DNA of 64,000 nucleotides from positions 1-64,000 of the forward strand of contig CAIOAO010000006.1 in NCBI GenBank assembly GCA_903855985.1. The letters run 5' to 3'. Below are positions 1 to 64,000 of this stretch, piece after piece. Numbering within the stretch: the first letter of the stretch is position 1; every line of letters begins with the position of its first letter. A program made the position numbers and the translations under genes. Below the pieces are notes generated by a model. That model was not told the DNA's origin. It did no database searches and saw only the letters and a program-made list of their open reading frames with translations. This stretch comes from an uncultured Opitutia bacterium. Lineage in GTDB: Bacteria > Verrucomicrobiota > Verrucomicrobiia > Opitutales > Opitutaceae.

Positions 1-42
1 CTTCTTACTTCTTACTTTTTGAATCTTGCCCCTTGTTCCCTC
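1..42 (-). repeat. Degenerate heptad repeat array, pyrimidine-rich arm
   Basis: The first 42 bases break into 7-base units such as CTTCTTA, CTTCTTA, CTTTTTG, AATCTTG and CCCCTTG. On the minus strand these read as CAAGGGG, CAAGATT, CAAAAAG, TAAGAAG. The same CAAGGGG-CAAG text recurs on the minus strand near 10514-10520, so this is one copy of a dispersed family. Its facing purine-rich arm, if there is one, lies left of the window. No promoter for fabV could be recognised in it. Confidence 0.6.
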
Positions 43-63
43 CCCGGGGAACCTGTCCGCCGC

Positions 64-1251
64 ATGATCATCAAACCCAAGGTTCGTGGCTTTGTTTGCG
101 TCACCGCCCACCCCACCGGCTGCGCCGCTCATGTCCAAGAGTGGATCAACTACGTGAAGGCCAAGGGCCCCATCAAGCCCGGACCCAAGAAGGTCCTGGT
201 GATCGGCGCCTCCACCGGCTACGGCCTCGCCTCGCGCATCACCGCCGCTTTCGGCTCCGGTGCCGCCACCCTCGGCATCTTCTTCGAGCGCCCCTCCGAG
301 GAGGGCCGCACCGCCACCCCGGGCTGGTACAACACCATCGCCTTCACCAACGCCGCCCGCGCCGCCGGCCTCTACGCCAAGAACATCATGGGTGACGCAT
401 TCACCGATGAGATCAAGCAGCAGGCCCTCAACCTTATCCGCGCCGACATGGGCCAGGTTGACCTCGTCATCTACTCCCTCGCCGCCCCCCGCCGCACCCA
501 CCCGCGCACCGGCGTCGTGCACAAATCCTGCCTCAAGCCCGTCGGCGTTCCCTACACCAACAAGACGGTGGACACCGACAAGGGCATCGTCAGCGACGTC
601 ACCATCGAGCCGGCCACCGAGGCCGAGGTCGCCGACACCACCGCCGTCATGGGCGGCGAAGACTGGGAGATGTGGATGAACGCCCTGCGCGACGCCAACC
701 TGCTCGCCCCCGGCGCCACCTCCGTCGCCTATTCCTACATCGGGCCCGAGGTCACCTGGGCCATCTACAAGAACGGCACCATCGGCCTCGCCAAGAACGA
801 CCTTGAGCGCGCCGGCCGGAGCATTGACGCCTCCCTCAAGGCCCTCGGCGGCGGCCGCGCCTTCATCTCCGTCAACAAGGCGCTCGTCACCCAGGCCAGC
901 TCCGCCATCCCCGTCGTCCCGCTCTACATTTCCATCCTCTACAAGCTCATGAAGGCCCGCGGCACGCACGAGGGCTGCATCGAGCAGATGCAGCGGCTCT
1001 TCGCCACGCAGCTCTACAACGGCAAGACGCTGACCCTCGACTCCGGCGGACGCGTCCGCGTGGACGACCTCGAGATGATCCCCGAGATCCAGGCCGCGGT
1101 CCGCGAGATCTGGCTCACCGTCACCACGGAAAATCTCGAGCAGACCACCGACATCGCCGGCTACCGGGTCGAGTTCCTCAAGAACTTCGGCTTCGGCCTC
1201 GCCGGCGTGGACTACGACGCCGAAGTCGAGCCGCACGTGCCGATGATCTAG
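64..1251 (+). CDS. fabV: Trans-2-enoyl-ACP (CoA) reductase, FabV type
   Basis: Reduces the enoyl-ACP double bond with NADH in the last step of each fatty acid elongation cycle, in the cytosol. The 395-residue product has the usual length for FabV (about 400). It opens with the family signature MIIKPKVRGF, carries the nucleotide-binding GASTGYG at residues 48-54, and has the FabV Y-x8-K active-site motif (YKNGTIGLAK, near residue 235). The ATG at 64 is chosen because FabV proteins begin exactly at MIIKP; the frame stays open upstream only through repeat DNA. FabV is the enoyl reductase class known for triclosan tolerance. Identification is secure. Confidence 0.97.
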   Translation: MIIKPKVRGFVCVTAHPTGCAAHVQEWINYVKAKGPIKPGPKKVLVIGASTGYGLASRITAAFGSGAATLGIFFERPSEEGRTATPGWYNTIAFTNAARAAGLYAKNIMGDAFTDEIKQQALNLIRADMGQVDLVIYSLAAPRRTHPRTGVVHKSCLKPVGVPYTNKTVDTDKGIVSDVTIEPATEAEVADTTAVMGGEDWEMWMNALRDANLLAPGATSVAYSYIGPEVTWAIYKNGTIGLAKNDLERAGRSIDASLKALGGGRAFISVNKALVTQASSAIPVVPLYISILYKLMKARGTHEGCIEQMQRLFATQLYNGKTLTLDSGGRVRVDDLEMIPEIQAAVREIWLTVTTENLEQTTDIAGYRVEFLKNFGFGLAGVDYDAEVEPHVPMI

Positions 1252-1270
1252 TCCCGCCCAAGCGGGACTA
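1249..1270. terminator. Hairpin at the fabV stop codon
   Basis: TAGTCCCGC and GCGGGACTA form a perfect 9-bp stem around a CCAA loop, starting inside the fabV stop codon. It sits between the convergent ends of fabV and the DUF2934 gene. No T-run follows on either strand, so it may be a weak or factor-assisted terminator or an mRNA 3' end stabiliser. Confidence 0.5.
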
Positions 1271-1272
1271 AG

Positions 1273-1563
1273 TCAGATGTAAGAAGGAAGAAGGAGGAAG
1301 TTAGGACAGCCGCCCGCCTCCTCAGTGGCATGGGTGTCCCACCCATGATTCCGTCGTGGGTCGGGCTTTACGCCCGACAGGCCTGCCTGCGTCTTGCCGT
1401 TGCCCCGCCCTTCCGTGGCCGAGGGTGTGTTCTTCACTTCGGTCGGATCCGACAGCTGTCGCTCCGCCTCGAGCCAGATGGGTGTGTCCTGCCCGGCGGG
1501 CTGGCCCCGGTGGTTCCAAATTTGACGGGCGCGTTCGGCGATCTGCGGTTCGGTGGGTTTCAT
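1273..1563 (-). CDS. Small DUF2934 protein
   Basis: A 96-residue protein whose N-terminal 37 residues match the DUF2934 pattern: an IAERARQIWNHRG helix, then a GQDTPIWLEAERQL helix. The family has no established function. Only the first 40 or so residues look like a folded domain. The remaining C-terminal half is translated from repeat DNA: two palindromes at 1329-1378 and a heptad array at 1280-1307. The gene therefore seems to have lost its original end and now reads through repeats to a stop at 1273. It converges with fabV, 21 bp apart. Confident as a DUF2934 domain, less so that the whole reading frame is expressed. Confidence 0.7.
   Translation of the reverse strand: MKPTEPQIAERARQIWNHRGQPAGQDTPIWLEAERQLSDPTEVKNTPSATEGRGNGKTQAGLSGVKPDPRRNHGWDTHATEEAGGCPNFLLLPSYI
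1280..1307 (+). repeat. Degenerate heptad repeat array, purine-rich arm
   Basis: Four consecutive 7-base units: TAAGAAG, GAAGAAG, GAGGAAG, TTAGGAC. This is the same repeat family as 1-42, in the opposite orientation, so fabV is flanked by facing arms. It overlaps the 3' end of the DUF2934 reading frame. Confidence 0.5.
1329..1378. repeat. Paired palindromes, REP-like
   Basis: Two adjacent hairpins. CATGGGTG/CACCCATG with a TCC loop spans 1329-1347. GTCGGGC/GCCCGAC with a TTTAC loop spans 1360-1378. Both are perfect stems and lie inside the C-terminal part of the DUF2934 frame. Their compact twin-hairpin form resembles repetitive extragenic palindromes. No other copy of this exact unit was found in the window. 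Confidence 0.5.
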
Positions 1564-1766
1564 GGACTGGGATGAGTGGGGCCGAATGATTTCGGCGCGA
1601 ACTGATCACACTGACCCAGCGTATCCCGGGCTGTTCCAGCCTGCCCGCCGCTCACTTCTTCGCTTGCGCGGCGTCCGAGCGTTGTTAAGCCGGTTCAGCG
1701 GTTTTTCACCCCACCCCTCCGCGCCCCTCCTCACCGGTCCCTTGTGACCCGCCGCTGCCTTTTCCC

Positions 1767-2630
1767 ATGACCACCACGCACCTCACCCCCGAGCAAATCG
1801 CGTTTTATCACGAGCACGGCTATCTCCACATCCCCCGGGTCTTCACCCAGGCCGAGACGGACGAGCTGGCGTCCGAACTCGACTGGATGATGGACAAGTG
1901 GGCTTGGCCCGACGCCAGCTGGACCGGCCCGTGGCGGAAGGTCTACATGAACGCCGACGTCGAAAAGAAATCGAAACTCGTCGGCATGCACGACCTGCAG
2001 TTCTACTCCTCGGCGTGGTCGCGCTGCGTGACCAACCCGAACCTCGTCCGCTGCATGGTGGACCTCCTCGGCGCCAACGTGGAGCTCCACCACACCACGA
2101 TGCACGTGAAACCGCCGGAGACCGGCCACCCGTTCCCGATGCACCAGGACAACGCGTTCTATGAGCACACCGACGGCCGCTACGTGGACGTGCTGATGCA
2201 CCTCGACAACACCCGCCACGAGAACGGCGAGATCCGCTTCCTGCCCGGCTCGCACAAGGCCGGCTATCTCCCGCACATCACCAAGACCGCCGACGGCCCG
2301 TGCACGCCGCACCTGCCGACGGACAAGTACCCGCTCGACGCCACCGTGCCCGTCCCGGCGTCGCGCGGCGACGTGGTGATCTTCAACATCTTCACGATCC
2401 ACGGCTCCCATCTCAACCAGACCAACGAGGCGCGCCGCCTGGTCCGCCTCGGCTACCGCAACGTGGACAACGTCCAGGTCGGCGGCCAGAGCAAGGGCCG
2501 CCCGGGCCTCATGGTGGCCGGGCGCCGCAACCGCCGGCCCGGCCAAGATCTGTTCACGACCGAGATTTCCATCACCAACCCGGTCGCCCCGCTCAAAAAG
2601 GACGCCGAACCCGCGCTCGCCGCCCGCTGA
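1767..2630 (+). CDS. Phytanoyl-CoA dioxygenase (PhyH) family protein
   Basis: A 287-residue Fe(II)/2-oxoglutarate-dependent oxygenase of the PhyH superfamily. The iron-binding facial triad is visible as H126-x-D128 (MHQDNAF) and a distal histidine at residue 212 (IHGSH). An arginine-rich stretch just after it (ARRLVRLGYR) is suited to bind 2-oxoglutarate. The N-terminal FYHEHGYLHIPRVF is typical of the family. The substrate cannot be told from sequence; family members hydroxylate fatty acyl-CoAs, small metabolites and natural products. A second PhyH gene follows 31 bp downstream on the same strand, probably co-transcribed, but the two proteins are clearly divergent. Confidence 0.88.
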   Translation: MTTTHLTPEQIAFYHEHGYLHIPRVFTQAETDELASELDWMMDKWAWPDASWTGPWRKVYMNADVEKKSKLVGMHDLQFYSSAWSRCVTNPNLVRCMVDLLGANVELHHTTMHVKPPETGHPFPMHQDNAFYEHTDGRYVDVLMHLDNTRHENGEIRFLPGSHKAGYLPHITKTADGPCTPHLPTDKYPLDATVPVPASRGDVVIFNIFTIHGSHLNQTNEARRLVRLGYRNVDNVQVGGQSKGRPGLMVAGRRNRRPGQDLFTTEISITNPVAPLKKDAEPALAAR

Positions 2631-2661
2631 GCGTCGCCCGTCCTTCCCGACCCCATTCCCC

Positions 2662-3501
2662 ATGAACGTGCTGACCGAGGCCCAGGTGAAGGACTTCAAC
2701 CGCGACGGATTCATCATCGTCCGCGGCAACTTCAGTGCGGAGGAGATCTCCCTGCTCGCCCGCGCGAGCAAGGAGGACAAGGCCCTCGACCAGGCCGCCA
2801 TCGCGCGTGACGACGGCCAAGGCCACCCCGTGCGCCTGTCGGCGTGGAATCACCCCGGCGACGGCATCTACGGCATGTTTGCCCGCTGCCGCCGCATCGT
2901 GGACGCCGTGGAGCAGCTGCTTGAGGACGAGGTTTACCACTATCACTCCAAGATGATCCTGAAGGACGCCCGCACCGGCGGCGCGTGGGCGTGGCACCAG
3001 GATTACGGGTACTGGTACCAGAACGGCTGCCTCTACCCCGACTTCATCAGCGTCAGCACCGCGGTGGACCGCGCGACCAAGCTCAACGGCTGCATGCAGG
3101 TCCTCACCGGCTCGCACAAGCTCGGCCGGGTGAACCACAACCTCTCCGGCGAACAGGCCGGCGCGGACCTGGAGCGCGTCAACGAGGCGAAGAAACGCCT
3201 CCCGCTCGTGCACTGCGAGATGGAACCCGGTGACTCGCTCTACTTTCACGCCAACCTGCTGCATTGCTCCGCGGCCAACGAATCCGAGCATCCCCGCTGG
3301 TCGCTGATCAGCTGCTACAACACGAAGCACAACGACCCGTACAAGGAGTCGCATCACCCGCGCTACACGCCCCTCGGGAAAGTGGACGACCGCGAGGTAC
3401 TGCGCGTCGCACGCGAGCGCTTCCAGGGCAACCGCGACGGCGGCGTGGTGTTTGGGACGTTCAACACCGACCGCAGCGCGCAGAGCCTGAAGTCCAGCTG
3501 A
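2662..3501 (+). CDS. Second phytanoyl-CoA dioxygenase (PhyH) family protein
   Basis: A 279-residue PhyH-superfamily dioxygenase. It has the H112-x-D114 iron site (WHQDYGYW), a distal histidine at about residue 201 (ANLLHCSAAN) and the N-terminal FNRDGFIIVRGNF motif. The fold is shared with the gene 31 bp upstream, but the local motifs differ (HQDYGYWYQNG against HQDNAFYEH). This points to different substrates, not to a recent duplication. The order is compatible with a two-gene operon. The closest general resemblance is to PhyH proteins of the ectoine-hydroxylase type, but no ectoine genes are nearby and I do not assign that role. Confidence 0.88.
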   Translation: MNVLTEAQVKDFNRDGFIIVRGNFSAEEISLLARASKEDKALDQAAIARDDGQGHPVRLSAWNHPGDGIYGMFARCRRIVDAVEQLLEDEVYHYHSKMILKDARTGGAWAWHQDYGYWYQNGCLYPDFISVSTAVDRATKLNGCMQVLTGSHKLGRVNHNLSGEQAGADLERVNEAKKRLPLVHCEMEPGDSLYFHANLLHCSAANESEHPRWSLISCYNTKHNDPYKESHHPRYTPLGKVDDREVLRVARERFQGNRDGGVVFGTFNTDRSAQSLKSS

Positions 3502-3544
3502 CCGCCCGCGCCGGCGGCGGCGGCACGGCAGGCGGGTCGCGGGA

Positions 3545-4129
3545 CTACTTTTTCTTGTTCTTGGACGAGGAGAGCTGACGCGTGGCGTCATCGAGCTTGC
3601 CCTGCACCTCGGCCAGCTTGGCCTGGGCCTCCTCGAGCCTGGCCTGGGCGGCGGCCGCCGCGGCATTGGCCGTCTCCACTTGCCGCTGGGATTGGGCGGC
3701 GGCCGCCTTGAACTCATCGGCCAGGGCTTGGACCGCATCGGAGGTCGTGCGCAGCTGCTCGATCTGCTTTTGCAGCTGGGCCGACTCGACCTTGGCCACC
3801 TTCAGTTGCACCCCGGTGCTGGCGGCGCCGGCTGCGGCTTCCTTCACCTGCAGCTGGAGCCGGGCCACCTCGGCCTTGCTGTCATCCAGCTGCTTCTGCT
3901 GCCGGGCGGCGGCATTCTTGGCCGTTTCCAGCTGTTTCTGCGCCTGGGCGTTGTCGGCCTTGGCCTGGGTGAGCTGTTCGTAGTTCGTGTCCAGCCGGGC
4001 GTTCAGCTCATTCACATTCAAGCTGCGCACGACGAGCACAGCCACGATCACGATGCAGAGAACCGCGATCACCATGGCCGCGGTTGACGTTTTTTTGGAC
4101 GGGGTAGGTAACTGGGTAGTATCGCTCAT
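3545..4129 (-). CDS. Single-pass membrane protein with long coiled coil
   Basis: 194 residues if started at MSDTTQL. A short polar N-terminus is followed by one membrane segment at about residues 18-38 (AAMVIAVLCIVIVAVLVV) and then about 130 residues of alanine-, glutamine- and lysine-rich heptads (QLTQAKADNAQAQKQLETAKN and onwards), a clear coiled coil facing the periplasm. It ends in a lysine-rich tail, SSSKNKKK. The frame can be extended upstream to about 4231, but that extension is arginine-rich and looks untranslated. It resembles generic coiled-coil envelope proteins; I do not recognise a named family. It converges with the second PhyH gene. Confidence 0.7.
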   Translation of the reverse strand: MSDTTQLPTPSKKTSTAAMVIAVLCIVIVAVLVVRSLNVNELNARLDTNYEQLTQAKADNAQAQKQLETAKNAAARQQKQLDDSKAEVARLQLQVKEAAAGAASTGVQLKVAKVESAQLQKQIEQLRTTSDAVQALADEFKAAAAQSQRQVETANAAAAAAQARLEEAQAKLAEVQGKLDDATRQLSSSKNKKK

Positions 4130-4444
4130 GACGGCGATATCTTGCCCGCGAATCCGGTCACTTGCCATGATTTTCAGGGCCCAGCCGGAGTTGGGCCGCC
4201 GGAAGGCCCCGTCCGGCGCCAGCCGTGTCACTATGCATGGCTTGGCGGTGACCGGAGGGGCGCGGGCATGGCTTATTACGCTTTCGCGCCCAGCCGGACC
4301 AAACTTTCGGTTTGCCGGGGGGCGGCCCGTTGCGCTTAGCTGCAGATCGTTCGGAAGTCGCCTTACATTCTCCTAGCGCAGGAGTTCGACCTATCCCGCC
4401 ACGACCACAACCTCTGCACCCTTCGGACCACCAGCGACCCTTCC
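4130..4444. other. Divergent intergenic region without a recognisable gene
   Basis: 315 bp between the coiled-coil membrane protein and the fatty acid hydroxylase gene, which point away from each other. It must hold both promoters, but I see no sequence close enough to a consensus to call. No long inverted repeat or repeat array was noticed. Confidence 0.5.
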
Positions 4445-5077
4445 ATGACCAGCCCAACCGCAGCGACTAAAACCACTCCCGCATCCGCCAGCGGACTGCA
4501 TCAGGGACCCATGTACCTGAGCCCGGCCAGTTTTTTCGCCGATTTCTACGTCTATCCGGCCCTGGCCGTGATCCTGATGGCTTTCGCCTTTTACCGTGCG
4601 CCCACGCAATGGCTGGCCGTGCTGGTGGCCTTTGTCATCGGTTTCTGCAGCTGGACGTTCATCGAGTACATCATGCACCGCTACGTGTTGCATCACCTGA
4701 CGTACATCAAGGACCAGCATGCCAAGCATCACGACGACCAGAAGGCCCTGTTTGGCACGCCGACCTGGCTGAGCCTCGTGGTCATCCTCGTCCTGGCGTC
4801 CGGCCCGGCCGTCAGCTACGCCGGCCTCGTCCTGGGGGCCGCGTTCACCGCGGGCCTCATGCTCGGCTACCTCGGGTACACGCTCGCCCATTACACCATC
4901 CACCATTGGAACGCCCGGAACGGCAGCTTTCTCTTCCGGCTGAAACAGCGCCACGCCCTGCATCACCACTACAATGACCTGGGCAACTTCGGTGTTTCGA
5001 ATGGCATCTGGGATTACGTCTTCCGGACCAACATCGTGGTCCGCCGGGACGACTCCCACGCGGCCGAGGCCCACTAA
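4445..5077 (+). CDS. Fatty acid hydroxylase / sterol desaturase superfamily membrane protein
   Basis: A 210-residue integral membrane protein with about four hydrophobic segments. It has the histidine clusters that bind the di-iron centre of this superfamily: EYIMHRYVLHH (near residue 80), QHAKHHDD (near 96), HYTIHHWN (near 150) and RHALHHHYND (near 175). Members hydroxylate or desaturate lipids using O2 at the cytoplasmic membrane. The size matches bacterial fatty acid 2-hydroxylase-like proteins. The specific lipid is unknown. It ends 5 bp before the convergent HD-GYP gene, with a small GGCGC/GCGCC hairpin at the junction. Confidence 0.88.
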   Translation: MTSPTAATKTTPASASGLHQGPMYLSPASFFADFYVYPALAVILMAFAFYRAPTQWLAVLVAFVIGFCSWTFIEYIMHRYVLHHLTYIKDQHAKHHDDQKALFGTPTWLSLVVILVLASGPAVSYAGLVLGAAFTAGLMLGYLGYTLAHYTIHHWNARNGSFLFRLKQRHALHHHYNDLGNFGVSNGIWDYVFRTNIVVRRDDSHAAEAH

Positions 5078-5082
5078 GGCGC

Positions 5083-6696
5083 TCAGGCGCCGGTGTAGCC
5101 CGGGATGCGGCTGACGTCCACCGCGTCAATCTGCGCGGGATCCATGAATTGCTGCGCATAACGCAGGTAAACGCGCTCGCGGACAAAGATGTCGAAGAGG
5201 TCGGGGTCCACGTGGCCGTTGAGCTTCATCTGGCCGAGGATCTGCAGCGACTCGGTCAGCGTCTTGCCCTTCTTGTACGGCCGGTCCCGGGCCGTCAGCG
5301 CCTCAAAGATGTCCGCGATGCCCATGATGCGCGCCTGCACCGACATCTGGTCCCGGGTCAGCCCGCGCGGGTAACCCTTGCCGTCCATGCGCTCGTGATG
5401 GCCGCCGGCGTACTCGGGGACGTTCTTCAGGTCCCGCGGCCACGGCAGCGCCTCCAGCATCTTGATCGTGACCTCGATGTGGTGGTTGATCACGCGGCGC
5501 TCGGCGGGGGTCAGCGTGCCGGCGGGAATGGTAAGGTTCTCAATCTCGTCGGTCGTGAGGAAATCCACCTCGCGCCCGCCCGGGTTGGTCCAGCGGTACT
5601 TGCAGGAAATGTCATGCACCCGCTCCCGGTCCGCGGTGCTCATGGCCTCGACGCCGATGTTGCAGGCCCGGAGGAACTCCCGGTCGGCCTCGATCTCCTG
5701 CAGCCGCGCGCGGTAGGCCGGTTCATCCTGGGTCCGCAGCCGGGCGATCTCGGCATCGCGCTTGATGACCTCGAAGCGCGTGTCCACCTGCTCGATCCGG
5801 TCGTGGATGGTCTGGAGCTTGGTGGCCTTGTCCACCACGTGGACCGGCGTGGTGACCTTGCCGCAATCGTGCAGCAGGCCCGCGATCTTGAGCTCGTAGC
5901 GGTCCTTGTCGGACATCTGCCAGGGCGCCAGCGGGCCGGTCTGGGTCTGGTGCGCCGCCTCGGCCAGCAGCATCGTCAGCACCGGCACGCGGTGACAATG
6001 CCCGCCGGTGTAGGCCGACTTGTCGTCGATCGCCTCGTTGATGAGCTTGATGAACGACTCGAACAGGTCCTCGAGCTGGAGCATGAGCAGCCGGTTCGTA
6101 AGCGCGACGGCGGCCTGCGATGCGAGGGAGGCCGCGAGGCGCTCGTCCGTTTCGCTGAAGGCCACGATGGCGCCGGTGACCGGGTCCTTGGCGTTGATCA
6201 GCTGCAGGACGCCGATGATCTCCCCCTCGTGGTTCTTCATCGGGACCGTGAGGAAGGACTGCGAATGGTAGCCGGTGCGCGTGTCGAAGGCCTTCGTGCC
6301 GGAGAAATCGAAGCCCTCCTCCCGGTAGGCATCGGCAATATTCACCGTGCGGTCCTTCAGCACGGCGTAGGCCGCCACCATGGACGTGTTCTCCCGGCCC
6401 CCGGCGTCGCGCAGCGCGATGGGTGCGAACGGGATTTTCACGCCGGTGGTGCCGCCCATGGCAATGCCGAGCGAGTCCGTCCGGATGATCTCAAAGTGCA
6501 GCGTGTCCTTGTCCGTGGCGTGCCGCCGGTAAAGCGTGCCGCCATCGGCGCGGGTGATCTGCTTGGCCGCAATGAGGATGGTCTCGAGCAGACGGTCGAT
6601 GTCCTTCTCCTGCGACAGGGCGATGCCCACTTCATTCAATTCCGTCAGCCGGCGGATCAATTCCGGAACACCCGCCAGAGTCACAGTGCCATGCAT
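5083..6696 (-). CDS. GAF and HD-GYP domain protein, probable cyclic-di-GMP phosphodiesterase
   Basis: 537 residues. An N-terminal GAF sensor domain (about 15-200) is followed by an HD-GYP domain. The HD motif is in LLHDCGK near residue 278 and the GYP signature is in HHERMDGKGYPRG near residue 440. GHCHRV (near 230) supplies a further metal-ligand histidine. HD-GYP proteins hydrolyse cyclic di-GMP (some also act on cGAMP), lowering the second messenger; the GAF domain should bind a small ligand. The domain is complete, with an insertion of about 100 residues between the HD and GYP motifs. No diguanylate cyclase lies nearby. It converges with the fatty acid hydroxylase gene. Confidence 0.9.
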   Translation of the reverse strand: MHGTVTLAGVPELIRRLTELNEVGIALSQEKDIDRLLETILIAAKQITRADGGTLYRRHATDKDTLHFEIIRTDSLGIAMGGTTGVKIPFAPIALRDAGGRENTSMVAAYAVLKDRTVNIADAYREEGFDFSGTKAFDTRTGYHSQSFLTVPMKNHEGEIIGVLQLINAKDPVTGAIVAFSETDERLAASLASQAAVALTNRLLMLQLEDLFESFIKLINEAIDDKSAYTGGHCHRVPVLTMLLAEAAHQTQTGPLAPWQMSDKDRYELKIAGLLHDCGKVTTPVHVVDKATKLQTIHDRIEQVDTRFEVIKRDAEIARLRTQDEPAYRARLQEIEADREFLRACNIGVEAMSTADRERVHDISCKYRWTNPGGREVDFLTTDEIENLTIPAGTLTPAERRVINHHIEVTIKMLEALPWPRDLKNVPEYAGGHHERMDGKGYPRGLTRDQMSVQARIMGIADIFEALTARDRPYKKGKTLTESLQILGQMKLNGHVDPDLFDIFVRERVYLRYAQQFMDPAQIDAVDVSRIPGYTGA

Positions 6697-6809
6697 GCGG
6701 GGACGATGGAAGAAGGCGCGGCTGGATCAATGCGGAACGCCACCACTGGACCTCCCCGCCGCGCCCATCCGCCCCGCCCCGCCCATCCGCCCCGCCGGCC
6801 AGCGGCAAT

Positions 6810-6927
6810 GTAACCCAATAGGTTACACTCACCGTTGTTCCCCGCCGAATACACCTGCCCGCCTTCACCCCGGCACTCGGTCATGCGTAACCCAATAGGT
6901 TACACTGTCCGTTGGGCACCGCCGAAT
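6810..6927. promoter_or_regulatory. Twin palindromic direct repeat, candidate operator pair
   Basis: GTAACC-CAATA-GGTTAC occurs at 6810-6826 and again at 6887-6903, exactly 77 bp apart. Similarity continues rightwards for about 24 bases (CCGTTG and CCGCCGAAT are shared). Each copy is a 6-bp inverted repeat around 5 bp, the size of a dimeric repressor site. They lie in the 350-bp gap between the divergent HD-GYP and PPK2 genes, so either gene could be controlled. A repeat element is the alternative reading. No other recognisable gene or signal is in this gap. Confidence 0.5.
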
Positions 6928-7046
6928 CTGCGGCACTCCCGTCACCGCGGGCAGCGGCGCTGAAGATGACCCATCGGGGTGCGCGCCGGGCCGGGCGGGC
7001 GGAAATGTTCGGTGCGTTTTCCAGTTTTGGGTGTCAGTGTCCCCGC

Positions 7047-7844
7047 ATGAAAAACCAGCCCACCGTCATCTCCGGCCGGATCAAATTGAAGCGGTTTGAC
7101 CCGGGCTACTGCGCGGGACTGGACAAGGCCAAGACCAGGAAGCTCACCGCCAAGTTGGGCGAGCGAATCGGCGAACTCCAGGAACTGCTCTATGCCAATT
7201 CGAAGCAGGCGGTGTTGCTGTTGTTCCAGGGCATGGACGCGAGTGGCAAGGACGGCTCGGTGCGGTGTGTCTTCAAGCATGTGAACCCCGCGGGCGTGCA
7301 GGTGGCGAACTTCAAGGTGCCGTCGGACGAGGAGCGGGCCCACGATTTTCTGTGGCGGATCCACCATGCGGTGCCCCGCTATGGCAATTTCGGTGTCTTC
7401 AACCGCTCGCACTACGAGGCCGTCCTGGCCGAGCGTGTCCTGGGCATCGTGCCGAAGGAAACCTGGCTCCGGCGCTACGACCAGATCGTGGCTTTTGAGC
7501 GCATCCTGGTGGAGAACAACGTCGTCCTGCTGAAGTTCTACCTGCACATCAGCCGCGAAGAACAGGCGGCGCGCTTCGAGGAGCGGCTGAAAAATCCGGA
7601 GAAATACTGGAAGTTTTCCCGTGCGGACGTCGCCACGCGCCAGCGGTGGGATGACTACATCGAGGCGTACCAGGACATGCTCAACGCCACCAGCCACGCG
7701 GCGGCCCGCTGGCATCTCGTGCCCGCCGACCGCAACTGGTACCGCGACTACGTCATCGCCGCCGCCACGGTCGAGGCCCTGGAGGGCCTTCGCCTGAAAT
7801 GGCCCAAGCTCGGCAAGGGGCTGGCCAATCTCCGGGTCAGGTGA
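7047..7844 (+). CDS. Polyphosphate kinase 2 family nucleotide phosphotransferase
   Basis: A 265-residue PPK2-family enzyme that transfers phosphate between polyphosphate and nucleotides. Walker A is GMDASGKDG at residues 62-70. The family block RYGNFGVFNRSHYEAVL and the lid arginines in FEERLKNPEKYWKFS are also present. Length and motifs fit the single-domain, cytosolic PPK2-related subfamily. Whether it prefers AMP, ADP or GDP is not decidable here. The ATG at 7047 is preferred to an upstream TTG-initiated extension of low-complexity sequence. Its last 8 bp overlap the convergent methyltransferase gene. Confidence 0.92.
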   Translation: MKNQPTVISGRIKLKRFDPGYCAGLDKAKTRKLTAKLGERIGELQELLYANSKQAVLLLFQGMDASGKDGSVRCVFKHVNPAGVQVANFKVPSDEERAHDFLWRIHHAVPRYGNFGVFNRSHYEAVLAERVLGIVPKETWLRRYDQIVAFERILVENNVVLLKFYLHISREEQAARFEERLKNPEKYWKFSRADVATRQRWDDYIEAYQDMLNATSHAAARWHLVPADRNWYRDYVIAAATVEALEGLRLKWPKLGKGLANLRVR

Positions 7845-8679
7845 CCGCCGCGCCGGTGCCATCCGCCGCGGGGGTTTCCACCCGGGGCTTCTGGTAGCAA
7901 TACGAGTGGTACACCACCTGGCCGTTTTGCAGCGCCTGGTACACGCGGGAGCCGGGAATGCCCGCAAAGTCGCGGCCCAGCGAATGCAGCCACTTCGGCA
8001 GCCGGCGGGTGACCAGTTCCAGCGAACGCGCGGCATTGCGGTCGAGCCCGCGCCGGACCTCCGCCGAGATCACCTGTGCGTGGACCAGCTCCAGCGGCGC
8101 GGTGGCGAGCGCAACTTCCCACGCGGCCTGTTCGTCGCTGAACCGGAAATCCGCATACAGGAAATAACCGCCCGGCCGGAGGACCCGCGCCACTTCCTGC
8201 AGAAATTGCGGAAACCGGGCGTAGCAGTGCGAGGCCTCGATGTTGATGACCACATCCAGGGTCTCCGAGGCAAAGGGCAGCGCCTCCGCGTCACCGCGGA
8301 AAAAGGCGAGCCCATCCACGGTGTGGCGCTCTTCGCACAGGCGGATCCCGGCGGGATTCAGGTCGATCCCCGTGTAAGTGGCCGGACGCAGCGTACGGGC
8401 CAGGTAGGCCGCGCCCCCGCCATGGCCGCAGCTGACCTCGAGCACGTGCTTGCCGGCAATATCCACCTGGGTGGCGACGTGATGGTAGAGCTGGATGCAG
8501 ACGCGGTTGGGTTCGTCCGCGGGTCCCAGCGGCAGCTTCATCGGCGGCTCGGTTTGGAAACCGTAATTGAGGAACAGGACCTCCTCCCCGCGCAGCCGGC
8601 GGGTGACAAATGGGTACCACAGCTTCCAAAGCAGCGAGCGCACAGCCCCGATGGCGTAGACTTGCGTGAAAAGCGACAT
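7837..8679 (-). CDS. SAM-dependent methyltransferase resembling phthiotriolone methyltransferases
   Basis: About 280 residues, class I methyltransferase. The SAM site VLEVSCGHGGG lies at residues 79-89 and YTGIDLNPAGI follows. It resembles, nearly end to end from memory, the mycobacterial phthiotriolone/phenolphthiotriolone dimycocerosate methyltransferase: WYPFVTRRL, EEVLFLNYGF, EPNRVCIQLYHHVATQVD, EASHCYARFPQFLQEV and LPGS-like FAGIPGSRVYQAL are all in matching order. Such enzymes O-methylate a lipid alcohol. Mycobacterial dimycocerosates are not expected here, so the substrate is probably another hydrophobic molecule. Starts at 8718 or 8730 are also possible. Divergent from pagL. Confidence 0.85.
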   Translation of the reverse strand: MSLFTQVYAIGAVRSLLWKLWYPFVTRRLRGEEVLFLNYGFQTEPPMKLPLGPADEPNRVCIQLYHHVATQVDIAGKHVLEVSCGHGGGAAYLARTLRPATYTGIDLNPAGIRLCEERHTVDGLAFFRGDAEALPFASETLDVVINIEASHCYARFPQFLQEVARVLRPGGYFLYADFRFSDEQAAWEVALATAPLELVHAQVISAEVRRGLDRNAARSLELVTRRLPKWLHSLGRDFAGIPGSRVYQALQNGQVVYHSYCYQKPRVETPAADGTGAAVT

Positions 8680-8793
8680 GGCTGGGACCCATCCTGACTG
8701 CCACGGGTCCGGGAGCATGACGAGCTTCATTGACGCCCCGCCCGGGCGCCGCACGCTGGCCGGAAATCCCCCTGCCCTCGCGCCCTTCCTCCC

Positions 8794-9396
8794 ATGCACC
8801 TGCTCACGAAAATCGTCTGTTTCGGATCCGTGCTCGCCGCCACCGCGCTGGCCACGGAGCCCACGATCTCCCCCCTCCCCGCCAAGCCCTGGGAAACGAG
8901 CGTCATGACGGTCGAGTCCGGCGTTCTCTGGGAAATCGGCACCGGCACCCCGTTTCCCTATCGGCTGCTGGAGACGCAGGTCTCCTGGAAATCCGCGGAG
9001 GTCTTCGGCCGGGTCTTTACTGACGGCTCGCGGATTATCCTGCGTCACCGCTTCGCCTTCATCGGCGCGGCCATCCAGCAGGCGCCCGAGTCGCACTACT
9101 TCGCGGTTTCCGCCTCCCCATCCATCGAATGGTGGAATGCCGCCGGTACGTGGTCGCTGTATGGCGGCGCGGGCGGCGGCTTCGGGCTGGTGGATGCCCA
9201 GGGCGTCAAGGGCGGCCAGGGCCAGGATTTCACGCTCAACTGGCTCATGCGCGGCGGCATCGAGCATGTCATTTCCAAGAACACGCGGATCAGCGCCGGG
9301 ATCATGTACCAGCACATGTCCAACGGCGGACAGACCAAGCCCAACCCCGGCATCGACGCCCTCGGGTTCATGGTCGGGTATTCGTGGATGCACTGA
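8794..9396 (+). CDS. Lipid A 3-O-deacylase (PagL-like) outer-membrane protein
   Basis: 200 residues, with an N-terminal signal peptide (about residues 1-20, ending near ATALA). The rest is a run of alternating aromatic and polar strands like an 8-stranded beta barrel. The C-terminal PagL signature is present: H174-x-S176-N in YQHMSNGG, followed by NPGIDALGFMVGYSW. His and Ser are catalytic in PagL, which removes the 3-linked acyl chain from lipid A in the outer membrane. This implies a lipopolysaccharide-containing outer membrane. VF530 follows 6 bp downstream, possibly co-transcribed. Confidence 0.85.
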   Translation: MHLLTKIVCFGSVLAATALATEPTISPLPAKPWETSVMTVESGVLWEIGTGTPFPYRLLETQVSWKSAEVFGRVFTDGSRIILRHRFAFIGAAIQQAPESHYFAVSASPSIEWWNAAGTWSLYGGAGGGFGLVDAQGVKGGQGQDFTLNWLMRGGIEHVISKNTRISAGIMYQHMSNGGQTKPNPGIDALGFMVGYSWMH

Positions 9397-9402
9397 GCCG
9401 CC

Positions 9403-9636
9403 ATGGTTGAGCCGACGAACGACCCCAAGTCGCGCGATCCCCTGCACGGGGTCACGCTCGAGCAGCTCCTGACCGAGCTCGTGGCGGAATATGGCTGGGA
9501 AGAACTGGGCCAGCGCATTGACATCCGCTGCTTCAATTTTGACCCGAGCATCTCCTCGAGCCTGAAATTCCTGCGCAAAACCCCCTGGGCCAGGGCCAAG
9601 GTCGAGCAGCTGTATGTCAGGTTGAAGGCGAACTGA
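9403..9636 (+). CDS. VF530 family DNA-binding protein
   Basis: A 77-residue protein matching the VF530 (DUF2132) family: [33 protein letters not shown], then [20 protein letters not shown]. Family members are small helical proteins, described structurally as DNA-binding, with no clear physiological role. It starts 6 bp after pagL and probably shares its transcript. The product is complete and of typical size. Confidence 0.88.
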
Positions 9637-9652
9637 TCAGGATTTGGTTCAC

Positions 9653-9754
9653 CACGAAAAGCACGAAAGACACGAAAGCTGATCGGACAACAATCCCACG
9701 GACGACAGGTTTCCGGGATTCGAATATCCAGTCAGTTTTTGTGTTTTTCGCGGT
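9653..9754. repeat. Facing 9-nt repeat arrays (CACGAAA type)
   Basis: The left arm holds three 9-base units, CACGAAAAG, CACGAAAGA and CACGAAAGC (9653-9679). The right arm, 9736-9754, reads on the minus strand as CGCGAAAAACACAAAAA, a degraded copy in the opposite sense. The arms can pair into an imperfect stem-loop and fill the gap between the convergent VF530 and SDR genes. It looks like a dispersed intergenic repeat that may double as a 3' end structure. Confidence 0.55.
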
Positions 9755-9759
9755 TAAGT

Positions 9760-10446
9760 TCAGTCCTCCGCCCCGCCCACACTCAGCGACTGCCCGTTGT
9801 GCTTCGCGCCGAGTCCGAGGATGAAAGGCGCCGCGATTTTGGCCCACGCTTCCGCCTTGGGATAGGCCGCGGCGCCGTCCGCCCATGCCTGGCGGAGCAT
9901 GTCGGTGTCGATCACGCCCGGGTTGAGCGGCACCGCCGCCATGCCGGCCGGCAGTTCCGCCGCCAGGGCCTTCGTGAGGCCCTCGATGGCGAACTTGGTC
10001 GCGCAATACGGCGCGACCTCAGGCGAAACGCTGCGACCCCAGCCGGAGCTCAGGTTCACAATCACGCCCTTCTTGGCCGCGACCATCGCCGGCACGAAAT
10101 GGCGGATGACGTTCGCCACGCCGCGCAGGTTCACATCCACGACCTTGGTAAACTCGCGGTCGTCCTGCTCCCAGAGCGGCGACAGGCGGTTCATCAGGCC
10201 GGCATTGTTGATCAGAATGTCCGGCGGGCTGCCGGCCTCGAGCACCTTGGCCGCCCAGAGCGCCACCTTGCTGTCGAGTGACACATCCACCACGGAGAAG
10301 TCATGCGGCGCACCATGCGTCATGCGCAGGTCGAAAACCGCCTCCCCGCCCCGGCCACAGCCGAGGACGGTGTGCCCGCCCCGGATAAATTCTTCCGCCA
10401 GCGCCCGCCCGAGTCCGCGAGTCGCCCCGGTAATCACGATCTTCAT
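9760..10446 (-). CDS. Short-chain dehydrogenase/reductase
   Basis: 228 residues, classical SDR. The nucleotide-binding TGATRGLG starts at residue 6, NNAGLMN follows, and the catalytic serine region (NLSSGWG) is followed by Y-x3-K (YCATKFAIEG). It is slightly short for the family (about 240-250) but has every motif. It oxidises or reduces an unknown alcohol/carbonyl with NAD(P)(H). It probably stands alone: the flanking gaps carry repeat arrays and the next gene in the same direction, exbD, is 106 bp upstream. Confidence 0.88.
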   Translation of the reverse strand: MKIVITGATRGLGRALAEEFIRGGHTVLGCGRGGEAVFDLRMTHGAPHDFSVVDVSLDSKVALWAAKVLEAGSPPDILINNAGLMNRLSPLWEQDDREFTKVVDVNLRGVANVIRHFVPAMVAAKKGVIVNLSSGWGRSVSPEVAPYCATKFAIEGLTKALAAELPAGMAAVPLNPGVIDTDMLRQAWADGAAAYPKAEAWAKIAAPFILGLGAKHNGQSLSVGGAED

Positions 10447-10453
10447 AGGCGCG

Positions 10454-10534
10454 AAGTATCAAGTATCAGGTAACAGGTGCCAAGACGCGACTCGGGGCTT
10501 GCCCGGTTGTTACTTGCCCCTTGTCCCTTGAGCA
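10454..10534. repeat. Facing heptad repeat arrays (AAGTATC / TTGCCCC type)
   Basis: The left arm has units AAGTATC, AAGTATC, AGGTAAC, AGGTGCC, AAGACGC at 10454-10488. The right arm has TTGTTAC, TTGCCCC, TTGTCCC, TTGAGCA at 10507-10534. On the minus strand the right arm reads as CAAGGGAC-type units, the same family as 1-42. The spacer has a small CGGG/CCCG hairpin. It lies between the SDR start and the exbD stop. Confidence 0.6.
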
Positions 10535-10552
10535 GGAGCGCGCCCCAGCGCG

Positions 10553-10951
10553 CTACTGCGACTGCAGGCTGATCTTGGTCATGCCGTTCTTCCGGCACTG
10601 GTCCCAGACGAAGGTCACCTTGCCCAGCTGCGTGGTCACGTCGGCGCGGATCAGCACCGGGATGTCCTTGTCCACATTGTGCACCTGCGAGAGCAGGCCA
10701 TCGAGCTGGTCGTCGGCGATGGGCTTCGCGTTGTAGGTCATCGCGCCGGTCTTATCGATCGAGATGGTGACGCTGCCGCGGAACTCGTTTTTGCCCGCGG
10801 TCTCCACCTTGGGCAGCGTGATGTTGAGCGTCGACGCCGAGCGAAACTGCATCGTGACGAACGAGAAGAAGATCAGCATCACGAGGACGTCGATCAACGG
10901 CACGAGGTTCAGCTCGGGCCGCTTGCGGCGCTTCTGGTAAAAACCGCTCAT
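10553..10951 (-). CDS. exbD: ExbD/TolR family biopolymer transport protein
   Basis: 132 residues. A basic cytosolic N-terminus (QKRRKRPELN) is followed by one membrane helix (about 14-38) with the conserved, proton-carrying aspartate at D21 in PLIDVLVMLIFF, then a small periplasmic domain. With the ExbB-like partner it should form a proton-driven motor in the inner membrane that energises TonB-dependent uptake or Tol functions. Its start overlaps the end of the exbB gene by 4 bp, which indicates translational coupling. No tonB is seen next to it. Confidence 0.9.
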   Translation of the reverse strand: MSGFYQKRRKRPELNLVPLIDVLVMLIFFSFVTMQFRSASTLNITLPKVETAGKNEFRGSVTISIDKTGAMTYNAKPIADDQLDGLLSQVHNVDKDIPVLIRADVTTQLGKVTFVWDQCRKNGMTKISLQSQ

Positions 10952-11520
10952 GAGCGCCCGCGCTGGAGGATGCGCTCGAGGAGCACGTCGAGCTGCGCCG
11001 CGTAATTCTCAATCTTGCGCTGCAGGTAGCCGCTGCCGACCAGCGAGGGAATCGCGATGGTCAGGCCGATGACGGTGGCGGACAGCGCGAGCGCGACGCC
11101 CTTGGTGAAATTGACGGGATCCGGCAGGCCGGTGTCGGGCGCGATCTGCGAGAACACCTGCAGCAGGCCGGTGACCGTGCCGGTGAGGCCGATCAGCGGG
11201 GCGGCGGCGTAGATGACGTCGAGGTACGGCACGCCGCGTTCCATGCGGTTGATCTCCAGGCGGGCGAACGCCTTGATCGCATCCTCGTCCTTCTTGTGCT
11301 CCTCGGCAAAGTCCACGATGCGGGCGAGCACCGAGTGCTTGCCACCCACCAGCGGCTTGCCGGAGACGATGGCGTCCACCAGGTCGCGGGGCATCACGGC
11401 GCCCTGGCGGAGCGCATAGGCGCGTTCACAGATGATAAAGGCCGCGACGACCGAGCAGATGCCCAGCGGGTAGATGAGCAACCCGGCGCCCTTAAAGACT
11501 TCGATCATGGCAATAAACAT
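10948..11520 (-). CDS. exbB: MotA/TolQ/ExbB proton channel family protein
   Basis: 190 residues with three hydrophobic segments. These are an N-terminal helix (LIYPLGICSVVAAFIICERAY) and two helices after residue 100, in the conserved channel segment IYAAAPLIGLTGTVTGLLQVF and in ALSATVIGLTIAIPSLVG. This is the ExbB/TolQ topology and size. It forms the pentameric stator with ExbD. It is first in a two-gene operon with exbD (4-bp overlap). ExbB and TolQ cannot be separated on sequence alone; the absence of tolA, tolB and pal nearby favours ExbB. Confidence 0.9.
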   Translation of the reverse strand: MFIAMIEVFKGAGLLIYPLGICSVVAAFIICERAYALRQGAVMPRDLVDAIVSGKPLVGGKHSVLARIVDFAEEHKKDEDAIKAFARLEINRMERGVPYLDVIYAAAPLIGLTGTVTGLLQVFSQIAPDTGLPDPVNFTKGVALALSATVIGLTIAIPSLVGSGYLQRKIENYAAQLDVLLERILQRGRS

Positions 11521-11568
11521 AGGAGGAAAGTTGTCGTTGAGACGTCGGTGGGGCGAAAAAGGTTCAGA

Positions 11569-12180
11569 TTATTTTTGCGGGACAGCCAGATAGGGCAATT
11601 TGCTGGCGGTGGCAAGGACGGCCTCCGCCCCCTCCAGCAGCTCCCCGATGGGGTCCCAGCGGCCATGAACCAGGGCATCCCGGGCCGAATCGCGCATGGT
11701 CAGCTGGGCAGTCTGGCCGCCGAAGCGGATTTCCCGGGCGACGAGGTCCACCGTGACATCCAGGGCGGGATTGGCCTCCACCGCGGCCGTCAGGCGGGTG
11801 ATGTCGGCCCGGTCGGAGCTGACGCAGGCCAGGCCGATGGTGGTCGAATTGCCAAAGAAGATCTCGGCGTAGCTCTCCGCCACCACGGCACGGAAGCCGG
11901 ATTTCTGGATGGCCTGCGGGGCATGCTCGCGGGAGCTGCCGCAGCCGAAATTCGCCCCGGAAATGAGGATCTTCGCCCCGCGGAAACGGGCATCGTCCAG
12001 CGGATGCACCTGGCCGGCGGCCGCCACGGCCTGCCGGGCGTCGAAAAAGAGTCCCTCCCCCAGCCCGTCAAACGTGATGGCCTTGAGGAAACGCGCGGGA
12101 ATGATCCGGTCGGTGTCGATGTCGTTGCCGGGCACGGCGAGGCCGCGGCCGGTGATGGAGGTGATTTTTGCGAGAGCCAC
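11569..12180 (-). CDS. leuD: 3-isopropylmalate dehydratase small subunit
   Basis: 203 residues, the small subunit that closes the active site of isopropylmalate isomerase in leucine synthesis. It begins with the typical GRGLAVPGNDIDTDRIIPARF and contains the swivel-domain motif ILISGANFGCGSSREHAPQAI. The length is as expected for LeuD. It lies 101 bp downstream of leuC in the same direction; the gap contains an 18-base inverted repeat. Function depends on the [4Fe-4S] large subunit encoded upstream. Confidence 0.95.
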   Translation of the reverse strand: MALAKITSITGRGLAVPGNDIDTDRIIPARFLKAITFDGLGEGLFFDARQAVAAAGQVHPLDDARFRGAKILISGANFGCGSSREHAPQAIQKSGFRAVVAESYAEIFFGNSTTIGLACVSSDRADITRLTAAVEANPALDVTVDLVAREIRFGGQTAQLTMRDSARDALVHGRWDPIGELLEGAEAVLATASKLPYLAVPQK

Positions 12181-12197
12181 GAGAGGGAGAAGTTTTT

Positions 12198-12269
12198 GCC
12201 CGCGAAATACGCGAATGGACGCGAATTTTCAGGGCTGGAATTCGGGATTGTTTCGCGTGATTCGCGGGC
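12198..12269. repeat. Inverted repeat between leuC and leuD
   Basis: An 18-base arm at 12198-12215 (GCCCGCGAAATACGCGAA) matches the reverse complement of 12252-12269 at 16 of 18 positions. The arms carry CGCGAA units repeated every 9-10 bases, as in the other short-period arrays of the window. In the leuCD transcript this would fold into a strong stem-loop between the two cistrons. Confidence 0.65.
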
Positions 12270-12281
12270 AACAGGCTTGGG

Positions 12282-13709
12282 TTAGTTTTGGGTTACGCCA
12301 AACACCTCGCGGGCATCGGCGACCGATCCGGCGACGGCGGCGGCGGCGACCATCAGCGGACTCATCAGCAGCGTGCGGCCGGTCGGGCTGCCCTGCCGGC
12401 CCTTGAAATTGCGGTTGGACGAGCTCGCGCAGAGCTGGTCGCCCACGAGCTTGTCGGGGTTCATCGCGAGGCACATCGAGCAACCCGCCTCGCGCCAGTC
12501 GAAGCCGGCCTCGCGGAACACACGGTCAATCCCGAGTTCGGCGCACAACTTGCCGACGATCTGCGAGCCGGGCACGGCGATGGCCTTCACGCCCGGGGAC
12601 ACGCGGCGGCCCTTCAGGTACTTGGCGACCTCCTTGAAATCCGACAGCCGCGCGTTCGTGCAACTGCCGAGGAAAGCCACGTCAATCTTCGTGCCCTTGA
12701 TCGGCGCCCCGGCCGTCAGTTTCATGTAGGCCAGCGCCTCCACGATGGCGGCCTTCTCGTCGACTTCCTTGGTCTTCGCGGGATCGGGAATCGTCTCGGT
12801 GATGGCAATACCCTGGCCGGGATTGATGCCCCAGGTGACAGTCGGCGGGATGTCCGCGCCCTGAATCGTCACGACATCGTCGTAAGTGCAGTCCGGCTCG
12901 CTCGCGAAGGCGCGCCAGCGCGTGACCGCCTCGTCCCAGGCGGCACCCGTCGGGGAATAGGGCCGGCCCTTTAGGTAGGCAAAAGTCGTCTCGTCGGGAT
13001 TCACGTAACCCACGCGGGCGCCCCCCTCGATGGACATGTTACAGACGGTCATGCGCTCCTCCATCGAGAAGCGGTCAAACACCGCGCCGCCGTACTCGTA
13101 GGCGAAGCCCGTGCCGCCGTTCACGCCGAGCGTGCGGATGAGGTGAAGTATGACGTCCTTGGCGTACACGCCCGGGCCGAGCTTTCCCTCGACGTTGATG
13201 CGGCGGACCTTCAGCCGGCCGAGCGCCATCGTCTGCGTCGCCAGCACGTCGCGCACCTGGCTGGTGCCGATGCCCAGCGCGATCGCGCCAAAGGCGCCAT
13301 GGGTGCTCGTGTGCGAGTCGCCGCACGCGATGGTTGTGCCGGGCTGGGTGATGCCCTGCTCGGGTCCGACCATGTGGACGATGCCCTGGCGGCCCGAGGC
13401 GAGGTCGAAATAGGTGATGCCGTGTTCGGCGCAGTTCTTCCGCAGGGCCTTGATCATCGCGTCGGCCAGCGGGTCGCTGAACGGCTCGGTCTGGCGGTCG
13501 GTCGGCACGATGTGGTCCACCGTGGCAAACGTGCGGTGCGGCATGGCGACCTTGAGGCCGAGGTCCTTCAGCATGGCGAAGGCCTGCGGGCTGGTCACCT
13601 CGTGAATCAGGTGCGTCCCGATGAGCAGCTGCGTTTGGCCGCTGGCCAGTTCACGGACGGCGTGGGCGGCCCAGACCTTGTCGAAGAGATTACGCGGAGG
13701 AGTGCGCAT
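12282..13709 (-). CDS. leuC: 3-isopropylmalate dehydratase large subunit
   Basis: 475 residues, aconitase-family large subunit that isomerises 2- to 3-isopropylmalate in leucine synthesis. The [4Fe-4S] cluster cysteines are in [11 protein letters not shown] (near 350) and in [10 protein letters not shown] (near 410). The N-terminal [12 protein letters not shown] and the [20 protein letters not shown] block are standard. It is the first gene of a leuCD pair on the minus strand. leuA and leuB are not in the window. Confidence 0.97.
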
Positions 13710-13786
13710 GTCGCGAAGGGTTGACGGTGCAACGATTCAATTCCGGCGCAACAGGAAATCCCGTCAGCAGCCCCCTACCCGCCGGG

Positions 13787-15610
13787 TTAACGGCCGGCCG
13801 GAGCCATGGATTTCAGGTCTTTGAAGAGCTTGTTGAACTCCCCTTCCAGCTGACTGCCGGCCGGGACGTAAAGGACCGCCCGGGCCCGTTCCGCCGCCTG
13901 CCGGGCCTCGGCGGGCCGGTTGGCGTCCACCAGGTGCTGCACAAACAGCGTCACAATCCGGTCGAAAAACTCGATGCCCGCCCCCCGGCCCTGCGTGTCC
14001 ACGGGCCGGTTGTAGACCTGGGTGCTCTCCACCAGCGGACGGGTGTTGATCGCCTGCTGCAGGGTGTCGCGCGCCCGGAGCAGCGCGAGGTCGCTGCGGG
14101 CGATCCGGTTCTTGGTCAGGATCCGCTGTTCCTCAAAATCCGCCGCGCTGAGCTGGCCGCGCGCCCGCAGACTGCGGGTCAGCTGCCCGGAAAAAGCCGC
14201 CTCGAGGTCCACATAGCGTTCGAAGGCCGCCACGGCCTGGTAGAGCGTGGGCTCGATCAACTTGGGACTGTCGCCCTGGGCCTGCTGCGCCTCGAGCAGT
14301 GTGGCCCAGGCATCCAGGTTGCGGCGCTCCAGCTTGATCGCCTTCCACGCAGCCCGGATGGCCGCCGCCGGGTCCTTCGCCTGCAGGTAGTCCGCGGCGA
14401 ATTGCTGGTGGATGCGGGAGCTGTGAAAGGCCGGCAGGGTTCGGAAGCGCTCGCTCAGGAACTGGAGCTCGTGGTCGGAAATCTCCTTCCAGGTCTGCGG
14501 ATCGCGCGCGTAGCCGGTCACAAAGCGCTGTTCGCCGTAGCGCCCGGCATTGAGCTGCCACTGCAGGTTGCCGTCGAGGTAGCCAAACCAGGCGTGGCGC
14601 CCGTCCATCCCCTCGCCGCGAAACAAGAGCGTGGGCACGGCCCGGGCCTTGCCGACCTGGGTCGCAAAATACGCCTGATCGATGCAAATGCCGCCGACCC
14701 GGCGGATGTCGGACAGGGTGTACGCACCGTCCGGCCAGAGGTAGATCTCCTTCTCCGCCCGGTCCGGGCGGTAGCGGATGAGCCTGTAGGCCTTGTCCAG
14801 CTGACCCAGCGAGAGGTCAACGTTGCGCTGGGACCATTCGAGCTCGTTGAACGGCGCGGCGGCATCCACTACGAATTTCAGGTCGTCCGCCCCGAGACTC
14901 TCCAGCCGGTGATAGCTCCGGTCGAGCTGGTCCTGCCGGATCCACCAGGCAAACGCGTCGGCGGCCGCCGGCGGGTGGCGGGGAAACGACGCGGGGTAAA
15001 CCTGGCCATGCGGCCAGTCGGGCGGCGGCGGCAGGTCGTAAACCACCGCAATGGCCAGCGCGAGGCTGGCATACCGGGCAAAACGGGCGGGATCGCGTTC
15101 ATGCAGTCCGTCGAGCAGATGGAAAACCTCCGGCAGGTAGTCCACCGGCGAGAGCAGCGCGAAAAATTCGCCGGAGAAATCAGGATGGGTGAGCAGCCAC
15201 GTTTTCAATGCGGACGAGAGCCACAACCCGAGCCGTTCCTTCTGCGGGGCGTAGTGCCGCGGCAGGTTGGCGTGCACCACCTTGGCGGCCTCCACTTCCT
15301 TCATCCAGTGCGGGATGAAGTGCGCCTCGGTTTCCGCGAACAGCGCCGACCACCGGTAAACATAGAACCAACGCTCGGCCGCCGGCAACCGGCCCGATTC
15401 GTAGGCCTTCAGCGCGGCCGCCCGGAACTGCGGCGTGAGTTGGTCCCACCCAGCCTGTTGCGCGTAACGGGAGAACTCTGCCAGCCGCGGCGCCGTGGGT
15501 GGCTGCAGCATCTCGGCGTCAGTCAGCGGGGCGAAGGACTCCGCCCCCAGCCGCAGGCCCGCCAGGAACAGCAGACCCAGTCCGGGGCGAAGGAGGGACA
15601 TGACCGCCAA
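13787..15610 (-). CDS. Exported transglutaminase-like protein with helical-repeat C-terminus
   Basis: 607 residues with a signal peptide (about 1-23, ending at LRLGAES). A helical N-terminal half is followed by a segment that looks like a transglutaminase-like core: GGICIDQAYFATQVGKARAV supplies a candidate catalytic cysteine (near residue 310) and MDGRHAWFGYLDGNLQW a candidate histidine about 35 residues later. After that, about 200 residues look like TPR-type helices (AIRAAWKAIKLERRNLDAWATLLEA). I do not recognise a named family. A periplasmic cysteine peptidase or peptide-crosslinking role is possible but inferred. It lies between leuC and clpC in the same direction, with gaps of 77 and 91 bp. 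Confidence 0.75.
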   Translation of the reverse strand: MAVMSLLRPGLGLLFLAGLRLGAESFAPLTDAEMLQPPTAPRLAEFSRYAQQAGWDQLTPQFRAAALKAYESGRLPAAERWFYVYRWSALFAETEAHFIPHWMKEVEAAKVVHANLPRHYAPQKERLGLWLSSALKTWLLTHPDFSGEFFALLSPVDYLPEVFHLLDGLHERDPARFARYASLALAIAVVYDLPPPPDWPHGQVYPASFPRHPPAAADAFAWWIRQDQLDRSYHRLESLGADDLKFVVDAAAPFNELEWSQRNVDLSLGQLDKAYRLIRYRPDRAEKEIYLWPDGAYTLSDIRRVGGICIDQAYFATQVGKARAVPTLLFRGEGMDGRHAWFGYLDGNLQWQLNAGRYGEQRFVTGYARDPQTWKEISDHELQFLSERFRTLPAFHSSRIHQQFAADYLQAKDPAAAIRAAWKAIKLERRNLDAWATLLEAQQAQGDSPKLIEPTLYQAVAAFERYVDLEAAFSGQLTRSLRARGQLSAADFEEQRILTKNRIARSDLALLRARDTLQQAINTRPLVESTQVYNRPVDTQGRGAGIEFFDRIVTLFVQHLVDANRPAEARQAAERARAVLYVPAGSQLEGEFNKLFKDLKSMAPAGR

Positions 15611-15701
15611 GCGAATCGCCGGTCCCGGGCTTGCCCAATGAAAAACCGGACCGTTGGCATCGGGCCGGGTTTGATGGGCAGCGACGGAGAACCGTCGCGG
15701 G

Positions 15702-18230
<2,529 letters not shown>

Positions 18231-18248
18231 GGTAGGTGGATAGAGGGA

Positions 18249-19340
18249 TTAATTCGGTCCGTCGGAAGACAGAGTAAAATTGGGTTTCGTGAAATTTGCA
18301 AACTCACCGCGGAGCCGCATCGCACGCAGCAGGTCGCGCTGGCCCGGCTCGAACTCGCCGCGCTGCGCGTGCTGCAGGTGGCCGGGCTGGGCCTCGATCA
18401 GGAGGCGGTCGATCACGCAGCGGTTCGCGTCGGGAAACACGCCGAGGTCCACGCCCAGCCGGATGAGCGAGAGCAGGTTCATCGCCTCGCTGGAGCTGAG
18501 CACGTGGCCGTTCTGCAGGATGCCGAACGCGCGGCCAATCTTGTCGAAGATCTTGTTGGCGTCCGCCTCGAGCAGCTTCTGCCGGGCGTTGAGCTCGTGC
18601 TCGATGATCGAGTTGAGGACGCTGCCGAGGCGCTTGATGATGCCCTCCTCGGACTCGCCGAGCGTGGTCTGGTTGGAAATCTGGAAGATGCTGCCGCTGG
18701 CGTCGGAGCCCTCGCCGAACAGGCCGCGGACGACCATGCCGAGCTGGTTGACGGCGCGGACGACCTTTTCCATCTGGCTCGCGATGACGAGCGCCGGGAG
18801 GTGCATCATGGCCGAGGCGCGCATGCCGGTGCCGAGGTTCGTCGGGCACGCGGTCAGGTAACCGAGCGTGGGCGAGAAGGCATAGTCGAGGCGGTCCTCG
18901 AGCGCGGTGTCGAGTTCGTTGATCGCGGTCCAGGTCTTCTTGAGCTGGAAGCCCGAGCGGAGGACCTGGATGCGCAGGTGGTCCTCCTCGTTGATCATGA
19001 CGGAAAAGGCCTGGTCGCGGCTGATCACGACACCGGCGCCGGACTTCGCGCCGCTCAGCTCGCGGCTGATCAGGTGGCGCTCGACGAGGATCTGTTTCTC
19101 CAGGTCGGTGAGCTCGTCGATGTTGATGCTGAGGCTGCGCTTCATCGGCGCGCTGGCGGCGACAGCCTCGCGGCAGATGGCGAGGACCTCCTCGCGCTGG
19201 GCAGGCTTGGCCCAGCCGGGAAAGGAGTTGCCGGTGAGGTTCCGCGCGAGGCGGACGCGCGTCATGAGCACGATCGCAGTCTTGCTGCTCGCGGCATCGG
19301 TCAGCTCAGACGGGGTATCAATGAGCGACGAGATGGTCAT
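18249..19340 (-). CDS. mcsB: Protein arginine kinase McsB
   Basis: 363 residues; phosphorylates arginines on proteins to mark them for ClpC-ClpP. The guanido kinase core is intact: RVRLARN at 28-34, the catalytic acidic motif NEEDHLR at 117-123, the active-site cysteine C165 in CPTNLGTGMR, and the C-terminal RDLLRA (336-341). The last corresponds to the RDxxRA phosphoarginine-binding motif of bacillary McsB at almost the same position, so it is a protein kinase and not a creatine-kinase-like enzyme. The start MTISSL at 19340 follows the mcsA stop by 4 bp; a longer frame to 19394 would overlap mcsA. Confidence 0.95.
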   Translation of the reverse strand: MTISSLIDTPSELTDAASSKTAIVLMTRVRLARNLTGNSFPGWAKPAQREEVLAICREAVAASAPMKRSLSINIDELTDLEKQILVERHLISRELSGAKSGAGVVISRDQAFSVMINEEDHLRIQVLRSGFQLKKTWTAINELDTALEDRLDYAFSPTLGYLTACPTNLGTGMRASAMMHLPALVIASQMEKVVRAVNQLGMVVRGLFGEGSDASGSIFQISNQTTLGESEEGIIKRLGSVLNSIIEHELNARQKLLEADANKIFDKIGRAFGILQNGHVLSSSEAMNLLSLIRLGVDLGVFPDANRCVIDRLLIEAQPGHLQHAQRGEFEPGQRDLLRAMRLRGEFANFTKPNFTLSSDGPN

Positions 19341-19344
19341 GGGC

Positions 19345-19851
<507 letters not shown>

Positions 19852-20018
19852 GGGAAGTGGTAAAAGCTACCTGCAGGCACTATGCCATAAGCGGGGATAC
19901 AGGCAAGCGCGGGTGAACGGAATGCCGCCATGCGCCGTTCTTTCCCGGGTAGCGGATTTTTTACGGACAGCGTGTCGCTCACCGGCGACCCGCGGCCCCG
20001 ACTGCGGGCGTGAGAACC

Positions 20019-20885
20019 TCAAATCCGCGTGCCCTCGACGAGCACCCGGCGCCGGAAGGCGGCGAGCACCTGCTGCGTGATAGGACCGGGCTTGCCGGAG
20101 CCGATGACGCGGCCGTCGAGCTTCACCGCGGGAATCACCTCCGCACCGGAGCCGGTGAGGAAGCACTCGTCCGCGACCCACACGTCGTAGCGCGTCATGT
20201 CCGCCTCGCGGATGGGCAGCCCGAGTTCCTGGGCGATGGAAAAGATCGTGGAGCGGGTGATGCCCTTGAGCGCGCCCTGCGAGGCGGCCGGCGTGATCAG
20301 CTCGCCCTTGTGGACGATGAAGATGTTGTCCGCGGTGCACTCGGCGACGTAGCCCTGGTCGTTGAGCATGATCGCCTCGAGCGCGCCAAACTGCTTCGCC
20401 TCGATCTTGCCGAGGATGTTGTTGAGGTAGTTCAGCGACTTGATGGTCGGCGGCAGCGCGGCGGGATTGATGCGGCGCGTCGGCACGGTGACGATGGAGA
20501 GGCCGTTGTCGTAATGCTCCTTCGGGTAGAGGGAAATCTTGGCCGCGATGATGAACAGCGAGGGCTTCGAGCACAGCCACGGCGCCAGGCCGAGGTCGCC
20601 CACGCCGCGGGTGATGACCAGGCGGATGTAACCGTCCGTCAGGCCGTTCTGCCGGCAGGTCTCGCAGACGGCGTCGCTCAGGGCCTTCCGCGAGAGCGGC
20701 ATGTCGAGCATGATGGCCTTGGCCGAGTATTCGAGGCGCTCCAGGTGCTCCTCCAGGCGGAAAACATTGCCGCCGTAGAGCCGGATGCCCTCAAAAACGC
20801 CGTCACCATAGAGCAGTCCGTGATCGAACACGGACACCTTGGCCTCGGCCTCTTCGACGAATTTGCCATCCAGGTAAATCTTCAT
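20019..20885 (-). CDS. ilvE: Branched-chain amino acid aminotransferase
   Basis: 288 residues, fold type IV PLP enzyme. N-terminal KIYLDGKFVEEAEAKVSVFDHGLLYGDGVFEGIR is the class IV signature. The PLP lysine lies in TIKSLNYLNN (near 157), and GYVAECTADNIFIVHKGEL and the GITRSTI phosphate-binding segment follow. It interconverts branched-chain keto acids and amino acids with glutamate, matching leuCD in the same window. A D-amino acid transaminase role is less likely but shares the fold. The ATG at 20885 is chosen because class IV proteins start at MKIYLDG. The mcsA-mcsB-clpC genes follow on the same strand. Confidence 0.9.
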   Translation of the reverse strand: MKIYLDGKFVEEAEAKVSVFDHGLLYGDGVFEGIRLYGGNVFRLEEHLERLEYSAKAIMLDMPLSRKALSDAVCETCRQNGLTDGYIRLVITRGVGDLGLAPWLCSKPSLFIIAAKISLYPKEHYDNGLSIVTVPTRRINPAALPPTIKSLNYLNNILGKIEAKQFGALEAIMLNDQGYVAECTADNIFIVHKGELITPAASQGALKGITRSTIFSIAQELGLPIREADMTRYDVWVADECFLTGSGAEVIPAVKLDGRVIGSGKPGPITQQVLAAFRRRVLVEGTRI

Positions 20886-20991
20886 GACCGGCCATGCTAG
20901 GGCACCCGCCAAAGTCTTGTCGAGTCCGACGCTCGGTTTCCGTTGGGAACGACGTTTGCCCCGGCCCGCCGTCCGGTCGGCCCCTTTGCCC

Positions 20992-21744
20992 ATGACCACC
21001 CCACCCCGTCCCGCCCGCGCCGGCTTCACCCTGATCGAGTTGCTGACCGTGATCGCGATCATCGGGATTCTCGCCGCCATCATCATCCCCACCGTTGGCA
21101 CCGTGCGCGAAAAGGCCCAGCGCACCGTTGACGCGAGCAATCTCCGCGAGATTGCCAAGGCCGCCATGATCTATGCCAGCGACAACAACGACCGGCTGCC
21201 CGACCCGCTCGTCATCCAGGCGCAGGGCCTCCTCACCGCCCCGTCGCCCGCCTATCTCTGGCCCGCCATCCTCGCGCGCAACGGCATGCTGAGCGATCCG
21301 ACCTTTTACTTCGCCAAGAACGACCCGCTCTTCAACGGCAGCTTCCCCGCCGCCATCCTTGCCCAGGCCGATGCGACCCGGGGCACCCTCGACGCCACCT
21401 TCACGAGCAATCCCGCCCTCAGCTGGGAGTTTGTCGGCGGCCTGAAAATGGGCGATCCCGCCACCACCCCCATCGCCTTCTCCCGCGGCCTGACCTCGAA
21501 CGGTACCTGGGACCCCGCCCGCGGCGTGTACAAGGCGGCCGGCGGTTATGTCGTCTTTCTCGGCGGCAACGTCGTCTTTTACCCGGACACCCGCCAGAAA
21601 TTCGTCTCCAACAGTTCCGGCCAGCTCGTGGACAGCGTCCTCCAGGCCATCCCGGCCAGCAGTGGCAACCCCGCCCGCATCTACGCCACCGCCAGCGGCG
21701 GGCTGGGCACGCCGGAGGGCACTCCGGCCGAACCCGGACCCTGA
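20992..21744 (+). CDS. Type IV pilin-like / pseudopilin protein
   Basis: 250 residues. A short leader (MTTPPRPARAG) is followed by the prepilin peptidase site G^FTLIELLTVIAIIGILAAIIIPT, the class III signal of type II secretion pseudopilins and type IV pilins, then an N-terminal helix with YASDNNDRLPDP, common in verrucomicrobial and planctomycete pseudopilins. The C-terminus (AEPGP) is low complexity. No secretion or pilus assembly genes are adjacent, so it is one of the orphan pseudopilins frequent in this phylum. Divergent from ilvE. Confidence 0.88.
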   Translation: MTTPPRPARAGFTLIELLTVIAIIGILAAIIIPTVGTVREKAQRTVDASNLREIAKAAMIYASDNNDRLPDPLVIQAQGLLTAPSPAYLWPAILARNGMLSDPTFYFAKNDPLFNGSFPAAILAQADATRGTLDATFTSNPALSWEFVGGLKMGDPATTPIAFSRGLTSNGTWDPARGVYKAAGGYVVFLGGNVVFYPDTRQKFVSNSSGQLVDSVLQAIPASSGNPARIYATASGGLGTPEGTPAEPGP

Positions 21745-21843
21745 GCGTACACGGGCGGCGCCTGGGTTTCCGCGGGATATTTTGCGCGGGGATTATTTCC
21801 CGCTTCCACCGGCCCGCCCCGGCCGCCAACCTCACCGGTCCGC

Positions 21844-23613
21844 ATGACGACCGCCGCCACCGCGCCCACTTCAACCGACCCCATCGCCCGGGCCGCCGCC
21901 CCCACGTACATTGTCGGGCACAAGAATCCCGACGCCGACGCCATCTGCTCGGCCATCGCGTACGCCGCCTACAAAACCCAGCGCGGCGACCAGGGTTACG
22001 TCGCGGCGCGCTGCGGCAATTCCAACGCCCGGATCGACACCATTCTCGCCCGCTTCCACCAACCGCTGCCGCTGTACCTGAGCGACGTCAGCCCGCGCGT
22101 GCGCGACCTCATGGCCGCCGAGGTTGTCTCCGTCACCGAGAACGCCACCTGCGCCGAGGCCCTCGAGCTGATTGACCGCCACGACATCCGCCTGCTGCCC
22201 GTGATTTCGCCGCGCCGCGGCATCGTCGGCACCGTCTCCCTCGCCGCCCTCGGCAGCAATTTCATCCCCCGCGCCCACGAGCCGCGCCTGATGCGCCAGG
22301 TGAAGACCTCGCTCACCAACATCACCCGCGCCCTGCACGCCCGGGCGCTCCATCTCGTCGGCGAGCGCAAGGTCGAGGAACTTTATGTCCGCCTCGGCAC
22401 CATGGACATCAAGTCCTTCTGGAGCATTTCCGAGCGCGAAAAAATCCCCGCCAGCCAGTCGCTGATCATTGTCGGCGACCGCCGCGACGTGCAAAAACGC
22501 TCCATCGAGATCGGCATCCGCGCCCTCATCATCACCAGCAGCCTCGAGGTGGACCCGGAGATCATCGAACTCGCCAAGGCCAAGGGCGTCAGCCTCATCA
22601 GCAGCCCCTACGACTCCGCCACCACCGCCTGGGTCGTCCGCACCGCCTCCACGCTGGAACGCGTCATCGACCGCAAGTTCGCCACCATCAGCGCGGACGC
22701 CCGGCTGACCGAGGCCCGCAAGAAATTCTCCGGCGGCTCCCCCCACGCCCTGCTGGTCACCGACGACGAGGGCACGCTGCAGGGCATCCTCACCAAGAGC
22801 GACATGCTCAAGCCCGTGCGGACCCGCCTCGTCCTGGTTGATCACAACGAACTGACGCAGGCCGTCCCCGGCGCCGAGGAGGTCACCATCACCGAGATCA
22901 TCGACCACCACCGGCTCGGCGCCCTCAACACCCAGCAGCCCATCCTCTTCATCAACGAGCCCGTCGGCTCGACCAGCACCATCGTCGCCGACCTCTTCCG
23001 CCGCGAGGGTCTCACCCCCTCGCCCGAGATCGCCGGCATCATGATGGCCGGGCTCATCTCCGACACCCTCATGCTCAACAGCCCGACGACCACGCCCAAG
23101 GACGGCGTGATCCTCGCCTGGCTCGCCTCGATCGCCGGCGTCGACCCGCAGAAACTCGCCGACGAGATCTTCAGCTCCGGCTCCGTCATCCTCGCCAACC
23201 CGCCCGCCAAGGTGGTCCGCTCCGACTTCAAGATCTACGAGGAGGAGGGCGTGCGTTTCGCCGTCTCCCAGGTGGAGGAACTCGGCTTCAGCAATTTCTG
23301 GCAGCACGCCCAGCCGATCTCAGACGCGCTGCAGGAGCTGCGCGCCGACGAGCGGCTCGCGTTCGCCTGCCTGCTGGTCACCGACATCAACACGCAGAAT
23401 TCCCTGATGCTCGTGAAGGCCGACGAGGGCCTCATCCGCCGCATCTCCTACGCACATGTCGAGCAGGACGAGATCTTCGACCTGCCCGGCATCGTCAGCC
23501 GCAAGAAGCAGCTCATCCCCTACCTCGGCAGCCTGCTCCGTGAAATGGCCGCCGACGGCGCCCTGCCCACGTCCGCCAGCCTGTCCGCGGCGCCGTTTCG
23601 GAAGAAAAAATGA
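21844..23613 (+). CDS. ppaC: Manganese-dependent inorganic pyrophosphatase with CBS and DRTGG regulatory insert
   Basis: 589 residues, DHH-family (family II) pyrophosphatase. The first metal motif is VGHKNPDADAICSA (near 25-38) and the DHH motif is ITEIIDHHRLG (near 352). Between them an insert of about 250 residues comprises a CBS segment (VRDLMAAEVVSV), a DRTGG-like domain (VGDRRDVQKRSIEIG) and a second CBS segment, followed by the rest of the DHH and a DHHA2 domain. CBS-containing family II enzymes are regulated by adenine nucleotides. It hydrolyses PPi to drive biosynthesis. It precedes glnS by 54 bp; aminoacylation makes PPi. Confidence 0.92.
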   Translation: MTTAATAPTSTDPIARAAAPTYIVGHKNPDADAICSAIAYAAYKTQRGDQGYVAARCGNSNARIDTILARFHQPLPLYLSDVSPRVRDLMAAEVVSVTENATCAEALELIDRHDIRLLPVISPRRGIVGTVSLAALGSNFIPRAHEPRLMRQVKTSLTNITRALHARALHLVGERKVEELYVRLGTMDIKSFWSISEREKIPASQSLIIVGDRRDVQKRSIEIGIRALIITSSLEVDPEIIELAKAKGVSLISSPYDSATTAWVVRTASTLERVIDRKFATISADARLTEARKKFSGGSPHALLVTDDEGTLQGILTKSDMLKPVRTRLVLVDHNELTQAVPGAEEVTITEIIDHHRLGALNTQQPILFINEPVGSTSTIVADLFRREGLTPSPEIAGIMMAGLISDTLMLNSPTTTPKDGVILAWLASIAGVDPQKLADEIFSSGSVILANPPAKVVRSDFKIYEEEGVRFAVSQVEELGFSNFWQHAQPISDALQELRADERLAFACLLVTDINTQNSLMLVKADEGLIRRISYAHVEQDEIFDLPGIVSRKKQLIPYLGSLLREMAADGALPTSASLSAAPFRKKK

Positions 23614-23667
23614 CGCGATGAATTGTGACGTTGCCTCGCGCCCGCAGGCCCCGCAATTTGCCGCGTT

Positions 23668-25479
23668 ATGACCGTTGAGCCCAACGCCGCCGCGCCCGGC
23701 GCCGCCCCCGCGCCCAGTGACTTCATCCGCGACATCGTCGCGCAGCATGTCGCGGAAAAGCGCTACCCGAAGATCGTCACGCGCTTCCCGCCCGAGCCCA
23801 ACGGCTACCTCCACCTCGGCCACGCCAAGGCCATCTGCATCAACTTCGGCATCGCCCGCGAGAACGGCGGCACCTGCAACCTCCGGATGGACGACACCAA
23901 CCCGGCCAAGGAGGAAATCGAGTATGTCGACGCCATCATCGACGACGTGAAATGGCTCATCTCCGGCTGGGCCGACCACCAGCTCGGGTTCAAGCGCAAG
24001 GGCGCCGCCCCCGCCGCCCAGACCGTGGACGGCAAGGCCGACTATTACCTCGCCGCCGTGCCCGCCGAGGCCGGCGAGCCCAACCTCGAGCCATTCTTTG
24101 CGAGCCACTACTTCGACCAGCTGCACGACTACGCCGTCGAGCTGATCAAACGCGGCCGGGCCTACGTCTGCGACCTGTCCCCCAAGGACACCGACGAATA
24201 CCGCGGCGCCCCGGACCGGCCCGGCAAGGACAGCCCGTTCCGTCACCGCACCGTGGCCGAGAACCTCGACCTGTTCGCGCGCATGCGCGCCGGCGAATAC
24301 CTCGACGCCGCCCGCTCGCTCCGGGCCAAGATCGACATGGCCTCGCCCAACATGTGGCTGCGCGACCCCCTGCTCTACCGGATCCGGCACACCGCGCACC
24401 ACCAGACCGGCGACAAGTGGTGCATCTACCCGCTCTACGACTACGCGCACTGCCTGAGCGACTACCTCGAGGGCGTGAGCCACAGCCTCTGCTCGCTCGA
24501 GTTCACCGACCACCGCCCGCTCTACGACTGGATCCTCGAGGCCCTCGGCCTGGCGCGGCCGCTCCCGCACCAGTACGAATTCTCCAAGCTCCGCCCCACC
24601 TACGTGCTGGTCTCCAAACGCCGGCTGATCCAGCTGGTGAACGAGCACGCGGTCGACGGTTGGGACGACCCGCGCATGCCGACGCTGCGCGGACTCCGCC
24701 GCCGCGGTGTGCCGGCCAGCGCCGTGCGTCGCTTCGCCATCGGCGCAGGCGTGACCAAGTTCATCAGCACGACCGACCTCGCGGTGTTCGAGCACGCCAT
24801 CCGCGAGGAGCTCAATCCCGTCGCCCAGCGGCGCCTGGCCGTGCTCCGGCCGATCAAGCTCGTCCTCACCAACCTTCCCGCCGGTGAAAAATTCGAGTGC
24901 ACCGCGACCAACGACCCGCAGTCCGAGACGCCCACCACCCGCCCGATCCAGCTCACCCGCGAGATCTTCATCGAGAGCGACGACTTCGCCGAGGTGCCAC
25001 CGCCGAAATACTTCCGCCTGAAACCCGGCGGCGAGGTCCGGCTCAAGTACGCCTGCATCATCAAGTGCGATGAGGTCGTGAAGGACGCCGCGGGCCACGT
25101 CACCGAACTCCGCTGCACCGCCGATCTCACGACGCGGGCCGGCGGCCCGAACGTGGACCGCAAGGTCAAGGGCACCATCCATTGGGTCAGCGCCACCGAG
25201 AGCATCCCTGCCGAGGTCCGGCTCTACGACCGCCTGTTTTTGGTACCCGAGCCGGGCCTGGACGATAATTTTCTCCAGCACATCAACCCTCACTCTCTCG
25301 AAACCGTGACCGCCCGGCTGGAACCGTCCCTCGCAAGCGCGACGTCGGAGCAGCGCTTCCAGTTCGAGCGCCTGGGCTACTTCTCGCTCGATTCGAAGGA
25401 CGCGAGCCCGGGCCGGCTGGTGTTCAACCGCACGATCTCACTGAAGGACACCTGGGCCAAGGCACCGGGAAAGCCGTAA
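23668..25479 (+). CDS. glnS: Glutamine-tRNA ligase
   Basis: 603 residues, class I synthetase of the GlnRS branch. HIGH-type motif in EPNGYLHLGHAKAI (near 49-62), KMSKS-type motif in YVLVSKRRL, and a typical two-barrel anticodon-binding C-terminus starting near residue 380. Charges tRNA-Gln directly with glutamine. GlnRS is found in only part of the bacteria; a separate GluRS gene lies 0.3 kb downstream on the other strand. Possibly co-transcribed with the pyrophosphatase gene. Confidence 0.96.
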   Translation: MTVEPNAAAPGAAPAPSDFIRDIVAQHVAEKRYPKIVTRFPPEPNGYLHLGHAKAICINFGIARENGGTCNLRMDDTNPAKEEIEYVDAIIDDVKWLISGWADHQLGFKRKGAAPAAQTVDGKADYYLAAVPAEAGEPNLEPFFASHYFDQLHDYAVELIKRGRAYVCDLSPKDTDEYRGAPDRPGKDSPFRHRTVAENLDLFARMRAGEYLDAARSLRAKIDMASPNMWLRDPLLYRIRHTAHHQTGDKWCIYPLYDYAHCLSDYLEGVSHSLCSLEFTDHRPLYDWILEALGLARPLPHQYEFSKLRPTYVLVSKRRLIQLVNEHAVDGWDDPRMPTLRGLRRRGVPASAVRRFAIGAGVTKFISTTDLAVFEHAIREELNPVAQRRLAVLRPIKLVLTNLPAGEKFECTATNDPQSETPTTRPIQLTREIFIESDDFAEVPPPKYFRLKPGGEVRLKYACIIKCDEVVKDAAGHVTELRCTADLTTRAGGPNVDRKVKGTIHWVSATESIPAEVRLYDRLFLVPEPGLDDNFLQHINPHSLETVTARLEPSLASATSEQRFQFERLGYFSLDSKDASPGRLVFNRTISLKDTWAKAPGKP

Positions 25480-25517
25480 GGTGGGCGGGCCCGCCGACCC
25501 TCGGATGCGGGGCCGGA

Positions 25518-25757
25518 TTACGACTTCGGGGCAGCCGCAGGCGTCGCCTCGCTGGCCTTCTTCTTGTGGTGCGGCTTGTGATGCTTCTTACCGGCCGCGG
25601 GAGCTGAGCCTTGCTGGACGTTGGCTGCGGCCGGCGCGGTTTCGGCCGGGGCGGGAACCGGCGTCAGCGCCGGCAGTGTGACCGTGGCGTCTTCCGCCAG
25701 CAGGGCCGTCACGCCAAACCCAAGGAGGACGGAGGAAAGAATGAGGATTTTTTTCAT
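25518..25757 (-). CDS. Small exported His/Lys/Ala-rich protein
   Basis: 79 residues. A clean signal peptide (MKKILILSSVLLGFGVTALLAE, cleavage near residue 21) is followed by a low-complexity mature part rich in Ala and Pro and a basic histidine cluster (KKHHKPHHKKK, near residue 58). No family recognised. The His cluster could bind metal or polyanions; that is speculative. It lies between the convergent end of glnS and the gltX end, transcribed with gltX direction and 55 bp downstream of it. Confidence 0.65.
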   Translation of the reverse strand: MKKILILSSVLLGFGVTALLAEDATVTLPALTPVPAPAETAPAAANVQQGSAPAAGKKHHKPHHKKKASEATPAAAPKS

Positions 25758-25812
25758 GCTCAAGCTGAGACGCAAAGTCCGCCGGGAAGTTACGCGCAAC
25801 CCAAAACGGGAC

Positions 25813-27201
25813 CTAGACCGAAGCCAGGAACCGCTCCAGCCGTTTCACGACGCGCTCCCGGGTTAAGATCCGGAACAGGCCGGTGATGCTCGGACCGACG
25901 TTGGTCCCGGAGACAGCCAGCCGCGCCACACTCTGATAATCGCCAAAGCCGAGGCCGTTCTGGGTGGCCAGCGCCTTGATTCCCTCCTCAATAGCCGTGT
26001 CGCTCGTGAAATCTAAGCCCGGCAGCGCTGCGATCAGCTCATTCAGCCGGGCCTTTGGGTCGCCCTTGGCCATGACTTTCTCCTTCACCTTGGCGTCGAT
26101 CACGTAGTCCTCCGTGAAGAAATACGCGGTATAGGCCGGCAGTTCCTCGAGACCCTTGATCTTCGGCTGGCAGAGCAGCAACACGGCGCGAAAACAGGCG
26201 GCCTCGGCCTGCAAGGCCGGCGCCCCGGCGTGCAGCCCGTCGAAGTAACTGCGGGCCAGCGCGACAAACCGGTCCGCCGGCTGCTCCAGCAGGTAAACCA
26301 TGTTCATGTGCGCGAGCTTCTTGTCATCGAAGCGGGCGTTGCTCTGGTTCACGCCGGGCAGGTCGAACAACCGGATGATCTCCGCAATCGGCATCTTCTC
26401 GCGATCATCGCCCGGATTCCAGCCCAGCAGCGTGAGGAAATTCACCAGGGCCTCCGGCAGGTAGCCACGCTTCTGGTACTCGTCGATCAGCGCCCCTTGG
26501 TCGCGCTTGGACATTTTGCCCGGTCCGTTCTGCTTCAAAATAAGCGGGATGTGCGCGAACTGCGGCACCGGCGCGCCGAACGCCTTGAACAGCTCGACAT
26601 GCTTGCTCGTGTTCGAGAGGTGATCCTCCCCGCGAATGACGTGCGTGATCTGCATCGCGATGTCGTCTACCACGTTCACGAAATGAAACACCGGGTTGCC
26701 GTCCGAGCGCACGATGACGAAATCCTCGTCCTCCAACCGCTCCACGCGACCGCGGATCAGGTCGTCAATGACCGTCGGCGCCACCTTGACCTTCGTGACG
26801 GTCTTCTTGCGGTGATCATCGAACACCTCCGAGCGGTCGCCCAGCAGCTTGAAGTAAATCGCCCCGTCCTTCTCGTAAGTCCGGCCTGCGGCCTTCAGTT
26901 TCTCCAAATACTGCCGGTAAATATCCGCGCGTTCACTCTGCAGGTACGGGCCAAAATTGCCGCCACCGCAGGACCCGACCTTCGGGCCTTCGTCCCAGTT
27001 CAGCCCCAGCCAGGTCAGCGCGTCGTAGATGACGTTGTAGAACTGCGCGCTGTTGCGCTCCTTGTCCGTGTCCTCGATGCGCAGGATGAAAACCCCACCT
27101 GTGTGCCGCGCATAGAGCCAGTTGAATAGCGCCGTCCGGGCGCTGCCGATGTGGAAAAACCCCGTTGGACTGGGGGCAAAACGAACGCGGACTTGGGACA
27201 T
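25813..27201 (-). CDS. gltX: Glutamate-tRNA ligase
   Basis: 462 residues, class I synthetase. HIGH-type motif [21 protein letters not shown] at the N-terminus and KMSKRDQGA near residue 230. The start at MSQVRVRF (27201) is conventional; the frame continues upstream through unrelated sequence. Charges tRNA-Glu. Because GlnRS is also present, this enzyme can be discriminating. Divergent from the M14 peptidase gene, with 58 bp between the likely starts. Confidence 0.96.
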
Positions 27202-27259
27202 GGCGAGGGGATCAGATTGTGGCTTGAGCTTCGGGAAAGCGGCCAGCAAGAACCACGGC

Positions 27260-28054
27260 GTGTCTCCTGTCAAAGCCGCTCCCCTCGACCCCGCCGGCGT
27301 CGCCGCCCGTTTCATCGCCTCGGCCCCGGCCGCCGGCTTCCACGTCGAGCAGATGGGCGAAACGGCGTCGGGCCCGCTGATCGCTCTCACGAAACGCACC
27401 CCCGGCCCCCGCCCGCGAATCTATCTCTCCGCCGGTATCCATGGCGACGAACCCGCCCCGCCGCTGGCCCTGCTCGAGATGCTCGAGGCCGGCCGGTTTG
27501 ATTCCCGCGCCAACTGGTTCCTCTGCCCGTTGCTCAACCCCAACGGGCTGGCGCGCGGGCAACGGGAGAATGCCGACGGCCTCGACCTCAATCGCGATTA
27601 CAAGGACCTCCGGTCCGCCGAGTCGCGCGCGCATGCCGCCTGGCTCCAGCGCCAGCCCAACTTTATCGTCACGCTGTCCATCCACGAGGACTGGGAATCC
27701 ACCGGCTATTACCTTTACGAGCTGAACCCCGGCCAGCGGCCCAGCCTCGCCGAGCCCATGATCGCCGCCGTCACCGCCGTCTGCCCCATCGACCACAGTC
27801 CGCTCATTGACGGCCGTGAGTCCAAAGCCGGCATTCTCCGGCCCGTGAGCGATCCGTTGCTGCGGGAGAACTGGCCGGAGCCCATTTACCTGCGGGCGCA
27901 TCATACTTCCCAGTCCTACACGCTTGAGTCACCCTCGGCTTTCCCGCTGGCGGAGCGCATCGCCGCCCACCGGGTTGCGCTCGAAACCGCGATTACGCTG
28001 ACAGCCCGCGACTGGCGCAAAACGCCCGCAAATCCTCCGGCAGCGGAGTCGTAA
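27260..28054 (+). CDS. M14-family zinc carboxypeptidase-like protein
   Basis: About 264 residues. The zinc motif HxxE is in [10 protein letters not shown], the third ligand histidine in [10 protein letters not shown], and the substrate-binding arginine/asparagine block in [25 protein letters not shown]. This combination defines the M14 carboxypeptidase/succinylglutamate desuccinylase-like group. No signal peptide is visible, so it is probably cytosolic. Substrate unknown. The GTG at 27260 is chosen as start; an ATG at 27200 would overlap the divergent gltX start. Its 3' end overlaps the convergent pseudouridine synthase gene by 62 bp, unusually long for this window. Confidence 0.82.
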
Positions 28055-28814
28055 ACACATACTCCAGGCCCGCCGGCCGCAGGTCGATCTCCGCGCAGTG
28101 CAGTGCCTGCCGCGGCAACAACAACTTCGCCGCCAGCGCCTCGGTCCAGCCGTGGTCGATGAAATCCAGGTAGCAGCGCGCGTCCGGCCCGTAGATCTTG
28201 TCGCCCACAATGGCATGCCCGAGCCACTGGGCATGCGCCCGGATCTGGTGCTTGCGGCCGGTTTCCGTCACGACGCGCACAAGGGTGAAGCCGCCGCCCG
28301 CCGTGACCGGGGTGAAATGGGTCACCGCCGTCTGGCCGTCCGCGCGCACGGCCGACTTGATGAACACCGGGCTCGCCGTGTCGTCGCCCAAGGGCTGGTT
28401 CACCGTGACCGGGCCCGCGAGTTCGCCCGTGAGCATCGCCTGGTAGGCCTTCCCCACCTTGCGCTCCTGCATCGCCGTCTGCAGCCGGCTGGCCATTTTC
28501 GCGTCCTTCGCGAGGACAACCACCCCGCTGGTTTCGCGGTCCAGCCGAAACACGAGGTGCATCACCGGCAGCTGCGTGTACTCGCGCGCGGCTCCGACCA
28601 GGCTCGACCACGGGCCCGCCTTCGACGGATGACAAACCGCATCGCCAGGCTTCGCCACGACCAGCAGCCGGGCGTCCTCGTAGATGATCCAGCTCCGCAC
28701 TTCCTCGAGGGTGAACAACCGCACCGGCCCCTGCTTCAGCCGGCGCGGCCACGCGCAGGCGCGCGAGGAGTTGGCAAAAAAATCCTCCGGCGCCGCCGGC
28801 GGCTCCGCACTCAT
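27993..28814 (-). CDS. RluA-family pseudouridine synthase
   Basis: 273 residues. Catalytic motif VFRLDRETSGVVVLAKD with the nucleophilic aspartate, and the C-terminal family block ETGRKHQIRAHAQWLGHAIVGDKIYG. An S4 domain is not evident; the N-terminus enters the catalytic domain quickly (WIIYEDARLLVVAKPGDAVCHPS). Isomerises uridines in rRNA or tRNA; which position is not decidable. The 3' end runs 62 bp into the M14 gene on the other strand. The SDR gene upstream overlaps its start by 4 bp. Confidence 0.9.
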   Translation of the reverse strand: MSAEPPAAPEDFFANSSRACAWPRRLKQGPVRLFTLEEVRSWIIYEDARLLVVAKPGDAVCHPSKAGPWSSLVGAAREYTQLPVMHLVFRLDRETSGVVVLAKDAKMASRLQTAMQERKVGKAYQAMLTGELAGPVTVNQPLGDDTASPVFIKSAVRADGQTAVTHFTPVTAGGGFTLVRVVTETGRKHQIRAHAQWLGHAIVGDKIYGPDARCYLDFIDHGWTEALAAKLLLPRQALHCAEIDLRPAGLEYVFTTPLPEDLRAFCASRGLSA

Positions 28815-29629
28815 TTCCGCACCTGCTTTACCTGATAGCTGCCCAATGCCTTGGCCGCAGCGCGCGCCATCAGCGGTTTCGGCAATTTCGCGGTGACAAA
28901 TGTCATGGTCTTGTTCTTCCAGCCGTTGACGACCTGGCTCCGGCCCGCCGCCAGCGCCCGCAGCGAGCCCAGCACCACCTGCTCGCAGGTCATGCTCAGC
29001 GCGGGCGGGACGGAACCCGACCGCAGCCCGGCGCGCTTGGAAAAATCCGTCGTCGTGGGCCCGGGGCAGACCGCCAGTGCCCTCACGCCGCTGCCGCGCA
29101 ATTCCTCGTTGAGCGCCAGGCTCCAGTGCAGCACGAAGGCCTTCGATGCCCCGTACGTCGCCATGTACGGCGTGGGTTGAAAGGCCGCGGTGGAGGCCAC
29201 GTTGATGATCGCCCCGCCGCGCGCCTTCAGCAGCGGCAGGAGCCGGCCGGTCAGGTCCACGAGCCCGCGGATGTTCACATCGATCAGCTCAAGCTGATGC
29301 TCCAGATTGGGTTCCGGAAAACGCCCGTAGGCGCCAAAGCCGCTGTTGTTAATGAGCAGCACGCGCCCGGTCGGCGCCGCGTCGGCTAAAAAGGCCTCGA
29401 TCGCCCCGGCGGCGCGCGCCAGTTCGGCCGGCCGAGACAAATCACCGGGAAAATGGTTCAATTTTATGCCGCAAATTTTTACGGCCGGTTCGCGCCTTGA
29501 GAGGTTGCAAAACTGCAGGCTGGGATTCAGTTTTGCCATCAGCTCGATGAAAGATTTTCCAATACCGGAAGATCCCCCGGTCACGATGACGGTGGAAAAG
29601 GAAGAGAGCGCTTCGCTTAGCGAGGGCAC
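28811..29629 (-). CDS. Short-chain dehydrogenase/reductase, DltE/YqjQ-like
   Basis: About 272 residues from a GTG at 29629. Cofactor motif VTGGSSGIGKSF, NNSGFGAYG, catalytic serine in NVASTAAF and Y-x3-K in YGASKAFVLHWS, then CPGPTTTDF. The SxGFGxxG and PGPTxTxF features place it with SDRs annotated as DltE- or YqjQ-like; the physiological substrate is unknown. A TTG-initiated frame to 29716 would overlap the divergent hpf start and has an unlikely N-terminus. The gene ends overlapping the pseudouridine synthase start by 4 bp, suggesting coupling. Confidence 0.82.
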   Translation of the reverse strand: MPSLSEALSSFSTVIVTGGSSGIGKSFIELMAKLNPSLQFCNLSRREPAVKICGIKLNHFPGDLSRPAELARAAGAIEAFLADAAPTGRVLLINNSGFGAYGRFPEPNLEHQLELIDVNIRGLVDLTGRLLPLLKARGGAIINVASTAAFQPTPYMATYGASKAFVLHWSLALNEELRGSGVRALAVCPGPTTTDFSKRAGLRSGSVPPALSMTCEQVVLGSLRALAAGRSQVVNGWKNKTMTFVTAKLPKPLMARAAAKALGSYQVKQVRK

Positions 29630-29704
29630 GGGATTGAGCGGGACATTTTTCGTCCGGCCGGGTTTCCGGTCGGATTTGGTCCAACCCAGACATAACCCAG
29701 AAAT

Positions 29705-30079
29705 ATGAACAGCCAAAACAACCAGGAACTAATCGTCTCCGGCATTCATCTCGAGCTGACTCCGTCGCTGAAGACTTTCGTGCGTGAAAAAGCGGATCGA
29801 TTATTCCGTCACGAGGAGCGCATCGTGCGCATCCGCGTGGAACTCGAGTGCGACTCCAAGGAGGAAGTCGGCACCCGGTTCAAAGCCAAGGGCCATATCG
29901 TTGTCCTCGGGCCTGACATCAACGCCTCCGTTGAGGCCGACGAATGCCACAAGGCCGTCGCCCTGCTGGTGGACAAGCTCGACCGCATGCTCGAGAAGCG
30001 CCACCTGCTGCACAAGGTGAAGCGCAACCACCCCCACGCCGTGGAGTTCAACGGCGTCGACCTCCCCAAGGCCATTTAA
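29705..30079 (+). CDS. hpf: Ribosome hibernation promoting factor (HPF/RaiA family)
   Basis: 124 residues, with the S30AE/RaiA domain: IVSGIHLELTPSLKTFVREKADRLFRHEERIVRIRVELE, GHIVVLGPDINASVEADECHKAVALLVDKLDRML, LLHKVKRN. It binds the 30S decoding region and stalls ribosomes in slow growth. The C-terminal dimerisation domain of long HPF is missing, so this is a short form with a 25-residue tail. It is followed by a palindromic repeat and a strong terminator, so it is probably monocistronic. Confidence 0.93.
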   Translation: MNSQNNQELIVSGIHLELTPSLKTFVREKADRLFRHEERIVRIRVELECDSKEEVGTRFKAKGHIVVLGPDINASVEADECHKAVALLVDKLDRMLEKRHLLHKVKRNHPHAVEFNGVDLPKAI

Positions 30080-30085
30080 TACGCG

Positions 30086-30164
30086 GTAGGGCGGCTCTTT
30101 GACCCGCCTTGGCTTGGCCAAAAGCCGCACCCTCGGAAAGAGCGGGTCGAAGACCCGCCCTACT
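30086..30164. repeat. Palindromic intergenic element with GTAGGGC ends
   Basis: A 79-bp unit bounded by GTAGGGC (30086-30092) and GCCCTAC (30158-30164). Inside, GGGCGGCTCTTTGACCCGCC and a GCGGGTC/GACCCGC hairpin with a GAA loop occur. A related 58-bp unit with the same terminal heptamers lies at 54727-54784. This is a REP/MITE-like family of non-coding elements. Confidence 0.65.
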
Positions 30165-30168
30165 TTGA

Positions 30169-30195
30169 AAACCCGCCACCCGGCGGGTTTTCTTG
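30169..30195 (+). terminator. Rho-independent terminator of hpf
   Basis: AAAACCCGCC (30169-30178) pairs perfectly with GGCGGGTTTT (30182-30191) around a 3-base ACC loop, giving a 10-bp stem whose 3' side ends in T4, then CTTG. It separates hpf from the glycosidase-like gene and argues that the latter starts downstream, at 30228. Confidence 0.85.
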
Positions 30196-30227
30196 CGTCC
30201 ACGGGGCGCACCGCCGAAATTTACCGC

Positions 30228-32420
30228 GTGATTGGCGATGTCATCTGGTCCACCCCTGGCCAAAGCTCGGTCGACTCCCTCCCCCTCGGCAACGGCAACC
30301 TCGCCGCCAACGTCTGGACCGAGCCCAACGGTGACATCGTCCTCTATCTGGCGAAGAATGACGCGTGGGATCATCTCGGCCGCCTGATCAAGCTCGGCCG
30401 GATCCGGCTGCGGCTCACCCCCGCGCTGACCGCAGACGGAGGCGCCTTTGAACAGAAGCTATCGCTGGCCGACGCCTCGGTCGTGATCACGAGCGGCGGC
30501 ACGTCCGTGCGACTCTGGATCGATGCCCACTGGCCCCGCTTGGTGATCGAGGTGAACCGCGCGACTCCCGGCGACATCTCCGCCAGCCTTGACCCATGGC
30601 GCACATCGCCGCGCGAGATCGGGGCGAAGGAAGCCCATGCCGCCTGCGGCCTCGAGGGCGGCCAAGTCGAGCTGACCGCCCGGCCTGACCATATCGTGCC
30701 CGGCGAGCCCGCGGCTGTCATTTGGTATCAGCGCAACGAGACCTCCGTCTGGCCGCTGACGCTCGACCAGCAGGGTCTCGGCGAGCTCAAGGCCCGGTCA
30801 ACCGACCCGCTTCTGCACCGGACCTTTGGCGGCTGCCTCACTGGCACCGGTTTCAAGAAAGCCGGCGAGAGCACCCTAGTGTCGGGCCCCGCCACCTCCG
30901 CCGTACTCACCGTCACCGTGCATGCGGCCCAGACCGACACTGTCGCCCTCTGGCTGGCGCAAATTCGTGCCGCCACGGCTTCCTCGTCCGCGGGCTCTCC
31001 CGCCGAACTCTGGCACGATCACCAACACTGGTGGCGGGAGTTCTGGTCGCGCAGTTACATCCGCCCCGAGGCGCGCGCGCCCGACTGGAACCAGGCTGCG
31101 ACGATTGCGGAACAATCCGCGTGGCAGCGCTACCTCGTCGCGTGCTGCGGCCGCGGACTCTATCCGGTAAAATTCAACGGCGGCCTCTTCACGGCCGACT
31201 GGGGGCTCAAGGACGAGGCTTTCGACGCCGACTACCGGCGCTGGGGCGGCGGCTACTGGTGGCAGAACACCCGCCTGATCTACTGGGCGCTGCTCGCGAA
31301 CGGTGACTACGAGCTGGTGCGCCCGTTGTTCCGCATGTACCGCGACATGCTCCCGCTGGCCGAGCACCGCACGCAGCAGTGGTACGGGCATGGCGGCGCG
31401 TTTTTTCCCGAGACGCTCTATTTCTGGGGCACCCATCTGCCCTCGAATTACGGCTGGGATCGCGCGGGCAAAGCGCCGCGGGACATCGAGAACCAGTACA
31501 TCCGTTATTATTGGAACAGCGGCCTGGAACTCGTCGCCCTGCTGCTGGAGACGTTTGACCACACCACGGACACCGCCCTGCTCGATGAGGAGTTGCTGCC
31601 CATCGCGCGGGCCGTGATGAATTTCTGCGCGCTGCATTACGCCAACGACGCCGGCGGCAAACTCCGTTTCGCGCCGGCGCAGGCCCTCGAGACGTGGTGG
31701 CAGGCGGAAAACCCGATGCCGGAGGTCGCCGCGCTGCACTTCCTGCTACCCCGTCTGCTGGCGCTACCGGTCAGTCACCTCACTCCCGCCGATCGCGAGA
31801 ACTGGCACGCCCTCGCCACGCGGCTGCCGGCGCTGCCCACCGGGACCGTGGACGGCCGGAAACTGCTGCGCTCCGCCGAAATTCACGAGGCTGTGCCCAA
31901 CAATTCGGAAAACCCGGAGCTCTACGCCGTGTTTCCCTACAAGCTATATGGCCTGGGCCGGCCGGAACTCGAAGTCGCACAGTGGACGTTTGCGCGGCGC
32001 CTGTTTCCCGACACGGGTGGCTGGCGGCAGGACGCGGTGCACGCGGCGTTGCTCGGGCTCACGGAGCCGGCGGCATTCTACGTCAGCAAAAACTACAATG
32101 ACCGCACCGGGTTCCCGGCGACGTTCAAGGGCTTCTGGGGGCCAAACTACGACTGGGTTCCGGACTTCGATCATGGCAGCGTCAGCCAGCTCGCCCTGCA
32201 GACCATGCTCGTGCAGACGGTCGGCGAAAGGATCCTGCTCTTCCCGGCCTGGCCCGCCGACCGCTGGAATGTGACCTTCAAGCTGCACGTCACCGGCCAG
32301 ACTGTCGTCGAAGGCGAGCTCAAGGATGGTCAGCTCGTCCACCTGACCGTCACCCCCGAAGCCCGCCGCAAGGACATCGTGGTGCTGCTCGGGCCGAACC
32401 GAGCCACTCTCCTGAGTTGA
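30228..32420 (+). CDS. DUF5703 / six-hairpin glycosidase-like protein
   Basis: About 730 residues. The N-terminus (VIWSTPGQSSVDSLPLGNGNLAANVWTEPNGDIVLYLAKNDAWD) is the DUF5703 signature found in front of GH95-like (alpha/alpha)6 barrels. The centre has long helices with W-rich loops (GGYWWQNTRLIYWALLANGDYELV) and the C-terminus a beta domain. Likely removes a sugar from a plant or algal polysaccharide; the residue removed is unknown. No signal peptide is visible with the GTG start at 30228. That start is chosen because a terminator hairpin occupies the upstream part of the frame. Next gene downstream is an MFS exporter, 210 bp away. Confidence 0.82.
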   Translation: MIGDVIWSTPGQSSVDSLPLGNGNLAANVWTEPNGDIVLYLAKNDAWDHLGRLIKLGRIRLRLTPALTADGGAFEQKLSLADASVVITSGGTSVRLWIDAHWPRLVIEVNRATPGDISASLDPWRTSPREIGAKEAHAACGLEGGQVELTARPDHIVPGEPAAVIWYQRNETSVWPLTLDQQGLGELKARSTDPLLHRTFGGCLTGTGFKKAGESTLVSGPATSAVLTVTVHAAQTDTVALWLAQIRAATASSSAGSPAELWHDHQHWWREFWSRSYIRPEARAPDWNQAATIAEQSAWQRYLVACCGRGLYPVKFNGGLFTADWGLKDEAFDADYRRWGGGYWWQNTRLIYWALLANGDYELVRPLFRMYRDMLPLAEHRTQQWYGHGGAFFPETLYFWGTHLPSNYGWDRAGKAPRDIENQYIRYYWNSGLELVALLLETFDHTTDTALLDEELLPIARAVMNFCALHYANDAGGKLRFAPAQALETWWQAENPMPEVAALHFLLPRLLALPVSHLTPADRENWHALATRLPALPTGTVDGRKLLRSAEIHEAVPNNSENPELYAVFPYKLYGLGRPELEVAQWTFARRLFPDTGGWRQDAVHAALLGLTEPAAFYVSKNYNDRTGFPATFKGFWGPNYDWVPDFDHGSVSQLALQTMLVQTVGERILLFPAWPADRWNVTFKLHVTGQTVVEGELKDGQLVHLTVTPEARRKDIVVLLGPNRATLLS

Positions 32421-32434
32421 TTCCATCTGATTTC

Positions 32435-32512
32435 ACAGGAGAAAACGGAGGTAACAGAGTGACAAAAGTCAGTGCATTGTGGTTGGCCCTCCATTCCCTC
32501 TGTTTCCTCCTG
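32435..32512. repeat. Facing 9-nt repeat arrays (GGAGAAAAC type)
   Basis: Left arm 32435-32459 has units GGAGAAAAC, GGAGGTAAC, AGAG. Right arm 32487-32512 read on the minus strand begins ACAGGAGGAAACAGAGGG, matching the left arm start at most positions. The arms face each other across about 27 bases, as in the other short-period repeats. Located between the glycosidase-like gene and the MFS gene. Confidence 0.6.
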
Positions 32513-32630
32513 TAAAACACCCCCGGGATCGAAACGCGCGGCATCAGTTCGGACCCCGCCCCTGCCCCAAACTGCGCTTCCCTTGCCATCCAGCGTTGCC
32601 AGTGGCGCGGGGATAGCTACCAAGCTGGTC

Positions 32631-33857
32631 ATGGCCAGTGTCGAAACCACCGTTCCCGGGAATCCCAGCGCAACCGAGCAGACTGTTCTCAAGGTCCTGC
32701 TCGCGATGAGTTTTTCCCACCTGCTCAACGACACGATCCAGTCGCTGCTGCCCGCGATTTACCCGCTCCTGAAGGAAAACTACCACCTGACCTTCACCCA
32801 GATCGGCCTGATCACGCTCGCGTTCAACACCACGGCCTCGTTGCTCCAGCCGATCGTCGGCTCCTACACCGATCGCAGCCCGAAGCCCTATTCGCTGGCG
32901 ATCGGCATGAGCATCACCCTCGTCGGCCTGATCATGCTGTCGCGCGCCGCGGGTTATCCCATGATCCTGCTCGCGGCGGCGATGGTCGGCATGGGCTCGT
33001 CCATTTTCCATCCCGAGGCCTCGCGCATCGCTCACATGGCGGCAGGTGGCCGGCATGGGTTTGCGCAGTCACTCTTTCAAGTCGGGGGCAATCTCGGCTC
33101 GTCGCTCGGCCCGCTCGCCGGCTTGGTCATCGTCGCCCACGGCCAAAGCTCGATCATCTGGTTCGGTGGAATCGCGGGGCTCGGCATCTACATCCTCTTC
33201 CGCGTCGGCGGCTGGTATCAGCGCAACCTCGCGCATTATCTCGCCCGGACCAAGGCTCGGCAGCTCGCGGCCACCAACCAGCTGCCCCGCCGAACGGTCA
33301 TTTTTTCCATCGGCATCCTGCTCCTGCTGATTTTTTCGAAGTACGTCTATCTCGTCAGCCTCAGCAACTACTACACGTTTTACCTGATTCACCAGTTTCA
33401 CGTCTCGGTCCAGCAGTCCCAGGTGTGCTTGTTTATCTTCCTCTTCTCGGTCGCGGCGGGCACCTTCCTCGGCGGACCGCTCGGCGACCGCTTCGGCCGC
33501 AAGTACATCATCTGGTTCTCCATCCTCGGCGTCGCCCCGTTTTCGCTCACGCTGCCGCACGTCGGCCTGGTCGCCACGGTCATCCTCACGGTGTTCATCG
33601 GGGGTATCCTTTCCTCGGCCTTCTCCGCCATCCTCGTCTATGCGCAGGAGCTGATCCCCGGCAAAGTCGGCCTGATCGCCGGCCTCTTCTTCGGCTTTGC
33701 GTTTGGCATCGGCGGCCTTGCTTCAGCAGCGCTGGGCAAGCTCGCCGACCTCACGAGCATCGAGCATGTCTTCTTCGTTTGCGGCTTCCTGCCCTTGATC
33801 GGCGTGCTGACCGCATTGCTGCCCAACGTGGAGCCGCGGCCCAAGGCAAAGGCCTGA
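32631..33857 (+). CDS. MFS transporter, fosmidomycin-resistance (Fsr) type
   Basis: 408 residues with about 12 membrane helices. The N-terminus (LKVLLAMSFSHLLNDTIQSLLPAIYPLLKENYHLTFTQIGLI) is the signature of the Fsr subfamily; SSIFHPEASRIAHMAAGGRHGFAQSLFQVGGNLG and GPLGDRFGRKY are further matches. Fsr of E. coli exports fosmidomycin by proton antiport; here only a drug or metabolite exporter role can be claimed. The ATG at 32631 gives the conventional N-terminus. Confidence 0.9.
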   Translation: MASVETTVPGNPSATEQTVLKVLLAMSFSHLLNDTIQSLLPAIYPLLKENYHLTFTQIGLITLAFNTTASLLQPIVGSYTDRSPKPYSLAIGMSITLVGLIMLSRAAGYPMILLAAAMVGMGSSIFHPEASRIAHMAAGGRHGFAQSLFQVGGNLGSSLGPLAGLVIVAHGQSSIIWFGGIAGLGIYILFRVGGWYQRNLAHYLARTKARQLAATNQLPRRTVIFSIGILLLLIFSKYVYLVSLSNYYTFYLIHQFHVSVQQSQVCLFIFLFSVAAGTFLGGPLGDRFGRKYIIWFSILGVAPFSLTLPHVGLVATVILTVFIGGILSSAFSAILVYAQELIPGKVGLIAGLFFGFAFGIGGLASAALGKLADLTSIEHVFFVCGFLPLIGVLTALLPNVEPRPKAKA

Positions 33858-34049
33858 GGCAGCGGTCGGCTTTCGACGGCCCTCAGCATCAGAGATCGGG
33901 GCCGCAACGGCACGGTGGCGGCGCCAGCCGAGAAGCCCGGTGGAGCAACCCACCCGCACCGCGCTACATCTACCCCGCGCCAAACGCGTCCGACAGGGGG
34001 GATATCCGGGCGTTACCGGTGGTGGACCCTAAGCCCGACGAGCAAAGAA

Positions 34050-34082
34050 AAAGACCGCGGCCATTGCTGGCGAGCGGTCTTT
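34050..34082 (-). terminator. Terminator downstream of tRNA-Arg
   Basis: AAAGACCGC and GCGGTCTTT form a 9-bp stem with a 15-base loop. On the minus strand the stem ends in a T-rich run (complement of AAAGAAAAA at 34044-34052). It begins 6 bases after the CCA end of the tRNA gene, as expected for its terminator. Confidence 0.75.
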
Positions 34083-34087
34083 AAAAG

Positions 34088-34164
34088 TGGTGCGGCCATA
34101 GGGAGTCGAACCCCAAACCTCCAGATTCGTAGTCTGGCGCTCTATCCAGTTGAGCTATGGCCGC
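34088..34164 (-). tRNA. tRNA-Arg(ACG)
   Basis: The minus strand folds into a full cloverleaf: 7-bp acceptor stem GCGGCCA/TGGCCGC, D arm, anticodon stem CCAGA/TCTGG with loop CTACGAA (anticodon ACG, arginine, read as ICG after deamination), T arm with TTCGACT loop, discriminator A and an encoded CCA. It reads CGU, CGC and CGA codons after A34-to-I editing, which needs TadA. It stands alone between an MFS gene and recJ. Confidence 0.97.
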
Positions 34165-34300
34165 GCGAGGGTGCGAAAAAGCAGAGATTGGCAGGCAAGT
34201 GCAAGACTAGTTTTAAGGGGGTAAGCGGGAGGGATTAACTTCTGCCCCTGAGATCACCCGGCCTGATCGAGTCCGGGCCGGGAACTTAAGGCTGCCCGGG

Positions 34301-36025
34301 TCAGCCCTCCGCCCGTCGCCAGTCGATGAGCTCGAGTTGGAGCAACTTGCGGTCGTTAAAATGGTTCCACGTGATCTCCACCGCGAGGTCGAGTGGCACG
34401 CCCACCGGCGGCAGCCGGTTGGCCAGCTTCCAGGCCACCCCGTGCAGCCGGCGGCCGCGGCCGTTGTCGAACTGGAAGCGAAAATGCAGCTGCTTGAACA
34501 CCTCGGGCGACTGCTTCAGTACCACCCCGCTCACGCCAAACACCGGCTCCGGATTGCCCTGGCCAAACGGGTGCAGCACCTCGAGCTCCGTCATGAGCTG
34601 CTCGCTCACCTGGTCGGGCTGCAGCCACGCCGCCACATCGAGCTGGCGCGCCGTGATGTCCCCGCCGGCATGGACGCGCACCGCCTCGGCAAACACGCCC
34701 CGGAAAGCATCCAACCGCGTCTTCTGGATCGCGATGCCCACCGCCATCGGGTGGCCGCCCCAGCTGGCGAGTTCGCCGCCGCAACCGGATAGGATCTCGA
34801 CGAGGTTCAACCCGTCGATGCTGCGGCCCGAGCCCTTGGCCAGGTCGCCCTCGTTGCCCAGCACCACGCAGGGCCGGTTGTATTTGCGGGAAACGCGGCC
34901 GGCGACAATTCCCACCACGCCGGGATGCCAGGCCTCGCTGAACAGCACGATGCCGGGCGACGCCGCATACTCGGTCTCGATCATCCGCTCGGCCTCCTCG
35001 GTGATCTTGCGCTCGATGTCCTGCCGCTCGCGGTTGAACGCGTCGAGCTGGCGGGCGGTGTCGTTGCAAAAGGCGATGTCCCGGCTGAGCAGCAATTCCA
35101 CGGACAATGCCGCGTCCGCCAGCCGGCCCGACGCATTGATGCGCGGCCCCAGCCGGAAGGCGATGTCCACGGGCTGGATGCCGAGTTCGGGCTTCACGCC
35201 GGCGACAGCCATCAGCGAACGCAGCCCGGGGCGCGCGGCTTCCTGCAGGACTTTGAGGCCATGACGCGCGAGGATGCGGTTCTCACCCAGCAGCGGCACG
35301 AGATCGGCCACCGTGCCGAGTGCCACGAGGTCGAGCTGGTCGCGCAGTTTCAACGTGAGCGCCACCGGATGGTTTTCCGTGCGCAGCTGCTTCACCAGGC
35401 CATGCATGAGCTTGAACACGAGCCCGACCGTGCAGAGGTCGCGCCAGGGTGCGTCAGCGCCGGTCTCATCGGCGTGCACGTGGGGATTGATCAGCAACCC
35501 CTGGGAGAGCGGTTTCTCGGTCGAGCGGTGATGGTCAATGACGATGACGTCGATGCCCTGCGCGCAAAGGTAGGCGACCTCCTCGTGGGAGTTCGTGCCG
35601 CAGTCCAGCGCGAGGAAAAGCGCCGGCTTGCCCGCCGTCAGGGCGCGGTCGATCGCGGTGCGGGAAAGGCCGTAGCCGTCCTCGGAGCGGCGCGGCACGA
35701 CAAAATGCGGCTGCAGGCCGAACGCGCGCAGGATGCCCACCAGCAGCGCGGTGCTGCTGACGCCGTCCACGTCGTAGTCACCCAGCACCGCGACCGCCTC
35801 GCGGCGCTCGATGGCGCCGCGCAGACGCGTCGCCGCCTGCGTCAGGCTGCGGAGCAGAAAGGGGTCGTTCAGGCCGGCCAGCGCCGGGGCGAGGAACCGC
35901 GCCAGGGCGTCCGGATCGCGGTGGCCGTTGCGCAACAGCAGTTCCGCCAGCACCGGGCTGACGCCGGCGCGGGTGCTGATCGCTTCGATCTCCCCGGCCG
36001 GGAGCGGCGTGTAGGTCCAGCGCAT
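34301..36025 (-). CDS. recJ: Single-stranded-DNA-specific exonuclease RecJ
   Basis: 574 residues. DHH-family motifs are complete: VLGDYDVDGVSSTALL (I), LALDCGTNSHEE (II), VIVIDHHRS (III), then the DHHA1 domain with ASWGGHPMAVGIAI and an OB-fold C-terminus (VLKQSPEVFKQLHFRFQFDNG). RecJ degrades single-stranded DNA 5' to 3' in recombination and mismatch repair; metal ligands are intact. It lies 116 bp downstream of secDF on the same strand. Confidence 0.95.
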   Translation of the reverse strand: MRWTYTPLPAGEIEAISTRAGVSPVLAELLLRNGHRDPDALARFLAPALAGLNDPFLLRSLTQAATRLRGAIERREAVAVLGDYDVDGVSSTALLVGILRAFGLQPHFVVPRRSEDGYGLSRTAIDRALTAGKPALFLALDCGTNSHEEVAYLCAQGIDVIVIDHHRSTEKPLSQGLLINPHVHADETGADAPWRDLCTVGLVFKLMHGLVKQLRTENHPVALTLKLRDQLDLVALGTVADLVPLLGENRILARHGLKVLQEAARPGLRSLMAVAGVKPELGIQPVDIAFRLGPRINASGRLADAALSVELLLSRDIAFCNDTARQLDAFNRERQDIERKITEEAERMIETEYAASPGIVLFSEAWHPGVVGIVAGRVSRKYNRPCVVLGNEGDLAKGSGRSIDGLNLVEILSGCGGELASWGGHPMAVGIAIQKTRLDAFRGVFAEAVRVHAGGDITARQLDVAAWLQPDQVSEQLMTELEVLHPFGQGNPEPVFGVSGVVLKQSPEVFKQLHFRFQFDNGRGRRLHGVAWKLANRLPPVGVPLDLAVEITWNHFNDRKLLQLELIDWRRAEG

Positions 36026-36141
36026 CAGGAGCGGAGTTAAAAAACCGAAGCCCGCAAAGGGAAATTCGAAAAACGAACCCTGAAATCCGGGGCGCGGAAG
36101 TCAGGGGGCGAAGTGCAAACTTCCCGTACGGGTTCCGGCCG

Positions 36142-38700
36142 TTACTGCGACGCCTTGCTGGAGCCGGTCCACTCGTACTTCGGCGCGACGTCGGCGTGGG
36201 CTTCCACGTGTTTCCGGTCGCCCTTGTGCCACCAGTAGAACACCTGGGCCGCGATGAAGATCGCGGAGAAGGTCGAGGTGACGATGCCGATGAGGAAGGT
36301 GAAGGAGATGCTGCGCAGCACGCCGCCGCCGAAGAGGAACAGCGACAGGGCCGCCAGGAACGTCGTCGTCGCCGTCATGATCGTGCGGGCGAACACCTTG
36401 TTGATGGCGCTGTTGATCACGTCGCGGAGTGCGCCGGTGGGGTTGAGCTTCAGCTCCTCGCGGATGCGGTCGAACACGACCACGGTCTCGTTAATCGAGT
36501 AGCCGGCGATGCAGAGGATGGCCGCCACCATCGGGGCCGAGAACTGGTAGCCGAACAGCACGAAGATGCCGATGGTCATCAGGATGTCGTGCAGCGTGGA
36601 GAACATGGCGCCGATGCCGAAGCCGAACTCAAAGCGGAAGGCGATGTAGGCCAGGATGGTCAGCATCGAGACGCCGACCGCGATGAGCGCGTTCAGCTCG
36701 ATTTCCTTGCCGATGGAGGCGCCGATGTGGTTCTCGCCGACCTTCTCGAGCCCGGCCGACGGATAGGCCGACTGGAGGGCGGCCAGCATCGCGCCGGACT
36801 TGCCCTCGGGGGTCTCGATCTCGAGCACTTCCTTGGTGCCACCGAGCGCGCTGGTGTAGGTGGGCTGCACCTCGCCGATCTTCGCCGTGTCCGCCACATG
36901 GCGGATCTGGGCGGTGTCGATGCGCTGGGTGAACTGGACGGTGATCTGGTCACCGCCGGCAAAATCAATGCCGTAGATGCGGTTGCCCTTGTAGGCGACG
37001 ACCGCGAGGCCGATGAGGACGAGCGCCACCGAGCCGATGGCCGCGGGCTTGCCGTACTTGACGAAGTCCACGTTGAGGCCCTTCAGCATGCGGCGCATGG
37101 TGAATTGCTTCAGCAGGCCCGACTCGATGAGGAGTTCCATCAGCATGTGCGCGGTGATGAGCACGGAGATCAGCGTGGAGACCACGCCGATGAGCAGGGT
37201 GTAGCCAAAGCCGCGGATCGGGCCCGTCCCGAGCCAGATCATGATGGCGCAGATGATCAGCTGCACGAAGTGGGCGTCGAGGATGGTCGTGAGCGCCTTG
37301 ATGAAGCCGCCCTGGTTGGCCGCGGTGAGTGACTTGCCCGCGGCGATTTCCTCGCGCATGCGCTCGAAGATCAGGATGTTCGCGTCGACCGCCATGCCGA
37401 TGGTCAGCACGATGCCGGCGAGGCCGGGGAGCGTCATGGTGGCGCCGAGGCTGGCCATGGCGCCGAAGATGATGACGATGTTCACGGCGAGCGTGACGAC
37501 GGCGACGAGGCCGCCGGTGGTGTAGAAGGTGATCATGAACGCCGCCACGAGCGCGGTGCCGATGATGGAGGCCTTAACGCCGCTGGAGATGGCGTCCTCG
37601 GCGAGCTGCGGGCCAACTTCCTTCTGCTCGCGCACGATGAGCGGGACGTCGAGCGGGTTGTTGAGGACGTTGGCCAGGTTGATGGCTTCACGGTCCGTCA
37701 TGGCGCCGCCGGAGATCGAGGCGTTGCCGCCGCTGATCTCTTCCTTCACGGTCGGGGCGGAATAGAGTTTGCCGTCGAGCACGATGGCAAGGCGGCCCAG
37801 GCGGCCGTTCGCGCGACCGCTGTCGGCGATCTCCTTGGTCACCTCGGCAAAGCGCTGCGCGCCTTCCTTGGTGAAGCGGAGCGAAACCTCGGGCTTGCCG
37901 TACATGTCGGGCGTGGCGCGGGACTCGGCCACGGACGCGCCACCCATCTCGGGGATGCGCTTGACGAAGACTTCCTCGCTGACGGACTCGCCGCGCTGGC
38001 CCTCGAAGTCGAGGGTCATGATCTCGTAGCCGGGCGGGATTTCGCCGGGCGCCACCATCTCGGGCGACAGCGTCGGGTGCACGGTGCGGAAGTCGAGGCG
38101 GGCGGGCTTCTTGATGTTGTCCACCACGTCCGGGTTGTCCTTGGTGTTGATGCCGGCGAGCTGGATCTCGATGCGGTTCTCGCCCACGGCGCGGATCACG
38201 GGCTCGGCGATGCCGAAGGAGTTGATGCGGGCGGCGATGATGTCGATCGCCTTGGAGAGCTTCTCCTTGCGGGCGTCCTCGGAGAGCTTGGCGGCCGCCG
38301 CGGGGTCGACCTCGAGCGTGACGGAGACGCCGCCCTTGAGGTCGAGGCCGAGCTGGAGCTTGCTCTTGGAGCGCGCGAGCAGCTCGGTGAGGAGGATGGT
38401 GTTCCGCTTCTCGACGTTCTTCAGTTTGCTCTCGAGCTTGATGTCGGGGAAGTACTCGGAGAGGTCGAGTTTGCGCTCGCGGCCGATCTGCTTGAGGGCG
38501 ACGAACTCGCTGGGGGCGACGCCGGACTTCTTGCGGGCGGCGGCCTCGTCGAGGAGCTTGGCAAACTCCGCGGGCTTGGCGCCGGCATGGGAGCGGGCGT
38601 AGTCGGCGAAGGGCTGGTCTTTGAGGGGGTACAGGGTCGAGACCGCCCAGACCACCAAGAGGAGGCTGAGCGAGATCTTCCAGAGGTTGCGGCTGAACAT
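36142..38700 (-). CDS. secDF: Protein translocase subunit SecDF, fused
   Basis: 852 residues joining SecD and SecF in one chain. The SecD half (about 1-540) has an N-terminal membrane helix, a large periplasmic domain and the six-helix block with LGLDLKGGVSVTLEVD, DVPLIVREQKEVGPQLAEDAI and AGIVLTIGMAVDANILIFERMREE. The SecF half (from about 550) has GIDFAGGDQITVQF and CIAGYSINETVVVFDRIREE. It uses the proton gradient to pull exported proteins through SecYEG. The fusion is natural in several phyla. yajC lies 63 bp upstream. Confidence 0.95.
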   Translation of the reverse strand: MFSRNLWKISLSLLLVVWAVSTLYPLKDQPFADYARSHAGAKPAEFAKLLDEAAARKKSGVAPSEFVALKQIGRERKLDLSEYFPDIKLESKLKNVEKRNTILLTELLARSKSKLQLGLDLKGGVSVTLEVDPAAAAKLSEDARKEKLSKAIDIIAARINSFGIAEPVIRAVGENRIEIQLAGINTKDNPDVVDNIKKPARLDFRTVHPTLSPEMVAPGEIPPGYEIMTLDFEGQRGESVSEEVFVKRIPEMGGASVAESRATPDMYGKPEVSLRFTKEGAQRFAEVTKEIADSGRANGRLGRLAIVLDGKLYSAPTVKEEISGGNASISGGAMTDREAINLANVLNNPLDVPLIVREQKEVGPQLAEDAISSGVKASIIGTALVAAFMITFYTTGGLVAVVTLAVNIVIIFGAMASLGATMTLPGLAGIVLTIGMAVDANILIFERMREEIAAGKSLTAANQGGFIKALTTILDAHFVQLIICAIMIWLGTGPIRGFGYTLLIGVVSTLISVLITAHMLMELLIESGLLKQFTMRRMLKGLNVDFVKYGKPAAIGSVALVLIGLAVVAYKGNRIYGIDFAGGDQITVQFTQRIDTAQIRHVADTAKIGEVQPTYTSALGGTKEVLEIETPEGKSGAMLAALQSAYPSAGLEKVGENHIGASIGKEIELNALIAVGVSMLTILAYIAFRFEFGFGIGAMFSTLHDILMTIGIFVLFGYQFSAPMVAAILCIAGYSINETVVVFDRIREELKLNPTGALRDVINSAINKVFARTIMTATTTFLAALSLFLFGGGVLRSISFTFLIGIVTSTFSAIFIAAQVFYWWHKGDRKHVEAHADVAPKYEWTGSSKASQ

Positions 38701-38763
38701 GGTTGGGTGTGGTTTAAAGCGAAACAGGGCGAAACCGGCGCCGGCGGGCGGCGCCGCCGGGGG

Positions 38764-39111
38764 TTACTTCTTCTCGTCGCTGCCGGCCTTGCTGACCACG
38801 GCGCTGACGAAGCTCTTGCCGATCTCAATCTTGGTGTTGTCGGCGATGCGGACGATGAAACGGTCGTCCTTCACGTTCGTGATCGTGCCGTAGATGCCGC
38901 CGGTCGTCATGATTTCGTCACCGGACGAGAGGGCGGACAGCATCTTTTCCTGCTCCTTCTGCTTCTTGCGCTGCGGCGCGATCATGAAGAAGTACATCGC
39001 CGCGAACAGCAGGGCGTAGAAGATGATCATCGTGCTGCCACCGGGGCCGCTGGCTCCGGCGGGAGCGGTGGTCTGGGCCAAAATCGTGGTCGCGTCGGTG
39101 ATAAGGGACAT
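38764..39111 (-). CDS. yajC: Preprotein translocase subunit YajC
   Basis: 115 residues from MSLITD. A single membrane helix (MIIFYALLFAAMYFFMIAP, about 31-50) precedes QRKKQKEQEKMLSALSSGDEIMTTGGIYGTITNVKDDRFIVRIADNTKIEIGKS, the YajC signature. It associates with SecDF, whose gene follows 63 bp downstream. An alternative start 9 bp upstream (39120) is equally possible. The gap to the divergent speA is 99 bp and contains an AT-rich stretch near 39135-39160 that may hold the promoter. Confidence 0.93.
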   Translation of the reverse strand: MSLITDATTILAQTTAPAGASGPGGSTMIIFYALLFAAMYFFMIAPQRKKQKEQEKMLSALSSGDEIMTTGGIYGTITNVKDDRFIVRIADNTKIEIGKSFVSAVVSKAGSDEKK

Positions 39112-39210
39112 TTTCGTCATTGCGTGTTGAGGGTTTTGAAAAAAGAAAACATATATCCTAACCGACTCCCCTCCGGCCATAGCAAGCCATAACTCCCCCA
39201 CTCCTCCGCG

Positions 39211-41154
<1,944 letters not shown>

Positions 41155-41183
41155 GGCGGCGGGTCACCCCGCACGTTGCGTCC

Positions 41184-41939
41184 ATGGACACCCCCGATCC
41201 CAAGGCCGGCGAGCGCGCGTACTACGCGAAGCTGAGCCCCGAGGGCCTGCAGCACGCGCGGAAAAAGCCGTTCAGCGACGCCCGGGTCGGCCAGTACCTC
41301 TCCGACATGGCGGCGCTGCTCGCCATGCTGGAACCCGCGCCGCGGCGTGTGCTCGACCTCGGTTGCGGCACCGGCTGGACCTCCCGCATGCTCGCCCGCG
41401 CCGGCTACGACGTTACCGGGGTCGACATTTCGGCCGATGCCATCGCCATCGCCCAGGAACTGGCCGTGGAGGAAAACCTGCCCCACGCCACTTTCCTGGT
41501 TGGAGACTACGAGACGGTGCTCCCGGCCAATACCTACGATTACGTGCTGTTTTACGACGCGCTGCATCACGCCGAGGATGAGGCCGCCGCGCTGCGCACC
41601 GCTTGCAATGCCCTGAAGCCGGGCGGCGCGCTGTTCGCCTTCGAACCCGGCAAGGGACACCACCACAGCGCCGGGTCGCAGCACGCGATAAAGGAGTACG
41701 GCGTGCACGAGAAGGACATGCCCCCGAGCCACATTTGGAAGGTGGGGCGTAAGGCCGGATTCTGCCGCAAGCTCGTCCTCCCCACGCCCCACGACATGAA
41801 CCGCCGCCTCTACCGCCGCGACTACCACGCGTCGTCCGCCGCCGGCCGCGGCTGGCTGGAAAAACTCTGGGGTTACTACCGCGCCGCCGGCTCGATGCTC
41901 CGCCAATCGGGCGGCGCTCTGACGATCCTGTGGAAGTAA
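41184..41939 (+). CDS. Class I SAM-dependent methyltransferase
   Basis: 251 residues. Motif I VLDLGCGTGWTSRML (near 52), then GVDISADAI, and a motif IV region YDYVLFYDALHHAEDE. The C-terminal third (MNRRLYRRDYHASSAAGRGWLEKLWGYYRAAGSML) is helical and not typical of ubiquinone-type enzymes. Substrate unknown; similar proteins occur in surface-glycan gene sets, but none surrounds it here. 29 bp after speA, perhaps transcribed with it. Confidence 0.87.
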   Translation: MDTPDPKAGERAYYAKLSPEGLQHARKKPFSDARVGQYLSDMAALLAMLEPAPRRVLDLGCGTGWTSRMLARAGYDVTGVDISADAIAIAQELAVEENLPHATFLVGDYETVLPANTYDYVLFYDALHHAEDEAAALRTACNALKPGGALFAFEPGKGHHHSAGSQHAIKEYGVHEKDMPPSHIWKVGRKAGFCRKLVLPTPHDMNRRLYRRDYHASSAAGRGWLEKLWGYYRAAGSMLRQSGGALTILWK

Positions 41940-41969
41940 CCCGTGCGGGCGGGCACCCGCAGGCGCGAG

Positions 41970-43217
41970 TCAGGCCGTCACCGGGGCCGCGCGGCGCAGC
42001 CGGCTGAGGCTCACCGCAGCCATGAACACCAGCACCCCAGCCACCGCGCACACCGCCTCGGCGATCAGCATGTTCCGGTTGCCAAACCGGGTTTCCACCG
42101 CGGCCAGCACCAGGCCCATGTACCAGATCGGCGAATTCGAGAGGGAGGCAAAGCCGTTGTATTTCGTCGCCGCATTGCCGGCCCCGATTGCATCCAGCAC
42201 AAACCCGGTGAACGCCGCGTAGGTCAGCCCGGTGGTGAACGAATAGGCCATGCTCCCCCCGATATAGACGGGCAAAGTCGCCGGCAGATAGGCCATCGCC
42301 AGCGCCACGCCGGCCATCACCAGGCCGTAGCCGATGTAGGCGCGCCGCGAGCCCCAGCGATTGCAGCCATAGCCGCCGAGCACGCAGCCCGCCATGCTCA
42401 CCAGTCCGGCCAGCAGGCCCTGCACCATTTCCACCGTTTTGGCCCCGGCACCCCAGTGCGCCGCAATCTCCGCCTGCGTGAGGACCGCCGACGCCGCCCC
42501 GGTGCCCACGGGGATCACGCAGAGCACCGCGCAAATAAAGCCGTTGCGCGACCACATCACCGACCAGAGATCGGTGCCAAGATTGCGGATCGCCGCGCCC
42601 AGCGTGGTCCCGCGGGATTCCGCCGGCACATCCGGCAGGAAAAACAGCGCGAAATTGCACGCCAGCATCACCGCGGCAAGAATCGCCCCGGCCTGCCAGG
42701 CCGCCGGCAGGACGTTCAACAGCCAGAGTCCCAGCCCGCCGCCCAGAGCCGAACCACCGAGGTTGCCCGCCTGAAACCAGCCGCTCGTCCGCCCCCGGTC
42801 ACTCTCGGGCGTCAGGTGCGCGACAAACGACTCGACGGAAAACCCGACAAAGGTGCACGCCACGCTCGTGGCCACGATGATCAGCTGCATCAGTCGCAGG
42901 CTCGCTGGCCCCAGTGGCAGCGTTGCCATGGCCATGAGCCCCAGCGCCACCACGCTGCTGGCGATCAGGTACCAGCGCCGGCGGGTCAAAGTCGTGTCGG
43001 CCACCGGCGCCCAGAAAAACTTCCACACCTGCGGCAGCACCGAGAGCGCCACCAACTCGGCCCCCTGCTGCACGGACAGGCCGCGTTTCGTTGCCAGGAA
43101 TGCCAGCGCGACCGTCACAAACCCCGTGCCGGCGCCGAATGGCACAATCAGGATCGTGTAGACGAACGGATGACGCGATTCGCGGAGCGTAGTCTGCGGA
43201 CCGGCGGTGTGTGCCAT
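41970..43217 (-). CDS. MFS transporter, AmpG/PAT-like
   Basis: About 415 residues with 12 predicted helices. The first half includes FGAGTGFVTVALAFLATKRGLSVQQ and VLPQVWKFFWAPVADTTLTRRRWYLIAS, a pattern of the PAT/AmpG branch (peptide or muropeptide-acetyl-CoA transporters), and PESDRGRTSGWFQAGNLGG matches the next loop. The true substrate is open. MAHTAG at 43217 is a plausible start; the frame also allows 43241. Located between the methyltransferase gene (convergent) and hrpB. Confidence 0.85.
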   Translation of the reverse strand: MAHTAGPQTTLRESRHPFVYTILIVPFGAGTGFVTVALAFLATKRGLSVQQGAELVALSVLPQVWKFFWAPVADTTLTRRRWYLIASSVVALGLMAMATLPLGPASLRLMQLIIVATSVACTFVGFSVESFVAHLTPESDRGRTSGWFQAGNLGGSALGGGLGLWLLNVLPAAWQAGAILAAVMLACNFALFFLPDVPAESRGTTLGAAIRNLGTDLWSVMWSRNGFICAVLCVIPVGTGAASAVLTQAEIAAHWGAGAKTVEMVQGLLAGLVSMAGCVLGGYGCNRWGSRRAYIGYGLVMAGVALAMAYLPATLPVYIGGSMAYSFTTGLTYAAFTGFVLDAIGAGNAATKYNGFASLSNSPIWYMGLVLAAVETRFGNRNMLIAEAVCAVAGVLVFMAAVSLSRLRRAAPVTA

Positions 43218-43274
43218 CCGGGCAGCGTGCCGGCCGACCACCCGCGCTCAAGGCAATTTCCCCTTCGCCCTTAC

Positions 43275-45821
43275 TCACCTCCACTCGTGTCTCGGATACC
43301 GGCGGGAGAGTTCGGCTTTGATCTTCGGGTACTGTTCCCGCCAGAAATTCGTCAGGTCGTCCGTCACCTGAATCGGCCGCTGGTTGGGCGCGAGCACTTC
43401 GATCTTCACTGCGACCCGTCCGTGACCGAGCGTGAATTTCCCCTCGATGCCGTAGAGTTCCTGGATGCGCGCGCTGAGCACCGGCGGTCCCTCCCTGGCG
43501 TAGGTGATCCTGGAGCGGCGGCCGTTGGCCATGGTCAGTTTTTCCGGGAGATAGTCGTCAATCACGGCCAGCTGCTCCGCGGTCAGCCAGTCCTTGAGAA
43601 TGGGCATCACGGGCTTGTCCTTGATATCACGGTAACCGAGTTCGCCGTAGCAGATCTGCTCGATGAGCGTCGCGCGGTCGGCGTCGGTGAGCGGATTCAC
43701 CTCCAGTTCGGGAAACCATTCCGCCAGCCGGTTCACCCGGGTGATCCACTGCTCCACCGCCTCGTCCCACGCCTCCAATTTCAACCGCCCGGCGAGCACT
43801 TCCTTCGTGAGCAGCGCCGCCGCCTCGTTGAGGGGCGCCTCGTCGCTGCTGGACTTCGCCTCGAGCACGAGGTCGCGGAAACGCCGTTCACGGCGCGAGA
43901 CCACGCGCTTGATGGACTCGTCATAGGTCACCGCCCGCACCTCGCGGTAGTCGTCCGGAAAGATCTCCTTCAGCCACGCTTCCTCGATCGCCGTCGCCAG
44001 CGAGAGCAGCGTGTTCACCTCGCCCCCGCGCCCGCCGACCTCGCTGATCTCGGCCGCCACGAACAGCGGCGCCTGCTGGATGCCGCTCTCCCGCGCCAGC
44101 AGGCCCTTCCGGTTGTGCACCAGCTCGCAACGCAGCGTCCCGCCATCGAGCCGCTTCGCCAGCTGGTCCGAGAAGCCCGCGAGCACACACTTCCGTATTT
44201 CCGTTCCATCCGTGCGCCGCTCGGTCACATCGAGCCCCTCCTTTTCCGCAATCGCCAGGAACTGCTCAAACAGTGGACCGACCTGCCGCGCACCTTGGGC
44301 GTGAATTCCCAACCGCCGGCACGCATCGAGCGAATAGTTGGCCTTGTCGGCGTAGCGCCACGCGCGCATCAGCAGAAAAAAATCGCTCTCGTGTTCCTCC
44401 CCCAGCGTGTCCTCGCGCGCCTGTTCGACCTCCTTCGACCCGCCGCGCAGGAGGAAATTCCGCCCCTGCGTCAACGCGGCCATCAGCGCCACCGGACGCA
44501 CACAACCGCGCTCCTGGGCCGCGAGGAACATCCGCGCATACCGCGGGTGCACCGGGAAGCGCAGCATGGTGCGGCCGAGTTCGGTGATCGTGCGCTTCCC
44601 ACCGGCCAGCGCGCCCAGGTCCGCCAGCAGTGTCTCCGCCCGCTCGAGCGCCTTCGGCTCGGGTTTCTCCAGCCAGGGGAAATTCGCGATGTCATCGATC
44701 CCGCTCGCCTTGAGCGTGAGCACCACCTCGGACAAATCGAGCCGCTTGACCTCGGGCAGCTCCTGCGGCGCCCGTTGTCCGTGTTCGCGTTCCGTCCACA
44801 ACCGCACGCACACCCCGGGCGCAGTGCGGCCCGCCCGGCCGGCGCGCTGGTCGGCGCTCGCGGCGGAAATTTTCTCGATGAGCAGCGTGTTGATGCCGCG
44901 GTGCGGATCGAACCGCGCCACCCGGGCCAGGCCGCAGTCGATCACCGTCGTGACGCCATCGATGGTCAGCGAGGTCTCGGCGACGTTGGTCGAGACGATG
45001 ATCTTCCGCGCCTCGTACCGCGCCACCGCCCGGTCCTGCTGCTCCGGCGGCAGTTCGCCGTGCAAGGGAAAGGTCACGAACTCCCGCAATGCCCGGTTGC
45101 CCTGGATCGCCTGTACGGTCCGGCTGATCTCGTAGGCACCCGGCATGAAGACGAGCATGTCGCCGGACGATTCCCCGGCGACGCGCTCGCACTCGCGCGC
45201 GGCGATCTCCCAGACCGGCTCGTTGTCGAAGTTCACCGACTTCGGCAGATACTCGATCCGCACCGGGAAACTCCGGCCCTGCGAAACGAGAATCTCGCAC
45301 GGTGCGAGGTAAGTTTTCAGCAATCCGGTGTCCAGGGTCGCGGACATCACGATCAGTTTCAGGTCCGGGCGCGTGGTCTGCTGGAGCTGCAGGGCCCGCG
45401 CGAGCGAGATGTCGCCGTAGAGATGCCGCTCATGAAATTCGTCGAAGACGATCGTGCTTACCCCGCGGAGCGCCGCATCGAAGGACATCTGCCGGAGCAG
45501 AATTCCCTCCGTCACAAAACGGATGCGCGTCTTCTCGCTCAAGCGTGACTCCAGCCGGATCTGGTAACCCACCACGTCGCCCAGCGGCGTCCCCATTTCC
45601 TCCGCCACGCGCTTGGCCAGCATCCGGGTTGCGAGCCGACGCGGCTGCAGGACGACCACCTCGCCCCGCTCGCCCAAAAGCCCGTGCTGCAACAACATCT
45701 GCGGGATCTGCGTGGATTTACCCGAGCCGGTCGGGGCCTGGACGATCAGCCGCCCCGATGTCCGCAGGGCGGCGGTAACGGCAGACTCAAGCTCGTAGAT
45801 GGGCAGATCGCGGGGCGACAT
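43275..45821 (-). CDS. hrpB: ATP-dependent helicase HrpB
   Basis: 848 residues, DEAH/RHA-type helicase. Walker A APTGSGKSTQIPQ near residue 32, DEFHERHLYGD (motif II variant with DEFH), SATLDT, and QRAGRAGRTAPGVCVRLW (motif VI), followed by the HA2 and HrpB C-terminal domain ending RRYPRHEWR. The role in bacteria is poorly defined, linked to RNA metabolism. The start MSPRDLPIYELE at 45821 is the conventional HrpB N-terminus; upstream frame sequence is heptad repeat DNA. Confidence 0.94.
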   Translation of the reverse strand: MSPRDLPIYELESAVTAALRTSGRLIVQAPTGSGKSTQIPQMLLQHGLLGERGEVVVLQPRRLATRMLAKRVAEEMGTPLGDVVGYQIRLESRLSEKTRIRFVTEGILLRQMSFDAALRGVSTIVFDEFHERHLYGDISLARALQLQQTTRPDLKLIVMSATLDTGLLKTYLAPCEILVSQGRSFPVRIEYLPKSVNFDNEPVWEIAARECERVAGESSGDMLVFMPGAYEISRTVQAIQGNRALREFVTFPLHGELPPEQQDRAVARYEARKIIVSTNVAETSLTIDGVTTVIDCGLARVARFDPHRGINTLLIEKISAASADQRAGRAGRTAPGVCVRLWTEREHGQRAPQELPEVKRLDLSEVVLTLKASGIDDIANFPWLEKPEPKALERAETLLADLGALAGGKRTITELGRTMLRFPVHPRYARMFLAAQERGCVRPVALMAALTQGRNFLLRGGSKEVEQAREDTLGEEHESDFFLLMRAWRYADKANYSLDACRRLGIHAQGARQVGPLFEQFLAIAEKEGLDVTERRTDGTEIRKCVLAGFSDQLAKRLDGGTLRCELVHNRKGLLARESGIQQAPLFVAAEISEVGGRGGEVNTLLSLATAIEEAWLKEIFPDDYREVRAVTYDESIKRVVSRRERRFRDLVLEAKSSSDEAPLNEAAALLTKEVLAGRLKLEAWDEAVEQWITRVNRLAEWFPELEVNPLTDADRATLIEQICYGELGYRDIKDKPVMPILKDWLTAEQLAVIDDYLPEKLTMANGRRSRITYAREGPPVLSARIQELYGIEGKFTLGHGRVAVKIEVLAPNQRPIQVTDDLTNFWREQYPKIKAELSRRYPRHEWR

Positions 45822-45829
45822 CGGCGCCC

Positions 45830-45923
45830 AGTTGAAAGTTGAATGGGGAAAGTTGAAAGTCCAGAGACGGACAGCCCTTTGAGGGCCCGGCGGCATTCAA
45901 CTTTCACCCTGCGTCTTTCAACT
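45830..45923. repeat. Facing heptad repeat arrays (AGTTGAA type) upstream of hrpB
   Basis: Left arm: AGTTGAA, AGTTGAA, TGGGGAA, AGTTGAA at 45830-45857. Right arm: TTCAACT, TTCACCC, TGCGTCT, TTCAACT at 45896-45923, the inverse of the same unit. Between them lies a perfect GCCCT/AGGGC hairpin with a TTG loop (45874-45886). The arms can fold into a long imperfect stem in the 5' leader of hrpB. Confidence 0.65.
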
Positions 45924-45940
45924 CTGGCGCGTCCAGTGCC

Positions 45941-46011
45941 GGTGAATAACCGGTGAGCCGGATTATCCCCAAGTTATTCACCGAGGGGCGTGGTGAAGAA
46001 GTTGTGGAGAA
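45941..46011. promoter_or_regulatory. Cluster of near-consensus DnaA boxes
   Basis: Four 9-mers each differ by one base from the DnaA box TTATNCACA: TTATTCACC (minus strand, 45941-45949), TTATCCCCA (45963-45971), TTATTCACC (45974-45982) and TTCTCCACA (minus strand, 46003-46011). Four such sites in 71 bp is far above chance in GC-rich DNA. No AT-rich unwinding element and no dnaA, dnaN or parAB gene is near, so this is more likely a DnaA-binding regulatory or titration site than a proven origin. Confidence 0.4.
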
Positions 46012-46199
46012 CAAAGCCTTCACTTCCGGAACCGGCGTCACAGGTTTGTCACGTTCCTTGATAGAACAGTCGCAGCGCGGCGGCCTGAAAAACCCGCCGG
46101 ATGCACGACTGGGATAATCCCGGGCGACCGGGGAATGGTCGGTGGCAGCTGGTGCCGCCGTCCCCTTCAAGCCGCGTTAGCGGTTTGATAGGCAGATAT

Positions 46200-46918
46200 C
46201 ACCAGCTCCTCTGGCCGGAGTCGTGTCCGGCCGGTTTTCACGAATCAGGAGCTGAGCGGCCAGGCGCGATCAGAAACCGCGTCCAAGCCGAGTCAGGCCC
46301 ACGGGCCGTTTCGACCCGTGCGCCGACACAGTTACCCCAGAGGGTTATGGTTGCTACTGTGCAGACCAGAACGCAGTCGCGTTTCCCGGCGGGACAACCC
46401 CCGCCAAAAGGCCCGGTCCGTTTACGCGGACAGGGCGCGCAAGGGAGAGGCGGCGGCGGGGAGTGAGCGGGCCCGGCAAAGCCCGTCAACCTCCTCAATG
46501 GGGCAGCGTGAAAAAGCACGCCGCCACACTGCAAAAGCGAACGCAACCTGAGAGTTAAGAGGTCAGACCCGTAACGCAGGGCCAACGGCCAGCCAAAAGC
46601 TGGCGCCGTCCCCGTGGTAACGGTGCCGACGCGAAGTAAGATTGCAGACGTGTCCGCACCACGTCCGGCGCGCCGCTCCCGGCAGGGGGCGACCGAACTG
46701 GGCGAAGAGGCCTCACTCAAAAGATCCCGGCCGGCAACGGCCAGGACGGTCCCGCCATGAGACCGAAACATCCGCATGCCGCGGAGAGTGGCGTCGGGAA
46801 GCACACAGCCCGCGAAAGCGAGCGCGCCCAATCGTGTGCGGCCGGGAAAGAGCGCGTGGCGAACGCCCACCCCCAAAATTTGGCCTCGGGACCGCAAGGT
46901 CCCGGGGCCATTTTTTTT
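46200..46918 (+). ncRNA. Candidate large structured non-coding RNA
   Basis: About 0.7 kb with no credible reading frame but dense hairpins: GGCCGGA/TCCGGCC (46213-46232), CACGGG/CCCGTG (46300-46320), CACAGT/ACTGTG (46327-46361), GGCGGG/CCCGCC (46388-46405), GTCCG/CGGAC (46416-46431), GCGTG/CACGC (46506-46521), GCCAGC/GCTGGC (46588-46604), GACGTG/CACGTC (46647-46665), GGCCG-GCAA-CGGCC (46729-46742), and GCACAC/GTGTGC (46801-46839) enclosing CGC-GAAA-GCG. Several loops are GNRA or A-rich, as in folded RNAs. It ends in a 12-bp terminator with T8. Hallmarks of RNase P, tmRNA, SRP RNA, 6S RNA and group I or II introns were not found. The 5' end is uncertain. Inference from structure only. Confidence 0.55.
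46882..46918 (+). terminator. Strong Rho-independent terminator of the candidate ncRNA
   Basis: GGCCTCGGGACC pairs with GGTCCCGGGGCC (12 bp, one G-U) around a GCAA tetraloop, followed by A and eight T. It is the best terminator in the window and is oriented to end a plus-strand transcript coming from the gene-free region to its left; the next gene starts 63 bp further on. Confidence 0.92.
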
Positions 46919-46981
46919 AGCCGCCCGGGCACGCGGTCCTTGCCGCGCCGCCCCTCACCGCGTTGGCTCGCCGCCCTGCCC

Positions 46982-47800
46982 ATGTCCAAGTCCCCCACCT
47001 CCTTCCCCCTCTGGCCCGACCGCCCCCCCGGCGCCCTCGGCGACCAGCTCCAGGATCGCCCCACCCTGACCAGTTTCCCGCCCACCGCGAAACCCACCGG
47101 GGCGGGCATCATCGTTTTTCCCGGCGGCGCCTACGGCATGCTCGCCCCCCACGAAGGCGAAACCTACGCCCACTGGCTCGCCGCCCACGGCATCCATGCC
47201 TGGGTACTGCAATACCGCCTCGGCCCCCATGGCTACCGCCATCCGGCCATGCTCCATGATGCCGCGCGTGCCGTCCGCACCGTCCGCCACCTCGCCCGCC
47301 AGCAAAAACTGGATCCCGCGCGCATCGGCGTGATGGGCTCCTCCGCCGGCGGCCACCTCGTGGCGACCATCATCACCAAATTTGACGCCGGACAGTCTGG
47401 CGCCGCCGATCCCATCGAGCGCGAGAGCAGCCGGCCCGACCTCGGGATCCTGTGCTATCCGGTTATCACGATGCAGGAGCCGCACGCGCACATGGGCTCG
47501 CGGGAGAATTTGCTCGGTCTTAACCCCGGTCCCGAGTTGATCGACGCGCTCTCCGCCGAGCTGCACGTAAAGCCGGACACCTCCCCCGCCTTCATCTGGC
47601 ACACCGTCGCCGACAACGCCGTGCCCGTTGAAAACGCGCTGATCTTTGCCGCGGCCCTGCGCCAGGCCGGAGTGCCCTTCGCGTTGAGCCTGTTCGAAAA
47701 CGGCGTGCACGGCCTGGGCCTCGGCAACCCCGCCCAGCCCGCCCCGCCGTGGGCCAACGACTGCCTCTTCTGGCTGCGCGAGCGCAAATTCGTGGCCTAG
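46982..47800 (+). CDS. Alpha/beta hydrolase, acetyl esterase-like
   Basis: 272 residues without a signal peptide. Oxyanion region FPGGAYGMLAPHEGE, nucleophile serine in MGSSAGGHL (near 120), acid in VADNAVPVENAL and histidine in NGVHGLGLG. This is the pattern of small carbohydrate/xylan acetyl esterase-like hydrolases of the BD-FAE type. Probably removes acyl groups from sugars; exact substrate unknown. Start at 46982 follows the ncRNA terminator. The stop overlaps the convergent RDD gene by 4 bp. Confidence 0.87.
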   Translation: MSKSPTSFPLWPDRPPGALGDQLQDRPTLTSFPPTAKPTGAGIIVFPGGAYGMLAPHEGETYAHWLAAHGIHAWVLQYRLGPHGYRHPAMLHDAARAVRTVRHLARQQKLDPARIGVMGSSAGGHLVATIITKFDAGQSGAADPIERESSRPDLGILCYPVITMQEPHAHMGSRENLLGLNPGPELIDALSAELHVKPDTSPAFIWHTVADNAVPVENALIFAAALRQAGVPFALSLFENGVHGLGLGNPAQPAPPWANDCLFWLRERKFVA

Positions 47801-48609
47801 GTCTTGATCACCACCGTGCTCGCGATCCGGTCCTCCACCGCCTGGCGGTTGGGTTCCCAGAGCAGCTTGAAAAAACCGATCAGCCCCATCGCCACGCCCG
47901 CGACATAACCGCCGTTGCGGATGAACGCGTCGAAATAGGTCAGCGTGGAGCCGTTGATCTTCACGGCGCGGGTGCGGAACAGCAGCTTGCCCACGGTGCG
48001 GCCGCCGAACGTGCCTGCCATGAGGGTGAAGTACACCCCCGACCAGCCAAAGGTCACACCCAGCGCCTTGGTGAACGCACGGGCCTTGTACATCCACGGC
48101 GTTCCGGCCGTGAGATAGCCTTTGTTCTCGGCCTTGAGCTTCTCAACCTGCTCCTGCAGCCGCGCGTTCGCCGCCCGCAGCTGTGCGGCCGACGCGTTTT
48201 CCGGCACCCACACATCCTCCTTCATCGCGGCGCTCTGACCCGCCCCGGTCAGGGCTTCGAGATCCACCTTGGCTGAGCGAACCAGTGAACTCTGCCCCAA
48301 CGCGAGAATCGCCAGCAGCACGATCACCCCGCCCAGGGCGCGGGCAATCCAGCGAAACGTCCGCAGTACCAGCGGTGCCGTGTCCGATTTGCCGAAAAGC
48401 ACGATCAGGAGCAATCCCGTGCCCAATGCCAGCCAGGGCCGCGTGAGGAAGGACAGCAGTCCCACCACCACGATATCCGCCAGGATCGCCGCCAGCCGCC
48501 GCCAGGGCTCCGCCAGTGGCTGACCGAGCACGCTGGGCGCCACCGTAAGTGTCTCCGCGGTAACCTTTCGCCCCGTCCCCGGGGCCGGCTGAACCGTGTC
48601 TGCTGGCAT
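47797..48609 (-). CDS. RDD family membrane protein with coiled-coil insert
   Basis: About 270 residues. Membrane helices near residues 38-80 and 95-115, a cytosolic or periplasmic helix with [19 protein letters not shown] (near 160), and a C-terminal RDD-type pair of helices: [21 protein letters not shown] and [26 protein letters not shown] proteins are thought to be small transport or ion-exchange proteins; the role is not established. The start MPADTV at 48609 is preferred, but the frame is open to 48696. Divergent from typA. Confidence 0.8.
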
Positions 48610-48734
48610 CCCGCCAGAGAGCCCGCCCGGGGGCCCCGCGCAAGAACTGATTATGACCCCGCCTTCCGCCTTGCATTCGACCCGGCCGGTCAGCACGTTC
48701 TTCTTTTTTCCATAGACCAGAACGCGTCCGCGCC

Positions 48735-50555
<1,821 letters not shown>

Positions 50556-50560
50556 TTCCC

Positions 50561-50581
50561 GCCGCCGGTCAAGCCGGCGGC
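50561..50581. terminator. Hairpin between convergent typA and Sel1 genes
   Basis: GCCGCCGG (50561-50568) and CCGGCGGC (50574-50581) form a perfect 8-bp stem with a TCAAG loop just after the typA stop and across the stop of the minus-strand gene. No T-run follows on either side, so it is a possible bidirectional terminator of modest strength. Confidence 0.45.
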
Positions 50582-51213
50582 TGGGGTCTGGTCGGTTGGG
50601 CTTTCCAGGCTTCCGCCAGCGCGCGGGCCTCGCGCAGCTGCGCATCGGACAGCCGCATCTCCAAGCGGCACCGGTAGCCGGCGAGATCCTGCAACACCCA
50701 ATGGGACATCGCTTGGGAATGGTGCCGCTCGGCTGACATCTGCGCCAGCAACACCCACTTGAGCCCCTCCAGGTCGTTCGCCGGGGCCACGTGGTTGTTG
50801 GCATACAGCCCGCCAAGATTGTACTGCGCCGGCATGTACCCCGCGGCGGCAGCCTTGAGATAGTACGCCCGGGCCTCGGCGTAATCCTTCGCGACGCAAT
50901 GCGTCCCGTACTCGTAGGCCACCCCGAGGTTGTGGCAGCCCTCCAGGCTGCCTGACGCGCAGGCCTTCTTAAACCAATCGATGGCGGAGCCGTAGTTGGC
51001 GGCACTGACCTCCCGGTTGGCGACCAGGGTGCCGAGGCGCACTGCGGCATCCGCGTTCCCCTTCTCGGCTTCAGTCTGATAAATTTTCGCCGCCCGCTCG
51101 GGGCTGCCAAGCCGCAACGCCGCATCACCCGGGATTACACCACAACCCGCCAGCGCGAACGACAGGACCACGAGGAGGACCCCCGGGACGGGGTGGAGAG
51201 AATTACCGCCCAT
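50569..51213 (-). CDS. Sel1-repeat lipoprotein
   Basis: 214 residues. Signal peptide with lipobox LAGC (cysteine near residue 24), then Sel1-like repeats: AKIYQTEAEKGNADAAVRLGTL, AIDWFKKACASGSLEGCHNLGVAYEYG, ARAYYLKAAAAGYMPAQYNLGGLYANN. Sel1 repeats act as helical scaffolds for protein contacts. The conserved cysteine after the signal peptide predicts membrane anchoring after lipidation by Lgt, encoded 3 kb away. It follows gcvH on the same strand with a 36-bp gap. Confidence 0.85.
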   Translation of the reverse strand: MGGNSLHPVPGVLLVVLSFALAGCGVIPGDAALRLGSPERAAKIYQTEAEKGNADAAVRLGTLVANREVSAANYGSAIDWFKKACASGSLEGCHNLGVAYEYGTHCVAKDYAEARAYYLKAAAAGYMPAQYNLGGLYANNHVAPANDLEGLKWVLLAQMSAERHHSQAMSHWVLQDLAGYRCRLEMRLSDAQLREARALAEAWKAQPTRPQPPA

Positions 51214-51249
51214 TGTTTTCCGCAGGTCAGGCTGCGCCGGCGCTCGGCC

Positions 51250-51633
51250 TCAGGTGATGGATTTTTCGTACGCCGCCGCGTCGAGCAGCGCCGCCGCGTC
51301 GGCGGGATTGGCGAGCTTGAGCTTCATCATCCAGCCCTCGGTGTAGGGCGCCTTGTTCACCGTCTCGGGCGCGGCCTCGAGCGCGGGATTGGTCGCGAGC
51401 ACGGTCCCGGCGACCGGGGCGTAAAGATCACTCGCGGCCTTCACCGACTCTACCACGCCGAACGTTTCGCCGGCCTTGAGGGCCGCTCCGACCTTGGGCA
51501 TCTGGACGTAGGTGATGTCACCGAGCGAATTTTGCGCGTAATCGCTGATGCCGATCGTCGCGGTGCCGTCGCCCTCGAGCTTCAGCCATTCATGGGATTT
51601 TGCGTAGCGGAGGCCGCCAGGTACGTTGCTCAT
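51250..51633 (-). CDS. gcvH: Glycine cleavage system H protein
   Basis: 127 residues. The lipoyl-lysine motif ETFGVVESVKAASDLYAPVAG (lysine near 62) and the N-terminal YAKSHEWLKLEGDGTATIGISDYAQNSLGDI are standard. Carries the aminomethyl intermediate between the P, T and L proteins. Its start overlaps the gcvT stop by 4 bp, so the two are translationally coupled. gcvP is not in the window. Confidence 0.96.
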   Translation of the reverse strand: MSNVPGGLRYAKSHEWLKLEGDGTATIGISDYAQNSLGDITYVQMPKVGAALKAGETFGVVESVKAASDLYAPVAGTVLATNPALEAAPETVNKAPYTEGWMMKLKLANPADAAALLDAAAYEKSIT

Positions 51634-52733
51634 GTGGGTTTCTTTAGTTCGACGAAGGGAGGTTTGACCAGTTGCAAATTCATTTTCGTGCCGCGGATGT
51701 CCACCGCGAGGGGCGCAGCGGCGGCGGCAGTGGCGACCAGCGCCGAGCCGATGGCCTCGTTGAGGATGGGTGACAGCGTGCCGGAAACGACCCGCCCCAC
51801 CACGCCGCCATCCGCGCCCAGCACCGGCGTATCGGCCCGCACGATGCGGCGGTCACCCGTCTTGAAGTAGATGATTTTCTGTTTCGAGCCGGCCGTCTTC
51901 TCCGCCACCAAGGCCGCGCGCCCGATGAAGTCGGCGCCCTTGTCGAGCTTCACGGTCCAGCCCAGGCCGGCCGTCAGCGGCGAAATGTCCTGGGTGATCT
52001 CGTGGCCGTAGAGCGGATAACCCGCCTCCAGCCGCAGGCTGTCGCGGGCGCCGAGGCCGGCCAGTTCCAGGCCAAAGGGTCCGCCCGCCGCCAGGATCTT
52101 CTCCGCCAGCTCGGCCACGTTTTCGGCCGGGCAGTAAAGCTCGAAGCCATCCTCGCCGGTGTAACCGGTCCGGCTGATCAGGCACGCCACCCCCGCCACG
52201 TCACCCGAGGTGAAGTGATAGTATTTCAGGTCCGCCAGGGCGGCGTCAGTGAGCGTCTGCACCAGCGCCACCGCCTTGGGCCCCTGGATCGCCAGCTGGC
52301 CGTACTCCTCGGACATATCGTCAATCGTGCAGTTAAAGCCCCTCACCTGCTCCTTGATCCAGGCCACATCCTTGGCGATGTTGCCGGCGTTGATGCACAG
52401 GAGAAAGTCGTCCTCCGCGCGCTTGTAGATCAACAGGTCATCCACGACGCCACCGTTCGGGTAGCACATCGGGGTGTAGAGCACCCGGCCGGGATAAAGT
52501 TTGGTGACATCGTTGGGGACGAGGTGATTGAGGAACTTGGCCGCCTCGAGTCCGTAGACGTCCACCTCGCCCATGTGGCTCACGTCGAACAGGCCGGCGG
52601 TGCGGCGCACGGCCTTGTGCTCCTCGAGGATGCTCTTGTACTGCACCGGCATTTCCCAGCCGGCAAAGTCCACCAGGCGGCCGCCATGCGCGGCGTGGAA
52701 GTCCCTCAGGGGCGTGCGCTTGAGTTCGCTCAT
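51630..52733 (-). CDS. gcvT: Glycine cleavage system aminomethyltransferase (T protein)
   Basis: 367 residues. N-terminal KRTPLRDFHAAHGGRLVDFAGWEMPVQY, the folate-binding DVSHMGEVDVYG and a C-terminal beta-barrel GCV_T_C domain. It transfers the methylene group from H-protein-bound glycine to tetrahydrofolate and releases ammonia. First gene of a gcvT-gcvH pair. The 102-bp upstream gap lacks an obvious glycine riboswitch and is shared with the divergent CNNM gene. Confidence 0.96.
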   Translation of the reverse strand: MSELKRTPLRDFHAAHGGRLVDFAGWEMPVQYKSILEEHKAVRRTAGLFDVSHMGEVDVYGLEAAKFLNHLVPNDVTKLYPGRVLYTPMCYPNGGVVDDLLIYKRAEDDFLLCINAGNIAKDVAWIKEQVRGFNCTIDDMSEEYGQLAIQGPKAVALVQTLTDAALADLKYYHFTSGDVAGVACLISRTGYTGEDGFELYCPAENVAELAEKILAAGGPFGLELAGLGARDSLRLEAGYPLYGHEITQDISPLTAGLGWTVKLDKGADFIGRAALVAEKTAGSKQKIIYFKTGDRRIVRADTPVLGADGGVVGRVVSGTLSPILNEAIGSALVATAAAAAPLAVDIRGTKMNLQLVKPPFVELKKPT

Positions 52734-52790
52734 CCCGGGAGACTACGCGCTCCCCCCGCAGCCGTCGCAAGGCTGTTTTGGTCCCCCGCC

Positions 52791-52832
52791 CGCAGTTTAT
52801 ATTCGCAACGCCCACCCACTGTATAAACTGCG
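52791..52832. promoter_or_regulatory. Perfect 11-bp inverted repeat directly before the CNNM gene
   Basis: CGCAGTTTATA (52791-52801) and TATAAACTGCG (52822-52832) are exact reverse complements separated by 20 bp; the right arm ends 3 bases before the ATG at 52836. AT-rich cores in GC-rich DNA suit either a dimeric repressor operator or, in RNA, a stem that would cover the ribosome-binding region. It also lies in the divergent gcvT promoter gap. Confidence 0.55.
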
Positions 52833-52835
52833 GTC

Positions 52836-53909
52836 ATGCATTGGCTCGTCACCGCCATCGTCCTGACCGTGGGGCTTTCGTTTGTTTGCTCGCTGTTCGA
52901 GGCCATCATCCTGAGCACCTCCATGGCCGACATCCAGGCCCTGAAACGCCGCCATCCGCGCCGTGGCGAACTGCTGGAAATGCTCAAGCTGGGCGTTGGC
53001 CAGACCATCTCGGCCATCCTGACCCTCAACACCATCGCCAACACCCTCGGCTCCATGCTGGTGGGCAGCCTGGCCGCGCACCTGCTCGACGACACGGAAC
53101 TCGGCATCCTCACCGCCGCCCTGACCCTCACGATCCTCGTTTTCTCGGAGGTTCTGCCCAAGAGCCTCGGCGTCGCCTACAGCAAAACCCTTCAACCCTA
53201 CGTGGTTTATCCCCTGTGGTGGCTCCGCCGGGTTCTCCTGCCGGTCACCTACCTTTCCAATCTCGTCGTGCGCCCATTCATTCCGGCCAAGCACGATGCC
53301 CACGAGTCGGACGAGGAAATCATCCTCCTTGCCGAGCGCGGGGCGCAGCAGGGCACGCTCAGCAAGAGCGAGTCGAGCATCATCACCAACGCGCTCGCCC
53401 TCGATGACATCCGTGTCAGCGAGATCATGACCCCGCGCACCGTCGTGACGGCCCTCAAGAAGACCGCCACCATCGGCGAGGTGTTTCGCGAGTTTCCCAA
53501 CCTGCCGTTCGGGCGCATGCCGGTCTTCGGCAAGAACCTCGACGATATTACCGGCCTCGCCCGCCGCCGTGACCTGCTCAAGGCGAAGGCCAACGACCAG
53601 GACCTCGCGCTGGTCGAATCGGTCATGCAGGAGATCCATTTCATCCCGGAAACCGTGACCGTGGCCAATGCGCTGCAGGTCTTCCTCAAGACCCATCAGC
53701 AGCTGCTGGTCGTCGTGGACGAGTTCGGCTCCACCGCCGGCGTCGTCACGATGGAGGACGTCATGGAGCAGCTCCTCGGCCGCGAGATCTTCGAGAAGGA
53801 CGACGTGGCCGTGGACATGCGCGAACTGGCCCGGGCCAAGCAGCAAAAGGCCACGCGCAGCCGCAAGCCCGATGGCACCAGCACCCCGCCGTTTCCCGCG
53901 AAACCCTGA
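52836..53909 (+). CDS. CNNM/HlyC-CorC family transporter protein (DUF21 plus CBS pair)
   Basis: 357 residues. An N-terminal DUF21/CNNM membrane domain with about four helices (to near residue 150; ILSTSMADIQAL, GQTISAILTLNTIANTLGS, VLPKSLGVAYS), then a CBS pair (VSEIMTPRTVVTAL near 185; LLVVVDEFGSTAGVVTMEDVMEQLLG near 290). The CorC_HlyC C-terminal domain of longer homologues is absent; the tail is short, basic and disordered. CNNM proteins transport or sense magnesium or other divalent ions. lgt starts 5 bp after its stop. Confidence 0.9.
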   Translation: MHWLVTAIVLTVGLSFVCSLFEAIILSTSMADIQALKRRHPRRGELLEMLKLGVGQTISAILTLNTIANTLGSMLVGSLAAHLLDDTELGILTAALTLTILVFSEVLPKSLGVAYSKTLQPYVVYPLWWLRRVLLPVTYLSNLVVRPFIPAKHDAHESDEEIILLAERGAQQGTLSKSESSIITNALALDDIRVSEIMTPRTVVTALKKTATIGEVFREFPNLPFGRMPVFGKNLDDITGLARRRDLLKAKANDQDLALVESVMQEIHFIPETVTVANALQVFLKTHQQLLVVVDEFGSTAGVVTMEDVMEQLLGREIFEKDDVAVDMRELARAKQQKATRSRKPDGTSTPPFPAKP

Positions 53910-53914
53910 GCATC

Positions 53915-54730
53915 ATGCCCGCCCTGCCCCTCGCCTTCTGGGTCCACCACCTGGACCCGTTTCTCATCCGGTTCACGGACACCTTCGGCATTCGCTATTA
54001 CGGCCTGTCGTATGTGCTGGGGTTTCTCACGGCGGCCTGGCTGCTCACCCTCTACGCCCGCGCCGGCCGGTCGCAGCTCGCGGCGGACCGGATCGCGGAT
54101 TTCATGGTCGCGATCGTGATCGGTGTCATGCTTGGCGGCCGCATCGGGTCGTTCCTGCTCTACCATCCGGAGCAGCTCCTGCATGACCCGCTCAGCTTCT
54201 TCCGGGTGTGGGAGGGCGGCATGGCCAGCCACGGCGGCATGCTCGGCGTGACCGTCGCCATTTTCTGGTTCAGCCGCTCGGCGAAGATCCGCTTTCTTCA
54301 CCTGGCCGACCTCATCACCTCCGTCGCCCCGGCCGGGCTGCTGTTCGGGCGCATCGCCAACTTCATCAACGGCGAACTCTGGGGCAAGCCCACCACCGTC
54401 GCATGGGCGGTGATTTTTCCCGCCAGCCCGCCGCCGATGTTTCCGCGCCACCCTTCCCAACTCTACGAGGCCGCGCTCGAGGGCCTGCTGTTGCTCGCGT
54501 TCATGCAATGGCGGTTCTGGCGCAGCGACGTCGTGCGCGCCAGGCCGGGCCGGCTTGCGGGCGAATTCCTCCTCGCCTATGCCCTCGCCCGCGCGATCGG
54601 GGAAGTATTTCGCGAACCCGACGCCTCGCTCATCCTCGGCCTGAGCCGCGGCACGTTCTACTCGCTCTTCCTGATCGCCGGCGGGCTGTGGCTCATCCTG
54701 CAGCCGTCGCGGCCGCTGGAAGCCAAGTAG
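53915..54730 (+). CDS. lgt: Prolipoprotein diacylglyceryl transferase
   Basis: 271 residues with about seven membrane helices. Catalytic and signature segments: FGIRYYGLSYVLGF, the LFGRIANFINGELWGKPTT signature, and RHPSQLYEAALEGL. Transfers diacylglycerol from phosphatidylglycerol to the lipobox cysteine of prolipoproteins in the inner membrane; lipobox proteins at 50.6 and 62.4 kb are likely clients. It starts 5 bp after the CNNM gene, so they are probably one operon. Followed by a palindromic repeat element. Confidence 0.96.
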   Translation: MPALPLAFWVHHLDPFLIRFTDTFGIRYYGLSYVLGFLTAAWLLTLYARAGRSQLAADRIADFMVAIVIGVMLGGRIGSFLLYHPEQLLHDPLSFFRVWEGGMASHGGMLGVTVAIFWFSRSAKIRFLHLADLITSVAPAGLLFGRIANFINGELWGKPTTVAWAVIFPASPPPMFPRHPSQLYEAALEGLLLLAFMQWRFWRSDVVRARPGRLAGEFLLAYALARAIGEVFREPDASLILGLSRGTFYSLFLIAGGLWLILQPSRPLEAK

Positions 54731-54784
54731 GGCGGGTCTCCGACCCGCCGCTGCCGGCATGGGCAGGTCAAAGGACTGCCCTAC
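54727..54784. repeat. Palindromic intergenic element with GTAGGGC ends, second copy
   Basis: A 58-bp unit running from GTAGGGC (54727-54733, overlapping the lgt stop) to GCCCTAC (54778-54784). It contains a perfect GGCGGGTC/GACCCGCC hairpin with a TCC loop (54731-54749). The terminal heptamers are the same as at 30086-30164. It sits between the convergent lgt and glgC genes and may act as a transcription end for both. Confidence 0.65.
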
Positions 54785-54803
54785 CTCCGGGCCCGGTCAA
54801 AGC

Positions 54804-56102
54804 TCAGACAATCGTGCCCGGGGGGATGGTCATGCCCTTGGGCACCACCAGCACACCGTCGCGGATGATCACCGCGCCGTTGACATAACTGCCGTCGGCC
54901 TTGCCCTCCGCATTGAGCACGGTCCCTTCGCCAATGCGGGCGTTCTTGTCGATGATGGCGCCCTTGATCCGGCAGTTCTTGCCCACCCCCAGGTGCGGCC
55001 GGCCGCGTTCCAGGTTGGTAGCGAGCTGCTCGTCCGTCTCGTAATAGTCCGCGCCCATCAGCACCGTGTCCTCCAAGACCGAGCCTTCCCCGACGTACGA
55101 ACGGATGCCCAGCACGCTGTGCTTCAGGGTGGAATCCGTCAGGATGGAGCCGTCGCCGATGACCACGTGGTCAATGGCGCATTTGTTGAGCTTGGAGGCC
55201 GGGAGGTAACGGTCCTGCGTGTAGATCGGCGACACGGGATCGAAGAAGTTGAACGGCGGCAGCGGCTGCGCGAGCGCGAGGTTCGCCTCGAAGAAGGCGC
55301 GCACCGTGCCGATGTCCTCCCAGTAGCCCTCGAAGATGTGGGCGAAGAGCTTCTTTTTGCCGAGCAGGCCGGGGATGATCTCCTTGCCGAAGTCGGTCAT
55401 CGTGTTGTCAAGCGCGTCGGCCAGCGCCGCGCGGTTGAACACATAGATGCCCATCGAGGCCAGGCACCGCTTCTCCGTGGACGGCACCGTGAGCCGGGAC
55501 TCGAGCGCCGGGCTGAGCGTCAGGCTGTCGATCACGGCCTGCTCCTTCGGCTTCTCGACGAAGCGCTCGATCGCGAGGTCGTCATGCACCTGCATCAGGC
55601 CCAGGCCGGCGATCTTCGACACGGGAAAGGGAATCGCGGCAATCGTCACGTCCGCACCGGTCGCCAGGTGCTGCTCGATGATCTTCCGGTAATCCATCTT
55701 GTAGAGCTGGTCGCCCGACAGGATGAGCACGAGGTCGTGCGGGAAAGCCCGGAAGTGAATCAGGTTGCGGCGCACCGCATCCGCCGTGCCCTGGTACCAG
55801 TGCGCGCCCTTCTCCGTCTGCTCGGCGGACATGATGTCCACGAAGCCGCCGCCGAAGGGGTCGAAGTGATATGTGCCCTGCACATGCCGGTGCAGCGACG
55901 CGGTCTGGAACTGTGTGAGCAGGAAGATCCGGTTGATGTCCGAGTTGAGGCAGTTGCTGATCGGGATATCCACGAGCCGGTATTTGCCCGCGAGGGGCAC
56001 GGCGGGTTTGCAGCGTTCCGCCGTGAGCGGGGACAGCCGGGTGCCGCGGCCGCCACCCATGATGACGGCGAGCACTCGTTTTTGCGTAGTCGGGGTTGGC
56101 AT
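54804..56102 (-). CDS. glgC: Glucose-1-phosphate adenylyltransferase
   Basis: 432 residues. Nucleotidyltransferase N-terminus with MGGGRGTRLSPLTAERCKPAVPLAGKYRLVD, the substrate block WYQGTADAVRRN, the aspartate-containing SGDQLYKMDY, and a left-handed beta-helix C-terminus. Makes ADP-glucose for glycogen synthesis; allosteric. Start MPTPTT at 56102. Divergent from glmS with an 87-bp gap. No other glycogen genes are nearby. Confidence 0.95.
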   Translation of the reverse strand: MPTPTTQKRVLAVIMGGGRGTRLSPLTAERCKPAVPLAGKYRLVDIPISNCLNSDINRIFLLTQFQTASLHRHVQGTYHFDPFGGGFVDIMSAEQTEKGAHWYQGTADAVRRNLIHFRAFPHDLVLILSGDQLYKMDYRKIIEQHLATGADVTIAAIPFPVSKIAGLGLMQVHDDLAIERFVEKPKEQAVIDSLTLSPALESRLTVPSTEKRCLASMGIYVFNRAALADALDNTMTDFGKEIIPGLLGKKKLFAHIFEGYWEDIGTVRAFFEANLALAQPLPPFNFFDPVSPIYTQDRYLPASKLNKCAIDHVVIGDGSILTDSTLKHSVLGIRSYVGEGSVLEDTVLMGADYYETDEQLATNLERGRPHLGVGKNCRIKGAIIDKNARIGEGTVLNAEGKADGSYVNGAVIIRDGVLVVPKGMTIPPGTIV

Positions 56103-56189
56103 GGATAAAAGCGGGAGCGGTGGTGTCCTTAAACCTTGCTCCACGTTTGCGCGTGACGCCTAATTCGCCAGTCCAAATCTTTCCCCACC

Positions 56190-56468
56190 ATGTGCGGCAT
56201 TGTCGGCTATGTCGGTAAGCAGCAGGCGGTCCCGATCATCCTCGAGGGCCTGAAACGGTTGGAATACCGCGGCTACGATTCCGCGGGCGTGTGCGTCCAA
56301 GCCGGGCGGAAGCTCACGGTTGTGAAGAAGGCCGGCCGGGTGGACAATCTCGCGAAGGAGGTTGCGCGCCATCATCTTACGGGCACCACCGGCATCGGCC
56401 ATACCCGCTGGGCGACCCATGGTGGCGTGACCGACGCCAACGCCCACCCGCATCTCAGCAGCGAGGGA
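56190..56468 (+). pseudogene. glmS: Truncated glmS, first ~93 residues only
   Basis: The frame opens with the glutaminase nucleophile MCGIVGYVG and continues through LKRLEYRGYDSAGVC and GIGHTRWATHGGVTDANAHPHLSSEG, a perfect GlmS start. It then leaves the family abruptly: only LPRL and a stop follow (56481-56483). Intact GlmS is about 610 residues, so 85 percent, including the rest of the glutaminase and both SIS domains, is gone. Glucosamine-6-phosphate synthase is normally essential, so a second complete copy should exist elsewhere, or the junction is an assembly artefact. DNA right of the junction has lower GC. Confidence 0.85.
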
Positions 56469-57243
56469 CTTCCTCGTTTGTGATCACTGCGAGAGTCGGT
56501 TCAGTGGCAGGACCTACGCGAAGCAGTACAGATCCGTCTATTACTGCCCTAGGAAGGAACGGAACTTCGTGAACCTCGGCACCGATAAGGTGAAGAAGTG
56601 CTCGAACAGCCGGTATCTCAAGATTGCCGAGACCGATGACCTTGTTTGGAAGACGGTGGTTAAGGTCCTTTCAAACTCAGCTCAGTTCAAAGAGTGGTTC
56701 AAAAAGGATACCCTTGGGACGAAAGGCTCCTTCTCGGACCGTACCATTGAGGCGAATCGCCTTCAGACACAGCTGAAGAAATTGGACGCCGAGATCCAGA
56801 GCGTCGGCGAGTCCCTGACAACCCTTGAAGCAGACAGGCTCATTGCCCGTAGATCCCCCGAGGAAGTCACGAAGATCATTACCGAGATTGAGAAGCATCG
56901 AGTTGGTCTTCGCGCCAAGCGTCAGGACACTGATGGTAAGATTCGGGCTCTAGAATCTCGCCAGAAGTGGATCAACTGGGTCACCGAGTTTGGCGAGAGG
57001 ATCAACCAAATGAACGATTTCACCCCCAAGGAACGGCATGAACTCTTGGGACGGGTTGTTGAGGATATCCACGTCAGGACCCTTGGGGTCCGGTCCCACC
57101 GCTTGACCATCCAGTTTAAACTGCCGTACCACGGAGACAGGTTCAACTGGATCGACCCCAAGAACCGCTCCAAGGGGTTCAATATCGCAGGCGGAACTAA
57201 CGTGATCGAGGTCGCCGTAACAGATGCTAAAAAAAAGCATTAA
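56463..57243 (+). pseudogene. Large serine recombinase, C-terminal remnant
   Basis: In another frame than glmS and open from the junction: FLVCDHCESRFSGRT and YYCPRK with a later KKCSNSR form the recombinase zinc beta-ribbon, then a long coiled-coil (IEANRLQTQLKKLDAEIQS, ITEIEKHRVGLRAKR) and a KERHELLGRVVEDIHVR tail. These belong to the C-terminal half of large serine recombinases; the N-terminal catalytic domain with the active serine is missing, so it is not functional. GC is near 50 percent and codon use is unlike its neighbours, a sign of foreign origin. It marks one edge of a former mobile element. Confidence 0.82.
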
Positions 57244-57459
57244 ATTCGATTCTCTCATCGGAGGACGTATGTTACAGGAGACTCAGATTTCCGCCTCAAC
57301 CAGGTCAAGGTCGGCGCACCCCTGGATCCAGCGCTCGTGGCCCTTGCGCTCCGCCAGCGTTATCCGGTCAAGAGCGTCTGCCTCTTCACCCTCTCGCCCA
57401 GGACCCTCGCCCGCATTGAGGCCAATCTGCAATGGCGGGCCCGCCAGCTCACCGAATAA
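57244..57459 (+). pseudogene. Orphan C-terminal gene fragment after the recombinase remnant
   Basis: Following the recombinase stop is a frame without a start that ends at 57459, with host-like GC from about 57283 on (LNQVKVGAPLDPALVALALRQRYPVKSV, then SPRTLARIEANLQWRARQLTE). It does not match the GlmS C-terminus (which would end near RNLAKSVTVE) and I cannot name it. It is probably the 3' remainder of a gene that was cut by the inserted element; the gap base pairs 57244-57282 may be element DNA or an attachment site. Its 72-bp gap to trpE looks like a normal intergenic spacer. Confidence 0.5.
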
Positions 57460-57530
57460 TCCGGGACCGGGGCATCCTTGCATTCGCCTTGCCGCGTCCG
57501 GGTCCGCCTCGCATAAGCCCTGACCCGCCG

Positions 57531-59018
57531 ATGAACATCCATCCGACCCGTGACGCCTTTCTCCGCCTCGCCGCGCAGGGCAATGTCATCCCGGTTTACA
57601 CCGACCTGATGGCGGACTTCGAGACGCCCGTCTCGGCCTATGCGAAGCTCAAGGAGGCCGGTCCGTCCTACCTGCTTGAGTCCGTCGAGGGCGGCGAACG
57701 GCTCTCCCGCTACAGCTTCATCGGCTGCCGGCCGCGCAAGGTCTTTGTCTGCGGCCCCGCCACCACCGAAATCCGCCAGCCCGGCCGGCCCACCCAGACC
57801 GTCCCCACTCCGCCCGATCCGTTGACCCTGATCGAGGCCGAGATGGCCGGCTACAAGCCCGTCACCCTGCCCGGGCTGCCCCGTTTCACCGGTGGCGCCG
57901 TCGGATTCGTGGGTTACGAATACGTCACCCGCATCGAACCCACCGTGCCCGCGGCCAAGTCCGACGAGCTCAAGGTGCCCCTGCTCTATTTCATGCTGTC
58001 GGACTCGCTGCTGATCTTCGATCGCGCGAAGCAAACCCTCCGCCTCTGCGTCAACGCCCACGTCCGCCCCGCCGCCGACCCCGGCGCCGCCTACGACGCC
58101 GCCGTGGCCGAGTTGAAGGAGCTGTTCGCCCTCCTCCGGCACCCCCGCGAAATCGCACCCGTGGCCTTGGTGGAGCCGGCCAAGATCACGGTGCCCCCGG
58201 GCAATTTCACCCAGGCGCGCTTTGAAAAGATGGTGGAGGACGGCAAGGAATTCATCCGCGCCGGCGACATCATCCAGTTCGTCCCCTCCCAGCGCTTCAG
58301 CCAGCCGTTCCGGAAGTCACCGCTCGACCTCTATCGCGCGCTGCGGACGGTCAATCCGTCGCCGTACATGTTTATCCTCGAGGCGGGCGACTTTTCCATC
58401 GTCGGCGCCTCACCCGAGGTGCACGTGCGCCTGACCGACGGCAAGGTGGAGATCCGCCCCATCGCCGGCACCCGCAAGCGGGGCGCCAACGCCGCAGAGG
58501 ATTCCGCCTTGGAGAAGGAGCTGCTCGCCGACGAAAAAGAGCGGGCCGAACACCTGATGCTCGTGGATCTCGCCCGGAATGACATCGGACGCGTCTGCCG
58601 CTTCGGTTCCATCCATGTGCCCGAGTTCATGGTCGTGGAGCGCTATTCCCACGTCATGCACATCGTCTCCCAGGTGGAAGGCACCATCACACCCGAGAAA
58701 AACGCCTACGACCTGATGCGGGCGACCTTTCCCGCCGGCACGGTCAGCGGCGCACCGAAAATCCGCGCAATGCAGATCATCGCCCAGCATGAGCCGACCC
58801 AGCGGGGCTTCTATGCCGGGGCGCTCGGCTATTTTGGCTACGACGGCAACATGGACACCTGCATCATGCTGCGCACCGCCCTGCTGAAGGACGGCCAGAT
58901 TCACATCCAGTCCGGTGCTGGCATCGTGGCCGATTCAGTGCCCGCCAGTGAATATCAGGAGACCATGAGCAAGGCCTCGGCGCTGTTCAAAGCCGTGGCC
59001 ATGGCTGAGCAGTTTTAA
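57531..59018 (+). CDS. trpE: Anthranilate synthase component I
   Basis: 495 residues, chorismate-binding enzyme. N-terminal regulatory region with LLESVEGGERLSRYSFIG (the S in this LLES motif binds tryptophan in feedback-inhibited TrpE), then the catalytic block with GDIIQFVPSQRFSQPF, PIAGTRKRGANAAED, DLARNDIGRVCRFGS and GTVSGAPKIRAM. Makes anthranilate from chorismate using ammonia from TrpG. trpG is not in the window. ATG at 57531 is the conventional start. Confidence 0.95.
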   Translation: MNIHPTRDAFLRLAAQGNVIPVYTDLMADFETPVSAYAKLKEAGPSYLLESVEGGERLSRYSFIGCRPRKVFVCGPATTEIRQPGRPTQTVPTPPDPLTLIEAEMAGYKPVTLPGLPRFTGGAVGFVGYEYVTRIEPTVPAAKSDELKVPLLYFMLSDSLLIFDRAKQTLRLCVNAHVRPAADPGAAYDAAVAELKELFALLRHPREIAPVALVEPAKITVPPGNFTQARFEKMVEDGKEFIRAGDIIQFVPSQRFSQPFRKSPLDLYRALRTVNPSPYMFILEAGDFSIVGASPEVHVRLTDGKVEIRPIAGTRKRGANAAEDSALEKELLADEKERAEHLMLVDLARNDIGRVCRFGSIHVPEFMVVERYSHVMHIVSQVEGTITPEKNAYDLMRATFPAGTVSGAPKIRAMQIIAQHEPTQRGFYAGALGYFGYDGNMDTCIMLRTALLKDGQIHIQSGAGIVADSVPASEYQETMSKASALFKAVAMAEQF

Positions 59019-59212
59019 GCGGCCGGGGCGCCCACAGTGCGCCACCGTGACACGCAGCAGAACTGAAGTGTGACAAAATCGCGCCTAATGAGCGCGCTTT
59101 TGAGGCATCTACCGAGGGGGCTGGCCCGTCTCAGCCTTGGAACAGACCTAGCTATCAGTTGGGAACAAACCAACGGCTTCAGGCCTCTACACTAACCCGA
59201 GGATTTTACTCT

Positions 59213-60283
59213 ATGCCCGCTAAATCCAAGTTTCACGACACCGCGGTCGAGACCGATGAGTCTCCCGCCGCTCTCCGCGTCGAACTGCAAGACACGCCCC
59301 CGTCCTTTCTGGAAAAGGCCGACCGTTCCGCCCCCGAGGCGCCCATCCCGCACGGCGAGCGCAGCAATCTGCAGCTGTACCTCCAGGAGATCGGCAAGAC
59401 CCCCCTCCTCACCATCGCCGAGGAAGTCACCCTCGCGCGCCGCATCCGTCGCGGCGACAAGGCCGCCCGCGATCACATGATCTCGGCCAACCTGCGCCTC
59501 GTCGTGAAAATCGCGATGGATTACAAGGACTTCGGCCTGCCGCTCCTCGACCTCATCAGCGAGGGCAACATCGGCCTGATCAAGGCCGTCGAGCGCTTCG
59601 ACCCGCGCAAGGGTGGCAAGCTCTCGACCTACGCCGCCTGGTGGATCAAGCAGTCCATCAAGCGCGCCCTCGCCAACCAGTCCAAGACCATCCGCCTGCC
59701 GGTCCACCTGGTGGACAAGATCTCCAAGATGCGCCGGACCGCCATGAAGCTCACCGAGGAACTCGGCCGCGAGCCCACCGACGAGGAGTTGGCCATCGAG
59801 CTGCAGATCCCGACCAGCAAGGTCGCCCACCTCAAGTCCGTCAGCGTGCGCCCGGCCTCACTCGACGCTCCCGTCGGCGAAGACGGCGACTCCGCGACGT
59901 TCGGTGAGATCGTCGGCGATGACAACGCCATCAGCCCGTACGACGGCCTGCGCGACAAGAACCAGAACTCCGACCTGCACGCCATGGTCGAGTCGCTGGA
60001 CGAGCGCGAGGCCGAGATCATCAAGCTGCGCTTCGGCCTGGATGGGAAGGACGAGCTCACGCTCGAGGAAGTCGGCAAGAAATTCCACGTCACCCGCGAA
60101 CGCATCCGCCAGCTCGAGTACCTCGCGCTGTCCAAGATGCGCCGCGCAATGGCGAAGCACGAGGCCGTCCGCACCACCGAGGAAATCGAGGAGGACGAGC
60201 GCGTGCGCCAGCGCAACGCCGTCATCCGCGACTTCATCGAGGCCAAGTCCCGCAAACCGGCCCCCAAGACCGGGCGGAACTGA
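59213..60283 (+). CDS. RNA polymerase sigma factor, sigma-70 group 1/2 (RpoD/RpoS-like)
   Basis: 356 residues. Region 1.2 LQLYLQEIGKTPLLTIAEEVTLARRIRRG, region 2 NLRLVVKIAMDYKDFGLPLLDLISEGNIGLIKAVERFDP and KGGKLSTYAAWWIKQSIKRALANQSKTIRLPVH, region 3, then region 4 LTLEEVGKKFHVTRERIRQLE. The large non-conserved region of RpoD is missing, so this is a compact RpoD or RpoS-like group 2 sigma; which one depends on whether a second rpoD exists. A GAGG lies 10 bases before the ATG. The protein ends with a basic tail (KSRKPAPKTGRN). Confidence 0.93.
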   Translation: MPAKSKFHDTAVETDESPAALRVELQDTPPSFLEKADRSAPEAPIPHGERSNLQLYLQEIGKTPLLTIAEEVTLARRIRRGDKAARDHMISANLRLVVKIAMDYKDFGLPLLDLISEGNIGLIKAVERFDPRKGGKLSTYAAWWIKQSIKRALANQSKTIRLPVHLVDKISKMRRTAMKLTEELGREPTDEELAIELQIPTSKVAHLKSVSVRPASLDAPVGEDGDSATFGEIVGDDNAISPYDGLRDKNQNSDLHAMVESLDEREAEIIKLRFGLDGKDELTLEEVGKKFHVTRERIRQLEYLALSKMRRAMAKHEAVRTTEEIEEDERVRQRNAVIRDFIEAKSRKPAPKTGRN

Positions 60284-60309
60284 GCGGGCGTCAGCGCAGG
60301 ATTACCAAG

Positions 60310-60335
60310 GGCCGGCCGCCAGGCCGGCCTTTTTT
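60310..60335 (+). terminator. Rho-independent terminator of the sigma factor gene
   Basis: GGCCGGCC (60310-60317) and GGCCGGCC (60322-60329), self-complementary, form an 8-bp stem with a GCCA loop, followed by T6 (60330-60335). It starts 26 bp after the sigma factor stop. Confidence 0.85.
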
Positions 60336-60368
60336 GTGCCCGGATCCGGCGTAGTGTGCCGGTCACGT

Positions 60369-60468
60369 AGGTGGGAACGCCGTGCCCTCAAGGCGCTTCA
60401 GCCTGGGGATGCGGTGCCCCCACCGCGTCAATGCCTCCTTCCGCGGTGGGGGTACCGCGGCTCCACCT
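60369..60468. repeat. Palindromic intergenic element (GCGGTGCCCCC type)
   Basis: Bounded by AGGTGG (60369-60374) and CCACCT (60463-60468). It contains a GCGGTG/CACCGC hairpin (60411-60426) and a CCGCGGT/ACCGCGG hairpin (60441-60460); the two are inverted copies of each other over 17 bases with one mismatch. A third palindromic repeat family of this window. It lies between the two terminators of the convergent sigma factor and rpsA genes. Confidence 0.55.
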
Positions 60469-60512
60469 CAATCCAGCGGGTTTGGGCCAACACAACGCCG
60501 GCGCCGGGGCAC

Positions 60513-60545
60513 AAAAAAAGCCGCCCCGATTGCTCGGGGCGGCTT
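60513..60545 (-). terminator. Rho-independent terminator of rpsA
   Basis: AAGCCGCCCCGA pairs with TCGGGGCGGCTT (12 bp, TTGC loop, 60518-60545). On the minus strand the stem is followed by seven T (complement of 60513-60519). It begins 28 bp after the rpsA stop and is a strong terminator. Confidence 0.92.
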
Positions 60546-60573
60546 GAAGTTTCGCGAAGGAATCGCGCTGCGG

Positions 60574-62244
60574 TTATTCCTTCTTGGACGCCTCGTCGAG
60601 AATGTCGCCGAGGTTCATCATGTCGGTGCCACTCTGGCGGTTGAGCGCCTCGTAGGCCGTCGTCTCGGCGGCGAGCTGCTCGGCGCTGTAGTTGGCGGCC
60701 TTGATGCTCAGCCCGAGGCGGCGTTCGTCGCGATCAATCTTGATCACGCGCGCGCTGACCTCCTGGCCGGGCTTCAGGACATCCTTCACCTTCTCGATGC
60801 GCTCCTCGCTGATCTGCGAGATGTGCACGAGGCCGTCGATGCCGTCCTTCAGCTCCACGAAGGCGCCGAACGAGGTGAGCTTGGTGACGGTGCCCTTGAC
60901 GACGTCGCCGATGCGGAAGAACGAGTCGATGTCCGACCACGGATCCGTCGCCAGCTGCTTCATGCCGAGGCTGATGCGCTGCTGGGAGGAATCCACGTCG
61001 AGCACGATCGCGTCCACTTCGTCGCCCTTCTTGAGGACTTCGGAGGGATGGTTGACCTTGCGGGTCCACGACATGTCGGAGACATGCACCATGCCGTCGA
61101 TGCCCTCTTCGAGTTCGATGAAGGCGCCGTAGGTGGTCATGTTGCGGACCTTGCCGCGGACACGAGCGCCGATCGGGTAGTTGTGGCGGACCATGTCCCA
61201 CGGGTTGGGCTCGAGCTGGCGGAGGCCGAGCGAGATCTTCTGCTCGTCCTTCTGGATGCCGAGGACCACCGCATCGAGCTCCTGGCCGACCTTGAGCAGC
61301 TCGGAGGGCTTGGTGATGCGCTTCGTCCAGGACATCTCGGTGATGTGCACGAGGCCCTCGACGCCGGGTTCGATTTCCACGAACGCGCCGTAGGGCACGA
61401 GGTTGACGACCTTGCCGTGAACCTTGGCGCCGACCGGGAACTTCCGGTCGATCTCGTCCCACGGGTTCTTGGTGGTCTGCTTGAGGCCGAGGGACACGCG
61501 CTCTTTCTCGCGGTTCACCTCAATGATCATGACCTGGACCTCTTCACCCTGCTTGAGCATTTCGGAGGGGTGCGAGATGCGGCCCCAGCTCATGTCGGTG
61601 ATGTGGAGGAGGCCGTCCATGCCGTCGAGGTCGATGAAGGCGCCGAAGTCGGTGATGTTCTTGACCACGCCCTTGCGGATCTGGCCGGGCTGGATGCTCT
61701 CGAGCAGGTTGCGGCGCTTGCTGGTGCGCTGCTCCTCGATGAGCTCGCGGCGGGAAAGGACGATGTTCTTCCGCTCGAGGTTGATCTTGAGGACCTTGAA
61801 GTCGTAGGTCTGGCCCACGTACTGGTCGAGGTTCTTGGGGGGCTGCACGTCGATGTGCGACGCGGGCATGAACGCATCGACGCCGATGCTGATGATGAGG
61901 CCGCCCTTGACCTTGGCCTTCACGCGGCCGGCGGCCACGGAACCCTCGGGGAACTTGGTGAGGATGTTGTCCCAGTTCTTCTTTTGCTCGGCGAGGTCGT
62001 AGGACAGGACGGGGGCGCCGTTCTTGTCTTCGAGCTTCTGGACGAGCACCTCGATCGTGGAGCCGATTTGCAGCTCGCCGATGTCGAGAAATTCGTTGGC
62101 GGGGACGAGGCCTTCGGATTTGCCGCCGATATCGACGACAACTTCGTTCTGGCGGATTTCGGTGATGGTGCCCGGGACGATCGCGCCTTCCTTGAGTTTA
62201 TCAAAGGACGACTGGGCGAGGAGATCTGACATTACTGAACTCAT
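60574..62244 (-). CDS. rpsA: 30S ribosomal protein S1
   Basis: 556 residues with six consecutive S1/OB domains; repeats of GxVxxIxxFGAFVEL-type are seen at EGAIVPGTITEIRQNEVVVDI, KGVVKNITDFGAFIDL, HGKVVNLVPYGAFVEI, RGKVRNMTTYGAFIEL and KGTVTKLTSFGAFVEL. S1 binds mRNA at the 30S platform and helps initiation, which fits the lack of Shine-Dalgarno sequences in this window. The start may be at 62244 or 62232. Its 200-bp leader has a CCCCGC/GCGGGG hairpin (62304-62321) but no recognised riboswitch. Confidence 0.96.
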   Translation of the reverse strand: MSSVMSDLLAQSSFDKLKEGAIVPGTITEIRQNEVVVDIGGKSEGLVPANEFLDIGELQIGSTIEVLVQKLEDKNGAPVLSYDLAEQKKNWDNILTKFPEGSVAAGRVKAKVKGGLIISIGVDAFMPASHIDVQPPKNLDQYVGQTYDFKVLKINLERKNIVLSRRELIEEQRTSKRRNLLESIQPGQIRKGVVKNITDFGAFIDLDGMDGLLHITDMSWGRISHPSEMLKQGEEVQVMIIEVNREKERVSLGLKQTTKNPWDEIDRKFPVGAKVHGKVVNLVPYGAFVEIEPGVEGLVHITEMSWTKRITKPSELLKVGQELDAVVLGIQKDEQKISLGLRQLEPNPWDMVRHNYPIGARVRGKVRNMTTYGAFIELEEGIDGMVHVSDMSWTRKVNHPSEVLKKGDEVDAIVLDVDSSQQRISLGMKQLATDPWSDIDSFFRIGDVVKGTVTKLTSFGAFVELKDGIDGLVHISQISEERIEKVKDVLKPGQEVSARVIKIDRDERRLGLSIKAANYSAEQLAAETTAYEALNRQSGTDMMNLGDILDEASKKE

Positions 62245-62445
62245 GTGCGGAAAACCGGCGGTCAGACGCCCTGCTCCAGAAGCGCCAGCCCACCGGTGAT
62301 GACCCCGCCATAAAGCGGGGCCGTGGGTTGACTGTTGAACTGAGGTGAAAAGCCGGCGGGAGCATCGCGGCGACGCCAGCTTGACCGATAACTATGCCGC
62401 GAACGGTCAGGTTCCCCTGCCCCGTACCCTGCCGCAAGCTGAAAT

Positions 62446-62919
62446 TTAGCCCTTTTTGGGCGTCGCCAGCGCCTGCGCGACCCCGCCAAAAAACACCTCG
62501 TAGTACGGCGTGTCCCGCAGGGGTGTTTCGGTGGCAAAACCCGGCCGGTCCGTGGAGTCTTCCTCGATGACTTCCTTGAGCGTGACGCTTACCTCGCTGC
62601 CACCCTCACTTAACGCTATGATGCGGACGGACATGGAAATCTGGCGGGTGCCCTGCAAGGAGTCCTTTTTGGACAGTCCGCTGACCGCTTCGATGCGGCC
62701 CTGGGCCGGTCCGCCGCCAGTCACCCGGAACTCCATCCGCGCCAGCGCAACCCGGGCGGCATCATACACCGAGCGCGGGTCGGCCTGAAAAGTCCGGGTC
62801 GTCTCCGGTGCCGGGCCGAGGCGGCCATGGACCTCACCGGGCATGGAGTCACAACCGGCCAGCCCCAGGGCGGCCAGCAGCAGGATGGGAGCGAAAATGG
62901 AGGCGAAGTGGCGTTTCAT
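62446..62919 (-). CDS. Small lipoprotein of unknown function
   Basis: 157 residues. Lipoprotein signal peptide with lipobox LAGC (cysteine near 23). The mature part begins GDSMPG-like and folds as alternating strands and helices: a helix with VYDAARVALARMEFRVTGG, then strands with RQISMSVRIIALSEGGSEVSVTLKEVIEED. It resembles the DUF3568-like lipoproteins in general form but I do not assign a family. Upstream aguA ends 3 bp before its start, so the two are likely co-transcribed. Confidence 0.75.
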   Translation of the reverse strand: MKRHFASIFAPILLLAALGLAGCDSMPGEVHGRLGPAPETTRTFQADPRSVYDAARVALARMEFRVTGGGPAQGRIEAVSGLSKKDSLQGTRQISMSVRIIALSEGGSEVSVTLKEVIEEDSTDRPGFATETPLRDTPYYEVFFGGVAQALATPKKG

Positions 62920-62922
62920 GGT

Positions 62923-63957
62923 TCAGGCGGGTTGCTGCTGTGAGATACAGTGCAGAGTTCCGAGACCCCACACAAGTTCCCGGCAATCAATCGGGATGAT
63001 CTCCCGGCCCGGAAAGCAGCCCGCCAGCACTTCCGCCGCTTCCGCATCCCGCCGCGGCTGGCGGAACGCCGGCATCAGCACCGCCCCGTTGATGACCAGA
63101 AAATTGGCGTAGCTCGCCGGCAGCCGCTGGCCTTCGCAATAGCACGGCGCCGGCATCGGCAGTTCCACTATCCGGAATTCCCCGCCCGCGGGCGTCCGCA
63201 AGCCGCGCAGGCGCTCCCGGTTGAGCTTCAGCGCCGCGTAATTCACGTCGCGCGGATTTTTCTCCACCGCGGTCACAATGCCGTTGGTCGAAAAAAAACG
63301 GCTCAGGTCGTCCACGTGCCCGTCCGTGTCGTCGCCGACGATGCCGTCGCCGAGCCAGATGATTTGCTGCACGCCGAGGTTGTCGCGCAGCATCTGCTCG
63401 ATCTCCGCGCGGGTGAGCGTCGGGTTCCGGTTCGGGTTCAGCAGGCAGGCCTCGGTCGTGAGCAGCGAGCCCGCACCGTTCACGTCGATGGACCCGCCCT
63501 CCAGCACGCGCGAAATGACAAACCGCCGCAGCTGCAGTGCCTTCGCTATCTTCGGCGGGATCGTGTTGTCCCGGTCAAACGGCGGATATTTTCCGCCCCA
63601 CGCGTTGTATTTCCAGTCGGTCAGCGCGACCTCGCCCGTGCGCGCATGCTTCACAAAAATCGGCCCGTGGTCGCGGCACCAGGAGTCGTTCGTCGGATGG
63701 TTGTAGAGTTCCACCTTCGCCAAGTCGGCCTTCGCCCGGGTGATCAGCGACCAGGCGCGCGGCTGGAGCGCCTTCGCGACGTTGATGCGGACCTCTTCGA
63801 AACGGCTGATGGTTGCGACGATCTCGGCGAATTTTTGCGGGATCGGCCGGAAGTGTCCCGGCCAGGTCTTCCGGTTGTGCGGCCAGGACAGCCAGACGGC
63901 GGCCTGCGGCGCCCACTCCGCCGGCATCCGGAAACCGAGGGCGGCGGGCGTCTTCAT
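62923..63957 (-). CDS. aguA: Agmatine deiminase
   Basis: 344 residues, guanidino-modifying fold. Substrate and catalytic residues: PHNRKTWPG, NDSWCRDHGPIFV, EGGSIDVNGAGSLLTTEACLLNPNRNP, DDTDGHVDDLSRF, and the nucleophilic cysteine C337 in LGTLHCISQQQP at the very C-terminus. Converts agmatine, the product of SpeA, to N-carbamoylputrescine. It is followed by a lipoprotein gene 3 bp downstream. The next enzyme (AguB) is not identified within the window. Confidence 0.95.
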   Translation of the reverse strand: MKTPAALGFRMPAEWAPQAAVWLSWPHNRKTWPGHFRPIPQKFAEIVATISRFEEVRINVAKALQPRAWSLITRAKADLAKVELYNHPTNDSWCRDHGPIFVKHARTGEVALTDWKYNAWGGKYPPFDRDNTIPPKIAKALQLRRFVISRVLEGGSIDVNGAGSLLTTEACLLNPNRNPTLTRAEIEQMLRDNLGVQQIIWLGDGIVGDDTDGHVDDLSRFFSTNGIVTAVEKNPRDVNYAALKLNRERLRGLRTPAGGEFRIVELPMPAPCYCEGQRLPASYANFLVINGAVLMPAFRQPRRDAEAAEVLAGCFPGREIIPIDCRELVWGLGTLHCISQQQPA

Positions 63958-63974
63958 CGTCGGCCGGGCCTTGC

Positions 63975-64000
63975 TCAGTCCACGAACCGCTTCGTGATGT
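63975..64000 (-). CDS. Possible 3' end of a gene cut by the window edge
   Basis: On the minus strand a frame entering from the right ends in ITKRFVD and TGA at 63977-63975, 17 bp before the aguA start. With this spacing an upstream operon partner, such as the AguB amidase often found with aguA, is plausible, but seven residues are too few to identify anything. Confidence 0.25.

Follow-up and report, generated by a model that had tools for sequence, protein, structure and literature searches.

A full-length MISL RNA in an Opitutaceae genome, with a conserved 5' domain, long-range pairings, and candidate DnaA boxes upstream

MISL RNA between hrpB and an esterase gene

In the window (the whole 64-kb stretch of DNA analyzed here), hrpB (PF08482) and an alpha/beta-hydrolase gene (PF07859, PF20434), both assigned by Pfam and the latter referred to here as the esterase gene, flank a region in which cmscan (Infernal against Rfam) matched the MISL RNA family, RF03079, at 46112-46867 of the plus strand. 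The match scores 529.1 bits (E value, 3.2e-161), against a gathering score, the curated cutoff of the family, of 274.6 bits, and it takes in model positions 1 to 751 of 751 without being cut off. At gathering scores, we found only MISL RNA and one tRNA in the whole 64 kb, and MISL RNA is present as a single copy in its own genome. The features of the locus, including those predicted in the sections below, are as follows.

45941-45949, minus strand: DnaA-box-like TTATTCACC, one mismatch to TTATNCACA
45963-45971, plus strand: DnaA-box-like TTATCCCCA, leading member of a direct pair with 11-bp spacing
45974-45982, plus strand: DnaA-box-like TTATTCACC, second of the direct pair
46003-46011, minus strand: DnaA-box-like TTCTCCACA
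46018-46046, plus strand: putative sigma-70-type promoter region, from position-specific conservation in 83 and 50 upstream sequences
46053-46067, plus strand: hairpin GTTCCTTGATAGAAC, conserved in relatives and at the predicted 5' end of the RNA; its loop pairs with 46198-46201; outside the Rfam model
46068-46072/46106-46110 (spanning 46068-46110), plus strand: helix P0, inner GGCGG-CCGCC; outside the Rfam model
46112-46867, plus strand: MISL RNA core, full RF03079 model
46059-46062/46198-46201, plus strand: pairing a, 5' loop to core; strong covariation at 46062-46198, almost no variation in the remaining pairs
46149-46153/46365-46369, plus strand: pairing b, CTGGT/ACCAG; covariation
46221-46225/46239-46243, plus strand: pseudoknot c, TCGTG/CACGA; covariation
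46349-46354/46543-46548, plus strand: pairing d, GGTTGC/GCAACC; covariation
46529-46534/46642-46647, plus strand: pairing e, CTGCAA/TTGCAG; covariation
46753-46757/46789-46793, plus strand: pairing f; covariation
46882-46918, plus strand: intrinsic terminator, with a T run after a GC-rich hairpin (46882-46909); conserved in relatives

The first-pass annotation had taken this region for a possible undescribed large structured RNA on account of its style, and we agree with the resemblance to large ornate RNAs; the hairpins, GNRA loops, and terminator it named are all found where it placed them. These many hairpins, the GNRA loops, and the terminator are what would favor an undescribed class, to which we give next to no probability, since RF03079 is matched over its full length and far above the curated cutoff. 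The question of whether the RNA is undescribed is thus answered in the negative: it is virtually certain that 46112-46867 belongs to the MISL family, which is already catalogued in Rfam and of which this locus is a full member. The family reportedly comes from a 2017 study of 224 candidate structured RNAs. Our literature search found no biochemical function of MISL RNA, which serves as a chemical-mapping example in the accessible portion of the Ribonanza preprint. In the accessible text of PMC12286853, OLE, GOLLD, and ROOL are described as large ornate bacterial RNAs that have poorly understood functions and form homo-multimers by cryo-EM. MISL is likewise large, ornate, and poorly understood in function, and none of these three families had an Rfam match in 45500-47500 (E values up to 5) or in the window (gathering scores).

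The copies that we compared are 142 distinct full-length ones, taken from 182 loci. By a division of our own, they comprise 84 with scores >540 for a profile in which the window's family is heavily represented (the first, or high-scoring, group) and 58 others, which form a heterogeneous second group. In these homologues, MAFFT alignment and parsimony revealed compensatory changes in the helices. hrpB lies upstream in 60 of the 84 high-scoring copies (76 of which have >600 nt of upstream sequence) and typA downstream in 51 (66 with >1400 nt downstream), the window's copy being one of the 84, and neither gene was found beside the 58 other copies at ≥45% identity, most of which nevertheless keep the 5' motif, the terminator, and the boxes. 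Pfam scans of recurrent neighbors in the second group identified a peptidase M23, a PLP-dependent enzyme, a Rho-like factor, and a tRNA synthetase, while two further recurrent neighbors have no Pfam family. We considered a conserved neighbor as a functional partner of the RNA and rejected it, as no neighbor is common to both groups.

Mechanical open reading frames are present on both strands, including one of 219 amino acids on the minus strand, but they are not conserved: any open minus-strand frame over that stretch is kept in only 6 of 83 high-scoring relatives, and the length of the stretch differs by a non-multiple of three in 58 of the 83. Because of these unconserved frames and lengths not divisible by three, a coding gene on either strand is unlikely. 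The proposal of a plus-strand folded RNA between hrpB and the esterase gene, apparently noncoding and ended by a terminator, is upheld.

MISL matches were found in 34 of 61 genomes of a family sample, all over the cutoff, in 28 of 132 genomes of an order sample (20 over the cutoff), and in 30 of 387 genomes of a phylum sample (27 over the cutoff), the larger samples being scored with stricter filters, which lose weak matches. There is mostly one copy per genome, with two full-length copies in each of three genomes (G266, G432, and G511), and there were no matches in fourteen well-known control genomes. A core motif was found in 113 stretches of a species-genome collection; among the 80 of the 113 titles listed, 78 are Verrucomicrobiota or lineages taken as such and one is labeled Proteobacteria. 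The latter is a metagenome-assembled genome (L127, RFVF01000036.1) with MISL RNA, perhaps on a misbinned contig. Within its own family, MISL is patchy, being absent from 27 of the 61 sampled genomes, some of which are rated 99-100% complete, so not every member of the family depends on it. We examined 17 MISL-less genomes, all of which have hrpB, and detected no MISL remnants beside this gene (nhmmer, E values up to 10); a core-motif match with 3 mismatches occurs in 6 of the 17, and a reversed-pattern control gave 9 of 17.

This patchy spread would fit a phage- or plasmid-borne RNA like GOLLD and ROOL, whose genes are assigned to prophages and phages in the accessible text of PMC12286853, and part of a MISL RNA is present in one IMG/VR contig. 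Unlike those two RNAs, MISL was matched by blastn in none of 50,697 phage and 72,556 plasmid records, and the hrpB-MISL-typA arrangement is common to many high-scoring copies, which argues against such an origin; we regard it as very improbable. The IMG/VR contig (L182) is 2347 bases long, contains a partial MISL RNA, and is perhaps a chromosomal fragment mistaken for viral.

Ends and fold of the RNA

Upstream of Rfam position 1, relatives have in common a 15-nt element, GTTCNTTGAWAGAAC, which is near-invariant at most positions. It begins 59 to 62 nt before model position 1 in all 83 first-group sequences and 54 to 63 nt before it in at least 40 of 50 second-group sequences, and among the 140 copies whose upstream sequence is long enough, 7 lack it at the search stringency used. 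Helix P0, which ends just before Rfam position 1, varies in sequence among relatives while its pairing is kept. Ahead of the 5' hairpin, the heterogeneous second group has TTG at positions -35 to -33 and a TANNNT-like element at -13 to -8, counted from the hairpin; the corresponding first-group elements are weaker, and the match in the window itself is weak. From the conserved 5' element and the promoter-like elements preceding it, the RNA would start near 46053, and it is probable that it begins at this position, about 60 nt upstream of the Rfam core.

At the other end, a terminator-like element is found within 100 nt after the core in 139 of the 142 copies, compared with 12 of 121 control stretches. 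The full gene therefore probably extends from about 46053 to 46918, some 866 nt. The first-pass annotation had predicted an RNA of 600 to 700 nt beginning at 46200, which is too short and misses about 150 nt, since 46112 is the first position of the core and the conserved RNA reaches back to about 46053. The terminator-like element also bears on the idea of a cis-acting, riboswitch-like leader of the downstream esterase gene, an arrangement that the position of the RNA upstream of that gene on the same strand would permit. A leader of this kind is hard to reconcile both with an RNA that is closed by such an element and with the scarcity of the esterase gene, which is downstream in just 23 of the 84 high-scoring copies and none of the 58 others, and we consider it highly unlikely.

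The 866 nt of 46053-46918 fold at -427.9 kcal/mol, compared with -366.4 ± 8.3 kcal/mol for 20 dinucleotide shuffles (z score, -7.4). Covariation was scored on 137 extended copies aligned by sequence only with MAFFT, namely, those of the 142 full-length copies that have the 5' motif. The strong covariation stacks include the Rfam helices, P0, the terminator, and six long-range pairings (a to f). Among the 89 sequences <90% alike that were used for the pairing statistics, with helices found and tested on one and the same alignment, each of these six pairings is paired in 96 to 100% of cells, falling to ≤61% when the partners are slid by 1 to 3 columns. Each has 8 to 25 double compensatory changes by simple parsimony on the tree, and each is ≥95% paired in either copy group taken separately. 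Two Rfam helices served as controls; their cells are paired at 96.8% and 98.1%, and double changes affect all 6 pairs of the one and 5 of the 6 pairs of the other, respectively.

The percentage paired was not equaled in any of 500 shuffles for P0 or any of the six pairings. The number of pair types was equaled in 332 shuffles for pairing a, 191 for c, 92 for f, 19 for P0, and none for b, d, or e, and the number of pairs with double changes was equaled in all 500 for a, 223 for P0, 81 for c, 8 for e, 7 for f, 4 for b, and 2 for d; for the Rfam control helices, these numbers were 0 and 16 by types and 106 and 0 by double changes. Changes on the tree to or from a nonstandard pair made up 55 of 124 for P0, 16 of 46 for c, 12 of 57 for e, 8 of 43 for d, 5 of 22 for a, 2 of 34 for b, and 0 of 25 for f. 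P0 is paired in 98% of cells in the high-scoring group and in 73% in the other group, and pairing b shows no double change inside the high-scoring group. Taken together, the shuffle and tree-change results make b, d, and e the strongest of the six. Pairing a rests on its one covarying pair and on near-invariant complementary letters; since it would join the loop of the 5' hairpin to the core, it is evidence for the 5' domain being part of the RNA.

None of the six pairings appears in the Rfam structure line of RF03079. Covariance models cannot represent pseudoknots, so the authors of the family may have known some of them. Thus, this locus matches the whole of the Rfam model, to which it and most relatives add a terminator, a conserved 5' domain about 60 nt long, and the six long-range pairings.

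DnaA-type boxes upstream of MISL

The region ahead of the putative promoter contains a cluster of candidate DnaA boxes, a box being defined here as a 9-mer with at most one mismatch to TTATNCACA. Both TTATNCACM sites of the 64 kb sit at this cluster, and 4 of the 12 window sites with at most one mismatch fall inside 45941-46011. The number of boxes in the window is not unusual (it was equaled in 16 of 100 shuffles for TTATNCACM and in 24 of 100 for sites with at most one mismatch), so the signal in the window is their clustering. An inverted pair, GTGAATAA-N{1,30}-TTATTCAC, is found here at 45942-45981 and only once in the whole genome; it occurs in 3 of 13 genomes, one apiece and always at MISL. 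Direct box pairs are present in 6 of the 13 genomes and are at MISL in two of these. L284 and L285 (G378 and G238) have the direct pair TTATTCACAAGTTATCCAC at a site other than MISL, possibly another DnaA target.

Two or more boxes lie 60 to 230 nt before model position 1 in 115 of the 136 loci with enough sequence, whereas stretches of 170 nt drawn at random from these loci reach this number in 0.17% of cases; the other 21 loci have at most one box, and 7 of them lack boxes altogether. When the 290 nt upstream of three RNA genes were compared in the same genomes, two or more boxes were found for 20 of 21 MISL loci, 0 of 21 RNase P RNA loci, and 0 of 20 tmRNA loci; one RNase P RNA locus with a short flank (L314) has one box upstream. 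In G020, there is one box in the 190 nt upstream of MISL, and larger clusters occur elsewhere in the genome; a second pair of DnaA-type boxes, with TTGACA further on, is located about 4 kb past MISL in this genome (L281, C1 about 1440143). The upstream boxes are absent at one of the two G432 copies (L039).

The commonest spacing between same-strand boxes is 11 bp in both copy groups, and 12 bp is also seen. According to the accessible text of PMC11317965, Escherichia coli DnaA, which also regulates transcription, prefers boxes 2 or 3 bp apart, corresponding to 11 or 12 bp from start to start. Double boxes with these 2- to 3-bp gaps are described there upstream of a transcription unit at purH, polA, and mutH/DARS2. 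The arrangement at MISL is similar in spacing and in lying upstream of a transcription unit; it differs in that the E. coli pairs precede protein genes and this one a large noncoding RNA, and in that the candidate boxes of the high-scoring MISL group are mostly TTATTCACC. Closely spaced DnaA-type boxes, above background and upstream of a putative promoter, are thus found where they would be looked for in a DnaA-regulated unit.

We also asked whether the boxes might be those of hrpB. In 17 genomes of the window's family, picked from those unmatched in the phylum and family samples, no box was found closer than 300 nt to the point at which the hrpB match begins (15 of the 17 are clean tests, since in L204 and L205 the match begins inside hrpB), and boxes further off were present in 3 of the 17, at 468, 884, and 1305 nt. 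Boxes are also present at MISL copies for which hrpB was not found nearby. Boxes belonging to hrpB itself are disfavored by their absence at hrpB without MISL and their presence at MISL without hrpB, and they appear to go with MISL instead.

A chromosomal replication origin was considered for the boxes and rejected, as MISL lies off the GC-skew minimum in three genomes: at 2.45 Mb in G035 (minimum at the record start), 1.67 Mb in G126 (about 4.1 Mb), and 1.44 Mb in G020 (about 0.86 Mb), with the skew sampled coarsely in 20 stretches of 20 kb each and refined for G035. The dnaA gene is apart from MISL and far from the skew minimum, at 2.29 Mb in G035 and 5.61 Mb in G126. No cluster of three TTATNCACA-like boxes was found in about 316 kb around the G035 minimum.

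The cluster might be a site for DnaA titration or reactivation, like datA or DARS, that merely stands beside an RNA not regulated by DnaA. Such a site would suit a cluster that stands out from the genome background and keeps no fixed distance to the skew minimum. It would suit less well a cluster that follows MISL across lineages with differing neighbors, is not seen ahead of hrpB in the MISL-less genomes examined, and sits directly upstream of the -35 region, a place suited to a transcription factor, and we hold it to be rather unlikely. We judge equally doubtful a MISL gene regulated by some other transcription factor with a TTATNCACA-like site. The commonest box of the high-scoring group, TTATTCACC, is one letter off the E. 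coli consensus, and this dominance, with the lack of a matching cluster near the G035 skew minimum, makes it a putative DnaA box for this family and leaves room for another protein. Against this, relatives use exact TTATTCACA, TTATGCACA, and TTATCCACA, and the same-strand spacing of 11 to 12 bp is the geometry of double DnaA boxes.

A possible link between MISL RNA and replication

The reading that we prefer, and think reasonably probable as a whole, is a stand-alone MISL gene whose transcription would be tied to DnaA through the upstream boxes and whose RNA would act in trans. That MISL is a stand-alone, trans-acting gene is very probable in our estimation, and control of its transcription by DnaA seems to us only slightly better than an even bet. 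The paired DnaA-type boxes before the gene suggest that MISL may be made in step with DNA replication. Our narrow literature search found no earlier mention of a link between MISL and DnaA.

In such a scheme, RNA polymerase would start near 46053 from a sigma-70-type promoter, and DnaA at the closely spaced boxes would activate or repress this promoter, so that the MISL level would track DnaA-ATP and the replication cycle. The released RNA would fold into a compact, many-times-knotted particle, alone or with protein, which would act in trans. As a best guess, its role would be linked to replication, nucleotide supply, or growth-rate control. A fuller proposal, which we offer tentatively and consider less likely than not, is that DnaA on conserved double boxes sets MISL transcription, that the knotted RNA is an effector of the replication or growth cycle in Verrucomicrobiota, and that the 5' domain, which the Rfam model leaves out, docks by its loop into the core.

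MISL has been an orphan, a large and strongly conserved RNA family with no role found in our literature search, to which the present analysis adds the probable extent of the complete gene, six pairings, and a candidate for its regulator. The 5' domain, the pairings, and the terminator define a full-length molecule for structure and binding work, in which constructs cut at the Rfam boundaries would be without the 5' domain. The conserved candidate DnaA-box promoter, in turn, provides a concrete handle on the biology of this family, namely, whether the level of MISL RNA follows replication.
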